Source: Brachyspira sp. SAP_772 (GTDB taxonomy: Bacteria; Spirochaetota; Brachyspiria; Brachyspirales; Brachyspiraceae). Taken from it: 64,000 nucleotides of DNA. A program made the position numbers and the translations under genes. The stretch lies in contig NZ_VYIX01000003.1 of assembly GCF_009755885.1 (NCBI RefSeq), positions 431,204-495,203 of the forward strand, written 5' to 3'. Positions 1-64,000 of this stretch are shown piece by piece. The stretch's first letter is position 1, and each line of letters opens with the position of its first letter. The notes under the pieces were generated by a model. The model ran no database searches and was not told where the DNA came from. It worked only from the letters and a program-made list of their open reading frames with translations.

Positions 1-2
1 AT

Positions 3-416
3 TATTGGGGAGAATTGGGCATTATGCCGTATATTAGTTATAGTGCCTATTTTAATGACTCTAAAAAGAATTATTCTATTGGAGAGAAATATTTATGCAT
101 ATTACAAATGCTTCCATTAAACAATGCTGAAAAATATGTAGAGCCTTATAGCTTTTTAACATTTGTACATTTGGAATATAAATTATATATGAGATTTTTA
201 CCATCTGGCTGGAATGATTTATATTTAGTAGGTTTTGGAAATGTTGGATATGGAAAATATGAATATCAAAGTATTAATGATGGTGAGATGTTATATATGG
301 TAGGTGGCGGTATAGGATTTAACTTGTTCTCTACTGCACCATTACAAGTAACTTTAGCTACTGATAATAATAAAAGCTTGATGATAAATGTAGTAATTAG
401 TGCTATTGGCTTTTAA
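3..416 (+). CDS. C-terminal part of an outer-membrane beta-barrel-like protein (partial)
   Basis: The reading frame is open to the first base of the window, so the gene begins upstream and only about the last 138 residues are seen. What remains is rich in alternating aromatic and polar residues and in glycine. It ends in the pattern of an outer-membrane strand with phenylalanine as the last residue (ending VVISAIGF), the usual barrel-insertion signature. The next gene starts 21 bases downstream, so it is probably the first visible gene of the run that continues to 5622. No specific function can be assigned from this fragment; a surface porin-like or adhesin-like barrel is possible. Confidence 0.55.
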   Translation, partial: YWGELGIMPYISYSAYFNDSKKNYSIGEKYLCILQMLPLNNAEKYVEPYSFLTFVHLEYKLYMRFLPSGWNDLYLVGFGNVGYGKYEYQSINDGEMLYMVGGGIGFNLFSTAPLQVTLATDNNKSLMINVVISAIGF

Positions 417-437
417 TTATAAACAAAGGATTATATT

Positions 438-1154
438 ATGAAAAAAAACTTAATTTTATTATTTTTGTTAATATGCAGTGTAAAATCATTTGCATACATT
501 AAAGAAATAGATGAGCTATATAATTCATTTTATATGAACAGTGGAAATGAATCTGTAGAAGCACAAGTTCAAGGATTAAGAGATAAGCAATTAGACAAAC
601 TTCAAAAACAAATCATAACCAATGTAACAGTTGTAATGGAAGTACGTGCTAGTACAGAATCTAAAAGAAAAATATATAAATATTTAAAAGACAATGTTGC
701 AAACAACGACCCGCTACTTTCAGAAAAAGACCCTGATTATTTAGCATCATTAGCAGATTTAATGACAGCATTTGTAAACTATGCTACATTAAATGAGCTT
801 ATGGAGTATTCAAATAAAATTATTGATTTATACGACAAGGCTTTAGCAATAAATCCAAATCATTTCCCTTCATTATTAGGCAAGGCTATATATGTATCAT
901 TTATGCCGAAATTCTACGGAGGCGGATATGATAAATCAATGCCTATATTCAAAAAAGCAGAAGCAAATGCAAAAGAAAATTGGGAAAAGCATACTACTTA
1001 TTTATGGATGTCTCAAATATATTTTGTAGAAAAAGATGAAGCTAATTACAAAAAATATTTTGATATGGCTTATAATATATTTCCTGATGCTGCTTTCGTT
1101 AATTTTGTAAAAGAAGAAAATGCAAAAGGTGTTAGTTTATTTGAACATTATTAA
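438..1154 (+). CDS. Secreted TPR-like helical repeat protein
   Basis: A 238-residue protein with a Sec signal peptide (MKKNLILLFLLICSVKSFA), so it is periplasmic or surface exposed. The mature part is helical with TPR-like stretches, for example around residues 130-150 (DKALAINPNHFPSLLGKA) and 165-215. It is a paralogue of the proteins at 54325 and 63358: all share an N-terminal DELYNSFY-like motif, a glycine-rich GG(Y/S)DK turn and a C-terminal WxSQxYF segment. An AAAGGA ribosome site lies before the ATG. It is packed between the barrel fragment and a second secreted helical protein and probably shares their transcript. The biochemical role is unknown; TPR folds usually bind other proteins. 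Confidence 0.6.
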   Translation: MKKNLILLFLLICSVKSFAYIKEIDELYNSFYMNSGNESVEAQVQGLRDKQLDKLQKQIITNVTVVMEVRASTESKRKIYKYLKDNVANNDPLLSEKDPDYLASLADLMTAFVNYATLNELMEYSNKIIDLYDKALAINPNHFPSLLGKAIYVSFMPKFYGGGYDKSMPIFKKAEANAKENWEKHTTYLWMSQIYFVEKDEANYKKYFDMAYNIFPDAAFVNFVKEENAKGVSLFEHY

Positions 1155-1187
1155 AATTAATTAAATTATTTAATTTAAGGAAAATAA

Positions 1188-1967
1188 ATGTTTAATTGTA
1201 TAAATAAAATTTTTATTATAATATTACTTTCATTTAGTTTGTTGGAAGCAAAAATAACTCTATCTCCTCAAGCAGAATCTATATTAAATAATATAAACAA
1301 TAAAAACAGTGAATTTTATTCTGCTGCAAGAATTTTAAAAGATCCTGAAATTGAAGCATTAGTTAATGAAATAAAAAATAGTAATTTAACAACAGAAGAA
1401 AAATTATATTTATCTATAGAAGCCTATTCACTTTGGGCTAGTATTTCTGTTTTATCTGGAAATGCAAGAGAAAGTTATAAAATGCTTTTAGATGTTCATA
1501 ATAACACAAAAAAAGATAAATTATTTAAAAATGCTGATTCTGATATTTATTCTGCTTTTTCAGATTTTTCTGCCTCATTAATTAATTTAGCTTCAGTAAA
1601 CGATCAACTTCCCTACACTATAGTAATAGATATGAATAATTATGCCCGCCTTGCCCTGCTTAAAAATCCAAATGATGCTAGAGCAAAACAGTTAATAGCT
1701 ATATGGCAAATATACACAATGGGTTATTATAATAATTATAATTTTTCTGCTGTAATTGATTTTTTTGAAGATTATGATTCACTTCCTGAATATATGGTAT
1801 ATAGAATGCATATTTATAAATCAGTGGCATATATCAAATCAAACAAAGTAAAAGATGCATTTGCAGAACTTGAACTTGCTAAGCAAATTTATCCGGACGG
1901 TTTATATACATTCTTGCTTGAAAACGGTTATAGAAATGGCAGAGAATTCTTTTATTATACTAAATAA
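1188..1967 (+). CDS. Secreted helical protein of unknown function
   Basis: A 259-residue protein with an N-terminal hydrophobic signal segment (FIIILLSFSLLEAK). The rest is predicted mostly alpha-helical and resembles degenerate TPR units, such as the stretch ending NPNDARAKQLIA near residue 165 and a final AELELAKQIYPDG hairpin. It looks distantly like the protein encoded just upstream, with the same length class and a conserved tail of the type ..YPDG(L/A).., so the pair may be an old tandem duplication. AAGGAAAATAA precedes the start. It sits 32 bases ahead of the ABC transporter genes and may supply a periplasmic partner to that system, which is inference from position only. Confidence 0.5.
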   Translation: MFNCINKIFIIILLSFSLLEAKITLSPQAESILNNINNKNSEFYSAARILKDPEIEALVNEIKNSNLTTEEKLYLSIEAYSLWASISVLSGNARESYKMLLDVHNNTKKDKLFKNADSDIYSAFSDFSASLINLASVNDQLPYTIVIDMNNYARLALLKNPNDARAKQLIAIWQIYTMGYYNNYNFSAVIDFFEDYDSLPEYMVYRMHIYKSVAYIKSNKVKDAFAELELAKQIYPDGLYTFLLENGYRNGREFFYYTK

Positions 1968-1999
1968 TAATAGATATAAAAATATATAAGGAGCAAAAA

Positions 2000-2671
2000 A
2001 TGAAGGCAATTAGTTGCCGCAATATATCAAAATTATATAAAACAAAATATTATAATATATTGGCAAACAAAGATATTAACTTAGAAATTGAGAAAGGAGA
2101 GATAGTTTGGATTAATGGTGTTAGCGGTGCTGGAAAAAGTACATTGCTTCATATTCTCTCAAGCATAGATACCCCAACAACCGGTTCTGTATATTGGGAC
2201 TCTGAAGAGATTTCTAATTTAAATGATTATAAAAGAAGTAAGTTCAGACTTATTAATATTGGCTTAATACTTCAATCTTTAGAATTACTTAAAACTCAAA
2301 CAGTGTTCGATAATGTTGCACTGCCATTAAGATTTTTAAATGCAGATAATATCAAAAATAAAGTTATGAAAATATTAGAAAACTTAAAAATTGATGACTT
2401 AAAAAACAAAAAACCTGAACAGCTTTCAGGCGGACAAAAGCAAAGAGTGGCAATAGCAAGAGCATTAGTTACTGATGCACCTTATATATTCGGTGATGAG
2501 ATAAGTGCAAATCTCGATACAGACACTAGTAAATTTATTTATGAGTATATAACAAAAGAAATAAAAAACAGAAACGGAATAGGATTTTTTATTTCGCATG
2601 ATGAATCTATAAAAAAATATGTTGATACTATTTACACTATGAAAGATGGTATATTGGAGAGAAGTTTATGA
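2000..2671 (+). CDS. ABC transporter ATP-binding protein, LolD/MacB type
   Basis: A 223-residue ABC ATPase. Walker A GVSGAGKST lies at about residues 40-48, the signature LSGGQKQRVAIARAL at about 142-156, and Walker B IFGDEISANLD at about 163-173. The LolD/MacB group normally has ADEPTGNLD here, so the ISANLD form is a mild variant but keeps the catalytic Glu. The domain order and length fit ATPases that drive FtsX-type permeases such as LolCDE or MacB, which extract lipoproteins or move substrates across the periplasm rather than import solutes. Its stop overlaps the permease start by four bases. It should act at the inner face of the cytoplasmic membrane with the product of 2668. Confidence 0.9.
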   Translation: MKAISCRNISKLYKTKYYNILANKDINLEIEKGEIVWINGVSGAGKSTLLHILSSIDTPTTGSVYWDSEEISNLNDYKRSKFRLINIGLILQSLELLKTQTVFDNVALPLRFLNADNIKNKVMKILENLKIDDLKNKKPEQLSGGQKQRVAIARALVTDAPYIFGDEISANLDTDTSKFIYEYITKEIKNRNGIGFFISHDESIKKYVDTIYTMKDGILERSL

Positions 2672-3885
2672 ATATTATAAAATTAGCTTGGGATAATTTA
2701 TGGTATAATAAAATAAGAACTATTTTAAATATGATACTTATAATAGTTTCTTTTGTTTCACTAATGGTTATAAGCGGATACAACAATTACTCTGAAGAAG
2801 GAATTATATCTATAATAAACACAAGCGGAGGTTCTGTTGTTATTGCTGATAAATCTTATTGGGACACTACAAGCGAAAAAATTAATATGCTGAATAATTC
2901 TGATTTTGACATACTTTATAAAAAATTAGAAACTATTGAAGGCATTGATGATTATCAGAAAAAATTAGATTTAAACGGAATAGTAGGTAATGAAAATAAA
3001 AGTAAAATATTTGTAGGCTATGCTTATGAAGATTCTTCAAAAGTGATGTCTACTGTTATGTTAAAAGAGGGAACACCTATATTTAATGATGATGTAGACA
3101 CTGTCGTTTTGGGATATGACTTGGGTGAGTATTTTAATCTTAATTATGATGACACACCATATTTGAATTTTTTGACAGATTTTGGAGACGGAATAACATT
3201 AGGCTCTTTAATGGCGGTTGGTTCTATAACATTAAACAATAGCTATTTAGACCCTATGATTCTTTATTGTCCTTTAAGTGCTGCTTATACTACTTTTGGA
3301 TTAGAAGAAGGAAATGCTCATAATTTGCTTATTTATTTAAATGATTATAGTAAGGCCACTGAAGTAAAAAACTCTCTAAACGATTATTTTAATTCTAATA
3401 ATTTAAATTATGAAGCTAAAGATTGGAAAGATTTAAATTCATATTTCATTGCTGTTATTAAGATGTATAATGATAATTATCTTATGGCTTTAGGTATTTT
3501 AAGTGTATTAGTATTTGTATCTGTTATGCAAATATTAACTACAAACTTTTTAGAGCGTTTAAATGAGTTTGGTACAATGAGAGCATTAGGAATAAATATA
3601 AAAAATGTAACTATTCTTTTATTTTTAGAAATTATAATAGTAGCTGTAATTAGCTCAATTATATCTATATTTGTTTCTTACGGAATATCAGGCATAATAG
3701 ATATTTTTAATATAAGATTGCAGTTTCCGGGCTCTACTGACGGATATGATTTAAATTTATTATTTAGATTAAAAGACATGATTTTAATATTTATATGGGT
3801 ATTAGGTGTTTCTATACTTTCTGGAATATATCCTATAATAAAAGTAATAAGAATGCCTATAATAGAGGTAATCAAATATGTATAA
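2668..3885 (+). CDS. ABC transporter permease, FtsX/MacB-like
   Basis: A 405-residue membrane protein with the FtsX/LolE topology. One transmembrane helix lies near residues 17-40, followed by a large periplasmic domain (about 45-270) and three C-terminal helices near 272-295, 315-345 and 370-395. The last helices carry the motif LNEFGTMRALGI, typical of FtsX-domain permeases. Only one permease gene is present, so a homodimer like MacB is more likely than a LolC/LolE pair. It overlaps the ATPase gene (four bases) and the following LolA-like gene (eight bases), indicating translational coupling. The substrate is not visible; a lipoprotein or lipid is plausible given the next gene. Confidence 0.85.
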   Translation: MNIIKLAWDNLWYNKIRTILNMILIIVSFVSLMVISGYNNYSEEGIISIINTSGGSVVIADKSYWDTTSEKINMLNNSDFDILYKKLETIEGIDDYQKKLDLNGIVGNENKSKIFVGYAYEDSSKVMSTVMLKEGTPIFNDDVDTVVLGYDLGEYFNLNYDDTPYLNFLTDFGDGITLGSLMAVGSITLNNSYLDPMILYCPLSAAYTTFGLEEGNAHNLLIYLNDYSKATEVKNSLNDYFNSNNLNYEAKDWKDLNSYFIAVIKMYNDNYLMALGILSVLVFVSVMQILTTNFLERLNEFGTMRALGINIKNVTILLFLEIIIVAVISSIISIFVSYGISGIIDIFNIRLQFPGSTDGYDLNLLFRLKDMILIFIWVLGVSILSGIYPIIKVIRMPIIEVIKYV

Positions 3886-4558
3886 GTTTTTATTAATAAT
3901 AATATTTATATTTGCTAATGCTTTATATTCAAAAGATGTTTTTAATGAGTTTGTTAGTTTATATCATATGGATGGAAAAAATGCCAGATTGATAGGCAAT
4001 TTTGTAGATACAGACAGCAAAAAAGACACAAGTGTTGTTAGTGATTTTGAGCTTATTACAGGAAGAGATTATAAATTAGTATATTTAAAAAATAGTAAAA
4101 GTCTTTTTCTTGCAAACACTCAAGGCTTTTTTGTTATGGGAAGAAATCAAGTTTCAGCTTTAAAAATATCAGGCAATTATGTTATAACAGGTGCTGCCAA
4201 TATGAGCGATATAATGTCTGTTAATTTTATTAACGATTATAAAATAGAGAGTGTTAATGCTGATAATAGTGTTAGTTTAATAAAAAACAGCAAAAATGTT
4301 CCATACGCTAAGGCTCTTCTAAAAAAAGAAGGTAAAGACTATGTAATAGATTTTTTTGATAATACAGGAAAGGCTATAAAAAGGGGTATTTATAAAATAA
4401 GCAGCAGCGGCGGTTTTAGTAAGATGGAATTTTATAATCTTGTAATTAACACTAATTTAAGCACTGTTTGTAATGTGGACAGAATGTTATCTTCTGATGT
4501 TACTAGTTCATATTTTAGAAGCGAGAATATGAAGGCATTATTTGGTTTATTTAATTAA
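3878..4558 (+). CDS. LolA-like periplasmic protein (outer-membrane lipoprotein-sorting family)
   Basis: A 226-residue secreted protein with signal peptide MYKFLLIIIFIFANALYS. The mature part looks like the LolA-like fold seen in proteins annotated as outer-membrane lipoprotein-sorting. It shows beta-strand repeats with the order YKLVYLKNSKSLFL, then GNYVITGAANMSDI (the place of the family GSDxxYEDL-like segment), then a C-terminal KMEFYNLVINT strand. The start lies inside the end of the permease gene, so it is made together with the transporter. The likely role is to accept a hydrophobic cargo from the permease in the periplasm and carry it to the outer membrane. The fold call rests on pattern and context and would need a profile search. 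Confidence 0.6.
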   Translation: MYKFLLIIIFIFANALYSKDVFNEFVSLYHMDGKNARLIGNFVDTDSKKDTSVVSDFELITGRDYKLVYLKNSKSLFLANTQGFFVMGRNQVSALKISGNYVITGAANMSDIMSVNFINDYKIESVNADNSVSLIKNSKNVPYAKALLKKEGKDYVIDFFDNTGKAIKRGIYKISSSGGFSKMEFYNLVINTNLSTVCNVDRMLSSDVTSSYFRSENMKALFGLFN

Positions 4559-4566
4559 TAAATATT

Positions 4567-5622
4567 ATGAATAAATTTATTATATTAATTTTATTATTAC
4601 TAGGTATATTCTTTAATACATCATTTGCAATTATAACTCCTAAATTTGGTATTGAGAATAGACTTAGTTATATAGATTTAGAGCCTACGGAGTTTATAAA
4701 AAACGATGTACTTAGTAATGACAGCTATTTTTATATAGGTTTTGAAATATTACAACCTAACTTTTATTTTATATTTAAGCCTGCATTTAGAGTGTATACA
4801 AAATATGATATTGCTTTTGATATGTCTAGTTTTAGCTTAAAAGAAAAAAATGATGGATTTATAACATTTACATTTGATGAAATAGAATTCTCGTATTTAA
4901 ATGATGTAATGGCATTTTATATTGGAAAAAGGAAATTCCATTTTGGGGAAGGTTTTAACAGACAATATATATTTGTTGAAGATAGCGTGTTTTATGATGA
5001 TTATAACTCTCTATACAATACAGAGCTTAATATTTATCAAGATAATATAACGCACTCTATAGGTTTTATAACCGATACAAAATCTATAGACCTTTTAGAA
5101 AAACCTCAGTTTTATACTGCTTGGTATTATGCAAAATATTCTACAACAGAGTTAGGTTTAATGGGTATTGTAAAATATAAATATGATTTAGGCTTAAAAA
5201 ATAATGTATCACTTGGATTAGAAGCTTCATATATATTTGATTTTAATTTAAAACTCTATGGAAATATAAATTATGACCTTTTATATAATGATAAAATATA
5301 TAAAAATACTGACGGCATAAAATCTCTAATTGGAATAAATTATAATTATATATCGCAAAATTTTGTATTTATTCCATATATAGAATATTTTTATGAACGA
5401 AGTCATTCATTTTATTCTATAGGATTATATACTTCATTTGTTGACAGTATTTTTAGTATTATTTCATATTTTTCACATTCTCCAAATTATTTAATGGACT
5501 TTACAATTAAAGCTTTAATTAGCTATAATAATTTTGATTTTGAACTATTATACTACATACCTATTGAAGGCATAGAGGGTATAGATAATCTTATAGAATG
5601 TAAATTATCATACAGTTATTAA
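4567..5622 (+). CDS. Outer-membrane beta-barrel protein, partner of the ABC/LolA-like genes
   Basis: A 351-residue protein with signal peptide (LILLLLGIFFNTSFA). The body is a succession of amphipathic beta strands rich in Tyr, Phe and Asn, ending in a strand with a terminal aromatic (CKLSYSY), as expected for an outer-membrane barrel. The spacing of only eight bases after the LolA-like gene places it in the same operon. An ABC permease, a LolA-like carrier and a barrel in order suggest a complete envelope-spanning route. No family name is certain; DUF1302-like or alginate-export-like barrels are comparable in kind only. No strong terminator follows; the next promoter begins at 5703. Confidence 0.6.
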   Translation: MNKFIILILLLLGIFFNTSFAIITPKFGIENRLSYIDLEPTEFIKNDVLSNDSYFYIGFEILQPNFYFIFKPAFRVYTKYDIAFDMSSFSLKEKNDGFITFTFDEIEFSYLNDVMAFYIGKRKFHFGEGFNRQYIFVEDSVFYDDYNSLYNTELNIYQDNITHSIGFITDTKSIDLLEKPQFYTAWYYAKYSTTELGLMGIVKYKYDLGLKNNVSLGLEASYIFDFNLKLYGNINYDLLYNDKIYKNTDGIKSLIGINYNYISQNFVFIPYIEYFYERSHSFYSIGLYTSFVDSIFSIISYFSHSPNYLMDFTIKALISYNNFDFELLYYIPIEGIEGIDNLIECKLSYSY

Positions 5623-5702
5623 ATAGTGTTTATACATTAGGTGATAATTAAAAGAGATTATAAATTCTTATTTAAGAATAATAAAAAATAATTAATAATT
5701 AT

Positions 5703-5731
5703 TTGACAAAAATAAATTTCTCTATTACTAT
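5703..5731 (+). promoter_or_regulatory. Sigma70-type promoter for the dinB-like/pyr genes
   Basis: TTGACA at 5703-5708 and TACTAT at 5726-5731 are separated by 17 bases. Transcription would start near 5738, which places the alternative TTG at 5739 at the transcript end and supports the ATG at 5772 as the true start of the next gene. Confidence 0.6.
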
Positions 5732-5771
5732 TAGTTAGTTGCTGTTTTACCATAGCAAAAAGGAATCGTTT

Positions 5772-6614
5772 ATGATAGACCATAAAATTAATTTATTAGA
5801 AAAAAAAATAAACTCAGAATTAGGTAGGTTAAATAAAAAGTCAGAAGAGATAGAGATATTAAAATCAAGCATTATAAGCAATCTAAATAAAAATTTAAAA
5901 GAATTAAAAAGCAAAAAATTAAAGAAACTAAGAGAAGAAAAAAAATTAATATATGATAATATATTAGAATTAAGAAAAGACTTTTCAGAAATAAAAAAAG
6001 AGTACAAAAAAACTAATAAGAGAAATAATCAGAAAAAAGATAATAAAGAAAAATCAGAAATCTCAGAAAATATTATAAAAACAATAACATCACAAAGAGT
6101 TCTTACTCTTATGGCAGAATATAACAGAAAAGCAAATAGAATGCTTATAAGCATTTTTAGAGATATACAAAAAATTAATGAAAAAGACTTATATAAAGAA
6201 ACAGGAAGTTATTTTAAATCATTGATAAATAGTTTTACTCATATTATAAAAACAGATATTTATTTCTTTTCTATTTTAAGAAAATATTCAAACAAAAAAA
6301 TAATAGCAAATGAAGAGATATTAACATACCTTAATGATAATTTTTTATTTAATAAACCAATAGATGCTAATTTGGATACATTGTTCGACACTAGAAAAAA
6401 ATTAGATGACATTATAATAGATGTAATAAACAGTATAGATGATTATAACGTAATAATAAAAATAGATTTCGCTGATGATACATTAAAAAAGCCAATCTAT
6501 CATATAATAATGCATGAATTAAATCATAATACTCATCATAGAGGCGAGATATCTGCAATGCTTGATATGATGGGGTATGTAAATGATTATTCTAATTTAA
6601 TTACTATAATTTAA
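5772..6614 (+). CDS. DinB-family protein with N-terminal coiled coil
   Basis: The ATG at 5772 is chosen because AAAGGA stands seven bases before it and the promoter lies just upstream. Residues 1 to about 100 are a highly charged coiled coil rich in Lys, Glu and Leu. The rest fits the DinB/YfiT four-helix family: LMAEYNRKANRMLISIF starts the domain, SFTHIIKTD carries the first metal-ligand His, and HELNHNTHHRGEIS near the C-terminus carries the conserved NHxTHHRG with two further His. The metal triad thus looks intact. DinB-like enzymes are often thiol-dependent S-transferases, but the substrate here is unknown. The coiled-coil extension is unusual. It is followed 12-24 bases later by pyrK. 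Confidence 0.7.
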   Translation: MIDHKINLLEKKINSELGRLNKKSEEIEILKSSIISNLNKNLKELKSKKLKKLREEKKLIYDNILELRKDFSEIKKEYKKTNKRNNQKKDNKEKSEISENIIKTITSQRVLTLMAEYNRKANRMLISIFRDIQKINEKDLYKETGSYFKSLINSFTHIIKTDIYFFSILRKYSNKKIIANEEILTYLNDNFLFNKPIDANLDTLFDTRKKLDDIIIDVINSIDDYNVIIKIDFADDTLKKPIYHIIMHELNHNTHHRGEISAMLDMMGYVNDYSNLITII

Positions 6615-6638
6615 TTTTGTTATTGGTTGTATAAGATT

Positions 6639-7406
6639 ATGTTTTTAGAAGATTGTGAGATTGTAGAAAACAAAAAAATAGCAGAGGATAAGTATATTCT
6701 CAAAGTAAAATCAAAAGAGGCTTTTAAGCATATTAAGGCTGGTCAATTTTTTATGCTCAAAAGCAGCACATATTTAAGAAGACCTATAAGTGTTCATTAT
6801 GTTTCTAATGATATGGTAGAGTTTTATTATCAGGTAAAAGGCGAAGGTACAAGATATTTATCTAATCTAAAAGAAAAAGTTAATATACAAGGCCCTTTAG
6901 GTAACGGTTTTGAAACTGATATTAATAATAAAAAAGTGCTTATAGCGGCAGGCGGAATGGGTATTGCCCCTATAAAACTCTTAATAGAAAAACTAATAAA
7001 TAATAACAATATCACTCTTGTAATGGGGGGAGCAAATAAAGACGCCCTCAACATAATGAAGAGATTTAATACTGATAATATTAACTTACATATAGTTACA
7101 GATGACGGCTCTGTTGGTGATAAATGTAATACTGTAGAGAAGACAAATGAAATAATAAAAAAAGAAAAGTTTGATATAATATACACTTGCGGCCCTACCA
7201 TTATGATGAATGGAATAATAAAAATAGCATTAGAAAACAACATATTATGCTATGCTTCTTTAGAAAGGAGAATGGCTTGCGGAGTTAATGCTTGTTTGGG
7301 ATGCAATGTTGAAGTTAGTTATGACAATAAAACTGTAGTATTAAAAAAGGCTTGCTCTGACGGCCCTGTATTTGATGCTAAACATTTATGGATTAAAGAT
7401 GAATAA
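6639..7406 (+). CDS. pyrK: Dihydroorotate dehydrogenase B, electron transfer subunit
   Basis: This is the FAD and [2Fe-2S] subunit that passes electrons from dihydroorotate oxidation by PyrD to NAD+. The FAD-binding RRPISVHYV lies near residues 47-55, the NAD-binding GGMGIAPIKLL at about 105-115, and the cluster Cys pattern C-x4-C-x2-C-x16-C is in the C-terminal ERRMACGVNACLGC region. The ATG at 6639 is preferred over an in-frame TTG at 6627; neither has a strong ribosome site, so coupling to the upstream gene is likely. It overlaps pyrD by eight bases, giving a heterotetrameric class 1B enzyme. Confidence 0.93.
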   Translation: MFLEDCEIVENKKIAEDKYILKVKSKEAFKHIKAGQFFMLKSSTYLRRPISVHYVSNDMVEFYYQVKGEGTRYLSNLKEKVNIQGPLGNGFETDINNKKVLIAAGGMGIAPIKLLIEKLINNNNITLVMGGANKDALNIMKRFNTDNINLHIVTDDGSVGDKCNTVEKTNEIIKKEKFDIIYTCGPTIMMNGIIKIALENNILCYASLERRMACGVNACLGCNVEVSYDNKTVVLKKACSDGPVFDAKHLWIKDE

Positions 7407-8316
7407 TGACAGACTTAATATTAATTTTTTAGGTAAAGAATTAAAGAACCCAGTGATAACTTCATCTGGATGTTTTGGCTTTGGTGAAGAGTATAATGAT
7501 TATTTTGATGTTAATGAACTTGGTGCTGTAAACTTAAAAGGCATAACATTAAATAAAAAAGATGGAAACAGTGGAGTTCGCATTGCAGAAACACCAAGCG
7601 GAATGATTAATTGTATAGGCTTAGAAAATCCGGGTATAGAATATTTTAGAGACAATATTATAAAAAATATAAAATACTCAACGCCTATTATTTTAAATAT
7701 TAATGGAAGCACATTAGAAGAGTATGTTAAAGTGGCAGAGATTGCTAATGAGATAGAGAGGGTTGATTTTATAGAGCTTAATATATCTTGTCCTAATGTA
7801 AAAAATGGCGGTATGGCTTTTGGGGCTAGTTGTGAAAGTGCTGAGAATACTACAAAAGAAGTAAAGAAAGTATTAACAAAAAAGCCTTTAATAGTGAAAT
7901 TATCTCCGAATGTTACGGATATTGCAAGCATTGCAAAATCTGTAGAGTATGCAGGTGCGGATAGTGTTTCATTAGTTAATACTTTTTTAGCTATGAAGAT
8001 AGATATAAAAACAAAAAAGCCATTATTAGGCAACACTTTTGGAGGGCTTTCGGGGGCAGCTATAATGCCTATTGCTTTGAGAATGGTTTATCAAGTTTAC
8101 AAGGCTGTTAATATACCTATAGTTGGAATGGGGGGCATTCAAAAATATGAAGATGCTTTAGAGTTTATAATGGCTGGTGCTTCGGTTATTTCAATAGGCT
8201 CTGGTATATTTTCTAACCCTTTGCTTCCTGTAGAAATAATAAAACAAATGAACAATTATCTTGAAGAGAATAATATAAACAATATAAAAGATTTAATAGG
8301 AGTAGCACATTTATGA
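7399..8316 (+). CDS. pyrD: Dihydroorotate dehydrogenase B, catalytic subunit
   Basis: A class 1B (NAD-linked) dihydroorotate dehydrogenase in the fourth step of UMP synthesis. The FMN barrel begins with NPVITSSGCFGFGEEY. The catalytic base Cys is in NISCPNVKNGGMAFG at about residue 131, where class 2 enzymes have Ser. Phosphate-binding glycines lie near PIVGMGGI and SIGSGIF. Start: the ATG at 7399, inside the end of pyrK, because residues upstream of it do not belong to the family. It overlaps the next gene by four bases (ATGA), so pyrK, pyrD and pyrF-pyrE form one coupled unit. Confidence 0.95.
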   Translation: MNNDRLNINFLGKELKNPVITSSGCFGFGEEYNDYFDVNELGAVNLKGITLNKKDGNSGVRIAETPSGMINCIGLENPGIEYFRDNIIKNIKYSTPIILNINGSTLEEYVKVAEIANEIERVDFIELNISCPNVKNGGMAFGASCESAENTTKEVKKVLTKKPLIVKLSPNVTDIASIAKSVEYAGADSVSLVNTFLAMKIDIKTKKPLLGNTFGGLSGAAIMPIALRMVYQVYKAVNIPIVGMGGIQKYEDALEFIMAGASVISIGSGIFSNPLLPVEIIKQMNNYLEENNINNIKDLIGVAHL

Positions 8317-9668
8317 TGATATCAGATAACAATCCAAAAGACAGACTTATAATAGCATTAGATTTTAATTCTATGTCTGAGGCGGTGACGTTAATAGATG
8401 AACTTGGTGATGAGGCTGTGTTTTATAAAGTGGGGCTTGAATTATTTTTATATACTAAAGGCGAGATAATAGAATATTTGGCTAATAAAAATAAAAAAGT
8501 ATTTTTAGATTTGAAATTTCATGACATACCAAATACAACAGCTATGGCTTCACTTTTTGCTGCTAAACAAAATGTATTTATGTTTAATGTGCATACAAGC
8601 GGCGGAAAAAAGATGATGGAAAAGACTGTTGAAGAGATAAAAAAATTAAACAAAGAAAACTTAATAATAGGTGTAACTGTTTTAACTAGCCTTTCAGAAA
8701 ATGATGTAAAAAATATGTTTAGTTCAAATGTAGCATTAAAAGATTTGGCTGTTAATTGGGCAAAACTAGCAAAAGAGTCTGGTCTTGATGGGGTTGTATG
8801 CTCACCTAGAGAGGCTGCTATTATCAAAAAAGAATGCGGTGAGAACTTTAGAACAGTGTGTCCGGGAGTTCGTCCTAAGTGGGCTAGCGTTGATGACCAA
8901 GAGAGAATTATGACACCAAAAGAAGCTATAGAAAATGGTTGCGATTATCTTGTAGTTGGGCGTCCTATCACAAGAAGCGAAGACAGAGTTAAAGCTTGCA
9001 GAATGGTTGTTGAAGAGATAGCTCAAGGCATGGAAAACAATAAAAAAAGCAATGCACAAAAAATAGCTATGGCTTTACTTTCATCTCAAGCTGTTAAACT
9101 TAATGTTAAAGAGCCTTTTACTTTTGTATCTGGAATAAAAAGCCCTATATATTGCGACAACAGATATGTAATAGGTTTCCCTGAATATAGAAAAGTTATA
9201 GTTGAATCTTTTGTAGATATATTAAAATTAAAGGATTTTGATATAGTAGCCGGTACTGCAACAGCTGGCATACCTTGGGCGGCTTTTATAGCGTATGAAC
9301 TTGATAAGCCTATGTGCTATATTAGAGCAGAGAAAAAAGAGCATGGCAGAGGAAGGCAGATTGAAGGTGCTGATTGTAACGGCAAAAGATTAATACTTAT
9401 AGAAGATTTAATTTCAACAGGCGGTAGTTCTATAAAAGCATTTGAGGCCGCTAAGGCAGAAGGAGCTATTGGGCTTGAAATTATTTCAATATTTTCTTAT
9501 GAGTTTGAAAAGGCTAAGAAAAACTTTGAAGAGGCAAATATAAAATTCTCTTCTCTTTCTAATTTCTCATCGTTAATGGAAATAGCAAAAGACGAGAAGT
9601 ATATAAGCGAAGAGGAATTGAAGAAAGCTTTAGAGTGGAACAAAGACCCAGATAATTGGAATGTTTGA
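8313..9668 (+). CDS. pyrF-pyrE: Fused orotidine-5'-phosphate decarboxylase / orotate phosphoribosyltransferase
   Basis: A 451-residue bifunctional protein that performs the last two steps of UMP synthesis. Residues 1 to about 235 are PyrF: DxKxxD active site in DLKFHDIPNT near 65-74, then CPGVRP and DYLVVGRPIT. Residues from about 245 are PyrE: FTFVSGIKSPIYCDNR, AGTATAGIPWA, and the PRPP motif LILIEDLISTGGSS near 360. The order is decarboxylase first, the reverse of animal UMP synthase, and matches the inverted fusions reported in trypanosomatids and cyanobacteria. The linker, about ten residues (ENNKKSNAQK), is short. It would channel OMP. pyrB, pyrC and car genes are not in the window. Confidence 0.95.
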   Translation: MMISDNNPKDRLIIALDFNSMSEAVTLIDELGDEAVFYKVGLELFLYTKGEIIEYLANKNKKVFLDLKFHDIPNTTAMASLFAAKQNVFMFNVHTSGGKKMMEKTVEEIKKLNKENLIIGVTVLTSLSENDVKNMFSSNVALKDLAVNWAKLAKESGLDGVVCSPREAAIIKKECGENFRTVCPGVRPKWASVDDQERIMTPKEAIENGCDYLVVGRPITRSEDRVKACRMVVEEIAQGMENNKKSNAQKIAMALLSSQAVKLNVKEPFTFVSGIKSPIYCDNRYVIGFPEYRKVIVESFVDILKLKDFDIVAGTATAGIPWAAFIAYELDKPMCYIRAEKKEHGRGRQIEGADCNGKRLILIEDLISTGGSSIKAFEAAKAEGAIGLEIISIFSYEFEKAKKNFEEANIKFSSLSNFSSLMEIAKDEKYISEEELKKALEWNKDPDNWNV

Positions 9669-9689
9669 TAATAATTTTATAAAAAACAC

Positions 9690-9769
9690 CGCACGGTAAA
9701 CGAAGTTTAAAATATAAATTTTATTATCAATTGCAATAAAATAAAAAACTAATATCGGATAACCGTGCG
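9690..9769. repeat. ~80-bp element with terminal inverted repeats, copy 1
   Basis: The ends CGCACGGT (9690-9697) and ACCGTGCG (9762-9769) are perfect 8-base inverted repeats enclosing about 64 bases of nearly pure AT. Similar elements of 83 and 81 bases lie at 13692 and 58033. It stands in the 235-base gap between the convergent pyrF-pyrE and DUF4132 genes. The remainder of the gap, 9770-9903, is AT-rich with a short run of seven G near 9801 and shows nothing else. It could be a MITE-like element or a long bidirectional hairpin. Confidence 0.65.
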
Positions 9770-9903
9770 TAGAGTAAAGTTTTAAATTTAAAAAATATTG
9801 GGGGGGTGCTAAAATTTCTAATAAAGTAATAAATATAATGTAACTAGAATTACAGAAAAAGCTGTAAAGTATAAAGGGCGGGGCTTCAAAATAATTTTTT
9901 TAT

Positions 9904-12300
9904 TTAAGCAAATATATCAGTAAGCCTAAAATCCACAATCATCAAAATGAGTAATGTGTAAATAAATCTATCTTGCACTTTATTATTTTTTTCGTTATAA
10001 AAGTTAATGTTTATTTTTACTTTGTCTTTATAATCAATTTTATTATTAGTATTTATTTTTATTTCAAAAGAGTCTCCGTTTTCCATTATTAAATTATAAC
10101 TTCCAACTACACAAAAATCTAAATAACTAGGATTCATTGAATACCTAGCACCAAAAGCCTTAAAACTACCATAAGATATTTCAATGTTTTGTAATTTATT
10201 TATCTCACTTTCCAAATTATTTTTATATAATTTTATTATACTTAATTGATTGATTGGCTGACTAAGTTCATAATCTTCTAATTGACGCTTCCATTTATTT
10301 ATAGTTTCATCGTCCATTTCTGCAGGGCTTGCTAAACTTATAAAGCTGTCATCGTTAATTTTAACTTCTTCATCATCGCAATTTGAATAACTTCCGTCAC
10401 CTGCATATCTGAATGTAGTTAAAAACAAGTTATCTTTATCATACAAATTCCATATAAGTGAAGAAGAAAATTTATTCATTATAGGGTTGTTAATAAATAC
10501 TTCTTTGAAAAAACTATAATTATATTTCTTTTCATACATTAATGATTTTATTAACTTTAAAGATAATTTCTTTATAATATCAGGTATTTCTTTTTTTATA
10601 TGCTTAATTTCTTCTTTTATATTTCCTTCTAAATTTTTAGGAGTAGTTTTTAATTCTTTATTATTTTTTATATCAAATACATTTACAGAATAATCAGCAT
10701 TCAAAATTAATTTATAGTTGTCATTAATAATTTTTTCGCCTCTTGAGTCGAATCCAAAATTTGAACTAAATTTCAATTCTAAATCATCAATATCAAGCCC
10801 TATTTTTTTTGATATTTTATTTATTAAATAAAAAGCCTCTTCTCTCAATTCTGATTTTTTAGTTTTTGAATAAATATCATATAATAACTCAATACTATAT
10901 TCTGTTGTTTTTACTGATGATAAAATTATTAAGAAAAAATTAGAGTCTTTCTCTTTTTTGTATATTTCTCTTAAAGCTTCATCGCCTCCATACAAACTAT
11001 AAACAATGGCAGAAGTTTCTTTATGAGTTTCTATATAAATATTTTTAGCAAAACTTAAAAAACTTTCTCTGTCAAGTAAATCTATTATAGAATCAATTTC
11101 AAGCAAATAATAAACATCTCTTTTTAACTCTAAATATTTTAAGTATATATATTTTATGATTTTTTCATCAACTATTCTCGATTTATCTTTTATCAATACA
11201 TTAGAATTTTCTATATAAGAAACTTTCTTTTCATCTTTTTTACTTAATTTAATACTTTCTTCATATTTTTCAATAGTGTCAAATATTTCATAATTAACAG
11301 CTTCTTTCAAATCATTATAATAAATGTTTTCTAATTTTCTTTTTACTGATTGGATTTTTTTATTATTACTTTCTGAAGCTATTTTATGAATCTCTTTTAT
11401 ATTCTCCTCTATTTTTTTAATTATAATTTTATTCTCATTATCAAAAGCATATAAATATAAAATCCATTTCAGAGTTAATTTATCTATATTCTTATAAATG
11501 ATATCAGCCCAATCATCTAAATACTCAAGATATTCAATATTCCAATCATCTAAAGAATCATAATACTGAAAACCGCTTTTTGAAAACATTTCACTCATAT
11601 CTATAACTTTATTAACTTTCCAATTATTCAAAGGCTGATTAAAATTTTTGGCATCATAAAACATACCATGCATATTCTCAACATTAGAAGTGTTCCAACT
11701 ATTTAAATCTTGATTAAAATTTATGCATCCATTAAACATTAACAGCATAGTTTTTACATTTGAAGTATTCCATTTATCAAGAGGCTGATTAAAATTCTTT
11801 GCTTGCGAAAACATACCATTCATATTTTCAACTTTAGAAGTATCCCAATTATTTAAATCCTGATTGAAATTGAAAGCCATATTAAACATTGCTCTCATAT
11901 CAAAAACATTACAAGTATTCCATTTATTAAGAGGCATATTAAAACTTTCAGCTCCAGCAAACATAGCTCCCATATCCTTTACATTGGAAACATTCCAATC
12001 ATTAAGAGGCTGATTAAAATAAAGGCATCTTAAAAACATAGCTCCCATATTTTCAACTTTAGAAACATTCCACTTTTCTATATTATGATTAAAGTATACA
12101 GCATCACTAAACATATTCTGCATATTTTTAACATTTGAAGTATCCCATTTCTCAATACCTTTAAAATCTTTCCTTAAACTTTCATAAAAAATACTGCTCA
12201 TATCAGTTATTAAACTTGTATCAATATCACCCAAATAAATACTTTCATCTTCTACCAATTTTTTTAATTCTTCTTTTGTTTGAGGTTTGTGTTTAGACAT
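9904..12300 (-). CDS. DUF285 (BspA-like) repeats fused to a DUF4132 domain
   Basis: Start at the ATG at 12300; a GTG at 12312 is also open. Residues about 30-260 contain roughly eight 25-residue repeats of the DUF285 type with WNTSNVxNMxxMF and FNQPLNxW cores, as in mycoplasma and BspA-like surface proteins. After a helical middle region the last 330 residues match DUF4132: GLDIDDLELKFSSNFGFDSRG, a conserved FRYAGDGSYSN segment and KWKRQLEDYELSQP. DUF4132 is known from MolR/YehI-like proteins, where it is often joined to a WGR domain. No signal peptide is visible, so it is probably cytoplasmic despite the BspA-like repeats. The function is not established. Confidence 0.8.
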   Translation of the reverse strand: MSKHKPQTKEELKKLVEDESIYLGDIDTSLITDMSSIFYESLRKDFKGIEKWDTSNVKNMQNMFSDAVYFNHNIEKWNVSKVENMGAMFLRCLYFNQPLNDWNVSNVKDMGAMFAGAESFNMPLNKWNTCNVFDMRAMFNMAFNFNQDLNNWDTSKVENMNGMFSQAKNFNQPLDKWNTSNVKTMLLMFNGCINFNQDLNSWNTSNVENMHGMFYDAKNFNQPLNNWKVNKVIDMSEMFSKSGFQYYDSLDDWNIEYLEYLDDWADIIYKNIDKLTLKWILYLYAFDNENKIIIKKIEENIKEIHKIASESNNKKIQSVKRKLENIYYNDLKEAVNYEIFDTIEKYEESIKLSKKDEKKVSYIENSNVLIKDKSRIVDEKIIKYIYLKYLELKRDVYYLLEIDSIIDLLDRESFLSFAKNIYIETHKETSAIVYSLYGGDEALREIYKKEKDSNFFLIILSSVKTTEYSIELLYDIYSKTKKSELREEAFYLINKISKKIGLDIDDLELKFSSNFGFDSRGEKIINDNYKLILNADYSVNVFDIKNNKELKTTPKNLEGNIKEEIKHIKKEIPDIIKKLSLKLIKSLMYEKKYNYSFFKEVFINNPIMNKFSSSLIWNLYDKDNLFLTTFRYAGDGSYSNCDDEEVKINDDSFISLASPAEMDDETINKWKRQLEDYELSQPINQLSIIKLYKNNLESEINKLQNIEISYGSFKAFGARYSMNPSYLDFCVVGSYNLIMENGDSFEIKINTNNKIDYKDKVKININFYNEKNNKVQDRFIYTLLILMIVDFRLTDIFA

Positions 12301-12309
12301 GATATAACT

Positions 12310-12344
12310 CACATAACAGGTTTTTAATTTAAACCTATTATGTG
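12310..12344 (-). other. Hairpin covering the translation start region of the DUF4132 gene
   Basis: The arms CACATAA-AGGTTT and AAACCT-TTATGTG pair with one mismatched position and a seven-base loop. In the minus-strand mRNA the 3' arm contains the only weak ribosome-site candidate (GTGAG) before the ATG at 12300. There is no T-run on its 3' side in that direction, so it is not a standard terminator for the upstream DUF3089 gene. It may damp translation. Confidence 0.4.
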
Positions 12345-12378
12345 AAAAAATTGTAAATTTATTATATTAATTTAACAT

Positions 12379-13413
12379 TTAATAATTCTGTTTCATAAAT
12401 GCTTCAACTCTTTTTTTAGCATTTGCTTTCAAATCAAAATAGTAGAGTTCTATATCCCAAGCATGAAAAATACCTTTGCTAAAAACTCCAGGTCTATCTG
12501 TAAAAAACATATTAGTGTCTGCTGTAGAACATTTAATTACACCTCTAACTTTATCAACCTTAGCATCAGAGAAATTAGTAACTTGATTAATTAATGTATT
12601 TTCATTAGTAATATTTGCTCCTAAACTTAATTCTTTTGGAGCTAAAGTTTCTTCTAAAATCCAAGTAATAGGGTTAATTGTTATAGAGTTTTCAAGAAGT
12701 GTAGGATTATAGCCATTAAAATCTGGGCTTTCTGTATTATAAGAAATTATCACTCCTGTATCATCCTCTCTGCTTGCAAATTTTAAATGAGGATTTTCTT
12801 CTATATCCTCTTTGGTTACAGAGTATCCTATTATATAAGCAGCTATTAGTCTTTTCTGCAAATCTTCATTATCTTTAAAATAATCTTTCAATATCTCTTT
12901 TATCATCATGGCACCTTGAGAATGTCCCATCAATATAATAGGTTTATTGTCATTATAGTTTTTAATAAAATAATCAAATGCTGCTATAGCATCATCTTTA
13001 GGAATAGAAAATAAATAACTGTTTAATTCCTCTTTACTTATATTATTAGTTTGGTTTAGCAAATATAATGCATTAGCCTGCCTATAAAAAGGTGCATATA
13101 CATTTCCATATTCTTCAAACATACTAGTATGCATAATTACTTTATTTGTTACAGTAGCACGCATAGGAGTATAATCTATAGGACATATCATAAAGTTACT
13201 GTCATCACTTGCCCAAGTAGTAGGATACAGATAGAATATATCTACATTTCCATTGTTATTATTAGGCAGATACAGCCAATTATTTGAATCAGAGTAATCA
13301 GTATTTTCTAAATGAGATGTGTCATTAGTTTTTACATTTTTATTATTGTTTTGAGAGCATGCGAATATTAAAATAGTTATTAAAGATATTATTAATAATT
13401 TTATTTTTATCAT
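12379..13413 (-). CDS. DUF3089 alpha/beta-hydrolase-like lipoprotein
   Basis: A 344-residue protein whose signal peptide ends in a lipobox (IFAC, Cys at about residue 19) and is therefore membrane anchored. The mature domain starts with the DUF3089 landmark VDIFYLYPTTW. It contains a nucleophile elbow GHSQGAMM near residue 173, the alpha/beta hydrolase Ser motif, and a likely C-terminal acid/His pair in the HAWDIELYYFD region. Esterase or lipase-like activity is expected from the fold; the substrate is unknown. AAGGAG stands seven bases before the ATG and a promoter is seen just upstream. It is 78 bases from the downstream DUF4132 gene and on the same strand. Confidence 0.8.
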   Translation of the reverse strand: MIKIKLLIISLITILIFACSQNNNKNVKTNDTSHLENTDYSDSNNWLYLPNNNNGNVDIFYLYPTTWASDDSNFMICPIDYTPMRATVTNKVIMHTSMFEEYGNVYAPFYRQANALYLLNQTNNISKEELNSYLFSIPKDDAIAAFDYFIKNYNDNKPIILMGHSQGAMMIKEILKDYFKDNEDLQKRLIAAYIIGYSVTKEDIEENPHLKFASREDDTGVIISYNTESPDFNGYNPTLLENSITINPITWILEETLAPKELSLGANITNENTLINQVTNFSDAKVDKVRGVIKCSTADTNMFFTDRPGVFSKGIFHAWDIELYYFDLKANAKKRVEAFMKQNY

Positions 13414-13440
13414 GATTTTCTCCTTGCTATAATTTTCGCT

Positions 13441-13469
13441 ATTCTAATACATAAAATAATAATCATCAA
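13441..13469 (-). promoter_or_regulatory. Promoter for the DUF3089 gene
   Basis: Read on the minus strand: TTGATG (13469-13464), a 17-base spacer, and TAGAAT (13446-13441). The expected start is near 13434, about 20 bases before the ATG at 13413. Confidence 0.5.
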
Positions 13470-13554
13470 ATACTTATGTTTTATAACTAGATATAATTTT
13501 TTTTAATAAAATAATTAAATGGTAAGTAAAATTATAAAAAATTTTAGTATATAG

Positions 13555-13690
13555 TTACGCTTCGCGAAAGTTCAAGTGTTTCTAGCTTTATACTTTTGGA
13601 ATATATAAAACTAAAATAATATTTATATTCTGACTGTACATAAAAAGTTATACTTTAGTAAATGCAGTTCTTTTGTTTTTTTGCTACCCC
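13555..13690. repeat. Copy of a dispersed intergenic repeat
   Basis: The segment CTTCGCGAAAGTTCAAG..CTAGCTTTATACTTTTGGAATATA resembles 41533-41594 and 44484-44547. ATGCAGTTCTTTTG near 13671 is identical to the start of modules at 39716 and 41281. The gap from 13414 to 13854 therefore holds a promoter, this repeat and the inverted-repeat element at 13692; the rest is featureless AT-rich DNA. Confidence 0.55.
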
Positions 13691-13691
13691 A

Positions 13692-13774
13692 ACGCACGGT
13701 TAGAAATATTTATAAACAGAGCTAAATAACCATTATAATTTTATTTACAAACAAATGAATTTTTTAACGTGCGT
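13692..13774. repeat. ~80-bp element with terminal inverted repeats, copy 2
   Basis: The ends ACGCACGGTTA (13692-13702) and AACGTGCGT (13766-13774) are inverted repeats with one extra base, enclosing AT-rich DNA. The total of 83 bases nearly equals that of the copies at 9690 and 58033. It ends only nine bases before an upstream ATG at 13783 that is open to the TPR gene, so it could supply promoter or leader sequence to that gene. Confidence 0.6.
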
Positions 13775-13854
13775 AATATTTTATGCTAATTATTATGGTA
13801 TTAAATTTTTTTCTATACTATAATGATTTCAATAAATTTATATTAGGAAATTTT

Positions 13855-15264
13855 ATGTTAGTTGTTAATGATTCTAGTAGGGATTCAGAATATTATTTTG
13901 ATAAGGCAAATATTTTTTCTCTTGAAGGAAAATATAAAGAAGCCATAGTATATTATAATAAGGCTATAGAGTTAGACCATAATTATACTGATGCTTATAA
14001 CGGCAGAGGAAAAGCTAGAAATTATTTAGGTAAATATGTAGAAGCTATTAAAGATTTTAATAAAGTGATAGAGTTAGACCATAATTATAGTGATGCTTAT
14101 AATGACAGAGGATTTGCTAAAATTTATTTATATGAACATGAAGAAGCTATTAAAGATTTTAATAAAGCTATAGAGTTAGACCCTAATTATAGTGATGCTT
14201 ATAATAACAGAGGATTTGCTAAAGATTGTTTAGATCAACATGAAGAAGCTATTAAAGATTATGATAAAGCTATAGAATTAAACCCTAATGATAGTGCCGC
14301 TTATAATAACAAAGGATTTACTAAATATTATTTAGGTCAATATAAAGAAGCTATTAAAGACTATGATAAAGCTATAGAATTAAACCCTAATTATAGTGAT
14401 GCTTACAATAGCAGAGGAAATGCTAAAAAAAAATTAGGTAAATATGAAGAAGCTATTAAAGATTTTAATAAAGTGATAGAGTTAGACCATAATTATACTG
14501 ATGCTTATTATAATAGAGGACTCGCTAAAGATAATTTAGGTCAATATGAAGAAGCTATTAAAGATTTTAATAAAGTAATAGAATTAACCCCTAATTATAC
14601 TAATGCTTATTATGACCGAGGAAATGCTAAAAAAAATTTAGGTCAATATAAAGAAGCTATTAAAGACTATGATAAGGCTATAGAGATGTACCCTATTTAT
14701 AGTGATGCTTATTATAATAGAGGACTCGCTAAAGATAATTTAGGTCAATATGAAGAAGCTATTAAAGACTATGACAAGGCTATAGAGTTAAACCCTAATG
14801 ATAGTGATACTTATTATAACAGAGGACTTGCTAAATATTATTTAGATCAATATAAAGAAGCTATTAAAGATTATGACAAAAGTATAGAATTGGCCCCTAA
14901 TTATAGTGATGCTTATTATAATAGAGGACTCGCTAAAGATAATCTAAGTCAATATGAAGAAGCTATTAAAGACTATGATAAAGCGATAGAGTTAAACCCT
15001 AATGATAGTGATACTTATTATAACAGAGGAAGTGTTAAAGATAATCTAGGTCAATATGAAGAAGCTATTAAAGATTATGATAAGGCTATAGAATTAGACC
15101 CTAATGATAGTTATGCTTATAATAACAGAGGAGTATCTAAAGAAAATTTAGGAGAGTACAATGAAGCTTTAAAAGATTATAAAAAGGCTTTGGAATTAGA
15201 CCCTAACTATGATACTGCTAGAGAAAATATAAAAGAGATTCAAGATAAATATGGCTTGAAATAA
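13855..15264 (+). CDS. Tandem TPR protein with 13 repeats
   Basis: The start at 13855 is chosen because AGGAAA is placed five bases before it. An earlier ATG at 13783 would add 24 residues (MLIIMVLNFFLYYN..) that fall outside the repeat pattern. The protein of about 469 residues is almost wholly 13 consecutive 34-residue TPR units of the form AYxNRGxAKxxLGQYEEAIKDYDKAIELxPNYSD, with a C-terminal capping helix ending DKYGLK. There is no signal peptide on the short form. The DNA repeats are nearly identical in places, such as GCTAAAGATAATTTAGGTCA in several units, so unit number may vary. It is a protein-binding scaffold; the partner is unknown. Confidence 0.85.
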   Translation: MLVVNDSSRDSEYYFDKANIFSLEGKYKEAIVYYNKAIELDHNYTDAYNGRGKARNYLGKYVEAIKDFNKVIELDHNYSDAYNDRGFAKIYLYEHEEAIKDFNKAIELDPNYSDAYNNRGFAKDCLDQHEEAIKDYDKAIELNPNDSAAYNNKGFTKYYLGQYKEAIKDYDKAIELNPNYSDAYNSRGNAKKKLGKYEEAIKDFNKVIELDHNYTDAYYNRGLAKDNLGQYEEAIKDFNKVIELTPNYTNAYYDRGNAKKNLGQYKEAIKDYDKAIEMYPIYSDAYYNRGLAKDNLGQYEEAIKDYDKAIELNPNDSDTYYNRGLAKYYLDQYKEAIKDYDKSIELAPNYSDAYYNRGLAKDNLSQYEEAIKDYDKAIELNPNDSDTYYNRGSVKDNLGQYEEAIKDYDKAIELDPNDSYAYNNRGVSKENLGEYNEALKDYKKALELDPNYDTARENIKEIQDKYGLK

Positions 15265-15389
15265 AATTAAGAATTTCATTGTTGTGCCTACTTTGTAACT
15301 ACATACTTAAGAATACATTTAATTTTTATTATACTCTCAATCATAAAATAATTTTTATACTTTTACTACGCTAAAATATAATACAAAAA

Positions 15390-15914
15390 TCAAATATGCG
15401 AACCTACACATTCATAAAATTTTCTAAAAGTTTCTTTTATATCATTATCCCAAGTGTTATGATTAAAAATTACTGTTGCACATTCTCTATATAAAGCATC
15501 TCTTTTTTTTGACAATTCAATTAGTTTATTTTTATCTTGCACTAATAATGGACGTTCTGATACATTTATATTATTTACTATAAGCTCGGCGTGTCTGTCA
15601 ATAAAAATAACTATGCCTTTCTCCCTCATCAAAACTCTGTTTCTTTCTTTTAATATAGCTCCACCGCCAGTAGATATAACAGCATTTTTTATATTAGATA
15701 ACTCTTCAAGTACATCACTTTCTACTTCTCTAAAATATTCTTCTCCGCTATCTTCAAATATCTTATTTATAGTTTTTTTCTCTCTATCCTCTATAACCTT
15801 ATCCATATCAAAAAAACTATAATTAATATGTTCAGCTAAAAGTTTTGATAAATCACTTTTTCCGCTTCCGGGAAGTCCAATAACAAATACAGTCTTTTCT
15901 GAATTATTCATCAT
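15390..15914 (-). CDS. aroK: Shikimate kinase
   Basis: Phosphorylates shikimate to shikimate-3-phosphate in the aromatic pathway. Visible motifs: P-loop GLPGSGKS near residues 14-21, FFDMDKVIE (shikimate-binding Asp), YFREVE (Arg), the STGGGA loop, and SERPLL in the lid. About 174 residues, normal for the family. Two consecutive ATGs at 15914 and 15911 are possible, with GGAG three or six bases upstream; both lie within the end of pheA, so translation is coupled. It is the second gene of a pheA-aroK operon. No clear terminator is seen in the 125-base gap to the convergent TPR gene. Confidence 0.92.
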   Translation of the reverse strand: MMNNSEKTVFVIGLPGSGKSDLSKLLAEHINYSFFDMDKVIEDREKKTINKIFEDSGEEYFREVESDVLEELSNIKNAVISTGGGAILKERNRVLMREKGIVIFIDRHAELIVNNINVSERPLLVQDKNKLIELSKKRDALYRECATVIFNHNTWDNDIKETFRKFYECVGSHI

Positions 15915-17019
15915 AAACTCCAAGCACTATAAAATTCTCTACACTTCTTCTAAACTCTTCAAAAACATTCTTAGCCTCATCGCTTTCAAAATCTCCAACC
16001 ATATCAATATAAAAATAATACTGCCACTTTCTCTCAACATGCGGACGGCTTACTATAGATGTTAAATTAAATATTTTTAATTTATCTAAAACATTAGAAA
16101 GCGAACCATTTTCATGCGGAAGTAAAAATCTCATAGTCATCTTATTACCAGAACTCAAAGCATTGTCATAATTACTTACAACTATAAACCTTGTGGTATT
16201 GCCTTTAATGTTTTCAATATTCTCTTTTAAGATGTTTAAATTATAAATCTTATATGCATTTTTATTTGATATAGAAGCTAAAGAATCATCACCACTGTTT
16301 GATACAAAAAAAGCAGCTTCTGCAGTGTTCGTAGAGAAAATCTCTTCGTAATTATTCTCTTTTATAAAATTAGAACATTGCTTCAATGCCTGATGATGTG
16401 ATATTACCTTTTTTATATTACCTATATTAGTATTCTTATTTGCCATAAGTGCATATTCTATTGTAAGATAAACTTCCCCCACTATTTTGCAATTATAATC
16501 AGCAAGTATATCAAGCACCTCATTAACCATTCCTGTAGAAGAATTCTCAAGCGGCAAAACTCCATAATAGCTCTCAGAACTTCTTATACTCTCAAGAACT
16601 TCTTCAAAACTCTTTTTCTTTATCAATTTAGCCTCATCGCCAAAAAACTTTTTAGCAGCCTCATATCCGTTTCCGCCCTCTCTTCCTTGATAGGCTATAA
16701 CAGAATCATATTTTATTTTTTTATTATTGTTATTTTCTTTAGTGTCGTTATCAGCAATCAAATGCTTTTGAATCTGCTTTGATGTGTACATTATATCATT
16801 ATAAATAGTAGTAATTAAATTAGATAATTCCTTGTTTTCAAGAAGATTTATTTTACTTGCTATAACTTCTTTCTCTCTCTTAGGGTCAAATATTGGAGCA
16901 TTATTCTTTTTCTTAATCTCTCCAACCTTCACACTCACTTTCATTCTCTCATCTATTAACCTTACAATATTTCTATCTATTTCATCAATTTTTTTTCTTA
17001 AATCCTTTAACTCTTCCAT
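15904..17019 (-). CDS. pheA: Bifunctional chorismate mutase / prephenate dehydratase
   Basis: Makes phenylpyruvate from chorismate, the branch to phenylalanine. Residues 1 to about 85 are an AroQ-type chorismate mutase (LRKKIDEIDRNIVRLIDERMKV, with KREKEVI). Residues about 100-285 are prephenate dehydratase, beginning IAYQGREGGNGYEAA and including the catalytic NTTRFIVV motif. The C-terminal ACT domain has HENGSLSNVLDKLK and IVSRPH, the latter standing for the usual ESRP phenylalanine-binding motif with Val in place of Glu. 371 residues, typical. It is expressed from a promoter at 17081-17108 and coupled to aroK. Feedback inhibition by phenylalanine is likely but not certain because of the altered ESRP. 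Confidence 0.95.
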   Translation of the reverse strand: MEELKDLRKKIDEIDRNIVRLIDERMKVSVKVGEIKKKNNAPIFDPKREKEVIASKINLLENKELSNLITTIYNDIMYTSKQIQKHLIADNDTKENNNNKKIKYDSVIAYQGREGGNGYEAAKKFFGDEAKLIKKKSFEEVLESIRSSESYYGVLPLENSSTGMVNEVLDILADYNCKIVGEVYLTIEYALMANKNTNIGNIKKVISHHQALKQCSNFIKENNYEEIFSTNTAEAAFFVSNSGDDSLASISNKNAYKIYNLNILKENIENIKGNTTRFIVVSNYDNALSSGNKMTMRFLLPHENGSLSNVLDKLKIFNLTSIVSRPHVERKWQYYFYIDMVGDFESDEAKNVFEEFRRSVENFIVLGVYDE

Positions 17020-17080
17020 TATTTTACCCTTATAAAATTATTAATAATATATAATAATATCCTTACTATTAATGATAATT

Positions 17081-17108
17081 ATTATACAAAATGACTAAAA
17101 ATTGTAAA
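17081..17108 (-). promoter_or_regulatory. Promoter for pheA-aroK
   Basis: On the minus strand TTTACA (17108-17103), a 16-base spacer and TATAAT (17086-17081). The expected start near 17074 gives a leader of about 55 bases to the pheA ATG at 17019. Confidence 0.55.
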
Positions 17109-17172
17109 GTGTATAATATCATATTTTAATTTTCTTTACATTATAATTAAATTTGTTGACTTTTTTAGTCAT
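17091..17172. promoter_or_regulatory. Paired TGACT sites in the pheA / DUF4241 divergent region
   Basis: ATGACTAAAAA (17091-17101) and TTTTTAGTCAT (17162-17172) are perfect 11-base inverted repeats 60 bases apart. The second site is itself part of a palindrome TGACT-N5-AGTCA (17157-17171). The first lies inside the pheA promoter spacer. They may be operators for a shared regulator of the divergent genes. This is pattern-based only, in AT-rich DNA where chance matches are common. Confidence 0.35.
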
Positions 17173-17269
17173 TACTATAAAATAAAATGCAGCTATATTT
17201 TAATATATCTACAAATTTCATTTATTGTATAATTGTATATAGGATTATTTTATTTTTATAGAGGATACT

Positions 17270-17986
17270 ATGCAAGTTTCTAAAGAGTGGCTTGAAAAAT
17301 ATTCTAAAATAAAAAATATACTAAAAGCACAAGATAATTTAGAAGAAGCATTTACAAAAAAAGAAATAAATAACGCAAAATTAGATATATTAGACTTAGG
17401 TGAAGTTAATATAGAAAGCGGAAAAGTTGTTGTATGTGATCCTTTAGCTTATTTAGATAAAGAGTCTTTATCCTTTATACAAGAAATTAAACCAAATAAA
17501 TATAAGGTTTTAGTTGGTGTTTTAGAAGATGAAGAGATATATGCTATTGTAAAACTTCAAATATCAGACAAAGCCCCTAAATATTATGATTTGGCATTAA
17601 CTGGCGTAGAAGAGTTGGAACATGTAGAAGAGGGTGATTTTTTTGGTTTTCCTGTGGATGCTGGTATGGCTTGTATATGTGATTATAATGCTCTTAATGA
17701 TTTTACAAAGTTTGAAGATAAATTAATAGAATCAAAAGGAGATGATTATAATATATATGATGATTTATTTGCAGGTCTATTAAAAGATAATGCGAAAAAA
17801 TACCCTAAACATCAAAGTGAATATGGTGATTGGCTTAATTTTAATATACCAGAGAGTAAATATAATATAGTTTTGTTTCAAAGCGGATATGGCGATGGTT
17901 TTTATCCTTCATATTTTGGTTATGATGATAATGATGAAATTTGTGGTTTATATATTGTTTTTATAGACTTATTTGCTGATGATTAA
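17270..17986 (+). CDS. DUF4241 domain protein
   Basis: A 238-residue soluble protein. The centre and C-terminal half match the DUF4241 pattern: VVCDPLAYLDKES near residue 45, KVLVGVLEDEEIYAIVKLQIS, the GDFFGFPVDAGMACICD block near 125-140, and a C-terminal SGYGDGFYPSYFGYDDNDEICGLYIVFIDLF. No signal peptide. The family has no known function and is common in Firmicutes and other host-associated bacteria, sometimes beside toxin-immunity genes; no toxin is seen here. AGAGGA is present nine bases before the ATG. It is followed after 64 bases by an unrelated gene and may be monocistronic. Confidence 0.7.
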   Translation: MQVSKEWLEKYSKIKNILKAQDNLEEAFTKKEINNAKLDILDLGEVNIESGKVVVCDPLAYLDKESLSFIQEIKPNKYKVLVGVLEDEEIYAIVKLQISDKAPKYYDLALTGVEELEHVEEGDFFGFPVDAGMACICDYNALNDFTKFEDKLIESKGDDYNIYDDLFAGLLKDNAKKYPKHQSEYGDWLNFNIPESKYNIVLFQSGYGDGFYPSYFGYDDNDEICGLYIVFIDLFADD

Positions 17987-18050
17987 TAGTTTTATAAAAT
18001 CTTATAATAAATATTTTGTTTAATAGAACATTAGGAGTATGTAAAATAAT

Positions 18051-19568
18051 ATGAACGTTTTAGATTATATAAAATACAATTTTTTTAATATAAGAACTCC
18101 AAGCTTGGTAGAAAAGGTTCGTTTACAGGAATATGCTGCTAGAATACAAAATAATAAATATCATTTTGTAGATTTAAAAACAGGTGCTTTAACAGATACT
18201 CTTGCTAAGTTTGTATTTGATATGTATAAAGTAATTGGTCCATTATTACATTCTTTAAAAGAAGAGTTTATTATTAAAGACGGTAAGCAATTTTCATATT
18301 ATTTAATAGAAGTATCATTTAATGAAGAAATAAAAAACTTATATCTCACGCTCAACAAAGAATATATGACAGAAAAACTAAATAGCGGAGAAAAGATCAA
18401 TGATGTATTTAATGATGTAAAAAATAATTTTAGTAAGTTTAAAAAATTCATAAGCAGCGATAATGGAAGAGAAATAAATCTAACATTTAATTTGCTTAAA
18501 GATTTTGCTACAATATCAAATTTCGATTTCTTTTTGTTTTTAAGGGCTTTCTGTCCTTCTTTTGTAGACGGAGCATATAATTCTAACCCAACATTTAAAA
18601 GTACATCAAATGTTCAAGTAGTAGATGATTTAATAAGATTAGATGAGGCTGTAAAAAGCATAGTAATAAGAAAAGAGTTGGCAAGTGCTTTAAAAATATT
18701 TCAAAAATACATAGGTGTACCAGAAATACCTGAAAATAATATAAAAACTTTTTTAGCTAGAGTAAAATATTTACAAACACCAAATTTATTGAGTGATATC
18801 ATTATTTACTTATTAAAAGATTTTACATATAAATCTCCATCAAACTCATCTAATGTAAATATTTTTGTAAACTATATTACAGATTGTACAAATAATCTCA
18901 AAAAAGATATGAATGAAATAGTTTCCGAAATAAAAGCTAATAAAATCACAACTATGAGAGAGAAAACTTTCAGCGGAATTGAAATAATGAAGATGAGTAA
19001 TATTAATGATGATAAAAATGAGCTTTTAGAAAAATATGAATGCCTTACTTTTACTTGTATAGAGCCTTTAGAATATATAAAAACTTTTGTTGTAGAGATA
19101 TTTGATATAAAATATAAAGCTCCTTTAAATGATATGTTTTTGGGGGTTGATTTTGTTAACAAAGAGAGAAACTCTATGGGGCTTGATGCTTTCTATACTT
19201 TAAACGATTCTAATACAGAAATTGTTAATTTTGATGCCCAATTAAGCCCAGAATCTGAAAACTTCAAAAGATTTAAAGGCTGGACTATCACAAAAAATAA
19301 AGCTCTAACTAGCAGAGAATTAATAGAAGCTATGGTAAAAAAATTGGATGAAGAAGGAAATAAAATTATTATTAATGCTTATAATTCTGTACTAGATTTA
19401 ACAAGCATAGTAAAGAATGTTATAGAAGACTATAATAATGGCAGTAAAAATGAAATCCTTAATGCTAATAAAATACCTAGCCTAGAAAGATTTAATTTAA
19501 ATGTAGCTAAAGAAATGCTTGATGATTTTGAAAACTTTATATCACTATTAAAAAACTTTGTAAGGTAA
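18051..19568 (+). CDS. Spirochaete protein of unknown function (505 residues)
   Basis: I do not recognise this gene with confidence. It is cytoplasmic by appearance: no signal peptide or membrane helix, a high Lys/Asn/Glu content and long predicted helices. Residues about 1-100 begin with YIKYNFFNIRTPSLVEKVRLQEYAAR and contain a hydrophobic helix TLAKFVFDMYKVIGPLLHSL. A second part around 300-420 has mixed alpha/beta character (KYECLTFTCIEPLEYIKTFV). Its size and helical pattern bring to mind the spirochaete family DUF5312, but this is a weak recollection. It lies 23 bases upstream of the flippase-like gene and probably shares a transcript with it and the GT8 gene, hinting at an envelope-related role. 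Confidence 0.4.
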   Translation: MNVLDYIKYNFFNIRTPSLVEKVRLQEYAARIQNNKYHFVDLKTGALTDTLAKFVFDMYKVIGPLLHSLKEEFIIKDGKQFSYYLIEVSFNEEIKNLYLTLNKEYMTEKLNSGEKINDVFNDVKNNFSKFKKFISSDNGREINLTFNLLKDFATISNFDFFLFLRAFCPSFVDGAYNSNPTFKSTSNVQVVDDLIRLDEAVKSIVIRKELASALKIFQKYIGVPEIPENNIKTFLARVKYLQTPNLLSDIIIYLLKDFTYKSPSNSSNVNIFVNYITDCTNNLKKDMNEIVSEIKANKITTMREKTFSGIEIMKMSNINDDKNELLEKYECLTFTCIEPLEYIKTFVVEIFDIKYKAPLNDMFLGVDFVNKERNSMGLDAFYTLNDSNTEIVNFDAQLSPESENFKRFKGWTITKNKALTSRELIEAMVKKLDEEGNKIIINAYNSVLDLTSIVKNVIEDYNNGSKNEILNANKIPSLERFNLNVAKEMLDDFENFISLLKNFVR

Positions 19569-19591
19569 TAATAAATATTTAGAGAGTTCGT

Positions 19592-20584
19592 ATGTATAAA
19601 AAATATAAAACAGCTATTAACATTACTATAGGTATTATTATAAGTATTATTTGTTTATACTTTGCTTTTAGAGGCATTGATATAAAGGGTTCTATTGAAG
19701 TAGTAAAAAATATTAATGTAGTATATTTTATTATATCTTTAATACTAAGTGTAGTAATAATTGCTTTAAGAGGCTTAAGATGGGAATGCTTTATACCTTT
19801 AAAGAAGCCTATAAAAAAGAGAACTATAGTAATGGCAACCTATATTGGATATATGGCAAATAATATACTTCCGGCTAAACTTGGGGAGGTTGCTCGTGCT
19901 TATATATTAGGAGTTAAAGAAGATGTAAGCAAGTCTGCTTTAATAGCTTCTGTTATTACAGAGAGACTATTTGATGTTATTACTGGAGGAGTTATACTTA
20001 CTCTTTCTGTAGCTTTTATTCCAAATTTGCCTAAAACTGTTACTTATGCTGCTGTTGCTTTATTTGTTGTGTCAATTGTTGGTTTTTTAGTATTAATGTT
20101 TTTAGTGTGGCAAAAAGAGTTTGCTCATAAAGTTTTTCACAAAGTATTTGGAATACTGCCTCAAAAAATTGGCTCAAAACTAATAGAGTTCTCATGCAAT
20201 TTTATAGATGGTATAGGTTTTAAAAATGACCCTAAACATATATTTTTAATATTTTTCTATACAATTTTTTATCTTATAGGACAAATATTTACAATAGGCT
20301 TTTTATTAGAAGCTTTTAATATAAAAGCATCCCCAATTATAGCATTATTTGTATTTGCTATTGGCGGTTTTGGTTTTGCTGTACCTTCTGCCCCTTCTGG
20401 AATAGGACCTTTTGAATGGGCTATTATTTTTGGACTTTCATTAATAGGTGTAGAAAAAACTGTGGCTGCTCCTTATGCTTTGGTTTATCATATGATGGGT
20501 ATTGTACCTATTACTATAATTGGTTTTATATTCCTATTTATTATGGGAGTTAACCTAAAAGAAGCTACATCACAGAAACAATAA
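19592..20584 (+). CDS. Lysylphosphatidylglycerol synthase-type flippase-domain membrane protein (UPF0104)
   Basis: A 330-residue integral membrane protein with about eight hydrophobic helices. It matches the stand-alone lysylphosphatidylglycerol synthase transmembrane-region family: an N-terminal ALRGLRWECFIP motif, YIGYMANNILPAKLGEVARAYILG at about 90-113, and the C-terminal signature PSAPSGIGPFEWA near 275. The family includes flippase-like domains of MprF without the aminoacyl-transferase part. It may move a lipid-linked precursor or a modified lipid. It is flanked by a gene of unknown role and by a GT8 glycosyltransferase 18 bases downstream, consistent with glycolipid or surface polysaccharide assembly, which is inference. 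Confidence 0.8.
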   Translation: MYKKYKTAINITIGIIISIICLYFAFRGIDIKGSIEVVKNINVVYFIISLILSVVIIALRGLRWECFIPLKKPIKKRTIVMATYIGYMANNILPAKLGEVARAYILGVKEDVSKSALIASVITERLFDVITGGVILTLSVAFIPNLPKTVTYAAVALFVVSIVGFLVLMFLVWQKEFAHKVFHKVFGILPQKIGSKLIEFSCNFIDGIGFKNDPKHIFLIFFYTIFYLIGQIFTIGFLLEAFNIKASPIIALFVFAIGGFGFAVPSAPSGIGPFEWAIIFGLSLIGVEKTVAAPYALVYHMMGIVPITIIGFIFLFIMGVNLKEATSQKQ

Positions 20585-20602
20585 TTCATTTAAAGGTTTA
20601 AT

Positions 20603-21559
20603 ATGAAAGAATATAATATATGTTTAGCATCAGATGATAGATTTGTACCGTATATGGAAGCATTGATTGTTTCTATATTAAAAACTTCTTTAGACGATGA
20701 AAAATTTGCTTTTCATGTGATAACATTACATATATCAGATGATAATAAATTAAGATTAGATTATTTAAAAAAAATAAAAAAATTTGATATTTATTATTAT
20801 AAGCCTGTAAATATAGATAAATATAACAAATGGTTTCAAGAAAAAACAGATAGAAAATGGTCTGTTGAAATATTTTTCAAATTAGACATACCAATTTTAT
20901 TATCTCATTTAGATAAAGTATTATTTTTAGATTGTGATATGATAGTACTCGATAGTCTAAAAGAACTGTTTGAAACAGATTTGAATAATTTTTATGTTGG
21001 TGCAGTTGAAGATATATATTTTAATAATTCACATTTAAAAAAAATAGGGTTAGATATATCTCATAAATATTTTAATGTTGGATTATTATTAATTAATATA
21101 AAAGAATTTAATGCTAATAATTTATATGACAAAATAGATTCATACGTTAATAATTCTAAAAAATTATATTTTCCTGAACAAGATATATTAAATTATGTAT
21201 TTTATGGAAAAATTAAATATTTTGATTATAAATATAATTTCACTTCGGCAATAGCTAAAAAACATAAAAATATAGAAAATGTTATAATTCCACATTTTAC
21301 TTTAGTTAAACCTTTATATCATAATACACCTATAGTTAAAAATAGATTCTATTATGCATTTTGGAAATATTTTGTAGAAACTAAAAGTTTTAAAGATGAA
21401 AGCCTAAAATATGCTACTATATTAATTGATCAAAATGATCCTAAAATAGCAGGACATAATAAGCTTATAGATAAATTATCTTGGTGGATACCTTTCAGAG
21501 AAATGAGAAATAATTTTAAAATTAAATATAAAAGAGACATAAAAGAAAAATTCGAATAA
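20603..21559 (+). CDS. Glycosyltransferase family 8 protein
   Basis: A 318-residue GT8 enzyme, LgtC/GspA-like, predicted to transfer galactose or glucose from a UDP-sugar. The N-terminal NICLASDDRFVPYMEALIVSI binds nucleotide; the metal-binding DxD is in VLFLDCDMIVLDSL near residues 110-114; YFNVGLLLINI and FPEQDILNYV follow in the expected order; the third metal/acceptor His is in IIPHFTLVKP. The C-terminal tail is rich in Arg, Lys and Trp (WWIPFREMRNNFKIKYKRD), as in family members that sit on the membrane. A fragment of a second copy lies immediately downstream at 21562-21651. Confidence 0.88.
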   Translation: MKEYNICLASDDRFVPYMEALIVSILKTSLDDEKFAFHVITLHISDDNKLRLDYLKKIKKFDIYYYKPVNIDKYNKWFQEKTDRKWSVEIFFKLDIPILLSHLDKVLFLDCDMIVLDSLKELFETDLNNFYVGAVEDIYFNNSHLKKIGLDISHKYFNVGLLLINIKEFNANNLYDKIDSYVNNSKKLYFPEQDILNYVFYGKIKYFDYKYNFTSAIAKKHKNIENVIIPHFTLVKPLYHNTPIVKNRFYYAFWKYFVETKSFKDESLKYATILIDQNDPKIAGHNKLIDKLSWWIPFREMRNNFKIKYKRDIKEKFE

Positions 21560-21561
21560 AT

Positions 21562-21651
21562 AAAAAATTATATTTTCCTGAACAAGATGTATTGAATTAT
21601 ATGTTTTGCAGTAAAATTAAATATAAAAAAGAGATAAAATATTTTCAATAA
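21562..21651 (+). pseudogene. Remnant of a tandem GT8 gene copy
   Basis: Two bases after the GT8 stop an open stretch encodes KKLYFPEQDVLNYMFCSKIKY and then KKEIKYFQ-stop. The first part matches the intact gene at 21158-21220 (KKLYFPEQDILNYVFYGKIKY) with only a few changes. The last part matches the intact gene's own end (KIKYKRDIKEK). Both parental places contain AAAATTAAATAT, so the remnant looks like the scar of a tandem duplicate collapsed by a deletion between these short direct repeats. It has no start codon of its own and is in another frame from the intact gene. Confidence 0.75.
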
Positions 21652-21669
21652 TTATCATATATTAACAAA

Positions 21670-22353
21670 TTAATTTTCTTTTAAAAATTTAATAACTTCT
21701 AATAAGTTATTAAATTTTTTATATGATAATTCTCTCTCCTCACTTTCAGTTAAATGAAACATGTCTGGAATATAAAATCTCTTTTCTATTCCTGCACTTT
21801 TTGCAGCAATTAATCCATTTTTAGAATCTTCAAGTATAATAACATTATTTCTATCTTCTACATCAAAATATTCACATACTTTATTATATAAATCTGGAGC
21901 AGGTTTAGGATTTATTACTTCATCTCCAGATAATACATAATCAAATTTGTCATATATATTTAACATATTCAAAAACCTATTTACCCTAGATCTAATACTT
22001 GAACTTGCAATTGCTTTTTTAATATTCAAAGATGATAAATAATCTAGTATTTCATAAGCACCTTTTTTTACATTTAACCCATCAGATTTTATTATATTAT
22101 CAATCTCATTTCTTTGTTCTTTTATTATATCGGTATAAGTTTTATATTTAAATATTTTCTCTACATATTTAGATGAGTATACTGCATTAGAGCCTATTAT
22201 GTTTTTAAAAAAATCATTTTCATTAGAATCTTTATCAAAAATAATATTATTGTTTTTAAATACTCTTTTCCAAGCATTTATACTTACACTCTCAGAATCT
22301 ATAACAAGTCCATCCATATCAAATATAATTAATTCAATTTTATTTACCATCAT
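21670..22353 (-). CDS. HAD-superfamily hydrolase (beta-phosphoglucomutase / sugar phosphatase type)
   Basis: A 227-residue haloacid dehalogenase family enzyme. Motif I is IIFDMDGLVIDSES near residues 8-21, motif II is ASSSI near 117, a Lys lies in GDEVINPKPAPDLY and the motif IV acid in EDSKNGLIAAKSAGI. The small cap between I and II fits the phosphoglucomutase/sugar phosphatase subfamily. It is the last gene of the polyol PTS cluster on the same strand, separated from the IIA gene by a strong hairpin at 22368-22408. It may remove phosphate from, or isomerise, the product of the upstream dehydrogenase. Substrate inferred from context only. Confidence 0.8.
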   Translation of the reverse strand: MMVNKIELIIFDMDGLVIDSESVSINAWKRVFKNNNIIFDKDSNENDFFKNIIGSNAVYSSKYVEKIFKYKTYTDIIKEQRNEIDNIIKSDGLNVKKGAYEILDYLSSLNIKKAIASSSIRSRVNRFLNMLNIYDKFDYVLSGDEVINPKPAPDLYNKVCEYFDVEDRNNVIILEDSKNGLIAAKSAGIEKRFYIPDMFHLTESEERELSYKKFNNLLEVIKFLKEN

Positions 22354-22367
22354 TATCTAATATATTG

Positions 22368-22408
22368 AACTATCTCATAATAATATAATTAATTATTATG
22401 AGATAGTT
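22368..22408. terminator. Strong hairpin between the PTS IIA and HAD genes
   Basis: A perfect 17-base stem (22368-22384 with 22392-22408) and a seven-base loop. The T-run lies on the plus-strand side (22407-22412), so it would terminate plus-strand transcripts best, although both neighbouring genes are on the minus strand. In the minus direction it lacks a U-tract and may act as a processing or RNA-stability element that separates HAD expression from the operon. Confidence 0.6.
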
Positions 22409-22420
22409 TTTTAACAATAT

Positions 22421-22810
22421 TTATTTAGTTTTTATAGTTATATAACTTCCTATATTAGGAAACACCTTAGGCATTCCATTAAGTAATATAGAACCGGGTA
22501 ATATATCCTCTGAATTTGATGGATCATTAAAATCCTGAAATCGTAAAGTCATATGTGTTAATGATTTTAGTGTATTATTTGCTTCACATCCTACTTCTAA
22601 TATCTCAAAATCCTGATCATTAAAAGACAATACCATTCCTTTTTCAATATCATTTTCTACTGCTTCAGACTCTACTATTATACTATATGATCTTAAGTCA
22701 TTGTCATTAACTTTACCATATATTATAAATAACTTATCTTCATCAAAAAAAGAAAGGGCATTTTCACCTATGTAATTTACTTTTAGTTTAATAATCTCAT
22801 TATAATCCAT
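22421..22810 (-). CDS. srlB: PTS glucitol/sorbitol-type IIA component
   Basis: A 129-residue cytoplasmic PTS protein of the glucitol IIA family. The core EVGCEANNTLKSLTHMTLRFQDF matches the family VGxxAxxNLxxLGHxTLRF, and the end contains the expected PGSILLNG. As I recall E. coli SrlB, the phosphorylated His is in the FIHCHG segment near residue 43; the aligned stretch here reads SIIVESEAV and has no His. The only His left is in LTHM. The protein may thus be inactive as a phosphocarrier, use another residue, or be regulatory. It is 16 bases downstream of the dehydrogenase gene. Confidence 0.85.
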   Translation of the reverse strand: MDYNEIIKLKVNYIGENALSFFDEDKLFIIYGKVNDNDLRSYSIIVESEAVENDIEKGMVLSFNDQDFEILEVGCEANNTLKSLTHMTLRFQDFNDPSNSEDILPGSILLNGMPKVFPNIGSYITIKTK

Positions 22811-22826
22811 TATAATTTATTTTCCT

Positions 22827-23843
22827 TCAATTAATTTCCACAACTTTATTAGTATCAATAGATTCATGTACAGCAGTTGCTATTTTTGTAGCCTGTAATC
22901 CATCATATGCATCAGCAATAAACGGCTTATTATATACTATAGATTTTGCAAAATCAAATATAGGTTCAATTCCAAATCCAGAAGCAAGACCCTCTCTATA
23001 AGTTATAAAATAAGAATTAGGTGTAGAACATTTCTCTGGAGAGAATATCTCTACGCCCCTATTCTGTGAATCTACTCTTATAAATCTGTTTTCACACAAA
23101 ATAGAAGCCCTACCATCATTAGATTTAGGAAAAGAATTAGGAAGAACCCAACAATTATCTACAGTCCAAGTAGAATTATCATCCATTATTAGCATAGCCT
23201 GAACACTATCATAACAATCTATGCCTTTAGATTTCAAAACTCCCTTTTGTCCATATGCAAATACAGCTTTAACTTCTCTACCAGTAATAAATCTAATAGA
23301 ATCATAACAATGCACTCCTAAAAAATGGGCAGGTGAACTTAATTTAGACCATTTAAGCCAGTTAATAGGTACATCTATTATATCATCCATGCTCATATAT
23401 CCTCTTATAACTTTTCCAGAGTCATTCTTTTCTAATTCTAGTTTAACACTTATAGTAGCAGGGTCCCATCTTTTGTGAAAATCTACAGCAACTCTCACAT
23501 TTTTTTCTTTAGCTAAATTAATTAAATCCTCAGCCTCTTGTACATTTATTGTAATTGGTTTTTCTATTAATACATGTACCCCTTTCTCTATAGCCTTTTT
23601 AGCAGGTTCATAATGAAATGGATCTGGGGTAGCTATAGAGATAATATCTGGTTTTTCAATATCTATTAATTCTTCCAAATCAATATATGGTTTTATATTA
23701 TATTCATTTGCTCTTTTTTTACATAATTCTTCATTCAAATCACATATTGAAGTTAATTGAGTATATTCACAATTTTTATAAGCATTAAGATGATGCGAGC
23801 CAAAAATTCCTCCACCAACTACAGCCGCTTTCAATTTTTGCAT
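22827..23843 (-). CDS. Gfo/Idh/MocA-family oxidoreductase
   Basis: A 338-residue NAD(P)-dependent sugar or polyol dehydrogenase. The Rossmann glycine motif VVGGGIFGSHH is at the N-terminus; ISIATPDPFHYEPA and the family hallmark EKP (VLIEKPITINVQEAE) are near residues 70-110; the catalytic region has VDFHKRWDPA and HFLGVHCYDSIRF. It lies within the PTS operon between the IIBC and IIA genes, where enteric srl operons have the short-chain dehydrogenase SrlD. It may oxidise the imported phospho-polyol. The true substrate is open: inositol, glucitol or another hexitol phosphate are all possible. Confidence 0.88.
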   Translation of the reverse strand: MQKLKAAVVGGGIFGSHHLNAYKNCEYTQLTSICDLNEELCKKRANEYNIKPYIDLEELIDIEKPDIISIATPDPFHYEPAKKAIEKGVHVLIEKPITINVQEAEDLINLAKEKNVRVAVDFHKRWDPATISVKLELEKNDSGKVIRGYMSMDDIIDVPINWLKWSKLSSPAHFLGVHCYDSIRFITGREVKAVFAYGQKGVLKSKGIDCYDSVQAMLIMDDNSTWTVDNCWVLPNSFPKSNDGRASILCENRFIRVDSQNRGVEIFSPEKCSTPNSYFITYREGLASGFGIEPIFDFAKSIVYNKPFIADAYDGLQATKIATAVHESIDTNKVVEIN

Positions 23844-23872
23844 AATCGTCTCCTTTTTATAATTGTTTCAAC

Positions 23873-24868
23873 TTAAAATAAACCTATACTAAATATATAT
23901 CCTATTATTACAGCTAAAGGTCCAGTAATCTGTCTTGATAAAAGAAAAGCAGGAGTTCCTATCTCTATAGTTTCAGGTTCAGCTCTTTGCATAGATAATC
24001 CTACAGGTACAAAATCAGCTCCTACTTGTACATTTATTGCAAATAAAGCAGGTATTGCAAAAGAAGGACTTATTATACCAGCAGCAATATTTGTTCCTAT
24101 TAATATTCCTACTACTTGAGCTACAGCAGCTCCTGGTCCTAAAATAGGAGAAAGGAAAGGTAATCCACATATTATAGCAAGTATTAACAATCCCCATAAA
24201 GTACCAGATAAAGGTGAAAGAGCATTAGCAATAATATTTCCTAAAGAAGTCTTTTGTATAAATGCTATAAAAATAGATACAAATGCCATAAAAGGTATTA
24301 TTCTAGTTATACAAACATCTATAGCCTCTTTTCCTGATTGATAAAATAAAGATATTACCTTACCAACATTAACCCCAATTTTTGTTACAACTCCAAAAAA
24401 TCCTTTATCAAAATTGTAAGTAGTATTAGTTTTTTTAGTAGTATCTTCAGTAGTGTTGCTTTTATGTGTATTGCCGTTTATTTCTACAACTTCAGCATCA
24501 CATTCAGATATAGTTTGCTCACTTACATCTGAAACATAAATATCTTCTAAAATATATTTTGCTAAAGGTCCAGATTTTCCAACAGGAGTAACATTAATAG
24601 TAGGTACTCTTTTTTGAGGATATACTCCGCATCTCAAAGTTCCTCCACAATTTATAACAACACATGCAATGTCTTCATCTTTTATAGCTCTAACCATACC
24701 ATCAACAGCTTCTATGCCAAGCATATCAGCAATTCTTTTTGCTACAGGGTCAACTCCTCCTCCTGTTATAGAAACTACTTTTTTAATATCTTTTTCATTA
24801 TCTTTTACTTCTATTACTAATGGACCGCCCCATCCATTTTTTCCTTTTTTTATACAAATAGCACTCAT
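23873..24868 (-). CDS. srlE: PTS glucitol/sorbitol-type IIBC component
   Basis: A 331-residue membrane protein. Residues 1-115 are the IIB domain (KKGKNGWGGPLVIEV, VVSITGGGVDPVAKRIAD). The phosphorylated Cys is expected in NCGGTLRCGVYPQKR near residue 75, a motif shared with E. coli SrlE. GKSGPLAKYILEDIYVSDV closes the domain. A charged Thr-rich linker of about 25 residues (KSNTTEDTTKKTNTT) leads to the IIC2 part with about five hydrophobic helices from residue 165, including GPGAAVAQVVGILIG. Together with the 24894 gene it forms the permease. AAAGGAGAGAAAA precedes the start. Confidence 0.93.
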   Translation of the reverse strand: MSAICIKKGKNGWGGPLVIEVKDNEKDIKKVVSITGGGVDPVAKRIADMLGIEAVDGMVRAIKDEDIACVVINCGGTLRCGVYPQKRVPTINVTPVGKSGPLAKYILEDIYVSDVSEQTISECDAEVVEINGNTHKSNTTEDTTKKTNTTYNFDKGFFGVVTKIGVNVGKVISLFYQSGKEAIDVCITRIIPFMAFVSIFIAFIQKTSLGNIIANALSPLSGTLWGLLILAIICGLPFLSPILGPGAAVAQVVGILIGTNIAAGIISPSFAIPALFAINVQVGADFVPVGLSMQRAEPETIEIGTPAFLLSRQITGPLAVIIGYIFSIGLF

Positions 24869-24893
24869 TTTTCTCTCCTTTTTTAATTTTTAA

Positions 24894-25439
24894 TTAATTA
24901 ATCTGTTTTTCAATAGCCATGCGTTTCTTTCTTTGCAAATAAAGAAAAATAAATTCTGTCACATATCCTCTAATTAATCCTACAAGTATTCCAGCTAATA
25001 AATATCTAATAGCCAAATTATGTATTGGCAATCCTAAAGCCTCAACACCATTAGCTATTCCAAGCCATATAAATAATTCAGCAGGAACAACATGAGGAAA
25101 TAAAGATGTTAAAGGATGTGCTGTTGCTCCTAAAGCATCTTCAAATCCAGGTTTTGCTTTCTCTGGTAAAAATCTACCAATAGTTAAAGCACCAGGAGAA
25201 CTTAGGAAAAACCAAGCTAATGAAGGTAAAATACCATAAGTTAAAAATCTGGATTTTGCTAATATTTTAGAAAATTTTTCTATCTTATCTTCACCTACTA
25301 TTTTCACAATAAAGTTAATTAATGTAAGCATTATAATTAATGCCGGTATTGAACCCTTCACCATATCTAAAAATGTTGTTCCTGCTGCATTTGTAAAGTC
25401 AATAAAACTTTGAGCAGACGTTGTAAATATGTTACCCAT
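24894..25439 (-). CDS. srlA: PTS glucitol/sorbitol-type IIC component
   Basis: The start is the ATG at 25439, because GGGAGGA stands seven bases upstream; an open extension of nine residues to 25466 would overlap the operator palindrome. The 181-residue product has four or five membrane helices and shows the family features GRFLPEKAKPGF, HPLTSLFPHVVPAELFIWLGIANG and a C-terminal RGYVTEF. It is the first gene of the operon IIC-IIBC-oxidoreductase-IIA-(hairpin)-HAD and is transcribed divergently from the LacI-type regulator at 25611. It provides the membrane channel for an incoming hexitol. Confidence 0.93.
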   Translation of the reverse strand: MGNIFTTSAQSFIDFTNAAGTTFLDMVKGSIPALIIMLTLINFIVKIVGEDKIEKFSKILAKSRFLTYGILPSLAWFFLSSPGALTIGRFLPEKAKPGFEDALGATAHPLTSLFPHVVPAELFIWLGIANGVEALGLPIHNLAIRYLLAGILVGLIRGYVTEFIFLYLQRKKRMAIEKQIN

Positions 25440-25455
25440 ATAAATTCCTCCCAAC

Positions 25456-25478
25456 ATTTGTTTCATTTTGAAACAAAT
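25456..25478. promoter_or_regulatory. Operator palindrome of the polyol PTS operon
   Basis: A perfect inverted repeat with arms ATTTGTTTCA and TGAAACAAAT around TTT, lying in the 5' leader of srlA. A second half-site TGAAACAA occurs at 25501-25508 near the expected transcript start. The position between a PTS operon and a divergent LacI-family gene makes this the likely binding site of that repressor. Confidence 0.6.
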
Positions 25479-25518
25479 ATTTACTATTTTTTAATATTTT
25501 TGAAACAATATATGATAT

Positions 25519-25546
25519 AGTATATAAACAAAATGTTTGATGTCAA
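25519..25546 (-). promoter_or_regulatory. Promoter of the polyol PTS operon
   Basis: Minus-strand TTGACA (25546-25541), 16-base spacer, TATACT (25524-25519). The start is expected near 25512, immediately upstream of the half-site and palindrome, as in repressor-controlled promoters. Confidence 0.6.
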
Positions 25547-25610
25547 ATTATTTTCTTATTTTTAATTATGACCATTGATTTTTTTTAGATTTTTTATAAT
25601 ATGTTACATT

Positions 25611-26579
25611 ATGACTATAAGAGAAATTTCATTAAAAACTGGATTATCACCTGCTACTATATCTAGGGCATTAAAAAAGCCACATTTAGTAAAGAATCAT
25701 ACTAAAGAATTGATTATGAATGTGATTAATCAGAATGACAGATATTTAAAAGTTTTAAATATATTAGTACCTGATGTCTCTATTTTTCCAGCAAGTGATA
25801 TTATAAATCACATTATGAATTATTTATATGATGAAGATATTCAAGTTATATTATATTCTTCCAAAAATGATTTAAATATTGAGAGAAAAATTATTAATAG
25901 AATTAACAATTATAATCAAAAAGATAGTGTATTATTTTGGTTTCCTATAGCTTCGAAAAGAGATGAAAATTTTACTATACCTATGATACCTACTATTGTA
26001 TTATATCATGGTTTTTATCTGCCAAATTTTAATCCTAATATTTTAAGTATAAATTTTGATAAAATTGTGGAGATGACTTCAAATTTGTTATATAAAGGTG
26101 GGGCAAAAAGACTATTAATATTAATAGACCATGCTGAAAATTCAATACTGGGTAATAAAATTAAAAATTTATATAACTCATATATATTATCATATTGCAA
26201 TTTACTAAAAAATGTAGACTTCTTATTTTTTGAAGACAACAACTGGGAAAATGTTTTTCATTTACTAAATAAAAATTATGAAAATACTTTTCCATTCGAT
26301 TCTATTATTTCTTTATCATCTTCTATAGCATACGGCGTTGTAACTTTTTTAAAAACTAAAAAACTTTCTATTCCATATGATGTATCTATAATCACATTTG
26401 GATATGATTTAGGTTTTGAACTTATGGAACAACCTATAAGTATGATATATCCAGATACACAAAAAGCCGCTGAACATATTATATATATGGCAGCCCAATT
26501 AATTGAAAATGACAATTTTAATGATTCAATCAGTTTAAATTTACAATCCTCTCTTTTAGGATCAGAAAGAAAATATTAA
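25611..26579 (+). CDS. LacI-family transcriptional regulator
   Basis: The start ATG at 25611 is preferred over an upstream open extension to 25575 because the LacI helix-turn-helix begins directly after it (MTIREISLKTGLSPATISRALKKP). The remaining about 265 residues are a periplasmic-binding-protein-like sensor domain, with VLNILVPDVS at its start, DSIISLSSSIAYGVVTFLK and DVSIITFGYD near the end. 322 residues, normal. The usual hinge helix PxxVxN is only partly kept (PHLVKNHTKELIM). It is divergent from the PTS operon and most likely senses the imported polyol or its phosphate. Confidence 0.88.
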   Translation: MTIREISLKTGLSPATISRALKKPHLVKNHTKELIMNVINQNDRYLKVLNILVPDVSIFPASDIINHIMNYLYDEDIQVILYSSKNDLNIERKIINRINNYNQKDSVLFWFPIASKRDENFTIPMIPTIVLYHGFYLPNFNPNILSINFDKIVEMTSNLLYKGGAKRLLILIDHAENSILGNKIKNLYNSYILSYCNLLKNVDFLFFEDNNWENVFHLLNKNYENTFPFDSIISLSSSIAYGVVTFLKTKKLSIPYDVSIITFGYDLGFELMEQPISMIYPDTQKAAEHIIYMAAQLIENDNFNDSISLNLQSSLLGSERKY

Positions 26580-26614
26580 GTATTACTTTATTTATATAAA
26601 AATAGATAATATAA

Positions 26615-26642
26615 TTGACAAGTTTTATATAAATGTTATAAT
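26615..26642 (+). promoter_or_regulatory. Promoter of the iron alcohol dehydrogenase gene
   Basis: TTGACA at 26615-26620, a 16-base spacer, and an extended TGTTATAAT with the -10 hexamer at 26637-26642. Both hexamers are perfect, so strong constitutive expression is likely. Confidence 0.8.
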
Positions 26643-26677
26643 TTGGTACAATAAAAATATATTTTAGGAGATTAAAC

Positions 26678-27847
26678 ATGTCAAGATTTACAATTCCTAG
26701 AGATTTATACTATGGCGATAATGCTATGGAAGAATTAAAGAACTTAAAAGGTTACAAAAAAGCTATAATTGTTACAGGCGGTTCATCTATGAAAAGAGGT
26801 GGATTCCTTGATAAATGCGAGAAGATATTAAAAGATACTGGTTTAGAAGTTAAAATTTTTGACGGAGTTGAGCCAGATCCTTCTATAGAAACAGTTTATA
26901 AGGGTGCTGAGGCTATGAGAGCTTTTAATCCTGATGTAATAGTTGCATTAGGTGGCGGTTCTGCATTAGATGCTGCTAAAGCTATGTGGGTGTTCTATGA
27001 ATATCCTGAGAAAAAATTCGATGATATTAAAACCCCTTTCACTATGCCTAAACTTAGAACTAAAGCTATTTTTGCTGCTATTCCTTCTACAAGTGGTACA
27101 GCTTCAGAAGTTACAGCTTTCTCAGTAATTACAGACTATTCTACAAACATTAAATATCCATTAGCAGACTTTGAAATTACTCCAGACATTGCTATACTTG
27201 ATTATTCAATACCAATGACAATGCCTGAAACTGTTTCTGCTGATACTGGTATGGACGCTTTAACTCACTCTATAGAAGCTTATGTTGCAGGACTTAGAAC
27301 TGACATAACTGATGCTTTAGCTATGAAAGCAATTGACATGATTGTTCATAATATAGAAAAAGCTGTTAAAGGCGATAAAGAAGGAAGGGCTAAATTACAT
27401 GTTGCTCAATGTTTAGCTGGTATGTCTTTCTCTAATGCTTTACTTGGTATAGTACACAGTTTAGCTCATAAAACAGGTGCTGAGTTCCATATTACTCACG
27501 GCAGATGTAATGCTATACTTCTTCCTTATGTTATAGAATACAACTCAAAAGTTTGTGCTAACAGATTTGCTGATATAGCTAGAATGCTTAAACTTTCTGG
27601 AAACACTGATGCAGAGCTTACTGCTGCTTTAGTAAATAAAGTTAAAGAATTGAATGTTAAATTAGGCATTAAACAAACTTATAAAGACAATGGCGTAACT
27701 GAAGACCATTTCAAACAAAAATGCGATGATATAGCTAAGAATGCAGTTGCTGACCCTTGTACAGGTTCTAACCCTAGAGAAACTGATGTTGCTAATATGA
27801 AAAAAGTATTAGAATCAGCTTACTACGGAAATGCTGTTAACTTTTAA
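26678..27847 (+). CDS. Iron-containing alcohol dehydrogenase
   Basis: A 389-residue group III alcohol dehydrogenase that interconverts alcohols and aldehydes with NAD(P)H, probably in fermentation. Nucleotide binding is shown by VALGGGSALDAAKA near residue 95. Metal ligands are in GMDALTHSIEAY (Asp and His), GIVHSLAH and HITHGRCNAILLP. AGGAG precedes the ATG by eight bases. It has a consensus promoter and a strong terminator at 27873, so it is a highly expressed single gene. The codon choice is slightly richer in GC at third positions than its neighbours, in keeping with high expression. Butanol or ethanol dehydrogenase are the likely subtypes. Confidence 0.93.
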   Translation: MSRFTIPRDLYYGDNAMEELKNLKGYKKAIIVTGGSSMKRGGFLDKCEKILKDTGLEVKIFDGVEPDPSIETVYKGAEAMRAFNPDVIVALGGGSALDAAKAMWVFYEYPEKKFDDIKTPFTMPKLRTKAIFAAIPSTSGTASEVTAFSVITDYSTNIKYPLADFEITPDIAILDYSIPMTMPETVSADTGMDALTHSIEAYVAGLRTDITDALAMKAIDMIVHNIEKAVKGDKEGRAKLHVAQCLAGMSFSNALLGIVHSLAHKTGAEFHITHGRCNAILLPYVIEYNSKVCANRFADIARMLKLSGNTDAELTAALVNKVKELNVKLGIKQTYKDNGVTEDHFKQKCDDIAKNAVADPCTGSNPRETDVANMKKVLESAYYGNAVNF

Positions 27848-27872
27848 TTAATATATTTAAATCATAGTTTTT

Positions 27873-27908
27873 CCCCGAGTATTATTTATATAATACTTGG
27901 GGTTTTTA
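27873..27908 (+). terminator. Rho-independent terminator of the alcohol dehydrogenase gene
   Basis: A 13-base stem with one G-T pair (CCCCGAGTATTAT with ATAATACTTGGGG), loop TTAT, followed by TTTTTA. Confidence 0.9.
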
Positions 27909-28006
27909 TATGATTAAAGAAATGTATTTTAAATTGTATTTTTAATATAAAATATAAATATAAAAAAAACTTTACATATAATGATATGCAATTTATAAAA
28001 AATGAC

Positions 28007-28034
28007 TTGACAAAAAAAAGTATTGTATTATGAT
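28007..28034 (+). promoter_or_regulatory. Promoter of the Asp-rich protein gene
   Basis: TTGACA at 28007-28012, a 16-base spacer, TATGAT at 28029-28034. The transcript would begin near 28041, downstream of the open ATG at 28030, which therefore cannot be the start. Confidence 0.7.
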
Positions 28035-28065
28035 AGCGTTAAAATTACGATACAATGGAGTAAAT

Positions 28066-28446
28066 ATGGAAAAATTAGAATATTTTAGTTTTTTTAATAT
28101 TATAGAAATGTTAAATGGATATTTTGCTAAATTTGATGATGATTTCGATGATGATGATTATGATGATTACGACGATGATGACGAAGATTATGATGATGAA
28201 GACGACTATGATGATGATGATTATGATGACGATTTCGATGATGATTTAGATGATGACTATGATGATGAAGATGACTATGATGATGATGATTATGATGACG
28301 ATTTCGATGATGATGATTATGATGATGATTTAGATTTTGATGATGACTTTGATGATGATTTTGATAATGACTTCGATGATGATTTCGATGATGATTTTGA
28401 CGATGACGAAGATTATGATGATGACGATTTTGATGACGAAGATTAA
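28066..28446 (+). CDS. Extremely Asp-rich acidic protein
   Basis: The start is the ATG at 28066, with GGAG six bases before it and a promoter just upstream. The first 25 residues are ordinary (MEKLEYFSFFNIIEMLNGYF). The remaining 100 are almost entirely Asp, interrupted by Tyr, Phe, Glu and a few Leu in patterns like DDDYDDDFDD. No signal peptide. Such a chain is strongly acidic and probably disordered; it could bind divalent metals or basic partners, but no function is known. The coding DNA is a GAT-rich low-complexity tract that may change length by slippage. The next gene encodes a Lys/Asn-rich protein, a suggestive charge pairing. Confidence 0.7.
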   Translation: MEKLEYFSFFNIIEMLNGYFAKFDDDFDDDDYDDYDDDDEDYDDEDDYDDDDYDDDFDDDLDDDYDDEDDYDDDDYDDDFDDDDYDDDLDFDDDFDDDFDNDFDDDFDDDFDDDEDYDDDDFDDED

Positions 28447-28509
28447 TAATATATAAGCAATATTGATATTATAATAATATTAATATTGCTTCTAATCGTA
28501 GGTTTTGTA

Positions 28510-29004
28510 ATGGCAGAAAGAAATAACAATAATAATAGATTTAAAAATAATTATAATAATTTTCACAATAAGAAAAAAAAAGATAATTCTTACAATAACA
28601 GAAAAAAAAATAATCATAATCAATATAGAAACAAAAAAACTATAGAAGAATATGAAAAGATATATCTTAGCAATAAGATGAAAGATAAATCAGAGAAGGC
28701 AATATGTCCTATATGTAATGAACCTATATATATACCAGAAGAAGCTATAACACATAATGCTACAAATAAACTAGCCCATTTTGAATGTATATTAAAAGAA
28801 ATAAAAAGTAGTAATGAAGAAGAAATGGAAGAAAATGATAAAATAGTTTATTTAGGCTCTGGTACTTTTGGTATCATACAAGAGAGAAAGAATTCTAAAG
28901 GCACTAAACTTTTTGTAAGAAAGAGAATAAATTACGAAAACAGAAAAGTAAAAAAAGTAGAAGACGATTCTGATCCTGAAGAGGAGGATTTATTTAATGT
29001 ATAA
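28510..29004 (+). CDS. Asn/Lys-rich protein with a zinc-ribbon-like Cys/His motif
   Basis: The start ATG at 28510 is chosen since the family-like part begins MAERNNNNNRF. Residues 1-50 are low-complexity Asn/Lys/Arg, likely disordered and nucleic-acid binding. A putative metal site follows at about 65-95 (CPICNEP..HNATNKLAHFEC), giving Cys2 plus His/Cys ligands. A short beta unit KIVYLGSGTFGIIQERK and a mixed-charge tail ending DPEEEDLFNV complete it. It overlaps argJ by eight bases. The combination suggests an RNA- or ribosome-associated protein, but no specific function is recognised. Possible partner of the acidic protein upstream (64-base gap). Confidence 0.6.
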   Translation: MAERNNNNNRFKNNYNNFHNKKKKDNSYNNRKKNNHNQYRNKKTIEEYEKIYLSNKMKDKSEKAICPICNEPIYIPEEAITHNATNKLAHFECILKEIKSSNEEEMEENDKIVYLGSGTFGIIQERKNSKGTKLFVRKRINYENRKVKKVEDDSDPEEEDLFNV

Positions 29005-30181
29005 TATGCCTAAGGGATTTTCTTCCGCGGCAATAAAAGCAGGGCTAAAAAATAATGATTATGATCTCGCAATAATAAAAAGTGAACTTCCAAGCACAGT
29101 GTCTGCATTATATACACAAAATAAATTACAAGCAGCTCCTATACAATTTTCTAAAAATAATGATAAAAACAAAATTGAATTATTAATAGTAAATAGTAAA
29201 TCAGCTAATTCTCTTACTGGAAAAAAAGGCTATCAAGATGTATTAGATATAGCCAAACATTGTAGTAATATTTTTAAATGTAAAAAAGAAAACATGATGA
29301 TGGCTTCCACTGGTATCATAGGAGTTCCTTTGGAAGTAGAAAAAATAAAAAATGCAATTACTAATGCAAAATTAAATACTGGTTTTGATGAAAACATCAT
29401 AAAAGCAATTCAAACAAGAGATAGAATAGACAAAGTATATAAAACACAATTTCAAATAGAAGATAAAACAGCAAATTTTTTGGCAATAGCTAAGGGAAGC
29501 TCAATAGTTCACCCTAACATGGCTACTGTATTATTATTTATATTTACAGATTTAAATGTTGAAAAAAAAACTTTAAACAAAGCTTTTAAATATGCAGTGG
29601 AACATACATTAAATAGAATATCAATAGATGGAGAAACATCAACTAATGATATGGCTTTGATAATGGCAAATGGTGCATTAGAAAATAAACCCATTAATGA
29701 AAAAAACAAAAAACTATTTTTAGAGCTGCAGCAAAAATTAGAAGAGATATGTGCTGTTATATCTAAGATGATACTATTAGACGGTGAGGGAATGAGTAAA
29801 ACTATTATGGTATCTGTAAAGAAAGCTAAAACTCAAAAAGATGCCTTTGAAATAGCAAGCAAAATATCAAAGTCTAATCTTGTTAAAATTTTATTTATAT
29901 CAAATGAAATAGAACATCGTAAATTATTGTCAACCATAGGAAATATGAATGTTAATATAGATAAAATGTCTATCACAGTAGATGGTATCAGCATTTACAA
30001 AAACGGAAAAATAAATGAAAATCAAGATGAATTAAAAATATTAAATAATAGTTTAAATAAAGATAAAAATGAACATCATATTATATTAGATTGCGGATAT
30101 AATACAAAGTTTGAAGACTATTATTATTTTACAGATATAAGTCAGGAATATATATCAATACATTCAAGTTATAATATTTAG
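28997..30181 (+). CDS. argJ: Glutamate N-acetyltransferase / amino-acid acetyltransferase
   Basis: A 394-residue ornithine acetyltransferase of the cyclic arginine pathway, moving acetyl from N-acetylornithine to glutamate. The start of the fold is MPKGFSSAAIKAGLK. The autocleavage site is in KGSSIVHPNMATVLLF, between Ala and the nucleophile Thr near residue 182; the usual GMI is SIV here but NMAT is intact. DGETSTNDMALIMANG follows in the beta chain. The end EYISIHSSYNI replaces the common INxxYRT. The bifunctional or monofunctional status cannot be read from sequence. It overlaps the upstream gene by eight bases and ends with interleaved stop codons against the convergent PBP gene. Confidence 0.9.
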   Translation: MYNMPKGFSSAAIKAGLKNNDYDLAIIKSELPSTVSALYTQNKLQAAPIQFSKNNDKNKIELLIVNSKSANSLTGKKGYQDVLDIAKHCSNIFKCKKENMMMASTGIIGVPLEVEKIKNAITNAKLNTGFDENIIKAIQTRDRIDKVYKTQFQIEDKTANFLAIAKGSSIVHPNMATVLLFIFTDLNVEKKTLNKAFKYAVEHTLNRISIDGETSTNDMALIMANGALENKPINEKNKKLFLELQQKLEEICAVISKMILLDGEGMSKTIMVSVKKAKTQKDAFEIASKISKSNLVKILFISNEIEHRKLLSTIGNMNVNIDKMSITVDGISIYKNGKINENQDELKILNNSLNKDKNEHHIILDCGYNTKFEDYYYFTDISQEYISIHSSYNI

Positions 30182-32523
30182 CTTCTTATATTTCCAACAG
30201 TAGGGTCATATATCACTTCTTCTGGAAGAGTATAAATATTATTATTATTCTCTGTAGTATTTCTATTTTCATTTGTATAAGCATTATTTTCATCTAATGG
30301 AGCATAATAATAATCTTCTTCTTCTTCATCTGCCATATTAGTTATATCATTATTATTGTTTCTTCTAGTTGCACTTCTTATATGGTCAATATTACATTGA
30401 GTACTAAGGTCTATATTTCCACCAACGGTAAGAGGGGTTGTATTAATACAAGTATGATTTCTAGGCAAACCAGAATCCTGACAAATCTCTACAATAAATA
30501 CATCTTCCGGCACCTTCCAATGAAACTCTCTTTTATCTAAAGGAGTAATTGCATCTAAATATTGAAATGTAGCCAAAGCCGTAGTAGCTCCTCCTGTAAC
30601 ATTATTAGGAAGAACGTCATTTCTATCGCTTCCAATCCAAGTAACAGTTACAATCTCATCATTATAGGCAACAAACCAGTTATCTCTATGCTCGCTTGTA
30701 GTACCTGTTTTAGCAGAATATGAAGGACTTTGAAAACCATATGTACTAGCACTTCTGTATGCTGTTCCTCCGGGAGCTATTACTTTTTGAAGAGTAGAGT
30801 TTAAAAAATAATATGATGCTTGTGAAGTTGAACTTATTTTTTTTGGAGTTCTATCTGCAAGAGCAGTTACGCTTAATTCATTTCCATCTATATCTATTAC
30901 TTTATCCACTATATAGTTGTTGTATCTTGTGCCATTATTAGCAAGCCCGCCATAAGCAGTAGCCAAATCTAAAGGACTCATCTCTATAGTACCCAAACCA
31001 ATAGATAATGCATTTGGTATATATGCATCATTTCCAAAAAACTCTCTGGAATGATCAACAAAATAAGTAAGACCAATATCATTTAATAATTTAACAGCAA
31101 CAGTATTGATAGATTTTGTTAGAGCAGTTTCTAAAGTAATTTCGCCCATATATCTTCTATTAAAGTTTCTAGGGGAATATGCTGGCTTACCCGGTCCTTG
31201 AGGGTAGCTGTAATTGGTGTCAAGCATAGTAGAAAAAGGCTGAGCTCCACCTTCAAATGCATACAAATATATAAAAGGTTTTATTACACTTCCTATTTGT
31301 CTTCTTGCCTGCACTGCCCTATTAAACTGGTTTTGCAATGTGTACCCATCTCCTCCTATCATTACAAGTATGCCGCCTGTTTTAGGGTCTATGGAAACCA
31401 TTGCACCTTGATAGCTTCTGTTGGAAGTAGATGCTTGAAGATTTCTTATCTTTTCTTTCATTACAGCATCTGCCACTCTATAATATCTTTCATTTATTGT
31501 TGTGTATATTTTAAGACCAGATAAAGCAAGTTCATCTTTATTAAAATAGTTTAATAATTCTTGTCTTACATATTCATTAGCATAGGGTGTTCTGTTTACA
31601 GTCATTTTCCACTGAGCACCTTTAACTTGTTTGCTAATGTTTGTATATTTTTGGTCAAATAGTTCTAATTCTGCATTTTTAGTGTTTTCATCTATAACTT
31701 TATTTTTAACGAGTCTTGATAAAATTTGTTCAACTTTTTTTCTGCTGTTGTCTGGATTATTTACTATAGAGTAGTATGTAGGGTTAGGAAGCATGCCAAC
31801 CATTATAGCAAATTCTAATAATCTGCACTGCCTTAAAGGCTTCTGAAAATAATAATTAGCAGCCGCCTCAAAACCATAATTTCCATCACCCAAATAAACA
31901 GTATTAAAATACATAGCTAGTATTTCTTTTTTTGTATATTTAGCCTCTATCTCTCTTGCAGCAAACATTTCAAATAACTTTCTCTCTATGGTTCTCTCAC
32001 TTTTTGTAAATAACAACTTTGCTAATTGCTGTGTGAGAGTAGAGCCTCCTCCTACTATCCTTCTTGTTAGAATAGTTTGTATTGCCAAATATGCAGACCT
32101 AAAATAGTTTATACCATTATGCGAATAGAATTTCTGATCTTCCATTAAAAGAAGTGTTTTTTCTAATAGAGGGTTAATATCATCAACATTTACAACCTCA
32201 TAAGCAGGAGGCATATATTCCCCTATGAGTATATTGTTTTTATCATAAATCTTTGTAGGAGGTGAATCCCCAAAAGGGTTTAGAGGGTTAAAATATCTTA
32301 TTCTCTTTTCATTTCCTCTTATTACTATTATATTGTAATATTCCTCAAGCATAGCCATACTTTGATCTCTTTTGGAAACCCAGTCTTTATATATATTTCC
32401 AACATAAAGACTAACTACTATTCCCCCAACTGCAGAGATTAAAAGCACAACAATAAACACACTTATTAAAAATTTTTTAAGTTTTGATTTTTTCTTTTTT
32501 ACAGTTTTATCTTTAGTAACCAT
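30178..32523 (-). CDS. Class A penicillin-binding protein (PBP1A-type)
   Basis: A 781-residue bifunctional peptidoglycan synthase. The N-terminus is basic (KKKKSKLKKF) with a membrane anchor near residues 17-40. The glycosyltransferase GT51 domain at about 95-270 shows EDQKFYSHNGI, GGGSTLTQQLAK and TKKEILAMYFNTVYLG. The transpeptidase domain has the active SxxK in IGSVIKPF near residue 416, the SxN motif in TKSINT near 471, and KTG in SAKTGTTSEH near 606. A disordered Asn-rich tail follows. It acts outside the cytoplasmic membrane. Transcription is separate from the transketolase genes, whose terminator lies upstream at 32653. Confidence 0.95.
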   Translation of the reverse strand: MVTKDKTVKKKKSKLKKFLISVFIVVLLISAVGGIVVSLYVGNIYKDWVSKRDQSMAMLEEYYNIIVIRGNEKRIRYFNPLNPFGDSPPTKIYDKNNILIGEYMPPAYEVVNVDDINPLLEKTLLLMEDQKFYSHNGINYFRSAYLAIQTILTRRIVGGGSTLTQQLAKLLFTKSERTIERKLFEMFAAREIEAKYTKKEILAMYFNTVYLGDGNYGFEAAANYYFQKPLRQCRLLEFAIMVGMLPNPTYYSIVNNPDNSRKKVEQILSRLVKNKVIDENTKNAELELFDQKYTNISKQVKGAQWKMTVNRTPYANEYVRQELLNYFNKDELALSGLKIYTTINERYYRVADAVMKEKIRNLQASTSNRSYQGAMVSIDPKTGGILVMIGGDGYTLQNQFNRAVQARRQIGSVIKPFIYLYAFEGGAQPFSTMLDTNYSYPQGPGKPAYSPRNFNRRYMGEITLETALTKSINTVAVKLLNDIGLTYFVDHSREFFGNDAYIPNALSIGLGTIEMSPLDLATAYGGLANNGTRYNNYIVDKVIDIDGNELSVTALADRTPKKISSTSQASYYFLNSTLQKVIAPGGTAYRSASTYGFQSPSYSAKTGTTSEHRDNWFVAYNDEIVTVTWIGSDRNDVLPNNVTGGATTALATFQYLDAITPLDKREFHWKVPEDVFIVEICQDSGLPRNHTCINTTPLTVGGNIDLSTQCNIDHIRSATRRNNNNDITNMADEEEEDYYYAPLDENNAYTNENRNTTENNNNIYTLPEEVIYDPTVGNIRS

Positions 32524-32652
32524 TATACACCAATTAACATAATATTTTTTAATATAATACTATGATATAATCAACTTTGCAAGTCAATATACATTAATTT
32601 TTTATATCTTATAAAAAACAAATCTTCAATATATATAGTAAAAAATATAAAA

Positions 32653-32687
32653 AAAGAGCATACATAATATTATTTATGATGCTCTTT
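32653..32687 (-). terminator. Terminator of the transketolase operon
   Basis: AAAGAGCAT and ATGCTCTTT form a stem extended by CATAA/TTATG with one bulge. On the minus strand the hairpin is followed by seven T, as expected for genes at 32714-34489. Confidence 0.8.
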
Positions 32688-32713
32688 AATATTTTATATA
32701 AAACTATCAATTA

Positions 32714-33661
32714 TTATTTAATTACTTCTTTTACTTTACTTAAAACATTTTCTCCAGATACACCATATTTTACTTTTAATTCTGTAGATTTACCAGATTC
32801 AGTGAAAGTATCTCTGCATCCTACTATTTTTAAAGGAGCAACATCTTTATACTCAGCAAGCACCTCAGCTACAGCACTTCCTAAACCGCCTATAACACTA
32901 TGATTCTCTAAAGTTACAACACATTTAACTTGTTTAGCATTTTCTACAATGTTTTTAGTATCCAAAGGTTTTAAAGAACGAACATGTATTAAACGATAAG
33001 TAATATTATTTTTTTCTAATAAATTAACAGCATCAACAGCCTGTTCAAAAGAAGAACCATCAAAAAATAATGCCACATCATCACCAGTTTTAGCTATTTC
33101 TTTATTTGTAATATCAAAATTAGCCTCTTCAGGAGAGTTATAAATAATAGGTACAGGCTCTCTTGATACTCTTATATAATAAAGCCCTTTGTTATTGAAA
33201 GCATAATTAATAGCAGATTTAACATCATTTTCATCAAGAGGAAGAAGCAGATTCATATTTGGTATACAACGTATTATAGCCATATCTTGTGTAGCTTGAT
33301 GGCTTGCACCGTCAGGACCAGCATCTAAACCGGGGTGAGTAGCTATTATTTTAAGATTAGCTTTAGTATAAGCAGCTTGTCTAATTTGAGTCCATACAGT
33401 ACCGCTTGCAAATATAGCGAAATTAACATATACAGGATACATTCCTTCTAATGCTAAACCAGTAGCAGCACTTAAAGAACTCTGCTCACCAATACCTAAT
33501 TCCCAATAATTTTTTGGAAAAGTTTTAGTTACATCATAAGCAGATGTTGATGTACCTAAATCATTGTCTATTACTATTATCTGATTGTTTTTTTCTATTA
33601 AACTAGTTAAATGTTTACCTATTACCGCTCTAGGAGCAGAAGTTTTTTCTATGTTTATCAT
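32714..33661 (-). CDS. Transketolase, C-terminal subunit
   Basis: A 315-residue protein with the pyrimidine-binding and C-terminal transketolase domains. It carries the catalytic Glu in NYWELGIGEQSSLSAATGLALEG near residues 50-70, then HPGLDAGPDGASHQATQDMAIIR near 110-130 and the C-terminal swivel domain from about residue 190. With the 33683 gene it forms a split transketolase, common in clostridia, archaea and spirochaetes. It transfers two-carbon units in the non-oxidative pentose phosphate pathway; a small transaldolase is encoded at 43277. It lies 21 bases after the N-terminal subunit gene. Confidence 0.94.
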   Translation of the reverse strand: MINIEKTSAPRAVIGKHLTSLIEKNNQIIVIDNDLGTSTSAYDVTKTFPKNYWELGIGEQSSLSAATGLALEGMYPVYVNFAIFASGTVWTQIRQAAYTKANLKIIATHPGLDAGPDGASHQATQDMAIIRCIPNMNLLLPLDENDVKSAINYAFNNKGLYYIRVSREPVPIIYNSPEEANFDITNKEIAKTGDDVALFFDGSSFEQAVDAVNLLEKNNITYRLIHVRSLKPLDTKNIVENAKQVKCVVTLENHSVIGGLGSAVAEVLAEYKDVAPLKIVGCRDTFTESGKSTELKVKYGVSGENVLSKVKEVIK

Positions 33662-33682
33662 AAATATTAGTCCCCTTTTTTA

Positions 33683-34489
33683 TTACATATCTAAATCTTT
33701 TTTTATTTGCTCAAAATCTTTATCACTTATAGTTAAAGAATGGCAATTAGGGTTATTTTCCAAGAAAGAAACACCTTTACCTTTTACTGTTTTCATTATA
33801 ATAGCAACAGGTTTTCCGCTTAATTTATCTAATTTATCTAAGGCTTCAACAACTTCTTTCATATTGTTTCCATCTTTTACTGTTATAACATTCCAATTAA
33901 AACTAGTAAACTTATCTTCTAAAGAGCCTAAATTAATAACTTCATTAACAGGGTCATGTGAAGATAAGCCATTATTATCTATAATAGCTACTAAATTATC
34001 TAATTTAAAATGAGCAGCCTGCTGAACAGTCTCCCAAATCTGACCTTCATGAAGTTCAGCATCACCGCATAAAGCAAATATTTTTTTAGGGTTATTATTG
34101 AATTTTCTAGCATAAGCCATACCCATAGCAACAGCTAAACCCTGACCTAAAAGACCTGTATTCATCTCTGTTTCTGGTATCTTATTAACATCTGGGTGCC
34201 CTTGAAGATGGCTATTAATATGTTTTAATGTTTTTAGCTCTTCCATAGGTATAATTCCAAGATTAGCTAATATAGCGTATTGCATAACAACAACGTGACC
34301 TTTAGATAATACAAAACGAACCCTATTACTGTCTTTAAGATCAATATATTTGTCGTATACAGCAACAGCCATATCCATAGCAGATAAAGATCCGCCTATA
34401 TGTGCAACCCCTTTTGCATCATATACCATTTGAAGAAAAATTTGTCTGCATTTTTTAGCTTTTTTTTCTAATTCTTCTATAGAACTCAT
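33683..34489 (-). CDS. Transketolase, N-terminal subunit
   Basis: A 268-residue thiamine-diphosphate-binding half of a split transketolase. Key features are GVAHIGGSLSAMDMAVAVYD near residues 27-46, VLSKGHVVVMQYA, GLLGQGLAVAMGMA and the ThDP motif GDAELHEGQIWE ... IDNN near 140-170. The usual His in SKGH is present. Note that GGSLS stands where full-length enzymes have GHPGxxxS, typical of the split form. It is the first gene of a two-gene operon with a promoter at 34560-34587 and a terminator at 32653. Confidence 0.94.
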   Translation of the reverse strand: MSSIEELEKKAKKCRQIFLQMVYDAKGVAHIGGSLSAMDMAVAVYDKYIDLKDSNRVRFVLSKGHVVVMQYAILANLGIIPMEELKTLKHINSHLQGHPDVNKIPETEMNTGLLGQGLAVAMGMAYARKFNNNPKKIFALCGDAELHEGQIWETVQQAAHFKLDNLVAIIDNNGLSSHDPVNEVINLGSLEDKFTSFNWNVITVKDGNNMKEVVEALDKLDKLSGKPVAIIMKTVKGKGVSFLENNPNCHSLTISDKDFEQIKKDLDM

Positions 34490-34559
34490 TAAAAATCCTC
34501 CAATTTAATACTAAAATTGAATTATTAAAACTAAATGATTAGTTTATACTTCGAATTTA

Positions 34560-34587
34560 ATTATATAGATTTATGAAAAAAATTCAA
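34560..34587 (-). promoter_or_regulatory. Promoter of the transketolase operon
   Basis: Minus-strand TTGAAT (34587-34582), a 16-base spacer and TATAAT (34565-34560), starting near 34553. A weak six-base hairpin at 34529-34544 lies within the leader and nothing else is visible in the gap to the antiporter gene. Confidence 0.55.
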
Positions 34588-34647
34588 TACACATATTTTA
34601 TGATTATTTAATAAATTAATATCCAAATATCAAAATTAAATATATTA

Positions 34648-36279
34648 TTATTTTTTCATATCAACAAATCTTTTTTCATAAAACTTAGGTGCCAATATTG
34701 CCATTATGCACATTATTACAAATCCTGTTAATAAAGCTATTAAAGGATTTAAAGTAATACCTCCAACTATAATACCTACAAATGAAGCAATAGCTACCAA
34801 ACTTGCATAAGGAAGCTGTGTGCTAACGTGCTCAAGTAAAGGACAGTTACTTCCAGTAGAAGAAAGTATAGTAGTATCAGATATAGGAGAACAATGGTCG
34901 CCAAATACCGCACCAGATACCAAAGAACCTACACTAATAAGAAGTACATTCAAAAGCTGATCACCTGTATAACCATTAGCATTAGCAAGACCTGTAGCAA
35001 TAGGTATTACTATAGGAATAAGTATAGCAAAAGTACCCCAGCTTGTTCCAGTAGAGAAGGCTATAACACAACCAAGCAAATAACCAATAGCAGGAAGTAT
35101 CCAAAGAGGGAAACCGCCTCCTTTAACAACCTCTGATAGGAAAGAAGCTAAACCTAAACCGCCCTCTTCAGGTGATGATTTTATAACATTACCAATAGTC
35201 CAAGCTAAAGCTAATACCACCAAAGCAGGTACCATAGATTTTATACCTTCCATTATGGCATTGCCAGCAGAGCGAACAGTTAAAAGTCTTCTTGCCACAT
35301 AATAAATATACATTATCATAAGAGAAATAACTGCACCATAAAATAAAGCCTTAGAAGCATCTGTTTGTATAAAAGCATTTGTAACAGTTGTGCTGCTGAA
35401 AGCCTGAGATAAAGTCTCTATACCGTCAGAGCCAACTAATCCCATGTATGTAGTAATAGGGAACATTGCTATACAAGCCAATATTAATACTACTATTGCT
35501 ATAACCATGTCATACCATTTAGCACTGTCTCCAGATATAGTCTCTAAATTACCCGGACAAGCACCGTATAAATCTTCATTAAATAATTTGCCGTTAGCCG
35601 CATCATCTTCACTTCTTTTCATAGGTCCGAAATCTTTAAAAAATAAAGAAATTAATACTACAAAAGCCAAAGCTAAAAGCGGATAAACTGAATATGGTAT
35701 CATCTTTATAAAGAATATAAACTCACTCATATTCAAAGATTCAAACCCTTCAGAATCTCTAATATAACTCATAACCGTTACAACCCAAGTAGATATAGGT
35801 GCAAGTATACAAACAGGAGCAGCAGTAGAATCTAATATATAAGCAAGTTTAGCCCTAGAAATCTTTTTTTCATCAAAAGCAGGACGCATTACAGTACCCA
35901 CAGAAAGACTATTAAAATAATCATCTATAAATATAATAAGTCCAAAAAACCAAGTAAATATTAATACACTCTTTTTAGTTTTAAGGTATTTGCTAGCCCA
36001 TAAACCAAAAGCCTTAGTGGCACCTGTTTTTGAAAGCATGCTGACAAATGCCCCAAGCAAAGCACAAAATAAAAGTATTCTCACATTCCAAGAATCTCCA
36101 GTCATAGCAGCAACTTTATCTGTAAATATAGTAATAGCAGTAAATATGTTGCCATGTGCGAGTATTAAAGTACCAGAAAGTATACCAACTGTTAAAGAGA
36201 TTATTACCTCTTTAGTAAGAAGTGCAAGTATTATAGCCAAAAGCGGCGGTATAATACCGAATAAACCGTAATGTTCCAT
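34648..36279 (-). CDS. NhaC-family Na+/H+ (or amino-acid/organic-acid) antiporter
   Basis: A 543-residue integral membrane protein with about 11-12 hydrophobic helices. It fits the Na_H_antiporter (NhaC) family: GIIPPLLAIILALLTKEV at the N-terminus, FIDDYFNSLSVGTVMRP near residue 115-130, DSTAAPVCILAPISTW near 150, AFSTGTSWGTFAILIPIVIP near 405 and a conserved GDHCSPISDTTILSSTGS near 455. Family members exchange Na+ for H+ or for small organic ions, so the substrate is open. Expression seems controlled by transcription attenuation: a terminator sits about 50 bases before the ATG and a short leader peptide is encoded upstream. AGGAG lies ten bases before the start. Confidence 0.9.
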   Translation of the reverse strand: MEHYGLFGIIPPLLAIILALLTKEVIISLTVGILSGTLILAHGNIFTAITIFTDKVAAMTGDSWNVRILLFCALLGAFVSMLSKTGATKAFGLWASKYLKTKKSVLIFTWFFGLIIFIDDYFNSLSVGTVMRPAFDEKKISRAKLAYILDSTAAPVCILAPISTWVVTVMSYIRDSEGFESLNMSEFIFFIKMIPYSVYPLLALAFVVLISLFFKDFGPMKRSEDDAANGKLFNEDLYGACPGNLETISGDSAKWYDMVIAIVVLILACIAMFPITTYMGLVGSDGIETLSQAFSSTTVTNAFIQTDASKALFYGAVISLMIMYIYYVARRLLTVRSAGNAIMEGIKSMVPALVVLALAWTIGNVIKSSPEEGGLGLASFLSEVVKGGGFPLWILPAIGYLLGCVIAFSTGTSWGTFAILIPIVIPIATGLANANGYTGDQLLNVLLISVGSLVSGAVFGDHCSPISDTTILSSTGSNCPLLEHVSTQLPYASLVAIASFVGIIVGGITLNPLIALLTGFVIMCIMAILAPKFYEKRFVDMKK

Positions 36280-36322
36280 TTTTCAGTAACTCCTATTTTT
36301 TATGTATGTATTATATTCAAAT

Positions 36323-36350
36323 AAAAAAGCCCCCTATATTTAAGGGAGCT
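36323..36350 (-). terminator. Leader terminator upstream of the NhaC-family gene (attenuator)
   Basis: On the minus strand AGCTCCC (36350-36344) pairs with GGGGGCT (36334-36328), followed by six T. It lies between the promoter at 36470 and the gene start at 36279. The 5' arm is also part of AATTTAAGAGCTCCC, which can pair with GGGAGTGTTAAATT at the end of the leader ORF (36399-36386), a possible anti-terminator. This is the arrangement of an attenuator. Confidence 0.75.
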
Positions 36351-36388
36351 CTTAAATTGCTAAACTATATAATTAATGAATAAATAAT

Positions 36389-36439
36389 TTAACACTCCCA
36401 AACGATAAGAGGTTTATTTTGTTTCTTAAATTTATTCAT
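36389..36439 (-). CDS. Leader peptide of the NhaC-family gene (16 codons)
   Basis: A short ORF encoding MNKFKKQNKPLIVWEC with AGGA five bases before its ATG, 24 bases into the predicted transcript. Its last four codons (TGG GAG TGT TAA) overlap the strand that can pair with the left arm of the downstream terminator, so ribosome position could decide which hairpin forms. It is too short for routine gene calling, and conservation would have to be shown. The single Trp and Cys near the end are the candidate sensing codons. Confidence 0.5.
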   Translation of the reverse strand: MNKFKKQNKPLIVWEC

Positions 36440-36469
36440 TATTTTCCTACTTTCTTTTTATAGTAACTG

Positions 36470-36498
36470 ATTCTACTACAAAATATTAACTTTGTCAA
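36470..36498 (-). promoter_or_regulatory. Promoter of the leader peptide / NhaC-family unit
   Basis: Minus-strand TTGACA (36498-36493), a 17-base spacer, TAGAAT (36475-36470). The start is near 36463, giving a leader of about 185 bases. The rest of the gap to the divergent gene at 36658 is plain AT-rich DNA. Confidence 0.7.
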
Positions 36499-36657
36499 CA
36501 TACAAATAATATAATAGTAGCTGCTTTTTAAATATATATTTAAATTATTTTAAATACAATTTTATAGCTACATAATAAAACAAGTACAAAATGTATATTG
36601 ATATATTAATAAAAAATGTTATTATATATGATATTATAATATATACTTTAAATTGTT

Positions 36658-37944
36658 ATGAATATTGAGTTTCTACTTAGTGCTAAATTTAATAGGGCTC
36701 TTCCTACAAAAGATAGACTATTTAAATCAATAGTATCATCTCTAAACGAAGTAAATATTAACCCGCTTGTTATGCTTTCAGAATATTCTATCTTAGATGA
36801 AGATAAATCAAGCACATTAATATATTCATTTCATCCAGCTTCTGACCCTGTGTATTTTGAATATAAAGAAGGCACACTATATGTAACTATTAATAGCGGT
36901 ACTTTTGGTGCTGGGTATCATAGATTTATAATTTCTGTACTCGATAGAATTTCTAGAAGATTAGATATTGTTTTTGAAGAAGATGAAACATATAAAGACC
37001 ATAGCGGTTATTTTGAAGAAAGAGATTTTGATAAATTAAAAACATTTTTTACTTTGGCATTAAATGAATATTCAGAGAGTTTGCTTGCTAATGAAGAGTT
37101 TACAAACTTTATGATATCTATGCCTTATGATTATCCTATGATAGAAAAAGAATATTATGCACTTTCTCCTTTGGGATATTGGGGTAAGTCTTGGTTTCAT
37201 AATTTGGTTGATGCTCCTTTAGAAGATAAATATAATTTTGCAAGAGAGTTTTTTATTTGGAATGATGAAGAGATTAATGCTGACTTTTGGTTTAAGAGTT
37301 TAAATAGCATTATATGGCTTTATTTCCCTTTTAGAGAGATTATAGATGATAAAGAGAGAGATACATACAAAAAAATAATTTACTCTTTTCAAGAAGCATA
37401 TAAAAAAGATAAAACATTGCCGTATCCTTGGCAGATACTTGCTGATATAGCGTATTATTTGGACGATGATAATTTAGCAAAATTTATAGAAACTAATAAA
37501 CAAAATAATATTCAAATGGTTAATACTGATATTGGATTTAGAAAAGAATATGCAAGATACTCTATTGCGGGCGGGTTTAATATTTCTCTTCCTATGAGTT
37601 TTAATATTTACAGAGATGATAAAACCTTAGTAGAGTTTAAAAACATACATACATACATTGCAATGCAGGTATATTCTTTTGCAAACGATGAAATTGACGC
37701 TATAATGGAATATGTTATAAAACAAATGGACGTCACAAAAGAAGAGAAAGGCGACCTTACAGATATAAAAATAAAAGATATAAAATCTGCTGTATACAAA
37801 AAATCTATGGGTAATGATGATTATGTATTTACTGTAGTAGCTGTTTCAAAAAAGCTAGCACTTCTTGCATGGTTTACATACAATGGAAAAGAAAATGAAG
37901 AATTATGCATAGAGGCTATAAAGTCTATAAGTATATATAATTAA
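36658..37944 (+). CDS. Unknown cytoplasmic protein (428 residues)
   Basis: I do not recognise this protein. It has no signal peptide or membrane helix. It is acidic and rich in aromatic residues (YDYPMIEKEYYALSPLGYWGKSWFHNL near residues 160-185; FWFKSLNSIIWLYFPFREI near 200-222). Residues about 60-110 look like a small alpha/beta unit (FHPASDPVYFEYKEGTLYVTINSGTFGAGYHRF). The C-terminal 120 residues resemble a compact mixed domain ending IEAIKSISIYN, with FTVVAVSKKLALLAWFTYNG, similar in style to immunity or stress proteins. It ends with stop codons interleaved with the convergent sulfotransferase-like gene. Confidence 0.45.
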   Translation: MNIEFLLSAKFNRALPTKDRLFKSIVSSLNEVNINPLVMLSEYSILDEDKSSTLIYSFHPASDPVYFEYKEGTLYVTINSGTFGAGYHRFIISVLDRISRRLDIVFEEDETYKDHSGYFEERDFDKLKTFFTLALNEYSESLLANEEFTNFMISMPYDYPMIEKEYYALSPLGYWGKSWFHNLVDAPLEDKYNFAREFFIWNDEEINADFWFKSLNSIIWLYFPFREIIDDKERDTYKKIIYSFQEAYKKDKTLPYPWQILADIAYYLDDDNLAKFIETNKQNNIQMVNTDIGFRKEYARYSIAGGFNISLPMSFNIYRDDKTLVEFKNIHTYIAMQVYSFANDEIDAIMEYVIKQMDVTKEEKGDLTDIKIKDIKSAVYKKSMGNDDYVFTVVAVSKKLALLAWFTYNGKENEELCIEAIKSISIYN

Positions 37945-39476
37945 TTCTTTAGATTGGCGTCTTCGCAGTACTCTCTTCCAGATTCATAATATAAAGGCAA
38001 TTTGTCTGCTCTATAATATAATTCAGACTTCGGCATATCAAACTTAGCTTTAAATAAAACTTCTTTAGTTTGTTTATCTACTTCTAATACAGTTCTTATA
38101 GTACCATAGGTTAAAAGTAAATTGTTTCCTACAATATCAGCATCCGAAGTAATTCTCGAATAAAGTGAAGCATCTCTAAACTCATCTGTTTTTATTGCTG
38201 TATAAGAACCATGCTCTCCTGTAATACTATATTCTACATACCTTGAGCCTTTAGAGTTTCTGTTGGCATCTCCCTGATTATCAAGCATTCCTAAATTACC
38301 ATTTGGAAAAAGTATTAATGCATGCTGATTTTTCGGTCCGTCTGTGAGTGCATCTCCTTTTACCCTATATGCATCCAATGAAGGCAAATCTCCAAAGTTA
38401 TCTTTATAAGGAATCTGACCATATGCATTTCCTGTTCTTGTGTTTAAGGTTTCATCTGCAAACCACCATATAAGTTTCCAATCGCTATAATCAATTGCAA
38501 ATACTCCTAAATTCCTTGAAGATATATAAAGTATATCAGTCTCTTTATCATAAACAAGTGAATTAGCATGAAACCAATCTATAGATTTTTGTTTGCCGTT
38601 TTCATCTACAAATATATTATCTTTATCAAATACTATTCTGTTTAATATTCTTATTTCATTTTTATCATTATTAGGAAGAACTATATCTCTTATAATAGAA
38701 GCAAAACCCATCTTCCTAACTATATTTCCAGAAGAATCAATCTCTGTAATCTCATCATCGCCCCCCCATTTGCTTGCAGATAAATAAATATAATTATCAT
38801 CTTTTTTTATTGTGTCATGATGAGAATTGCTCGGATATTTTACAAGCTCTTTCCCAAGCATATTATAAATTTTTCCTTCATACATAGGATATATTAAAAA
38901 CTTATTGCCATCTATATCTATCTTTGAAGCAGTAACACCTTTAATAAAATATCGCACATAACCATTTTTTGATATTCCTATAGTAGCAGTAGGATACCAG
39001 CCATTAAAATACTGAATAAAATATAACTCAGGATTGTTTCCGTCATCGTTTGTAAGTTTATTAATATCTACAGTATATTTTGAATCAATGTAAACCTTAT
39101 CATGATAAATCTTTTTTATATAATGATTTTCTATAATCTCTCTTCCTGCATCATTTATAATGATTGTGTTTGTAGCTTCTGGGAAAAGACCATGTATTTC
39201 AAACTCTTTGCCGTAATTAGCAGGATAGGTGTGAATTATATCAGGTTCATTGTATAGCCCTTTAACAGTTACGGTTATTGGGTAATTGTTTGTATTGCTT
39301 ATAACATAAGAGGCAGATAATGGAGCTATATCATATGGGTTTAATATTATAGTACCTAACGGAGTGAGTTTGTTTGGGTCAATGATATTTTCTTCTGGAT
39401 TTTTTTCATTCTCTTTTGCATTACAATTTATTATAAAGAAAAAACTAAATAAAAAAGTTAATATAATTTTTTTCAT
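37941..39476 (-). CDS. Aryl-sulfate sulfotransferase (ASST)-like lipoprotein
   Basis: The start is the ATG at 39476. The signal peptide ends FFFIINC, so Cys is probably lipidated, although cleavage after NCNA is also possible. The approximately 511-residue protein matches ASST: an N-terminal beta-sandwich (PLSASYVISNTNNYPITVTVKG), then a six-bladed propeller with HHDTIKKDDNYIYLSASKWG, WFHANSLVYDKETDILYISSRN and NQHALILFPNGNLGMLDNQGD. The His in these segments are the family's catalytic and substrate-binding candidates. ASST moves sulfate between phenolic compounds in the periplasm, as in gut bacteria. No DsbL/DsbI genes lie nearby. Confidence 0.85.
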   Translation of the reverse strand: MKKIILTFLFSFFFIINCNAKENEKNPEENIIDPNKLTPLGTIILNPYDIAPLSASYVISNTNNYPITVTVKGLYNEPDIIHTYPANYGKEFEIHGLFPEATNTIIINDAGREIIENHYIKKIYHDKVYIDSKYTVDINKLTNDDGNNPELYFIQYFNGWYPTATIGISKNGYVRYFIKGVTASKIDIDGNKFLIYPMYEGKIYNMLGKELVKYPSNSHHDTIKKDDNYIYLSASKWGGDDEITEIDSSGNIVRKMGFASIIRDIVLPNNDKNEIRILNRIVFDKDNIFVDENGKQKSIDWFHANSLVYDKETDILYISSRNLGVFAIDYSDWKLIWWFADETLNTRTGNAYGQIPYKDNFGDLPSLDAYRVKGDALTDGPKNQHALILFPNGNLGMLDNQGDANRNSKGSRYVEYSITGEHGSYTAIKTDEFRDASLYSRITSDADIVGNNLLLTYGTIRTVLEVDKQTKEVLFKAKFDMPKSELYYRADKLPLYYESGREYCEDANLKN

Positions 39477-39504
39477 GAGCAGCACCTAAATATAATATAT
39501 ATAT

Positions 39505-39533
39505 TATATACTAAAAAATTATAAGTTTGTCAA
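39505..39533 (-). promoter_or_regulatory. Promoter of the ASST-like gene
   Basis: Minus-strand TTGACA (39533-39528), a 17-base spacer and TATATA (39510-39505); TATAAT lies two bases further on. The -35 box abuts the repeat island that starts at 39534. Confidence 0.55.
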
Positions 39534-39830
39534 TTTTTTGTTGTTCTTTTTCCCGCGTACGAGCTGTACCACCTTGCCACACTACTCGCCTAGCTGTGCA
39601 CTCCCTACGGTCGGGGGCTTGCTGCACGGTAATGCTATGCTTTAATTATAACTTCTTAGTCATGCGGGGGAGTGCCTTTTAATGTAAAATTAAATTATAA
39701 AATTTATAATAAAAATGCAGTTCTTTTGGTTCTTTGCGACACGCCACAATGGCACTTCCTTCGGTCGCCGGCACTCCCTTCGGTCGCAAAAGAAGTGGGG
39801 TGCAGGGGCTAGTCCCCGAAAACAATAAAA
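39534..39830. repeat. Mosaic GC-rich intergenic repeat, copy A
   Basis: Shares CTTTTTCCCGCGTACGAGC, a 46-base unit (39622-39667, GCACGGTAATGCTATGC to CATGCGG), GGGGGAGTGCCTTTTAATG and AATGCAGTTCTTTTG with copy B at 41145, but carries an extra segment of about 45 bases at 39587-39620. Two or three 17-base units GCACTCCCTTCGGTCGC lie at 39598, 39752 and 39771. The GC content is far above the surrounding DNA. No ORF, tRNA or transposase is visible in the 473-base gap 39477-39949, which otherwise holds a promoter and a terminator. Confidence 0.7.
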
Positions 39831-39885
39831 AACTACCAAATTTTAAGTATATAATAAATATATAATTTTATAACATATCTCATAT

Positions 39886-39917
39886 TAAAAAAGCGATGCA
39901 TATTTAAACACATCGCT
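39886..39917 (-). terminator. Terminator of the NMT1-type binding protein gene
   Basis: AGCGATG and CATCGCT form the stem (39892-39898 with 39911-39917). On the minus strand it is followed by six T. Confidence 0.8.
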
Positions 39918-39949
39918 AATAAAAATATATTTCATAAAATAATAAAAAA

Positions 39950-40957
39950 TTATTTCAACAATACATTATTTATCATATATCTAATTTGTACATAATTATT
40001 AATATCCACAGGACTACTTATAACTCTAGAGTTTAAAAATATTTGCTGCTGAGCTTCATACCATTTAATAGCTGTTCCATCTGTATAAGCACTTTTTACA
40101 TCAGAGCCATCAAGCCATATAGCAGTTTCCTTCTCTAAAACAACAGACTCAACAGGTGTTCCATTTAATTTAGCAACTATCTGAACAGTTTCATCCATAT
40201 TATTTGCTCTATAATCCATAGCCTTTAATATAGCCATTGAAAATCTATTAACTATATCTTCATTTTTATTCTGATAATCAGGAGTTACTATCCAACTGCT
40301 TGGAAATACTGCTTCATCTAAATAATTAGTAATAGAAGCTAGTACAGTAACTTCATGTCCAAGAAGTGTAGATATTTCAAAAGTATAAGGTGCCCATATA
40401 GAAACAGCATCAACATTTTTAAGTACCATAGCAGATACTATTTCATTAACATTCATATTAATAATATTAACATCATCTTTTGTAAGTCCAACTTTTCTCA
40501 AAGCAATATCCAAAAGTATATCACCAGAAGTTCCAAGCTGAGTACCTATAGTTTTACCTTTTAAATCAGTGATATTATTAACTCTAGCCCATTCGCCTAC
40601 AATAATTTGTTCAGACTTGCTCAAACCATTAGGAAATAATATATTAACTTTACCTTGTATAGCTAATGAATGAGCACCATGTCCTATATATGCAAATTGT
40701 ATATCACCAGCAAGCATAGAATCAACTTCAGAAGGACCATTCAAAAATTTAACTAATTCCACATCTAAATTCTCTTCTTCGAAAAAACCTTTTTCTTTTG
40801 CTATAGCAGCAGCCGAAGTACCAGAAAAATCTGCCAAATAACCAACTCTTATTTTATCAGCTTCTTTATCATCATTTTTACTACAGCCCACAAAACAAGA
40901 CAAAATTAAAAACAATAAAACTGTAAACATAGAAGAAAGACATATATTTTTTTTCAT
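39950..40957 (-). CDS. ABC transporter substrate-binding lipoprotein (NMT1/SsuA type)
   Basis: A 335-residue lipoprotein; the signal peptide has lipobox-like LILSC and FVGC, so the mature Cys is residue 21 or 25. The mature part is a type II periplasmic-binding fold of the NMT1/SsuA family: IRVGYLADFSGTSAAAIAKEKGFF, VELVKFLNGPSEVDSMLAGDIQFAYIG, the hinge segment DLKGKTIGTQLGTSGDILLD, and VDAVSIWAPYTFEI. Ligands of the family are sulfonates, thiamine precursors, nitrate or similar small organic molecules. No permease or ATPase gene is adjacent, so partners must be elsewhere. GGAG stands eight bases before the start. Confidence 0.88.
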   Translation of the reverse strand: MKKNICLSSMFTVLLFLILSCFVGCSKNDDKEADKIRVGYLADFSGTSAAAIAKEKGFFEEENLDVELVKFLNGPSEVDSMLAGDIQFAYIGHGAHSLAIQGKVNILFPNGLSKSEQIIVGEWARVNNITDLKGKTIGTQLGTSGDILLDIALRKVGLTKDDVNIINMNVNEIVSAMVLKNVDAVSIWAPYTFEISTLLGHEVTVLASITNYLDEAVFPSSWIVTPDYQNKNEDIVNRFSMAILKAMDYRANNMDETVQIVAKLNGTPVESVVLEKETAIWLDGSDVKSAYTDGTAIKWYEAQQQIFLNSRVISSPVDINNYVQIRYMINNVLLK

Positions 40958-40996
40958 TTGCTTCTCCTTAAATAATATAAAAATAACATTAAAAAA

Positions 40997-41073
40997 TACT
41001 TTTTCATATTAAATTATAAACTATTTTGTAGAATTATAAATTACTTTTTTATATTAAATTATGTATTATTTAG
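40997..41073. repeat. Imperfect tandem duplication, 45-base period
   Basis: TACTTTTTCATATTAAATTA (40997) recurs as TACTTTTTTATATTAAATTA (41042) with further similarity. It lies upstream of the binding-protein gene in the 699-base gap 40958-41656, which otherwise contains repeat copies B and C and no gene. Confidence 0.45.
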
Positions 41074-41144
41074 GATTTAAAAAAGTGAAAATAATTTAAT
41101 TTTATAGATTTGAAATATGAATTAAATATAAAATAATACCTATA

Positions 41145-41306
41145 TTTTTTGTTGTTCTTTTTCCCGCGTACGAGCTGTACCAGCTTGCCGCACGGTAATG
41201 CTATGCTTTAATTATAACTTCTTAGTCGTGCGGGGGAGTGCCTTTTAATGTAAAATTAAATTATAAAATTTATAATAAAAATGCAGTTCTTTTGCTTCTT
41301 TGGACA
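41145..41306. repeat. Mosaic GC-rich intergenic repeat, copy B
   Basis: Nearly identical to copy A at 39534 but without its 45-base insertion. The internal 46-base unit has perfect ends CCGCACG (41188-41194) and CGTGCGG (41227-41233), the same motif as the ends of the ~80-bp elements. It continues into AAAGAAGTGGGGTGC and a short inverted repeat TGCAAAGC/GCTTTGCA near 41339-41359. Confidence 0.7.
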
Positions 41307-41429
41307 CAAAAAGAAGTGGGGTGCTACCCTACGGGCACGCTTTGCAGGGGTGCAAAGCCATGCAAATAACTAAAATAAAAAAGTTAAAAAATTTTAGAAT
41401 ATATTAAAATAATAATATTAATTTTTTCT

Positions 41430-41594
41430 TGTTATTTTTCCTGCAGCTCGCACCCATACCTAAAGGTACTTCCTATGGTCGCCTTTAAGGACTCCCTTCG
41501 GTCGCACCCACAGGCACTCCCTTCGGTCGCGGTGCGGACTTCGTCAAAGAACCAAAAAGTGCAAATGATCTAGCTTTATACATTTGAAATATAA
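41430..41594. repeat. GC-rich intergenic repeat with 17-base units, copy C
   Basis: Three 17-base units related to GCACTCCCTTCGGTCGC at 41466, 41489 and 41514 are followed by GTGCGGACTTCGTCAAAG and AAAAAGTGCAA..CTAGCTTTATA, the latter shared with 44484-44547 and 13560-13612. It ends 60 bases before the moxR gene. Confidence 0.65.
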
Positions 41595-41656
41595 ATTAGT
41601 AAGATATTACATCTATTATTTAGAAAAAATTCAGTACTTAATAAATACTATAGTTT

Positions 41657-42640
41657 TTAAGGCACATTGATGTTTGAAAGAAGGTCTTCTATAATCATAT
41701 CGCTGCTTACATTCTCAGCTTGTGCCTCATAACTTACACTAATTCTATGTCTTAAAACCTCATAAGCAACCGCCCTAATATCTTCCGGTATCACAAAGCC
41801 TCTGCCGTTCATCATAGCATTAGCCTTAGCTGCCTTTGTAAGATATATACCAGCCCTCGGAGAAGCTCCATAATCAATATACTCCTCTTTAAGTTTATAC
41901 TCTATTGGGTTTCTTGTTGCATCTATTATATTAACTATATAGTCTAATAACTTATCTTCTATATATATTTGTTTAGCTAATATTCTTAATTTGTTTATAG
42001 TTTCTATTGTTGTGATAGGTTGTACTTCCTCTGGTTTTGAAGAAGACATATTTTTTATTATAGTTTTCTCTTCGCTTTTTAGAGGATATTTAACAATTAC
42101 CTTTAACATAAATCTATCAACCTGTGCTTCTGGTAAAGGATAAGTACCTTCTTGCTCTATTGGGTTTTGAGTAGCTAATACTAAAAACACTTCTGGAAGC
42201 TTATATGTTTTATCGCCTATTGTGACTTGATGTTCTTCCATAGCTTCAAGCAAAGCAGATTGAACTTTAGCAGGTGAACGGTTTATCTCGTCTGCAAGTA
42301 TGATGTTTGAAAATATTGGACCTTGCTTTGGCAAAAAAACTGAATTTTTAATATCGTATATTTCTGTACCAATAATATCTGCAGGAAGCAAATCCGGTGT
42401 AAACTGTATTCTTTTAAAAGTAGCATCTATTGTAGAAGCTAAAGTTTTTACTGTAAGTGTTTTTGCAAGTCCCGGTACTCCTTCAAGCAATACATGCCCG
42501 TCACATATTATACCAAGCAAAAGTTTATCTATCATGTTCTCTTGCCCAACTATAACTTTTTTAATTTCATCTTTTACTGCATTCACAACATCTAGTGCCG
42601 CATTAGCTGCCTCAGAAATAGCCTGTAAATCCTTAGTCAT
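41657..42640 (-). CDS. MoxR-family AAA+ ATPase
   Basis: A 327-residue AAA+ protein of the MoxR family, presumed chaperone for von Willebrand-domain partners. Walker A GVPGLAKT is near residues 55-62, Walker B LADEINRSPAKVQSALLEAMEE near 115-137, sensor 1 LATQNPIEQEGTYPLPEAQVDRF near 160-182, and the C-terminal lid contains YGASPRAGIYLTKAAKA. Upstream and 12 bases away on the same strand is a short BatD-like gene. The DUF58 and VWA genes that usually follow moxR are absent; repeat islands lie downstream instead. Confidence 0.93.
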   Translation of the reverse strand: MTKDLQAISEAANAALDVVNAVKDEIKKVIVGQENMIDKLLLGIICDGHVLLEGVPGLAKTLTVKTLASTIDATFKRIQFTPDLLPADIIGTEIYDIKNSVFLPKQGPIFSNIILADEINRSPAKVQSALLEAMEEHQVTIGDKTYKLPEVFLVLATQNPIEQEGTYPLPEAQVDRFMLKVIVKYPLKSEEKTIIKNMSSSKPEEVQPITTIETINKLRILAKQIYIEDKLLDYIVNIIDATRNPIEYKLKEEYIDYGASPRAGIYLTKAAKANAMMNGRGFVIPEDIRAVAYEVLRHRISVSYEAQAENVSSDMIIEDLLSNINVP

Positions 42641-42652
42641 AAACTCTCCATT

Positions 42653-43150
42653 TTAATTTTTATGCTGTTTTTTTATAAATTTATATAATAAGTATACTAT
42701 AAGAACTATAAGTACCCACTGCCCTATCATTATAATTAAAAATGAATTGCCAAACACTCTAATGTTGTATTCACTCAAAGGCTCTTCATTTGGTATTAAA
42801 TTATTACCCCTCTCAATCTCATAATAACGAGCTTCTAATTCTGGTATTTTTAATTTGCCTTTATTAATAGGCTTTAATGTATATATTATTTTGTATATAG
42901 TTTTTACATCAGAGTTTTCTTTATCTATAGTTTCGCTTTCTATTTTTTTGTTTATTATCTCAAAATCACTTATAGAGTTTTCATCTAAACCCTCTACCTT
43001 AAAACTATTAGCATCTCCTGTAAAAGTTAAAGTATATTTTATATTCTGCCATTTATATATACTTTTTTTATTTACATTACCTTCAACAGAAACCATTGAA
43101 AAAACTGCACTATTAATAATTATTATAAGCAAAATAATATAATATCTCAT
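42653..43150 (-). CDS. Short BatD-like membrane protein
   Basis: A 165-residue protein with a signal peptide (IILLIIIINSAVFS), one periplasmic beta-rich domain of about 100 residues and a C-terminal membrane anchor (FLIIMIGQWVLIVLIVYLLYKF) with a basic cytoplasmic tail. The domain pattern IKYTLTFTGDANSFKVEGL, ending in TLKPINKGKLKIPELEARY, is that of the Ig-like modules of BatD (aerotolerance, oxygen-tolerance family). Full BatD proteins have several such modules, so this is a minimal form. Its place directly before moxR supports the call. Likely role: membrane partner of a MoxR-dependent complex. Confidence 0.65.
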   Translation of the reverse strand: MRYYIILLIIIINSAVFSMVSVEGNVNKKSIYKWQNIKYTLTFTGDANSFKVEGLDENSISDFEIINKKIESETIDKENSDVKTIYKIIYTLKPINKGKLKIPELEARYYEIERGNNLIPNEEPLSEYNIRVFGNSFLIIMIGQWVLIVLIVYLLYKFIKKQHKN

Positions 43151-43276
43151 AGCTTTTTAGATTATAATAAAAAACAAAAAAGTCAACATCATTAAATATA
43201 TTATATAATAAATTGAAATTAAATAAAATTAAATATATAATTAATACTATAAAAATATATTTATAGGAGTATTGTA

Positions 43277-43930
43277 ATGAAATTTTTTATAGACACAGCT
43301 AATGTTGATGAAATTAGAAAGGCTAATGATATGGGTGTTATATGCGGAGTTACCACAAACCCATCATTAATAGCAAAAGAGGGAAGAGATTTTAAAAAAA
43401 CAATAGAAGAAATTACTACAATAGTTGATGGACCTATTTCAGGAGAGGTAAAAGCTACTACTGTAAAAGCAGAAGATATGATAGTTGAAGCAAGAGAGAT
43501 AGCTAAAATACATAAAAACATGGTAGTAAAAATCCCTATGACTGTAGAAGGATTAAAAGCTGTAAAAGTATTATCTAAAGAAGGAATAAAAACTAATGTT
43601 ACTTTAATATTTTCTGCTAATCAGGCATTACTTGCTGCAAGAGCAGGAGCTACTTATGTTTCACCTTTCTTAGGAAGACTTGACGACATATCTACTGATG
43701 GACTTGAACTTATTAGAACAATATCTGATATTTTTGCTACTCATGCAATAGAAACAGAAATAATTTCAGCAAGTGTTCGCCACCCTATACATGTTACAGA
43801 ATGTGCTTTGGCTGGTGCTGATATTGCTACTGTACCTTATAATGTAATTGAACAAATGACTAAACACCCTCTTACTGATCAAGGTATAGAAAAATTCAAA
43901 AAAGATTATGAAGCTGTTTTTGGTAAATAA
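43277..43930 (+). CDS. tal: Small transaldolase (TalC / fructose-6-phosphate aldolase type)
   Basis: A 217-residue class I aldolase. The fold starts with [16 protein letters not shown], has [13 protein letters not shown], and the Schiff-base Lys is in NMVVKIPMT near residue 83. [26 protein letters not shown] and [23 protein letters not shown] follow. It interconverts sedoheptulose-7-phosphate and erythrose-4-phosphate pools and pairs functionally with the split transketolase at 32714-34489. AGGAG lies eight bases before the ATG and a strong terminator follows at 43950, so it is a single-gene unit. Confidence 0.93.
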
Positions 43931-43949
43931 TTTATAATTGATGTTCACA

Positions 43950-43990
43950 TTAGCTTTGCATTAATAATATATATGCAAAGCTAATTTTTT
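43950..43990 (+). terminator. Terminator of the transaldolase gene
   Basis: A perfect 12-base stem TTAGCTTTGCAT / ATGCAAAGCTAA with an 11-base AT loop followed by six T. Confidence 0.9.
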
Positions 43991-44000
43991 ATTATAATTT

Positions 44001-44402
44001 ATGAAAGAAAATATAAAAAAACTTATAAGCCTAATACCATTATTTATTATTATCATTCTATTTCTATGGTACAAAACACCAATCAACGGCATAAATTGCT
44101 ACCCTCAAAGTGTAGAAAAAATTACTGTAGAATACGAAAATAAAATACTAAACATTACAAACACAAACGATATAGATTTTATTATAAAAAGTTTCAATAG
44201 CATATCTCTAAATAAAATAATACCCATAATGAAAAAAAATATAAACGGCTATAAAATAAATATAGTAAGCACAAATAAAAATATACCAAATGACATTATA
44301 ATATATTCAAAAGACACAGCATCAATTGGATATTTTTATTATACAGATAAGAACACAATGCTTCCATATGATTATATAAAGAATATATTTTCTAATAAAT
44401 AA
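44001..44402 (+). CDS. Small membrane-anchored protein of unknown function
   Basis: A 133-residue protein with one N-terminal hydrophobic helix (LISLIPLFIIIILFLWY) that is probably an uncleaved anchor, followed by about 100 residues with beta-strand character (SVEKITVEYENKILNITN, YKINIVSTNKNI). It starts 10 bases after the transaldolase terminator and shows no good ribosome site, since the T-run lies directly upstream. No family is recognised. It is a real ORF by length and codon use but of low annotation value. Confidence 0.4.
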   Translation: MKENIKKLISLIPLFIIIILFLWYKTPINGINCYPQSVEKITVEYENKILNITNTNDIDFIIKSFNSISLNKIIPIMKKNINGYKINIVSTNKNIPNDIIIYSKDTASIGYFYYTDKNTMLPYDYIKNIFSNK

Positions 44403-44465
44403 AATATATATTTACTAAAATAATTATATTTTGTCAATTTTTATTTTTTATAAATATATTATCAA

Positions 44466-44625
44466 CTTTTTCCCGCCTTCGCTGTGCGGACTTCGTCAAA
44501 GTTGCAAAAAGTGCAAGTACTATAGCTAATATCTTGGGAATATATAATAAGATAATACCGTACTTACTCTGTAAAAGAAGTTGGAATGTTGCGAAGAACG
44601 CACAGCGGTGTGCAAAGTAACTACA
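44466..44625. repeat. Dispersed GC-richer intergenic repeat, copy D
   Basis: TTTTTCCCGCCTTCGCTGTGCG, then GGACTTCGTCAAAG, AAAAAGTGCAAGT and GCTAATATCTTGGGAATATA match modules of 41531-41594 and 13555-13612. The tail has GCGAAGAACGCACAGCGGTG, whose GCGAAG and CGCACAGCG mirror CTTCGC/CGCTGTGCG at the beginning, giving a long-range inverted repeat. The gap 44403-44664 holds only this. Confidence 0.6.
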
Positions 44626-44664
44626 AATAAAAAACTCTAAAAATATACTTTTTTAGATATAATC

Positions 44665-45294
44665 CTATTTGTCTCTTATTATCACTAAATGTCTTTCTTT
44701 TTCCTTCGAAGCTAACTTCACTATATTTACATCATATTTATGTATATCGTTAATCTCTTTAAGCTCTTCTTCTATTGTTTGAAGTTTTCCCTTATATGCT
44801 ATGAGAGAGGCATTTTTAGTTTTTATTTTTTTAAATATTCTAATAAGAGTTTTTATATCAGAAAAAGCCCTTGATGTAATGGTGTCATATTTCTCTTTTA
44901 ATTCATATACATTCTTTGATACAACATTTATATTAGTGAGATGCAATTTCTCTTTCGCTATAATTAGAAAATCAGACTTTTTATTTTTAGACTCGCATAG
45001 TGTAAACTTTTTATCATTATACATTATAGCAAGCGGAATAGAAGGCAAACCCGCACCGCTTCCAACATCTATAATATTATCATAATCTCTAAATACATCT
45101 AAAGCTAAAAGTGAATCAAGAATATGCTCATCTAAAAATGTCTGAATGTCTTTAGCTCCTGTTATATTTATATTTTTATTATAATCCATAGCTAAAGATG
45201 CATAGTCTATTATCTTTCTTTTTTTTACATTATTATTATCATCTTTAAATAAAGATAATTTATCTAATTCAATACATAAATCATCATAAATCAT
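44665..45294 (-). CDS. rsmG: 16S rRNA (guanine-N7) methyltransferase
   Basis: A 209-residue RsmG/GidB enzyme that methylates G527 of 16S rRNA using S-adenosylmethionine. Typical blocks: NINITGAKDIQTFLDEHILDSL near residues 35-56, the SAM site IIDVGSGAGLPSIPLAI near 70-86, LCESKNKKSDFL, and the conserved TSRAFSDI near 135. The last block (KGKLQTIEEELKEI) matches the family end. It is one base from the upstream secreted-protein gene and is the third gene of a TPR, LolA-like and rsmG run. Loss of the gene in other bacteria gives streptomycin resistance. Confidence 0.93.
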   Translation of the reverse strand: MIYDDLCIELDKLSLFKDDNNNVKKRKIIDYASLAMDYNKNINITGAKDIQTFLDEHILDSLLALDVFRDYDNIIDVGSGAGLPSIPLAIMYNDKKFTLCESKNKKSDFLIIAKEKLHLTNINVVSKNVYELKEKYDTITSRAFSDIKTLIRIFKKIKTKNASLIAYKGKLQTIEEELKEINDIHKYDVNIVKLASKEKERHLVIIRDK

Positions 45295-45295
45295 A

Positions 45296-46018
45296 TTACC
45301 AGCCTAATTTTTTAGCTGCATTTTTAGCATTATTACCAGCTGAAACATTTGTGATGTTGTAGCGAATCTCTCTTTTGTCAGTTTTGCTTTTCATAATAAA
45401 CTCTTTAGGATATGGTATATTATTAACTGTAGTATAAGAACCCAATTCAACATTAACAACATTATCCATAAATGAAGTAGAAAAACTTCTTACGCGGAAA
45501 GTAGAAGCAGAAAAAACTATGGTATCAACTCTATCATTATAACCAATTTTTAGAGTATGCCAATTTTTACCTAATGTGATATTGCTGCTTATTATTTTTT
45601 TATTTAAATCTATAAACTTATAGTCCAATATATCTGCATAAAGCTTTGGAAAACGCATGATAGGAGCTTCTAATGCAAATGTATTAAAGTTTCTTTTAAT
45701 TGTTTCCTGAGAATCTTGAGTGTATAATGTAAGTTCATTGTTAATAACTTTAGCATCCATTATAACTCCGCCCAAAAGTCCATCTAATGCTGTCATATAT
45801 TTATTATTATTATCATTCTTATAATAATTAACTATCATAGGCATTTGGTCTAAATCATCACCGCTGTAAAAAGCACCTCCTGATGAATAAAGCGAAGTAA
45901 ATGGTGATTTAGAAAACTTATCAAAAGCCTCTTTCATCACTTCCTGTTCATTTTGAGCAAACACTGTCCCTGCAAAAAAAGTAAATAAAAATATATAAAC
46001 TATTCTTCTTTTTATCAT
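45296..46018 (-). CDS. Secreted LolA/LolB-like protein
   Basis: A 240-residue protein with a clear Sec signal (FLFTFFAGTVFAQNEQ) and no lipobox. The mature part is beta-rich with pairs of strands such as NNELTLYTQDSQETIKRNF, ITLGKNWHTLKIGY, DTIVFSASTFRVRSFSTSF and GSYTTVNNIPYPKEFIMKSK. This resembles the half-barrel of LolA/LolB and DUF4292 proteins. It follows a large TPR protein by 15 bases; a TPR gene next to lolB is also known in Pseudomonas, so a role in lipoprotein or lipid placement is plausible. Assignment to LolA or LolB specifically is not possible from sequence alone. Confidence 0.5.
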   Translation of the reverse strand: MIKRRIVYIFLFTFFAGTVFAQNEQEVMKEAFDKFSKSPFTSLYSSGGAFYSGDDLDQMPMIVNYYKNDNNNKYMTALDGLLGGVIMDAKVINNELTLYTQDSQETIKRNFNTFALEAPIMRFPKLYADILDYKFIDLNKKIISSNITLGKNWHTLKIGYNDRVDTIVFSASTFRVRSFSTSFMDNVVNVELGSYTTVNNIPYPKEFIMKSKTDKREIRYNITNVSAGNNAKNAAKKLGW

Positions 46019-46033
46019 TACTTATAACCTCTC

Positions 46034-47980
46034 TTATTTTGTATTATTTTCTATTGATGATATTCTCTCTTCTATTCTCTTAGAATCAAAACTATCATCT
46101 TTGTAAATAGAAGATATTGATTTTCTATAATATTTTAATGCACTGTTAAAATCTTTTTTAGCATAATAAACATCTGCCAAATGTGAATAAATTTCAGCCT
46201 TAGAAGTTTCATCTGCATAAAATGCTGCTTTTAATAATAATTTTAAAGACTCATCATAATTGCCTTTTAAATAATATCCAAAACCTAAAGTATCTATATA
46301 ATGAGGAGATTTAGGCTCTATTTTTACAGCATCTTTAGCAAGAGATATTCCTCTGTCTATGTCAATATTTAAATATATCAAAGCCCAAGCCAAACTATTT
46401 AATGCCTCAGCAGAATCTTTATTTATAGAATATTTAAAATTGGCATATTCCATAATAGAATTAGTATTAGAAACAGAAAGTGCTGTAACATAAGGTATAT
46501 TTAATCTATAATCATTAGTATTAAGATTTTTATTATTTCTAAAAACCTCTAAATCTTTGTTTAAAAAGTTGTTAGCATTGTCAAAGTCTTTATTTAAATA
46601 ATATACATAAGACTTCAAATAACTATAATAATCTTTCTCCTTTTCAAACTTTTCAATATTTTCTATAGCAAAATCATATTCACCTATATCTGTAGAAGTC
46701 ATAACTAAAGAAACTAATTCATTTTCAGCTATGTTTCCTTTCTTTAAAGAAGCATATTTATAAAGCATTTCTTTTGCAGCTTTTTTATTATTTTGCTCTT
46801 CAAACTTCAAAGCAGCTTGCAAATATAATGTGTAAAGTTTTTCATTTTTGCTATCATAATTAATAATATTTTCTATATGTTTAGGCAAAGCATCTATATT
46901 GCCAAGCATCAAATAAAAACTAATAACATCCAATTCTGCTTTTATTTTTTCTTCTTTGCTTCCTACTTCATTTACAAGTTTATAGTATGTTTGAATTATA
47001 TCTAAATCTATTTTTGCTCTGTCTATATCTGTTTCTATGATATTTAAAGCATTGCTGTAGCCATTATTTTTAGCTTCTATAATAACAGATAACACTTGAG
47101 GAGTATTAACACTATTATTAATTTGTGAGAATAATTCTTCATTATATTTATCTGCCATAAAACTCAAATAAGCACTTAAAACATAAGCATTAGGATTTTC
47201 TAAACTTTTACTATATGCTTCATTATAGTTTTCTAATGCCTGATAACTTTTTATTATAGCAAATTCAGCCTCTTGCCTATCTCTATCTGATAAAGAATTA
47301 TAATTAACTTTGTTTAGTCTATCTATTGCACTTTGAAATCTGCTTAAATAAAAATTACACATTCCATAATAAAAATTATAATACTGCAAATAATTTTTAC
47401 TAGCAGGCTTTGAAGTGTTTACCTTATCAAAATAATATATAGCATTTTCAAACTCTCTCTCATTAAAATTAATAAAACCTAATAATATTAAAGTGTCATT
47501 ATAACTTCTGTCTATCTCATAAGCATTTTCAAGATAATATTTTGCCTTTTTTAAATCACCCACAAAAAATATATTTCTCTCAGCCGCCTTAATTAATATA
47601 TCTATATTTTGAGAATTATTTAATACAAGAGAATCATATATTTTTATGCTTTCACCAATTTCTCCTAAAGCCTCATGAGTTTCAGCAAGAGAAATATATA
47701 TATCATCATCTTGTATATATTTTAAAACCTCTTTTAATATCACTTTTGCATTTTCTAAGTCATTAATACTCTCTCTGTTAAGCACACCGCTTGCTAATGC
47801 TTTTTCTTTGTAGTATAAAGCAAAACTATATGCAGCCCTTGCCTCTTCCTCATTTCTAATATATCCTTCTTCACTGTAGTTGTTTGTAGAAGGATAATCA
47901 TTGCTTAAAGAAGTTTGTGGATTTTGTGCATTAAGAATATTCAACCCAATTATAAGTATTAGCAATACATATTTACACAT
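46034..47980 (-). CDS. Large secreted TPR protein
   Basis: A 648-residue protein with a signal peptide (LLILIIGLNILNAQNPQ). TPR units are recognisable from about residue 45 to the end, for example YISLAETHEALGEIGESIKIYDSLVL near 95-120, NDTLILLGFINFNEREFENAIYYFDKV near 160-190, NSLAWALIYLNIDIDRGISLAKDAV near 530-555 and YSHLADVYYAKKDFNSALKYYRKSI near 600-625. The penultimate pair with PHYIDTLGFGYYLKGNYDESL is the form found in PelB-like and lipoprotein-assembly TPR proteins. First gene of the run with a LolA-like protein and rsmG; likely a periplasmic scaffold for envelope assembly. Confidence 0.75.
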   Translation of the reverse strand: MCKYVLLILIIGLNILNAQNPQTSLSNDYPSTNNYSEEGYIRNEEEARAAYSFALYYKEKALASGVLNRESINDLENAKVILKEVLKYIQDDDIYISLAETHEALGEIGESIKIYDSLVLNNSQNIDILIKAAERNIFFVGDLKKAKYYLENAYEIDRSYNDTLILLGFINFNEREFENAIYYFDKVNTSKPASKNYLQYYNFYYGMCNFYLSRFQSAIDRLNKVNYNSLSDRDRQEAEFAIIKSYQALENYNEAYSKSLENPNAYVLSAYLSFMADKYNEELFSQINNSVNTPQVLSVIIEAKNNGYSNALNIIETDIDRAKIDLDIIQTYYKLVNEVGSKEEKIKAELDVISFYLMLGNIDALPKHIENIINYDSKNEKLYTLYLQAALKFEEQNNKKAAKEMLYKYASLKKGNIAENELVSLVMTSTDIGEYDFAIENIEKFEKEKDYYSYLKSYVYYLNKDFDNANNFLNKDLEVFRNNKNLNTNDYRLNIPYVTALSVSNTNSIMEYANFKYSINKDSAEALNSLAWALIYLNIDIDRGISLAKDAVKIEPKSPHYIDTLGFGYYLKGNYDESLKLLLKAAFYADETSKAEIYSHLADVYYAKKDFNSALKYYRKSISSIYKDDSFDSKRIEERISSIENNTK

Positions 47981-48195
47981 ATTTACCCCGCGTAGGTTTA
48001 TTAATTTTTTTATTAATTAATATATATTCGTCAATTATATAAAAAAGCATGAGAGAACTATTTTTGTAAAATGATTTATTTAACTTTTTTTATAATTATA
48101 TCAAAAAATATATAAAAGTAAATTAAACATTATTAAATACAATTACTTTAAATAATAATACAGCTATGATATACTTTAATAGATGAGAGAGTTTT

Positions 48196-49776
48196 ATGGA
48201 AAATATTAATTTATCAAAAAAAATAGAAAATATTATAAAATTGCTTTCTAATGGGCTTTATGAGAGAGAAAATATTGTAGCATTAACTCTACTAAGTGCC
48301 ATAGCAGGAAAACCTATATTTTTATACGGCCCTCCGGGAACTGCCAAAAGCTTCATAGCAAAAAGAATATCATATGCTTTTAAAGATTCAAAATACTTTG
48401 GATACTTAATGCAAAGGTTCAGCACCCCAGAAGATATATTCGGACCTATTAGTTTGGAAGAATTAAAGAACGATAGATATATAAGAAAAATTGAAGGCTA
48501 TTTGCCCGATGCTGACTTTGCTTTTTTAGATGAAATTTGGAAAAGCAGCCCTGCAATACTAAATACACTTCTTACTATAATAAATGAAAGAATATTTAAA
48601 AATGGTGTTAATGAAATAAAAGTGCCATTAAAAGCATTAATCTCAGCAAGCAATGAAACTCCTCCTGAAGGTCAAGGTCTTGAAGCATTGTATGATAGAT
48701 TTATTATGCGTTTAAATATAAAAAATATAAAAACTAAAGATAACTTTGAAAAAATACTTCAAAACACTGAACTATCTTCTTTTGTAGAAATAGATGATAA
48801 CTTAAAAATATCTACAGATGAATGGATAGAAATTAGAAAGAAATCTAATGATGTTAAACTTTCAAAAACAGTTATTGATATTATTCATTATATAAAGCTT
48901 TCTATAGATAGGTTTAATGAAGATAATATTAGTAGCCCTATATATGTATCAGACAGAAGATGGCAGCATATAGCATATTTATTAAAACTGTCGGCTTATT
49001 TAAGCGGTAAAGAAGAAGTTGATATTTATGATTGCTTTATTATTTATAATTGTTTGTGGAGCACAGAAGAGCATATTGAAGCTGTAAAAAAAATTACTGA
49101 AAACGCTATTAGACGATATTACAATTTTAATGATTTAATAGATGAATGGAAAAACAATTTTGAAAATATAAAAACAAATATTGACAATGAATGTTTTTAT
49201 TTAGAGAAAGTTTATGATACAGAAAACATTGATGATAAGCATTATATAGCAAAAAGTTTTGATGTTGTTATGGACGAATATAATAATAAAGCAGAAACTA
49301 TTATTTATATACCAATAAAACAATTACAAAAAAACGGATATTTTTATCCATTAGATATTAGCAGAAATCAAACAAAGAAGTTCAGATGCAATTTTTTTGG
49401 GACTGATAAATGCGTTGTTGAAATAAACTCTGCCATAAAAACAAATGGTTTATTATCAAATAGACTTTCAAAAAATTATGAAGCATTGTTTGAGTTTGAG
49501 GCTGAGTATCATATTAAAAGATTAAATGCAAAAAAAATAGAAAAAGAAAAGAAAGAGAAATACATAAACCTTTTAAATGATTCATTACTAAATATTGATA
49601 ATATTATTTCCAACATTAAAAACAATTTTGAAATCTCAAAAAATATATTTATGTCTGATGAAGAGTTTAATTTTTTTAGAGAGATATTTGATGATTATAT
49701 AGAGAATCTTGAAAGCGAAAAATTAAACGCCGAAAAATTAAAAAGCGAAATAGAAAACCATGAAACAATTTATTAA
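48196..49776 (+). CDS. ravA: Regulatory ATPase RavA (MoxR-type AAA+)
   Basis: A 526-residue AAA+ protein that follows E. coli RavA along its ATPase part: an N-terminal GLYEREN segment, Walker A YGPPGTAKSF near residues 44-52, LMQRFSTPEDIFGPISLEELK, Walker B ADFAFLDEIWKSSPAILNTLL near 106-126, sensor 1 LISASNETP and VSDRRWQHIAYLLKLSAYLSG near 255-275. The C-terminal 200 residues contain a triple-helical/LARA-like portion and coiled coil and are less conserved. It overlaps viaA by 17 bases. In E. coli RavA-ViaA acts on respiratory complexes and binds the lysine decarboxylase; no such gene is in this window. Confidence 0.92.
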   Translation: MENINLSKKIENIIKLLSNGLYERENIVALTLLSAIAGKPIFLYGPPGTAKSFIAKRISYAFKDSKYFGYLMQRFSTPEDIFGPISLEELKNDRYIRKIEGYLPDADFAFLDEIWKSSPAILNTLLTIINERIFKNGVNEIKVPLKALISASNETPPEGQGLEALYDRFIMRLNIKNIKTKDNFEKILQNTELSSFVEIDDNLKISTDEWIEIRKKSNDVKLSKTVIDIIHYIKLSIDRFNEDNISSPIYVSDRRWQHIAYLLKLSAYLSGKEEVDIYDCFIIYNCLWSTEEHIEAVKKITENAIRRYYNFNDLIDEWKNNFENIKTNIDNECFYLEKVYDTENIDDKHYIAKSFDVVMDEYNNKAETIIYIPIKQLQKNGYFYPLDISRNQTKKFRCNFFGTDKCVVEINSAIKTNGLLSNRLSKNYEALFEFEAEYHIKRLNAKKIEKEKKEKYINLLNDSLLNIDNIISNIKNNFEISKNIFMSDEEFNFFREIFDDYIENLESEKLNAEKLKSEIENHETIY

Positions 49777-51163
49777 TAATAATTCTTATAACAAAGAAAT
49801 AAAAAAAACAGAGAAAATGGCAAGAGGAGTTTTCTACAGCTCTTTTAATAACGATGAAAAAATAGAAAAAGAATTAGAAACAAAAATTGAAAAATGGAAA
49901 AAAGATTTAAATGATTATATATATAACAATAATCCATATATAGAAAATAAAAGAGAATTAGAAATAGCAAAAAAAGAGTTAGATAAAAAAGACATTAGCA
50001 AAAAAGATATAATAAATAATTTGAATATGTTTAACTCGCTTGATGTAGATACAAAATTTTGGCTTGATAAATTAGAAAATAATAACAATAATTTAAACGC
50101 TATAAATAAAAATATAATATCAAATTGGAATGAAGTTTATAATAAAAAAAATAATGAATGGACTATAAACACCATTAAAGAGAAAAGATATAAGTTTATT
50201 AATGATATAGAATCTTGGATTAAATTATTAAAGAGATTAAGATATATGTCTAATATACTTAGAATAAAAACAGCTGTATTATGGGACTTTAGAGTTGGGG
50301 AGTTAAAAGAAGAAGATATTTCTTTATTAGAGAGATGGGTTAAGTTTATAGACAATATTGATAAAAATAATTATATAGAAAAAATAACAGACTCTATAGG
50401 AAAAAAAATAGATATAGAAAAAATAACAAAAAACATAGAATTAAAAAATAATTATTCATACACAAACAAAAAGATTGATTCTAAAGATGAGATATCAGGC
50501 ATTTATTTTTCTAAAGACATAGAAAACATTATTCCAGAGGAGCTTTCACTTCTTTGCAATGAGGAAGCTCAAAAACTGTTTAAGCTAAAATATATAGAAA
50601 ACAGAATTATGTGCTTTGATAAAAGTTATTATGCATTTAATGAATTAGATAAAAACAAAACCGCATCAGGATATAAAGACGGCAAAGGGGATATGATAAT
50701 ATGCATAGACACAAGCGGTTCTATGAAAGGAATAAACGAATATATTGCCAAATCTATAATGTTTAAAATATTGATGAAGGCTATAGCAGAAAATAGAAAT
50801 GCCTATCTTATTAACTTCAGCACAGAAATATACACATATAAGTTTGATAAAAATAGCGGAGTAGATGAGCTTATAAAATTTTTAAAACTAAGCTACTACG
50901 GAGGCTCTGATATATATAAAGCTCTCTATGAAGCAAATAGAATAATGAAAAATTATAATAATAATGATGTGCTTGTGATATCAGATTTCATAATGGAAGA
51001 CATGCCTCAATATTTGGTTGATATATGTTTGAAGCAGAGAAAAGAGGGAAACAATTTTTTTGCTGTGTCTATAGGTAAGTTTCCATTTGGATATTCTTAT
51101 AAAAAAGTTTTTAATAGGCATTGGGTTTTTGATATAGAAAGCGGTATAAAAGAAATTAGTTAA
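49760..51163 (+). CDS. viaA: VWA-domain partner of RavA
   Basis: A 467-residue protein. The N-terminal about 290 residues are helical and strongly charged, as in ViaA. The C-terminal von Willebrand A domain shows the metal-site DTSGSMKG near residue 316, AKSIMFKILMKAIAENRNAYLINFSTE, the Thr/Ser site region LSYYGGSDIYKALYE and VISDFIMEDMP. These blocks match E. coli ViaA in order and spacing. The gene overlaps ravA, so the two are coupled. The final codons overlap the convergent tilS gene by eight bases, leaving no room for a separate terminator. Confidence 0.92.
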   Translation: MKQFINNNSYNKEIKKTEKMARGVFYSSFNNDEKIEKELETKIEKWKKDLNDYIYNNNPYIENKRELEIAKKELDKKDISKKDIINNLNMFNSLDVDTKFWLDKLENNNNNLNAINKNIISNWNEVYNKKNNEWTINTIKEKRYKFINDIESWIKLLKRLRYMSNILRIKTAVLWDFRVGELKEEDISLLERWVKFIDNIDKNNYIEKITDSIGKKIDIEKITKNIELKNNYSYTNKKIDSKDEISGIYFSKDIENIIPEELSLLCNEEAQKLFKLKYIENRIMCFDKSYYAFNELDKNKTASGYKDGKGDMIICIDTSGSMKGINEYIAKSIMFKILMKAIAENRNAYLINFSTEIYTYKFDKNSGVDELIKFLKLSYYGGSDIYKALYEANRIMKNYNNNDVLVISDFIMEDMPQYLVDICLKQRKEGNNFFAVSIGKFPFGYSYKKVFNRHWVFDIESGIKEIS

Positions 51164-52523
51164 TTAATATCTCTAATGCATAATCATCGTTATTTTTTAG
51201 GGCATAATTTTTTGATACTCTATTAATTCCATAAGGCTCTAAATATATTGCTGCTATTTCATTTTCTGATTCTATTATAGGAATTAAATCTCTCTCTTTA
51301 GAAGGAACTTTTAAATCTATTAAAATCTTTCTTAAATATTTTTTCTCCCCATTTGGATAGCTATATAAAAAATCCCCTTCTTTTCTTTTTCGTATAACAA
51401 TAGGGAAAGTTTTTTTTATGTATATATTTTTTTTATAATCAATATCTTTGTTTAAAACAGTTTTTATTGTTATGGTTTTACCAGCAAAATTGTAAACTCC
51501 GTCATTATAAATTATAATTGAATCTGTATTAATATCGTTAGTTTTTACAATTTCTAATACACTATAACTCTTTATTAAATTATAATCATCAAGCCTTAAT
51601 ACTATATTTGGGTTTTTGGAATAAATTATTTTTAATATCTCTAATAGCCTTTTTTCTGTTATCTCAATATTGTTTTTAAAAAGAAACTTTATAATTATTT
51701 TTTTTAATAAGAGTTTATTTTTAATGTTTTTTATATTTATTTTATTTCTATTAATTTCTATATTTTTATATGTTTTATTAACTTTTTTTCTTAATATATT
51801 TGACTCTTCATAAACTCTATAAGCAAACTTTATTATATTATTTTTTGCTTTTGAATTTATCTCTTCAAGCATTGGTATAATAACATTTCTTAATTTATTT
51901 CTTGAATATTTATTTGTTTTGTTTGATGAGTCTTCTCTGTGAGAGAGATTATTTTCTTTAGCATAATTTTCAATATCTTTTCTGTAGAAGTTTAATATTG
52001 GTCTTAATATATATTTTCTTTTTTTGCTTAGGGCTTTATAAATGTTTGTGCCGCTTCCTTTAATCATTCTATAAATTATAGTTTCTGTTAAATCATCTTT
52101 GTTATGAGCTATAAGCAAATAGTCATATATTTTTTTATTGTAAAGCTCTTTGAAAAATGAATATCTGTCTTTTCTTGCCTCTAACTGAGTATTTTTATTA
52201 TTATAGCTTCCTTTCTCTATTTGCTTCACATAAATATCTATATTATAATTTTTGGCAGTATCCCTTGCAAACATTTCATCGCCAATGGACTCTTCGCCCC
52301 TTAAATTATAATTAACATGAATTGCTATAAGATTATAATTGAGTTTATCTTTAAGTTTGTATGCTATATTTAAAAGTACTTGCGAATCAATACCGCCAGA
52401 ATATGCCACAGCAAAAGTTAATTTTTCTTTTTTATTAGAAGAACTACTAGAAATATTTTTTTTATTATTTTCTTCATTTTCTTTTATAGTTTCTAATAAA
52501 AATTGCTCTACTTCTTTTAACAT
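51156..52523 (-). CDS. tilS: tRNA(Ile)-lysidine synthase
   Basis: A 455-residue enzyme that modifies C34 of the AUA-reading tRNA-Ile to lysidine, essential for AUA decoding, which is very common in this AT-rich genome. The PP-loop AYSGGIDSQVLL is near residues 37-48. HVNYNLRGEES, YDYLLIAHNKDDLTETIIYRMIKGSG and GLR-like RPILNFYRKDIENYA follow. The C-terminal TilS domain has RKRKEGDFLYSYPNGEKKYLRKILIDLKVP. Poly-Asn/Ser and poly-Lys stretches are inserted near the N-terminus. It lies 15 bases downstream of argS in a two-gene operon. Confidence 0.94.
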   Translation of the reverse strand: MLKEVEQFLLETIKENEENNKKNISSSSSNKKEKLTFAVAYSGGIDSQVLLNIAYKLKDKLNYNLIAIHVNYNLRGEESIGDEMFARDTAKNYNIDIYVKQIEKGSYNNKNTQLEARKDRYSFFKELYNKKIYDYLLIAHNKDDLTETIIYRMIKGSGTNIYKALSKKRKYILRPILNFYRKDIENYAKENNLSHREDSSNKTNKYSRNKLRNVIIPMLEEINSKAKNNIIKFAYRVYEESNILRKKVNKTYKNIEINRNKINIKNIKNKLLLKKIIIKFLFKNNIEITEKRLLEILKIIYSKNPNIVLRLDDYNLIKSYSVLEIVKTNDINTDSIIIYNDGVYNFAGKTITIKTVLNKDIDYKKNIYIKKTFPIVIRKRKEGDFLYSYPNGEKKYLRKILIDLKVPSKERDLIPIIESENEIAAIYLEPYGINRVSKNYALKNNDDYALEILIN

Positions 52524-52538
52524 ATTCTTTGGCTGCTT

Positions 52539-54128
52539 TTAATTGTTATCATACATTCTTTCTATTTTTGTGATGCCTATAATATCAAAACATATGCCAA
52601 GAATCTTTTTAACAGCTCTTATTAAAGTAAGTCTTTCCTGTCTTATATCATCATTTTCTTCTAATACAATATTGTCATAATAGAATTTGTGTAAAGAAGA
52701 AGCAACATCATAAGTATAATTTAATAAAGTATAAACCTCTAAAGACTTAGCAGATTCATAAATTTCATCAGGGAATCTTAATATCATCTTAGCAAGTTTC
52801 AAAGTGCTTTCATTAGATATTTTATTAATATCAAACTGTTTATTATAATCATATTTCATATTTTTCTCTTCTAGTTTGAAAAAAATATTACAAACTCTTG
52901 CATAAGCATATTGAACATAATAAACAGGGTTATCATTATCTTTCTTTTTAGCAAGCTCCAAATCAAAATCTAATGAACTAGAATATGAACGCATAAGAAG
53001 AAAATATCTAGTAGGGTCAACACCAATCTCATCAATAACCTCTTCAAGACTAATCATATCCCCAGTTCTCTTGCTCATTCTTACAAGCTCATTTCCTCTG
53101 TACAAACGCACCAACTGACCAAGTATAACTTTTAAATCAGCAGTGTCATCGCTCACAGCCCTCACAGCAGCAGTAATCCTAGGTACATAACCATGATGGT
53201 CAGCACCTAATATATCTATTAAATGTTTATATCCTCTGTCTATTTTGTTTTTGTGATATGTAATGTCTGGTGCAAAATAAGTGTATGAACCATTGCTTTT
53301 TTTAACAACTCTGTCTTTATCATCTCCATATTTAGTGCTTCTAAACCAAACAGCATTATCCTCTTCAAATAAAAGACCTTTTTCATTTAAATAATCCATA
53401 GTCTTTTCTAATTCACCGCCTTCTCTTATCTTGAGTTCAGAGGCGTAATTGTCCATATATGTGCGAAATCTCTCTAATAGCTTTCTCTGCTGTTCTAATA
53501 TTATATCCTTTGGCACTCCGTCCATCTTAGCAATATCTTTAATATAAGCACCATGATACCCATCTTCTGGAATCTCTCTTCCTTCTCTTACAGCATTCAC
53601 ACTCTCATTAAGCTTTGTTATCTGCTCTCCCGCATCATTAACATAAAACTCCTGATAAACTTCATGACCTACATATTTAAGTATATTAGATAAAGCACTT
53701 CCAATAGCAGCCCATCTACCATGACCAATATGAAGAGGCCCTGTAGGATTAGCACTTACATACTCAATTAATATTTTTTTCTTATCTTCTGCAGAGTTCT
53801 TGCCATAATCATCATCTTCTAATAATTTGTTTACACATTCATTTATATAATCTTTTGATAATGTTAAATTTATAAATCCCGGTCTTGCAACCTCAACACT
53901 CTCAAAATATTTTTTATCTATTAGCTTTACAATATCATTAGCTATATCAAAAGGATTTTTCTTAAGAAGTTTTGCAAGCCTCATAGCTACAGGCGAAGCA
54001 TAATCTCCAAACTTCTCATCTACAGTGTATCCTATATCTATATAAGAATCTATATTCTCTACATCTGTGTCTTTTAAATAATTGCATAAAGCTTCTTTTA
54101 TTATGTCTGATACTATTCTTTTAAGCAT
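52539..54128 (-). CDS. argS: Arginyl-tRNA synthetase
   Basis: The start at 54128 is chosen because GGAGAGG precedes it and the family begins [14 protein letters not shown]; an open extension to 54176 is not needed. The 529-residue class I synthetase has the N-terminal additional domain, the HIGH motif in [18 protein letters not shown] near residues 115-133, [26 protein letters not shown], the KMSKS-like VRMSKRTGD near 345, and the anticodon-binding helical end with [13 protein letters not shown]. It charges tRNA-Arg. Operon with tilS. Confidence 0.95.
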
Positions 54129-54249
54129 ACCCTCTCCACAAAAAATATTTAGAAAATAGCTTTTATAGTATATCAAAGTTTAGAACTTCTGCAAGTGTAT
54201 ATTTTAATGTATTTAAATAATTATATATTGTTAATATTGAAGTATAATA

Positions 54250-54285
54250 TTGACATTTTTTTAATAAATGTTAGAATATACTAAC
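54250..54285 (+). promoter_or_regulatory. Promoter with overlapping palindrome for the 54325 gene
   Basis: TTGACA at 54250-54255, a 16-base spacer and extended TGTTAGAAT with the -10 hexamer at 54272-54277. The palindrome GTTAG-N6-CTAAC (54270-54285) covers the -10 box, a position suited to repression. Confidence 0.6.
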
Positions 54286-54324
54286 AATATTTAAGTATTA
54301 GCTAACATAAAGAAGGGCGTTGCT

Positions 54325-54996
54325 ATGAAATATATAGTATTAATCACTATTATTATAACAAATATTCTATATAGCTACAATTCAAAAGAAATAAATAATT
54401 TTTATAATAATTACTACTCTTCAAAAAACTATGATATTAATTTATTAAAAGAAAATAACTCACAAACTTATAAAAATATATATTATTTAGTAACTTCAAA
54501 AAATATATCAAGTGACAAAGAGAAATATAACTATTTAAAAAAGGCAATAGATGAAAACAAAAATTACAGCACATCAAAAGACATTGATTATTTAATAAGC
54601 ATATCAGAGTTAATGAATTATATTATATATTATTCATCGCTTCCTGATAAAATTTCTTACGGCAAAAAATCTAAAGAGATATATCAAAACATTTTAGAAA
54701 TTGACAATGGTAACTTTTTTGCACTGCTTGGCACAGCTATAGGCTATATGCATGCTCCGGCCATAGCTGGCGGCAGTGACAAAAAAGCATTTGAATATTT
54801 CAATAGAGCTTTAAACAACTCTAAAGAAAAATACCAAAAATATTTATCCTATGTATGGTTATCACAATATTATTTCAAAATAAAAGATAATGAAAATTAT
54901 CAAAAATATATTGATATGAGCAAAAGTGTATATCAGGATGGGATATTATTAAAGGAGGCTATAGAGAGAAACAAAACTAAAAAGAAACCTTTATAA
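54325..54996 (+). CDS. Secreted TPR-like helical repeat protein (paralogue)
   Basis: A 223-residue protein with signal peptide MKYIVLITIIITNILYS. It is very similar to the truncated gene at 63358 (shared ELMNYI.YY, GSDKKAFEYFN-like, YVWLSQYYFK.KDNENY) and more distantly related to the protein at 438. The pattern AGGSDKKAFEYFNRALNNSKEKYQKYLSYVWLSQYYFK near residues 155-192 forms two helical hairpins of TPR type. AAGAAGGG stands before the start. It has its own promoter with a palindrome and precedes the surface-protein gene at 55090 by 93 bases. Function unknown; periplasmic or surface location is likely. Confidence 0.6.
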   Translation: MKYIVLITIIITNILYSYNSKEINNFYNNYYSSKNYDINLLKENNSQTYKNIYYLVTSKNISSDKEKYNYLKKAIDENKNYSTSKDIDYLISISELMNYIIYYSSLPDKISYGKKSKEIYQNILEIDNGNFFALLGTAIGYMHAPAIAGGSDKKAFEYFNRALNNSKEKYQKYLSYVWLSQYYFKIKDNENYQKYIDMSKSVYQDGILLKEAIERNKTKKKPL

Positions 54997-55089
54997 AAAA
55001 AGCAGTTTAAATGAAAATATTAAATATATATGTGTCAATAATTAAGAAATACAAAAAGAATTATAAATAGAAAAAATAAAGGAAAAGTT

Positions 55090-56394
55090 ATGAAACGTAT
55101 ATATATCATTTTAACGGCTTTAATAATAAATGCTTATAGTGTATTTAGCTACACAATTGTAGAGGATTTCAATGATTTTTTGGTTGATGAAAATCAATTA
55201 ACTGTAAGACTTGACAGATTTGGAGTATTAGCAGGTACGGATAATTTTCGTTTTCTTGTTGGGGTAAATGGTGAAACCGCTGGAGTTTTGTTAGATAATT
55301 TGGACAATGGAAGCAAGGGCGGAATAAACACTTTTAGACCTGCGGCTTTAGCTGGATTTGGATATAAAACAGAGAGTTTTGCTATTGGTGCTGGTTATCA
55401 ATTCAAATATGTTAGCGGAAGTTGGCAGGCACACACTCCTATAATAACAGCAACTGCTCTAAATGAAAATTTTAGAATAAATATACCTGTTACAATAGGA
55501 ATAGGACGCGGAAGCATTAATGATGGCGATATGGCTGTTTCAACAGATACAAGAATAGAATATTATACAGGTAATAATATTTTCAGCAGAATAAGAGTTA
55601 ATCTAAAATATGGAATGTACAAATTAAAAGCGAATGAAAGCAGAAGCGGCACTTTAACAGACGGAGGTAATTTAGGTGCTATGGGAACTGTAGGAGAGAG
55701 CGGCAAATATGGATTTACTAAAGATACTACTGCTCATTCTATAGGTGTTGACATTAGAGGATATTTTATAGCAGCAACTGACCCTATATTAATAGAACCT
55801 CAAATAAGGGTAATATATCAAGGTTCTATAGCAGATTTTAAAGGCACTTCATACAAAGTTACACCTCCGGGAATGGATGCTAAAGAGGGAGCTGCTGAAT
55901 TTGGACTCTATAATATAGATGCTTCAAATCCTATAGGTGCTTTTGAATTAGGAAATACAGGCACTATACCTACTGCACCATATTATGATTTTACTGCTCA
56001 TAATATAATGTTTACAGGTGAAGGAGCTTCTATAGAAATAGGAGGAACAGAGTATTATATAACTAAGCCTCAATTTGTAGGTGTGGCTGTGCCTGTTGGT
56101 TTTACTGCTGAAAGTGATTTAATTACACTATACTTAGAACCTGCTGTGTCATTCTCTATGGTTACTGGAGGAATCAATGCATATGCCAGCAGTGCTAAAC
56201 CTGTAAGAATACCTCCTATATTTTATTCTGTAGGATATTTAGTGTATGGAGAATTATATATTAATCCTATGCCTAATTTAGAGTGGTATTTTGAGGCTCA
56301 GATTGGAGGGGCTACTACTGTTGATGGTATAGGAAACAGTGCTGACAATGGACTTGCATTCAATGGAAGTACTGGTATTACTTGGAAATTTTAA
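55090..56394 (+). CDS. Outer-membrane protein resembling the Brachyspira variable surface protein family
   Basis: A 434-residue protein with a signal peptide (IILTALIINAYSVFS) and a glycine-rich, strand-rich barrel that ends in TGITWKF with C-terminal Phe. Features such as VEDFNDFLVDENQLTVRLDRFG near the N-terminus, FGYKTESFAIGAGYQFKYVSGSW and YGELYINPMPNLEWYFEAQIGG are what I associate with the Vsp-like outer-membrane proteins of Brachyspira; the exact subfamily is uncertain. Codons are somewhat richer in GC than in the neighbours, compatible with high expression. AAAGGAAAAG precedes the ATG. A hairpin lies downstream at 56437. Probable surface antigen or porin. Confidence 0.6.
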   Translation: MKRIYIILTALIINAYSVFSYTIVEDFNDFLVDENQLTVRLDRFGVLAGTDNFRFLVGVNGETAGVLLDNLDNGSKGGINTFRPAALAGFGYKTESFAIGAGYQFKYVSGSWQAHTPIITATALNENFRINIPVTIGIGRGSINDGDMAVSTDTRIEYYTGNNIFSRIRVNLKYGMYKLKANESRSGTLTDGGNLGAMGTVGESGKYGFTKDTTAHSIGVDIRGYFIAATDPILIEPQIRVIYQGSIADFKGTSYKVTPPGMDAKEGAAEFGLYNIDASNPIGAFELGNTGTIPTAPYYDFTAHNIMFTGEGASIEIGGTEYYITKPQFVGVAVPVGFTAESDLITLYLEPAVSFSMVTGGINAYASSAKPVRIPPIFYSVGYLVYGELYINPMPNLEWYFEAQIGGATTVDGIGNSADNGLAFNGSTGITWKF

Positions 56395-56436
56395 TGAATT
56401 TTAAACTTTTATTATAATATATTGATTTTTGGTGGT

Positions 56437-56470
56437 ATATTGGGTGTCTAAAAAAATAGATGCCCAATAT
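56437..56470. other. Hairpin downstream of the surface-protein gene
   Basis: A 14-base stem with two G-T pairs (ATATTGGGTGTCTA with TAGATGCCCAATAT) and a loop of A residues. No T-run follows on the plus strand (ATAAAAAAG), so termination would be unusual. It may stabilise the 3' end of the surface-protein transcript. Confidence 0.5.
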
Positions 56471-56490
56471 ATAAAAAAGAGTTATTAAAT

Positions 56491-56892
56491 ATGTGCTTAA
56501 AAAAAGACAAAATATATAAAAAAAGAGAAAATGAAAAAAGAGTAATGTTTTATATGATTAATCTTTACTGTAAACATCATCATAAAGATTATCAAAAAAT
56601 TTGCTCAAAAACATTTGGAAGCAAACCACTATGCAAAGAGTGCGAAGAAATATACAATTATTCAATAGAGAGAACAGACAATTGCAGATTTATAAAAACA
56701 AAAACTTTTTGCAGTGCTTGCCCAAAGCAATGTTATAAAAGAAATATTAAAAACAAAGTAAAACAAATTATGTCTTTTTCTGGAAAAATAATGCTAATCT
56801 ATCACCCTATAATAGCATTAAAACATGTATTTGTTATGATTAAGCATAATATTATAAAAAATAAAAAATTAGATTTTAAAGGCATTATATGA
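56491..56892 (+). CDS. Nitrous-oxide-stimulated-promoter family protein
   Basis: A 133-residue Cys-rich cytoplasmic protein. After about 18 low-complexity residues the family core begins MINLYCKHHHKD, followed by LCKECEEIYNYSIERTDNCRF and FCSACPKQCYKRNIKNKVKQIMSFSGKIMLIYHPIIALKH. These six to eight Cys and the HH pair match the small family annotated as nitrous oxide-stimulated promoter proteins, which probably bind metal. An internal ATG at 56545 could be the real start. It overlaps the DUF454 gene by four bases; the two small genes are often neighbours of envelope genes, but no direct role is known. Confidence 0.8.
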   Translation: MCLKKDKIYKKRENEKRVMFYMINLYCKHHHKDYQKICSKTFGSKPLCKECEEIYNYSIERTDNCRFIKTKTFCSACPKQCYKRNIKNKVKQIMSFSGKIMLIYHPIIALKHVFVMIKHNIIKNKKLDFKGII

Positions 56893-57251
56893 AAACATTA
56901 TTAATAGTTTTAGGATTTATATGTGTGGCTATAGGAGCCATTGGAATAGTTGTACCAATACTACCAACAACACCTTTTTTGTTGTTAGCATCATTCTTTT
57001 TTGCTAAAGGCTCTAAAAAGTTTCATGATTGGTTTATGTCTACAAAACTATACAAAAAACATTTAGAGAGTTTTGTTAATTCAAGGGCTATGACATTAAA
57101 ATCTAAATTAACAATACTTCTTCCTGTTAGCTGTATGCTTATAGCTACATTTATATTTGTTAATAATTTGCATGCAAGAATATTATTAGTTATTTTATTT
57201 ATAGGCAAATATTTATACTTCTTTACGCAAATAAAAACAATAAAAGAATAA
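56889..57251 (+). CDS. DUF454 (YbaN-type) inner-membrane protein
   Basis: A 120-residue protein with three hydrophobic helices. The hallmark GxxxxVVPxLPTTPFLLLAxxFFAKGSKKFHDWF occupies residues 15-50, and the C-terminal helices LLPVSCMLIATFIFV and ILLVILFIGKYLYFF follow a conserved AMTLKSK turn. It matches E. coli YbaN (DUF454) in length and order. The function of the family is not known. Translationally coupled to the upstream Cys-rich protein gene. Confidence 0.9.
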   Translation: MKTLLIVLGFICVAIGAIGIVVPILPTTPFLLLASFFFAKGSKKFHDWFMSTKLYKKHLESFVNSRAMTLKSKLTILLPVSCMLIATFIFVNNLHARILLVILFIGKYLYFFTQIKTIKE

Positions 57252-57282
57252 TATTTTAATAGGGTTTAGGAGAATAGATTAA

Positions 57283-57885
57283 ATGAAAAAATACATGCTC
57301 GTAATAAATATAATATTTTTATCATTATTTTGTAATAAATTATACTCAGAAGAAAATAACGAAAAAAAAGGCTTTCAGTCTGTGCTTGATAATAGATTCT
57401 TTTCTATAGGTTTATTTAGCAGTGCCGACTCAATAAAAACATCTGTTAATATAGAATTTGGTTTTAAGTTAATGAAATATAATAACTTTCAGATAAAAAG
57501 CTATACTTCTGTTGTAGGTTCAAAGATATATGATGACAGTCCTCAGATGTATCAATTAGGACTCATGCAAAAGTTTACATTTGGAGGCGATGACGAATAT
57601 AAAGGAACTATAAGCATATCAAGATACGGTTTTGCTTTTGGAAGTTTTGGTGTTTTATCTTTTGATGCTGATAAAAGCGGAAAGTTTTTATTTAGTGAGC
57701 CTTATTATTTTGAAGTTGGGGGAGGAGCTGGTTTTAATATAAACGTAAACAAACATGTTGCTATATTATTAGAGTTTGGAGGCGGGCTTCATATGGTGGT
57801 AAATGGTAAAGAGTTAGGATATCCTGCAAAAATAAACAAAGCTGGTTTTGGGAGAATGAGCATTGGGGCAAGGTATTATTTTTAA
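57283..57885 (+). CDS. Small outer-membrane beta-barrel protein
   Basis: A 200-residue protein with a signal peptide (YMLVINIIFLSLFCNKLYS) and about eight amphipathic strands, for example RFFSIGLFSSADSIKTSVNIEFGFKL, YKGTISISRYGFAFGSFG, YYFEVGGGAGFNINVN and a closing GRMSIGARYYF with terminal Phe. Eight-stranded OmpA- or OmpW-like barrels have this size. AGGAG is present before the ATG. It is 31 bases after the DUF454 gene on the same strand and may be transcribed with it. Function unknown. Confidence 0.65.
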   Translation: MKKYMLVINIIFLSLFCNKLYSEENNEKKGFQSVLDNRFFSIGLFSSADSIKTSVNIEFGFKLMKYNNFQIKSYTSVVGSKIYDDSPQMYQLGLMQKFTFGGDDEYKGTISISRYGFAFGSFGVLSFDADKSGKFLFSEPYYFEVGGGAGFNINVNKHVAILLEFGGGLHMVVNGKELGYPAKINKAGFGRMSIGARYYF

Positions 57886-58032
57886 TTAAATATTTATAAA
57901 AATTTTATTTACATACCCCACCCTTTTTATTTTTATAACTTTATTTTGATATTATAATTTATATTATATTTAATGTTTAATTAGAAATAGCACACCCACC
58001 CAAGCGTTTTTTAAATTTGATGTTTTTAAACC

Positions 58033-58113
58033 CACGCGGTAAACAAGCTTTTTATTTATAAATTATAATGCAATTATTAATTAAATTTATTTTTATAGTT
58101 AGCTTAACGCGTG
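58033..58113. repeat. ~80-bp element with terminal inverted repeats, copy 3
   Basis: The ends CACGCGGTAA..AAGCT (58033-) and AGCTTAACGCGTG (58101-58113) are imperfect inverted repeats; the total is 81 bases and the interior almost pure AT. It lies in the 243-base gap between the convergent barrel gene and the ecfT gene, again between gene ends as copy 1. The rest of the gap has a C-rich stretch (CCCCACCC near 57917; CACCCACCC near 57994). Confidence 0.6.
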
Positions 58114-58128
58114 CTAAAATTCATCTTA

Positions 58129-58863
58129 TTAAAATATATTTAAAATATTAATTTCTAATCCTCTTAATAATAAATTAAAAAATAAACACACTATAGAAAA
58201 TAAAATATATAAATAATCTTTTAATCTTAAACTAGATTCATACAATCTTGTTTTTTTAGCATTATCATTATATCCCCTAATTTCCATAGCAATGGCAGTC
58301 TTTATAGATGATTGTATAGCTAAAACTACTATAGGTATAAAAATACTAGTTACATTTAATATCTTTTCGTATATAGATATGATATCATAATCTAAACCTC
58401 TTGCTTTTTGTGCTTTAAATATCCTCACAGCTTCATCTTTTATTAAAGGAATAAATTTTAAAGATAATGCTATTATTATACTAATATTTTCTATAGGTAT
58501 TTTTAAATATTTTAAAGGATAAAATATTTTTTCTATTGCAAAACCAATGTCTATAACAGTCATAGATGATAACATAACAGCTGCTAATATTATGATAAAA
58601 AATAACCTAGAAGCAGTATTTAATATATAATAAACATCTCTTCCTATAAGAAAATAATTAATAAATATTATAGACAATAGCAGCCATATAGAAGCTAAAA
58701 ATATCTTTAATATATTCCCAACGTTTATACCTACAAATAATATATGTATAATAATCACTATAGTGAAAAATATAATCTGATTAATATTTCTCATCATAAT
58801 CAATGAAACAGTAAAAACTATTGTAGATAAAAAAATTGTTCTAGGGTCAAATCTATTATTCAT
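58129..58863 (-). CDS. ecfT: ECF transporter transmembrane component T
   Basis: A 244-residue membrane protein of the CbiQ/EcfT family with about five or six helices. The two coupling motifs that contact the ATPases are present: IFKAQKARGLDYD near residue 150 and TAIAMEIRGYNDNA near 200. The N-terminus has DPRTIFLSTIVF, typical of EcfT. Last gene of a five-gene ECF operon (S, TudS-related, A, A', T). The 51 bases between it and the preceding ATPase gene are AT-rich with ATTAAAAA repeats. Confidence 0.92.
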   Translation of the reverse strand: MNNRFDPRTIFLSTIVFTVSLIMMRNINQIIFFTIVIIIHILFVGINVGNILKIFLASIWLLLSIIFINYFLIGRDVYYILNTASRLFFIIILAAVMLSSMTVIDIGFAIEKIFYPLKYLKIPIENISIIIALSLKFIPLIKDEAVRIFKAQKARGLDYDIISIYEKILNVTSIFIPIVVLAIQSSIKTAIAMEIRGYNDNAKKTRLYESSLRLKDYLYILFSIVCLFFNLLLRGLEINILNIF

Positions 58864-58914
58864 TTTATTTATTCTCTTTTATTAAAAATTATTAAAAATT
58901 ATATTAAAAAACTA

Positions 58915-59745
58915 TTAAAAAATTTTTTCTATTAACTCTTTTATATTATATGCTCCATCAGCCTTATTCATTCCTAATCTTTTTAGCTCTTTTATGTATT
59001 TATAAATATCAGGCTCTGCTAAATTATATTTATTTAATATTTCATCAGAAAATAATAAGTCTTTAGGTTTTCCTAATATATATTCTTTATTTTTATTTAA
59101 AATAAACACATCATCTCCATATTCTATTATATCATCCAACATATGAGATGATTGTATAATTGTAACATTTAAGTTTTTATTTAATTCTTTTATTGTATTC
59201 ATAAATATGTTTTTACTTTCAAAATCTAACCCAGCAGTAGGCTCATCTAAAAATAATATCTTTGGAGAAGTTATTATAATTGATGCAAGTGCTATAGTTC
59301 TTTTTTGCCCGCCACTAATTTCAAATGGGGATTCTTTTAAAATTGCTTTATCTATATTTAATAATTCCACTACTTCTTTTAATTTTAAATTAATTTCTTT
59401 GCTGCTTAATTTGTTTCTTTTGAGATTAAATATTATTTCTTCCCTTATAGTATCATTGAAAAATTGCTTATCAGAATATTGAAACATTATTCCAGATAAT
59501 TTTCTAAACTCTATTAAATTCTTTTTGTTGTTTAGGCTTATATTGTTAAATAATATTTCACCAGATATTTTCTTTGTAATCAAAGACATAGTTTCAAGAA
59601 GTGTAGATTTACCGCTTCCGGATACACCTGTAATAAAATGAAATTTACCGCTTTCAAAAATGATATTTAAATCTTCTATTATGATATTTCTTGTTCTTTT
59701 ATTTAAGATATATCCTGCTGTTAAATTTTTTAAAGATATTTCCAT
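58915..59745 (-). CDS. ecfA2: ECF transporter ATPase (EcfA2-like)
   Basis: A 276-residue ABC ATPase. Walker A GVSGSGKST is near residues 39-47, the Q-loop in GIMFQYSDKQFFNDTIREE, the signature ISGGQKRTIALASI near 142-155 and Walker B KILFLDEPTAGLD near 160-172. ECF ATPases carry a C-terminal extension for dimer contact, matched here by the EPDIYKYIKELKRLGMN region. It overlaps the first ATPase gene by 16 bases, so the two are made in equal amounts as the heterodimer that energises uptake. Confidence 0.92.
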   Translation of the reverse strand: MEISLKNLTAGYILNKRTRNIIIEDLNIIFESGKFHFITGVSGSGKSTLLETMSLITKKISGEILFNNISLNNKKNLIEFRKLSGIMFQYSDKQFFNDTIREEIIFNLKRNKLSSKEINLKLKEVVELLNIDKAILKESPFEISGGQKRTIALASIIITSPKILFLDEPTAGLDFESKNIFMNTIKELNKNLNVTIIQSSHMLDDIIEYGDDVFILNKNKEYILGKPKDLLFSDEILNKYNLAEPDIYKYIKELKRLGMNKADGAYNIKELIEKIF

Positions 59746-60566
59746 AATTTATCACAAACCATTTTATAATCAAAAACATATTCATCTATTAAAACATTCT
59801 TTTTTTTATACAATTCATAAGCTAATTGAAAATTAATAGGCATATTAAGTTTATGAAACTCATCGCTTTTTATCAGCATCTGCACAAACTCATTAACACT
59901 GCCATTAAATGAAATAACTCCATTATCCATAAATATAACATCATTGCAATATTCTATTTCATTTAGATGATGCGTTACTATTATTATAGCAGTTCCCATA
60001 GAATGCACTTGATTTAATATTTCTATAATCTTTTTTCTATTTTCACTATCAAGCATAGATGTAGGCTCATCCAACACCAATATTTTTGGATTTAATGCTA
60101 AAGAAGAAGCTATACAAAGTCTCTGCTTTTCTCCGCCAGAAAGTGAGGATATTTTATCCTTTCTTCTATTAGATAAACCTACTATCTCTAAAACTTCATC
60201 TATTCTTTTATGCATATCTTTACTAGCTATAGAATAGTTTTCCATAGAAAATGCCACATCAAACTCAACTATATCAGCAACTATTTGATCATCTGGATTT
60301 TGAAAAACTAAACTAGCCATTTTATATATTTCATAAGACTTTTTATTTATGTCCAAATTTAGTATTCTTATTTTACCGCTATTTGCTTTCTCTATTCCAA
60401 ACATCAATTTTATTAAAGTTGATTTGCCGCTGCCGTTCTTACCAAGCAATGCTAAATAACTATTTTCATTAATGCTAAAACTAAGATTGTTTATAAAGTT
60501 TTTTTCACCCTCTGCAAAATAAGAAAAACAAACATCTTCAAATTCAACAACCTTATTCATAATCAA
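59730..60566 (-). CDS. ecfA1: ECF transporter ATPase (EcfA1-like)
   Basis: A 278-residue ABC ATPase, with VEFEDVCFSYFAEGEKNFINNLSFSI at the N-terminus, Walker A GKNGSGKST near 42-50, Q-loop VFQNPDDQIVADIVEFDVAF (the DDQIV motif is characteristic of EcfA1), signature LSGGEKQRLCIASSLAL near 143 and Walker B ILVLDEPTSML. Partner of the 58915 product. It lies 15 bases downstream of the TudS-related gene. Binding of EcfT to its groove drives the S component to release substrate. Confidence 0.93.
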   Translation of the reverse strand: MIMNKVVEFEDVCFSYFAEGEKNFINNLSFSINENSYLALLGKNGSGKSTLIKLMFGIEKANSGKIRILNLDINKKSYEIYKMASLVFQNPDDQIVADIVEFDVAFSMENYSIASKDMHKRIDEVLEIVGLSNRRKDKISSLSGGEKQRLCIASSLALNPKILVLDEPTSMLDSENRKKIIEILNQVHSMGTAIIIVTHHLNEIEYCNDVIFMDNGVISFNGSVNEFVQMLIKSDEFHKLNMPINFQLAYELYKKKNVLIDEYVFDYKMVCDKLWKYL

Positions 60567-60581
60567 TCTGCCTATATATTT

Positions 60582-61094
60582 TTATAAATAATCATTAACA
60601 TCATAAAAATTAATATTGATATTATTCTCTTCTAAAATAATCTTAAAAGTTTCCATAAATACCCCGCTCTCATTTACCATCTTTATTTTAGAATTAATAT
60701 CTTCCAAATCTTTATACTTGCTAATCTCTCCGCCAATATCTCCACAACATGTAAGATTAACTCCGCAGCTCGGGCTTCCTGCTATACCATATACACCAAT
60801 TATCTCATATCCATTATTAATATATTCTTTTATAATATCAACAAAATCATTGATTCTGTTTTTTATATATTTTTTATACCCAACATTACAGAATTGATCT
60901 TTAACATGTCCCCATCTCTTTAGTCCATAATATTCTGTTTCAGGACAAGGTAATTGCAATATACCAACATTGTTTTCAAATAATTTTTTTACAAATGGCA
61001 AAAAAGTATTAATATCCTTATATTCACCCTTTACTACAGAATTCTGATTTAATATGCAATGTGATAATATTGCTAATTTCTTGCTTCTGTTCAT
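60582..61094 (-). CDS. TudS-related (DUF523-like) putative desulfidase
   Basis: A 170-residue cytoplasmic protein with Cys in the positions of the TudS/DUF523 group: LSHCILNQN near residue 12, LQLPCPETEYYG near 50 and GIAGSPSCGVNLTCCGD near 108-124. In TudS three conserved Cys hold a [4Fe-4S] cluster that removes sulfur from thiouracil-type compounds. A clostridial version (the CD3072-type) is annotated as TudS-related and is, as I recall, also next to an ECF transporter gene. Here it is placed between the S component and the ATPases and overlaps the S gene by one base. It may process the imported sulfur-containing molecule. Confidence 0.8.
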   Translation of the reverse strand: MNRSKKLAILSHCILNQNSVVKGEYKDINTFLPFVKKLFENNVGILQLPCPETEYYGLKRWGHVKDQFCNVGYKKYIKNRINDFVDIIKEYINNGYEIIGVYGIAGSPSCGVNLTCCGDIGGEISKYKDLEDINSKIKMVNESGVFMETFKIILEENNININFYDVNDYL

Positions 61095-61696
61095 TATATT
61101 TCCTCTTCTGACTTAGACATTCTTTGAGATAATATCTTTTGGTTTGAAGTGATTTTGTTTAACAAAGAAGTTGGTATTCTTAATATGATAATACTTGCTA
61201 TTATACAAGAAAGCGGTTTATCTATGATATTTGATATAATTCTAGGTATAAAAGCAGCAGTAAAAATCTTTTGACCGCTTTGAACTAAAAATCCTGTCAT
61301 AATATCCATAGTTCCGCCAGTTAATCCGCCATATAATAAAACTGTAATAGGTGTGCCAACTAAAGGAGCTACTACAGCAAGAATTACTCCTGTTATTATA
61401 GCTACAGGTATCTTAAAGCCAAAATTAATAGATACTATTCCAACAACTATACCTATTATCATATTAACAAGTGCATAAGGTAGCTCTGCCGGATTATTAA
61501 GCATTGATGTTATTAAATTTGTAATGAATCCTGTTATTCCTCCATACAATGGTCCTAATGCAGCAGCACTCAATACAGTACCAATTACATCAAAAAATAC
61601 AAAAGGTATTTTTAAATGTGATGATATAAAAGATAATACAATATTTAAAGCTACGCCTATAGCACAAAAAACTATAGAATATGTTTTGTTTTTCAT
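61094..61696 (-). CDS. ECF transporter substrate-binding S component
   Basis: A 200-residue membrane protein with about six helices. The N-terminal AIGVALNIVLSFISSHLKIPFVFFDVIGTVLSAAALGP resembles S components that use the AxxxA motif to dock on EcfT. PLYGGITGFITNLITSMLNNP near residue 50-70 and VAPLVGTPITVLLYGGLTGG near 110-130 are typical. It belongs with the CD3073-like S components, whose substrate is unknown. First gene of the operon, with a promoter and a leader of about 200 bases. The desulfidase next to it hints at a thiolated base or other thio-organic substrate. Confidence 0.85.
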   Translation of the reverse strand: MKNKTYSIVFCAIGVALNIVLSFISSHLKIPFVFFDVIGTVLSAAALGPLYGGITGFITNLITSMLNNPAELPYALVNMIIGIVVGIVSINFGFKIPVAIITGVILAVVAPLVGTPITVLLYGGLTGGTMDIMTGFLVQSGQKIFTAAFIPRIISNIIDKPLSCIIASIIILRIPTSLLNKITSNQKILSQRMSKSEEEI

Positions 61697-61934
61697 AAAA
61701 TAATCCTTGTAATTATTATTTGTAATAAAAAGTATTTTAAAAGTATTTAAAAATATTTAATTAAAGAAAATTGTTTTTTTTATAAGCAACCTGCTTACGG
61801 GAATTAATGATTCTGAGGAAAGTCGTATTCGTTGATAAAATACATTAGTTTTGATAGGAATAAAATTTTCATTATAATAGAATCCTATGTAATTGTTATA
61901 TGCCCTATACTACAATACATAAAAAATATGTCAA
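61697..61934 (-). promoter_or_regulatory. Promoter and long structured leader of the ECF operon
   Basis: Minus-strand TTGACA (61934-61929), a 16-base spacer and TAGTAT (61912-61907). The leader of about 200 bases contains, in order, a hairpin with ends ATAGGA/TCCTAT, GTATT/AATAC, a TACG/CGTA pairing around TCCTCAGAATC, and a TAAGCA-GGT-TGCTTA hairpin. GC is higher than in neighbouring spacers between 61795 and 61835. It matches no riboswitch class I can name; a cis-regulatory RNA is possible. Confidence 0.45.
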
Positions 61935-61959
61935 TAATATTTTATAATATTAATAAAAA

Positions 61960-63213
61960 TTATTTAATTAAGCCAATATCTTTTCTAAAATATTTATCTT
62001 TAAAATCTATTTTTTCAATATCACTATAAGTTAGTTTTCTTGCTTCTTCCAAACTGTCTGCAATATTTACAACATTCAAAACTCTTCCGCCGCTTGTAAT
62101 AATATCTTTATTTTCATCGAGTTTCGCACCAGCAATAAAACATTTGCCGTTTATATTGTTTATGCCAGTAATTTTGTAGCCCTTGTTATAGCTAGAAGGA
62201 TATCCGCCAGAAGCCATAACCACACAGCAAGCATGTTTATCTTTCCATTTTATATTTATATCTTTTAATTTTTTATCCATAGCACTTTCTATTAAAGATA
62301 AATAATCACTCTCCATTAGCATAAGCACAGCCTGTGTCTCTGGGTCTCCCATTCTTACATTATACTCAAGCAAATATACACCTCTCTTTGTAATCATAAG
62401 ACCAAAAAATATTATACCAGCAAAACTTATATTTTCTTTTTTCATTCCTTGAAGTGTAGGATTTAATATATCTTTTATAAATAAGCCTTCTGCTTCTTTT
62501 GTATAATAAGGGTTAGGAGATATTACCCCCATTCCTCCAGTGTTTAATCCTTCATCATTATCCAATGCTTTTTTATGGTCTTTAGCAGATATAAAAGGTA
62601 TTATAGTGTTTCCATCTGTTATAGATAAAATAGAAGCCTCATAACCTTCTAAAAACTCTTCTATTACTATCTCGTTGCATGCCTCACCAAATACTTTTTT
62701 TATCATCATATCTTCTAATGCATTGTTGGCTTCATTTATATCTTTACATATAATAACGCCCTTACCCAAAGCAAGCCCGCTCGCCTTTATAACAAGAGGA
62801 TAATTTACACTATTTAAATATTCTTTTGCATTATTATAATTATTAAATGTTTTGTACTCTGCTGTTTTTATGCCATACTTTTTCATAAACTCTTTGGCAT
62901 AAGCCTTAGATCCTTCAAGCATAGCTCCTTTTTTATTCGGTCCAAATATTTTTAAATTGTTCTTTTCAAATATATCAACTATACCTGCAACAAGAAGCTC
63001 CTCACTTCCCACTATAGTTAAATCAATATTTTTCTCTTTTGCAAAATTAACAAACTCTTCAATTCCATTTAATTTTACATTCTCGCATTTATTTTCATAA
63101 AAAGTTCCAGCATTCCCCTCAGAACAATATATCTTCTCTACTTTTTCATTTTTTGATAAACTAAAAGCTATAGCATGTTCTCTTCCGCCAGAGCCTATAA
63201 TTAATATTTTCAT
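61960..63213 (-). CDS. purD: Phosphoribosylamine-glycine ligase
   Basis: A 417-residue ATP-grasp enzyme making GAR in purine synthesis. The start MKILIIGSGGREHAIAFSL is the family hallmark. GPNKKGAMLEGSKAYAKEFMKKYGI near 95-120, PLVIKASGLALGKGV near 133-147, EEFLEGYEASILSITDG, NTGGMGVISPNP near 225 and YNVRMGDPETQAVLMLM near 287 follow, then the C-terminal domain with VMASGGYPSSYNKGY. No other pur gene is adjacent. It lies upstream of the ECF operon on the same strand, but a separate promoter follows its stop at 61934. Confidence 0.95.
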   Translation of the reverse strand: MKILIIGSGGREHAIAFSLSKNEKVEKIYCSEGNAGTFYENKCENVKLNGIEEFVNFAKEKNIDLTIVGSEELLVAGIVDIFEKNNLKIFGPNKKGAMLEGSKAYAKEFMKKYGIKTAEYKTFNNYNNAKEYLNSVNYPLVIKASGLALGKGVIICKDINEANNALEDMMIKKVFGEACNEIVIEEFLEGYEASILSITDGNTIIPFISAKDHKKALDNDEGLNTGGMGVISPNPYYTKEAEGLFIKDILNPTLQGMKKENISFAGIIFFGLMITKRGVYLLEYNVRMGDPETQAVLMLMESDYLSLIESAMDKKLKDINIKWKDKHACCVVMASGGYPSSYNKGYKITGINNINGKCFIAGAKLDENKDIITSGGRVLNVVNIADSLEEARKLTYSDIEKIDFKDKYFRKDIGLIK

Positions 63214-63288
63214 TATACAAAACCTTTATTTTTTTCTTATATTATAAATGATTAATTATATTTAGTCTATAAAATAATTAATTTTTAA

Positions 63289-63328
63289 TTGACAAAAATA
63301 TATTTTTATGTAAAATGAACAATGTTCA
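63289..63328 (+). promoter_or_regulatory. Promoter with overlapping palindrome for the 63358 gene
   Basis: TTGACA at 63289-63294, a 16-base spacer and TAAAAT at 63311-63316. The palindrome TGAAC-AAT-GTTCA (63316-63328) starts on the last base of the -10 box and covers the start site, so it is a plausible repressor operator. The sequence differs from the palindrome of the paralogue at 54270. Confidence 0.6.
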
Positions 63329-63357
63329 GTTAGAAAATTAATTAGGAGCAGCAACCT

Positions 63358-64000
63358 ATGAAATATATAGCTCTATTGTTAATAATATTTTATTCATCAC
63401 TATATTCATATAATTCTGAAGAAATTAATGACTTTTATAATAATTATTATTCAACTAAATATGATATAAAAACCATAGAAGATAATTCCTCTCAAACATA
63501 TCAAAACTTATATTTTTTAATACAATCTAAAAAAATAGAAGATAAAAAAGAAAAGTATAATTATTTAAAAGAAGCAATTAATCAAAATAAAGATTATGAA
63601 GAGTCTGATGATATTGATTATTTAATTAGCGTGTCAGAGTTAATGAATTATATAATGTATTATTGCAATGTTTCAGAGAAAATTTCTTTTGGTTCAAAAA
63701 GCAAAGATATATACAAAAATATTTTAGCAAAAGATGAAAAAAATTTCTTTGCTCTTCTAGGCACAGGAATAGGATATATGCATGCACCTGTAATAGCTGG
63801 AGGAAGCAGTAAAAAAGCTTTTCAATATTTTAATAAGGCTCTAATAAATGCCAAAGAAACATATCAGAAATATTTAGCTTATGTTTGGTTATCTCAGTAT
63901 TATTTCAAAATGGAAGACAATGAAAATTATATTAAATACATAAAAATGAGTAAAGGTATATATGAAAATGGTTATTTATTAGAATATGCAATGGACAGAA
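63358..64000 (+). CDS. Secreted TPR-like helical repeat protein (paralogue, cut by window end)
   Basis: An ATG with AGGAG nine bases upstream opens a frame that runs to the end of the window, about 214 codons, without a stop. The product starts with signal peptide MKYIALLLIIFYSSLYS and continues NSEEINDFYNNYYSTKYDIK. It is closely similar throughout to the 54325 product, sharing DYLISVSELMNYIMYY, GIGYMHAPVIAGGS, KKAFQYFNKAL and YVWLSQYYFKMEDNENY. By comparison with the paralogue only a few C-terminal residues are missing. It faces away from purD and has its own promoter. Function unknown. Confidence 0.7.
   Translation, partial: MKYIALLLIIFYSSLYSYNSEEINDFYNNYYSTKYDIKTIEDNSSQTYQNLYFLIQSKKIEDKKEKYNYLKEAINQNKDYEESDDIDYLISVSELMNYIMYYCNVSEKISFGSKSKDIYKNILAKDEKNFFALLGTGIGYMHAPVIAGGSSKKAFQYFNKALINAKETYQKYLAYVWLSQYYFKMEDNENYIKYIKMSKGIYENGYLLEYAMDR

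Follow-up and report, generated by a model that had tools for sequence, protein, structure and literature searches.

A putative lysine-codon leader-peptide attenuator ahead of a predicted LysW-like transporter gene in Brachyspira

The minus strand of the 64,000-nucleotide stretch of the Brachyspira sp. SAP_772 genome that we analysed (the window) carries a short leader open reading frame (ORF) and a rho-independent terminator ahead of a gene for an NhaC-superfamily transporter. We consider it likely that this leader is a ribosome-mediated, trp-type transcription attenuator, which would use Lys control codons and act on a LysW-like lysine transporter. The evidence consists of conservation, coding-level selection on the Lys and stop codons, the geometry of the leader, its complementary arms, and the lysine riboswitches found before homologs of the transporter. 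From these sequence data, we infer that the leader is transcribed, that ribosomes stall on it, that the system responds to lysine, and that the protein transports lysine.

Under the proposed mechanism, a scarcity of charged tRNA-Lys would cause the ribosome to stall on the leader Lys codons, leaving a GGGAG element 16–19 nt downstream free to pair with CUCCC once the latter is transcribed. This pairing would remove the left arm of the terminator, and RNA polymerase would read into the transporter gene. When lysine is plentiful, the ribosome would instead reach the stop codon and cover GGGAG, the terminator would form, and transcription would end after roughly 140 nt.

Architecture of the leader and its conservation

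The features of the window on which this reading is based are as follows.

36470–36498, minus strand: sigma-70-like promoter, TTGACA-17-TAGAAT, with 11/12 matches
36445–36448, minus strand: ribosome-binding site AGGA of the leader ORF, recognised from the sequence
36389–36439, minus strand: leader peptide ORF, MNKFKKQNKPLIVWEC then stop, 16 codons, ATG to TAA, conserved in 24/25 orthologs
36422–36427, minus strand: Lys-Lys codons at −9/−8 relative to Trp, picked out by conservation across leaders
36413–36415, minus strand: last Lys codon, the proposed main control codon, its first base 16 nt before GGGAG
36406–36411, minus strand: CUCUUA, a weak partner of UGGGAG and possible region 1, from folding
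36395–36399, minus strand: GGGAG, spanning the Trp and Glu codons, the putative antiterminator 5' arm (region 2)
36344–36358, minus strand: putative antiterminator 3' arm AAUUUAAGAGCUCCC (region 3), overlapping the left arm of the terminator
36325–36353, minus strand: rho-independent terminator stem-loop, followed by the remaining U-run
34648–36279, minus strand: NhaC-superfamily transporter, a predicted LysW-like lysine transporter of 543 aa

The promoter, the 16-codon ORF, and the terminator that a first-pass annotation of this DNA had placed before an NhaC-family gene were all confirmed at their minus-strand positions. The ATG of the transporter gene, at 36279, lies 46 nt past the terminator stem. 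GGGAG (36399–36395) can pair with CUCCC (36348–36344) in the left arm of the terminator, and in the window this pairing is lengthened by UUAAAUU:AAUUUAA (3' side 36358–36344). The fold of the window leader was more stable than those of shuffled sequences (z = −3.4), and an Rfam search of the window matched no family.

Several other elements were observed around the leader. Just 3' of the −10 box, an inverted-repeat-like sequence, TTACTATNAAAAGTAA, occupies 36467–36447 on the minus strand; most orthologs share it, even the one that lacks the leader, and it could possibly be an operator or a hairpin that stabilises the 5' end. The transporter gene is followed directly by two genes that encode the N- and C-terminal halves of transketolase (32714–34489, minus strand). 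Divergent from the leader is a gene whose 428-aa product matched nothing in Pfam or NCBIfam (36658–37944, plus strand), and further out lie genes for an arylsulfotransferase-like protein (PF05935; 37941–39485, minus strand) and, adjoining it, an SsuA/taurine-type substrate-binding protein (39950–40957, minus strand).

The nearest named orthologs of the transporter came from Brachyspira. An ortholog was present in 25 of 26 Brachyspira genomes, and the leader ORF was kept at 24 of these 25 loci, 23 times with a W-E-C/Y ending and once in a divergent form (genome G019, 74% protein identity, peptide MFITVKKHKKLHFCWS). Across the 24 leaders, ORF length varies by whole codons, from 15 to 20, through in-frame indels, and the stop codon swaps between TAA and TGA. 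Judged by this comparison, the leader ORF is genuine, being kept genus-wide with frame-preserving changes. An intrinsic terminator was found in 24/24 leaders. The complementary arms are GGGAG:CUCCC in 23 of them and GGAG:CUCC in the divergent one, and each time the arm matches the terminator of its own leader. The alignment of orthologous upstream regions, with its short ORF and matching arms, thus supports by genus-wide conservation the earlier proposal of a leader peptide with mutually exclusive terminator and antiterminator structures.

The promoter is kept, with TTGACA and a TATAAT-like hexamer, in 25/25 orthologs. This count includes genome G001 (locus L093), in which the promoter and gene are retained and the leader and terminator are lost; this natural deletion would be expected to make transporter expression constitutive. 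In locus L103 (G021), from an assembly that is 86% complete, the leader starts with ATT where others have ATG, which could be either a rare start codon or an assembly error.

The end motif TTGGGAGTRYTRAATT gave one match per genome in 22 of the 26 Brachyspira genomes, always at the transporter leader, and control matches were zero. With this single site per genome, no wider regulon carrying the motif was found, and near-matches in the window's own genome look like chance. Among the genomes examined, no leader of this type was observed before lysA or dapA. A comparable ORF-plus-terminator arrangement was likewise not seen upstream of the 14 distant homologs inspected, from Treponema/Sphaerochaeta and others.

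Lysine codons, leader folding, and alternative explanations

Changes in the leaders were counted by codon column on the gene tree using parsimony, with columns numbered relative to Trp. Columns −9 and −8 hold Lys in 23 of 24 leaders in the ungapped frame, with changes between AAA and AAG only, and the 24th leader, which has a 4-codon deletion, carries its own Lys-Lys at −6/−5. Column −6 is Lys in 19 leaders and Asn in five, and those five have Lys at −5 instead. The stop column changes three times and remains a stop, and the amino acid changes freely at columns −10, −7, −4, −2, and −1. At the Lys sites, 5/5 changes were synonymous, compared to 9/69 at other variable columns (Fisher p = 1e-4, a value based on few events and on columns picked after inspection). 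Lys accounts for 20% of leader residues, compared to 7.6% in nine neighbouring genes. Against a Lys-specific reading, its tract is AT-rich, and Phe is enriched too, at 16% compared to 4%. The substitution pattern suggests that the Lys codons are under peptide-level selection.

The spacing of the leader is also consistent, with the last Lys found 5 or 6 codons ahead of Trp, and its first base 16 or 19 nt from the start of GGGAG, in 24/24 leaders. Counted from the first base of its A-site codon, a ribosome covers ~12 nt on the 3' side; with this footprint, GGGAG would be just free when the ribosome is on the last Lys and covered when it is at the stop codon. We modelled the folds with the ribosome footprint blocked, using energies at 37 °C for this AT-rich RNA and no kinetics, which calls for a cautious reading of the values. 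With the ribosome on the last Lys, the antiterminator had a probability of at least 0.99 in 24/24 truncated transcripts. When the ribosome instead occupied the stop codon, the antiterminator was zero by construction, and the terminator had a probability of 0.82–1.0. At equilibrium, the full-length transcript often favoured the terminator despite a ribosome on Lys, and the choice would therefore have to fall kinetically, while transcription is under way, which is also how known attenuators work.

When all codons were scanned in the same model, a stall at any position before the last few codons was permissive, Phe or Asn included, and stalls at the W, E, C, and stop codons were not. Since any upstream stall is permissive, geometry alone cannot separate Lys from Phe or Asn as the signal; the selection pattern does. 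The pairing expected to protect against read-through, between GGGAG and the preceding CUCUUA/CUUCU (1:2), varied widely: P12 was mostly 0.2–0.6 in the window clade and ~0 in most main-clade leaders, and the divergent leader reached 0.99. With so weak a protector, an untranslated leader might read through in the main clade, and this stem is, in our models, the weakest point of a trp-type account.

The first-pass annotation had proposed that translation of the last codons, Trp-Glu-Cys-stop, decides read-through. This has the wrong sign, given that a ribosome there hides UGGGAG and leaves only the terminator. In addition, two genomes have Tyr in place of Cys and another has Ser instead of Glu-Cys; it is the Lys codons 5–9 positions before Trp that change only synonymously and keep a fixed spacing. 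Sensing through Trp-Glu-Cys is probably wrong. We consider improbable the wider form of this idea, in which ribosomes would stall on the conserved C-terminal W-E-C as they finish the ORF, either by starvation for Trp or Cys or by ligand-induced arrest as in TnaC. W is invariant in 24/24 leaders and E-C nearly so, but UGGGAG is constrained as RNA anyway, one Trp and one end Cys make poor control codons, and a stall covering GGGAG would favour the terminator. It is unlikely that the leader controls a drug efflux pump by sensing antibiotics or the general rate of translation, with any slow-down in the leader exposing the antiterminator. The permissive upstream stalls in the model agree with such a sensor, as does a sub-threshold match of the transporter to Tet(35) (178 bits, where the cut-off is 750), yet it leaves aside the Lys-specific purifying selection and spacing, and the homologs lie behind lysine riboswitches, not drug-response leaders.

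Two further explanations deny the Lys codons, or translation itself, a role in sensing. That Phe or another amino acid is the signal, with the Lys codons acting as AT-rich filler or pairing with the terminator U-run, seems very improbable to us. The share of Phe among leader residues (16%) is in keeping with this explanation, and inspection shows that some leaders have an A-rich tract able to pair with the GGCUUUUUU end, a pairing that would agree with the folds of the full-length transcripts. However, the Phe positions are unfixed (−13 to −10), the conserved Phe at −3 (TTC) is located where a stall mostly covers GGGAG, and the Lys columns switch between AAA and AAG, never to other A-rich codons. 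We give hardly any credence to a plain conserved terminator, or to an RNA switch bound by a protein or ligand, with no need for translation. Mutually exclusive stems do exist without a ribosome, but the reading frame is kept through indels, the stop is kept through TAA/TGA swaps, the Lys changes are synonymous only, and no Rfam family was matched.

Transporter identity and the link to lysine

The transporter protein matched PF03553 (Na_H_antiporter) in Pfam with an E-value of 4.4e-44, while NCBIfam gave sub-threshold matches only, to Tet(35) and NhaC. No solved structure was found for it by sequence. NhaC-superfamily genes under lysine riboswitches have been described as lysW, with lysine transport treated as a prediction (PMC5584792, PMC11477304) and the function of the family unproven (PMC11477304). 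In our species collection, a same-strand lysine riboswitch preceded 26 of the 78 homologs outside Brachyspira, and none of the 78 was preceded by a T-box or SAM riboswitch. The riboswitch-bearing homologs, ~40% identical, belong to a large clade composed mainly of Bacillota sequences. Its neighbour is the separate, long-branched clade of the spirochaete transporters. No lysine riboswitch was observed in that spirochaete clade, including the eight nearest spirochaete relatives (0 of eight). Similarly, the lysine riboswitch model (RF00168) had no match in the window or in any of the 26 Brachyspira genomes, and the T-box model (RF00230) had none in the window or in the nine Brachyspira genomes searched. 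A lysA gene was present in 26/26 Brachyspira genomes, and dapA was above the family cut-off in 25/26.

Lysine is the putative substrate because two independent lines point to it, namely the riboswitches before the homologs and the Lys codons in the leader. The gene had first been read as an NhaC-type antiporter; the superfamily was right, and, with its nearest non-spirochaete homologs often behind lysine riboswitches, the protein is probably better read as a LysW-like lysine transporter. Among the observations that count against the Lys-codon attenuator are the separate long-branch clade of the spirochaete transporters, the ~40% identity of the riboswitch-bearing homologs, and the occurrence of other NhaC members under Tyr T-boxes (PMC2494555). 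On balance, we lean somewhat towards a replacement, in which the Brachyspira Lys-codon attenuator stands in for the lysine riboswitch of clostridial homologs and a single transporter family has come under two unrelated RNA sensors by convergence.

Comparison with known attenuators and lysine sensors

Leader-peptide attenuation is best known from Proteobacteria and for a limited set of amino acids. The trp/his/phe/thr attenuators of that group share with the Brachyspira leader a short ORF with control codons, overlapping antiterminator and terminator structures, a U-run before the structural gene, and the masking of region 2 by a ribosome at the stop codon. The Brachyspira leader differs from them in that its proposed control codons are Lys, few in number (2–4), and spaced rather than in a long run. 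Its region 2 lies within the last two sense codons, its protector stem is weak or absent, its host is a spirochaete, and its target is a transporter.

The lysine riboswitch (L box, RF00168) before lysW regulates a gene of the same transporter superfamily (NhaC, COG1757-like), and by inference low lysine leads to expression in both systems. In contrast, the Brachyspira leader has no lysine aptamer, and sensing would go via tRNA-Lys charging and translation. The Tyr T-box before Firmicutes NhaC-family genes (PMC2494555) senses tRNA charging and controls an NhaC-type amino acid transporter by antitermination at the RNA level, as proposed for the Brachyspira leader, though it serves a different amino acid and works through an element absent from the window and the nine Brachyspira genomes. 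We found no description of a lysine-type, Brachyspira, or NhaC leader-peptide attenuator in the open-access literature. The nearest is a suggestion about SEP5 of Sinorhizobium meliloti (PMC10117765), an upstream ORF with Lys codons that was proposed as a leader peptide; it differs in having a mixed Thr/Lys cluster and in preceding an aspartate dehydrogenase gene.

The mechanism proposed here is of a known kind. What appears to be new is its use for lysine, its occurrence in Brachyspira, and its substitution for a riboswitch within one transporter superfamily. Adding a conserved leader of the Lys type, from a spirochaete genus, would extend the list of amino acids known from attenuation. Such a leader would also bear independently on the function of the riboswitch-linked NhaC proteins (lysW), which may move lysine or only protons and sodium. 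If true, the convergence of two RNA sensors argues that this branch of NhaC imports lysine.
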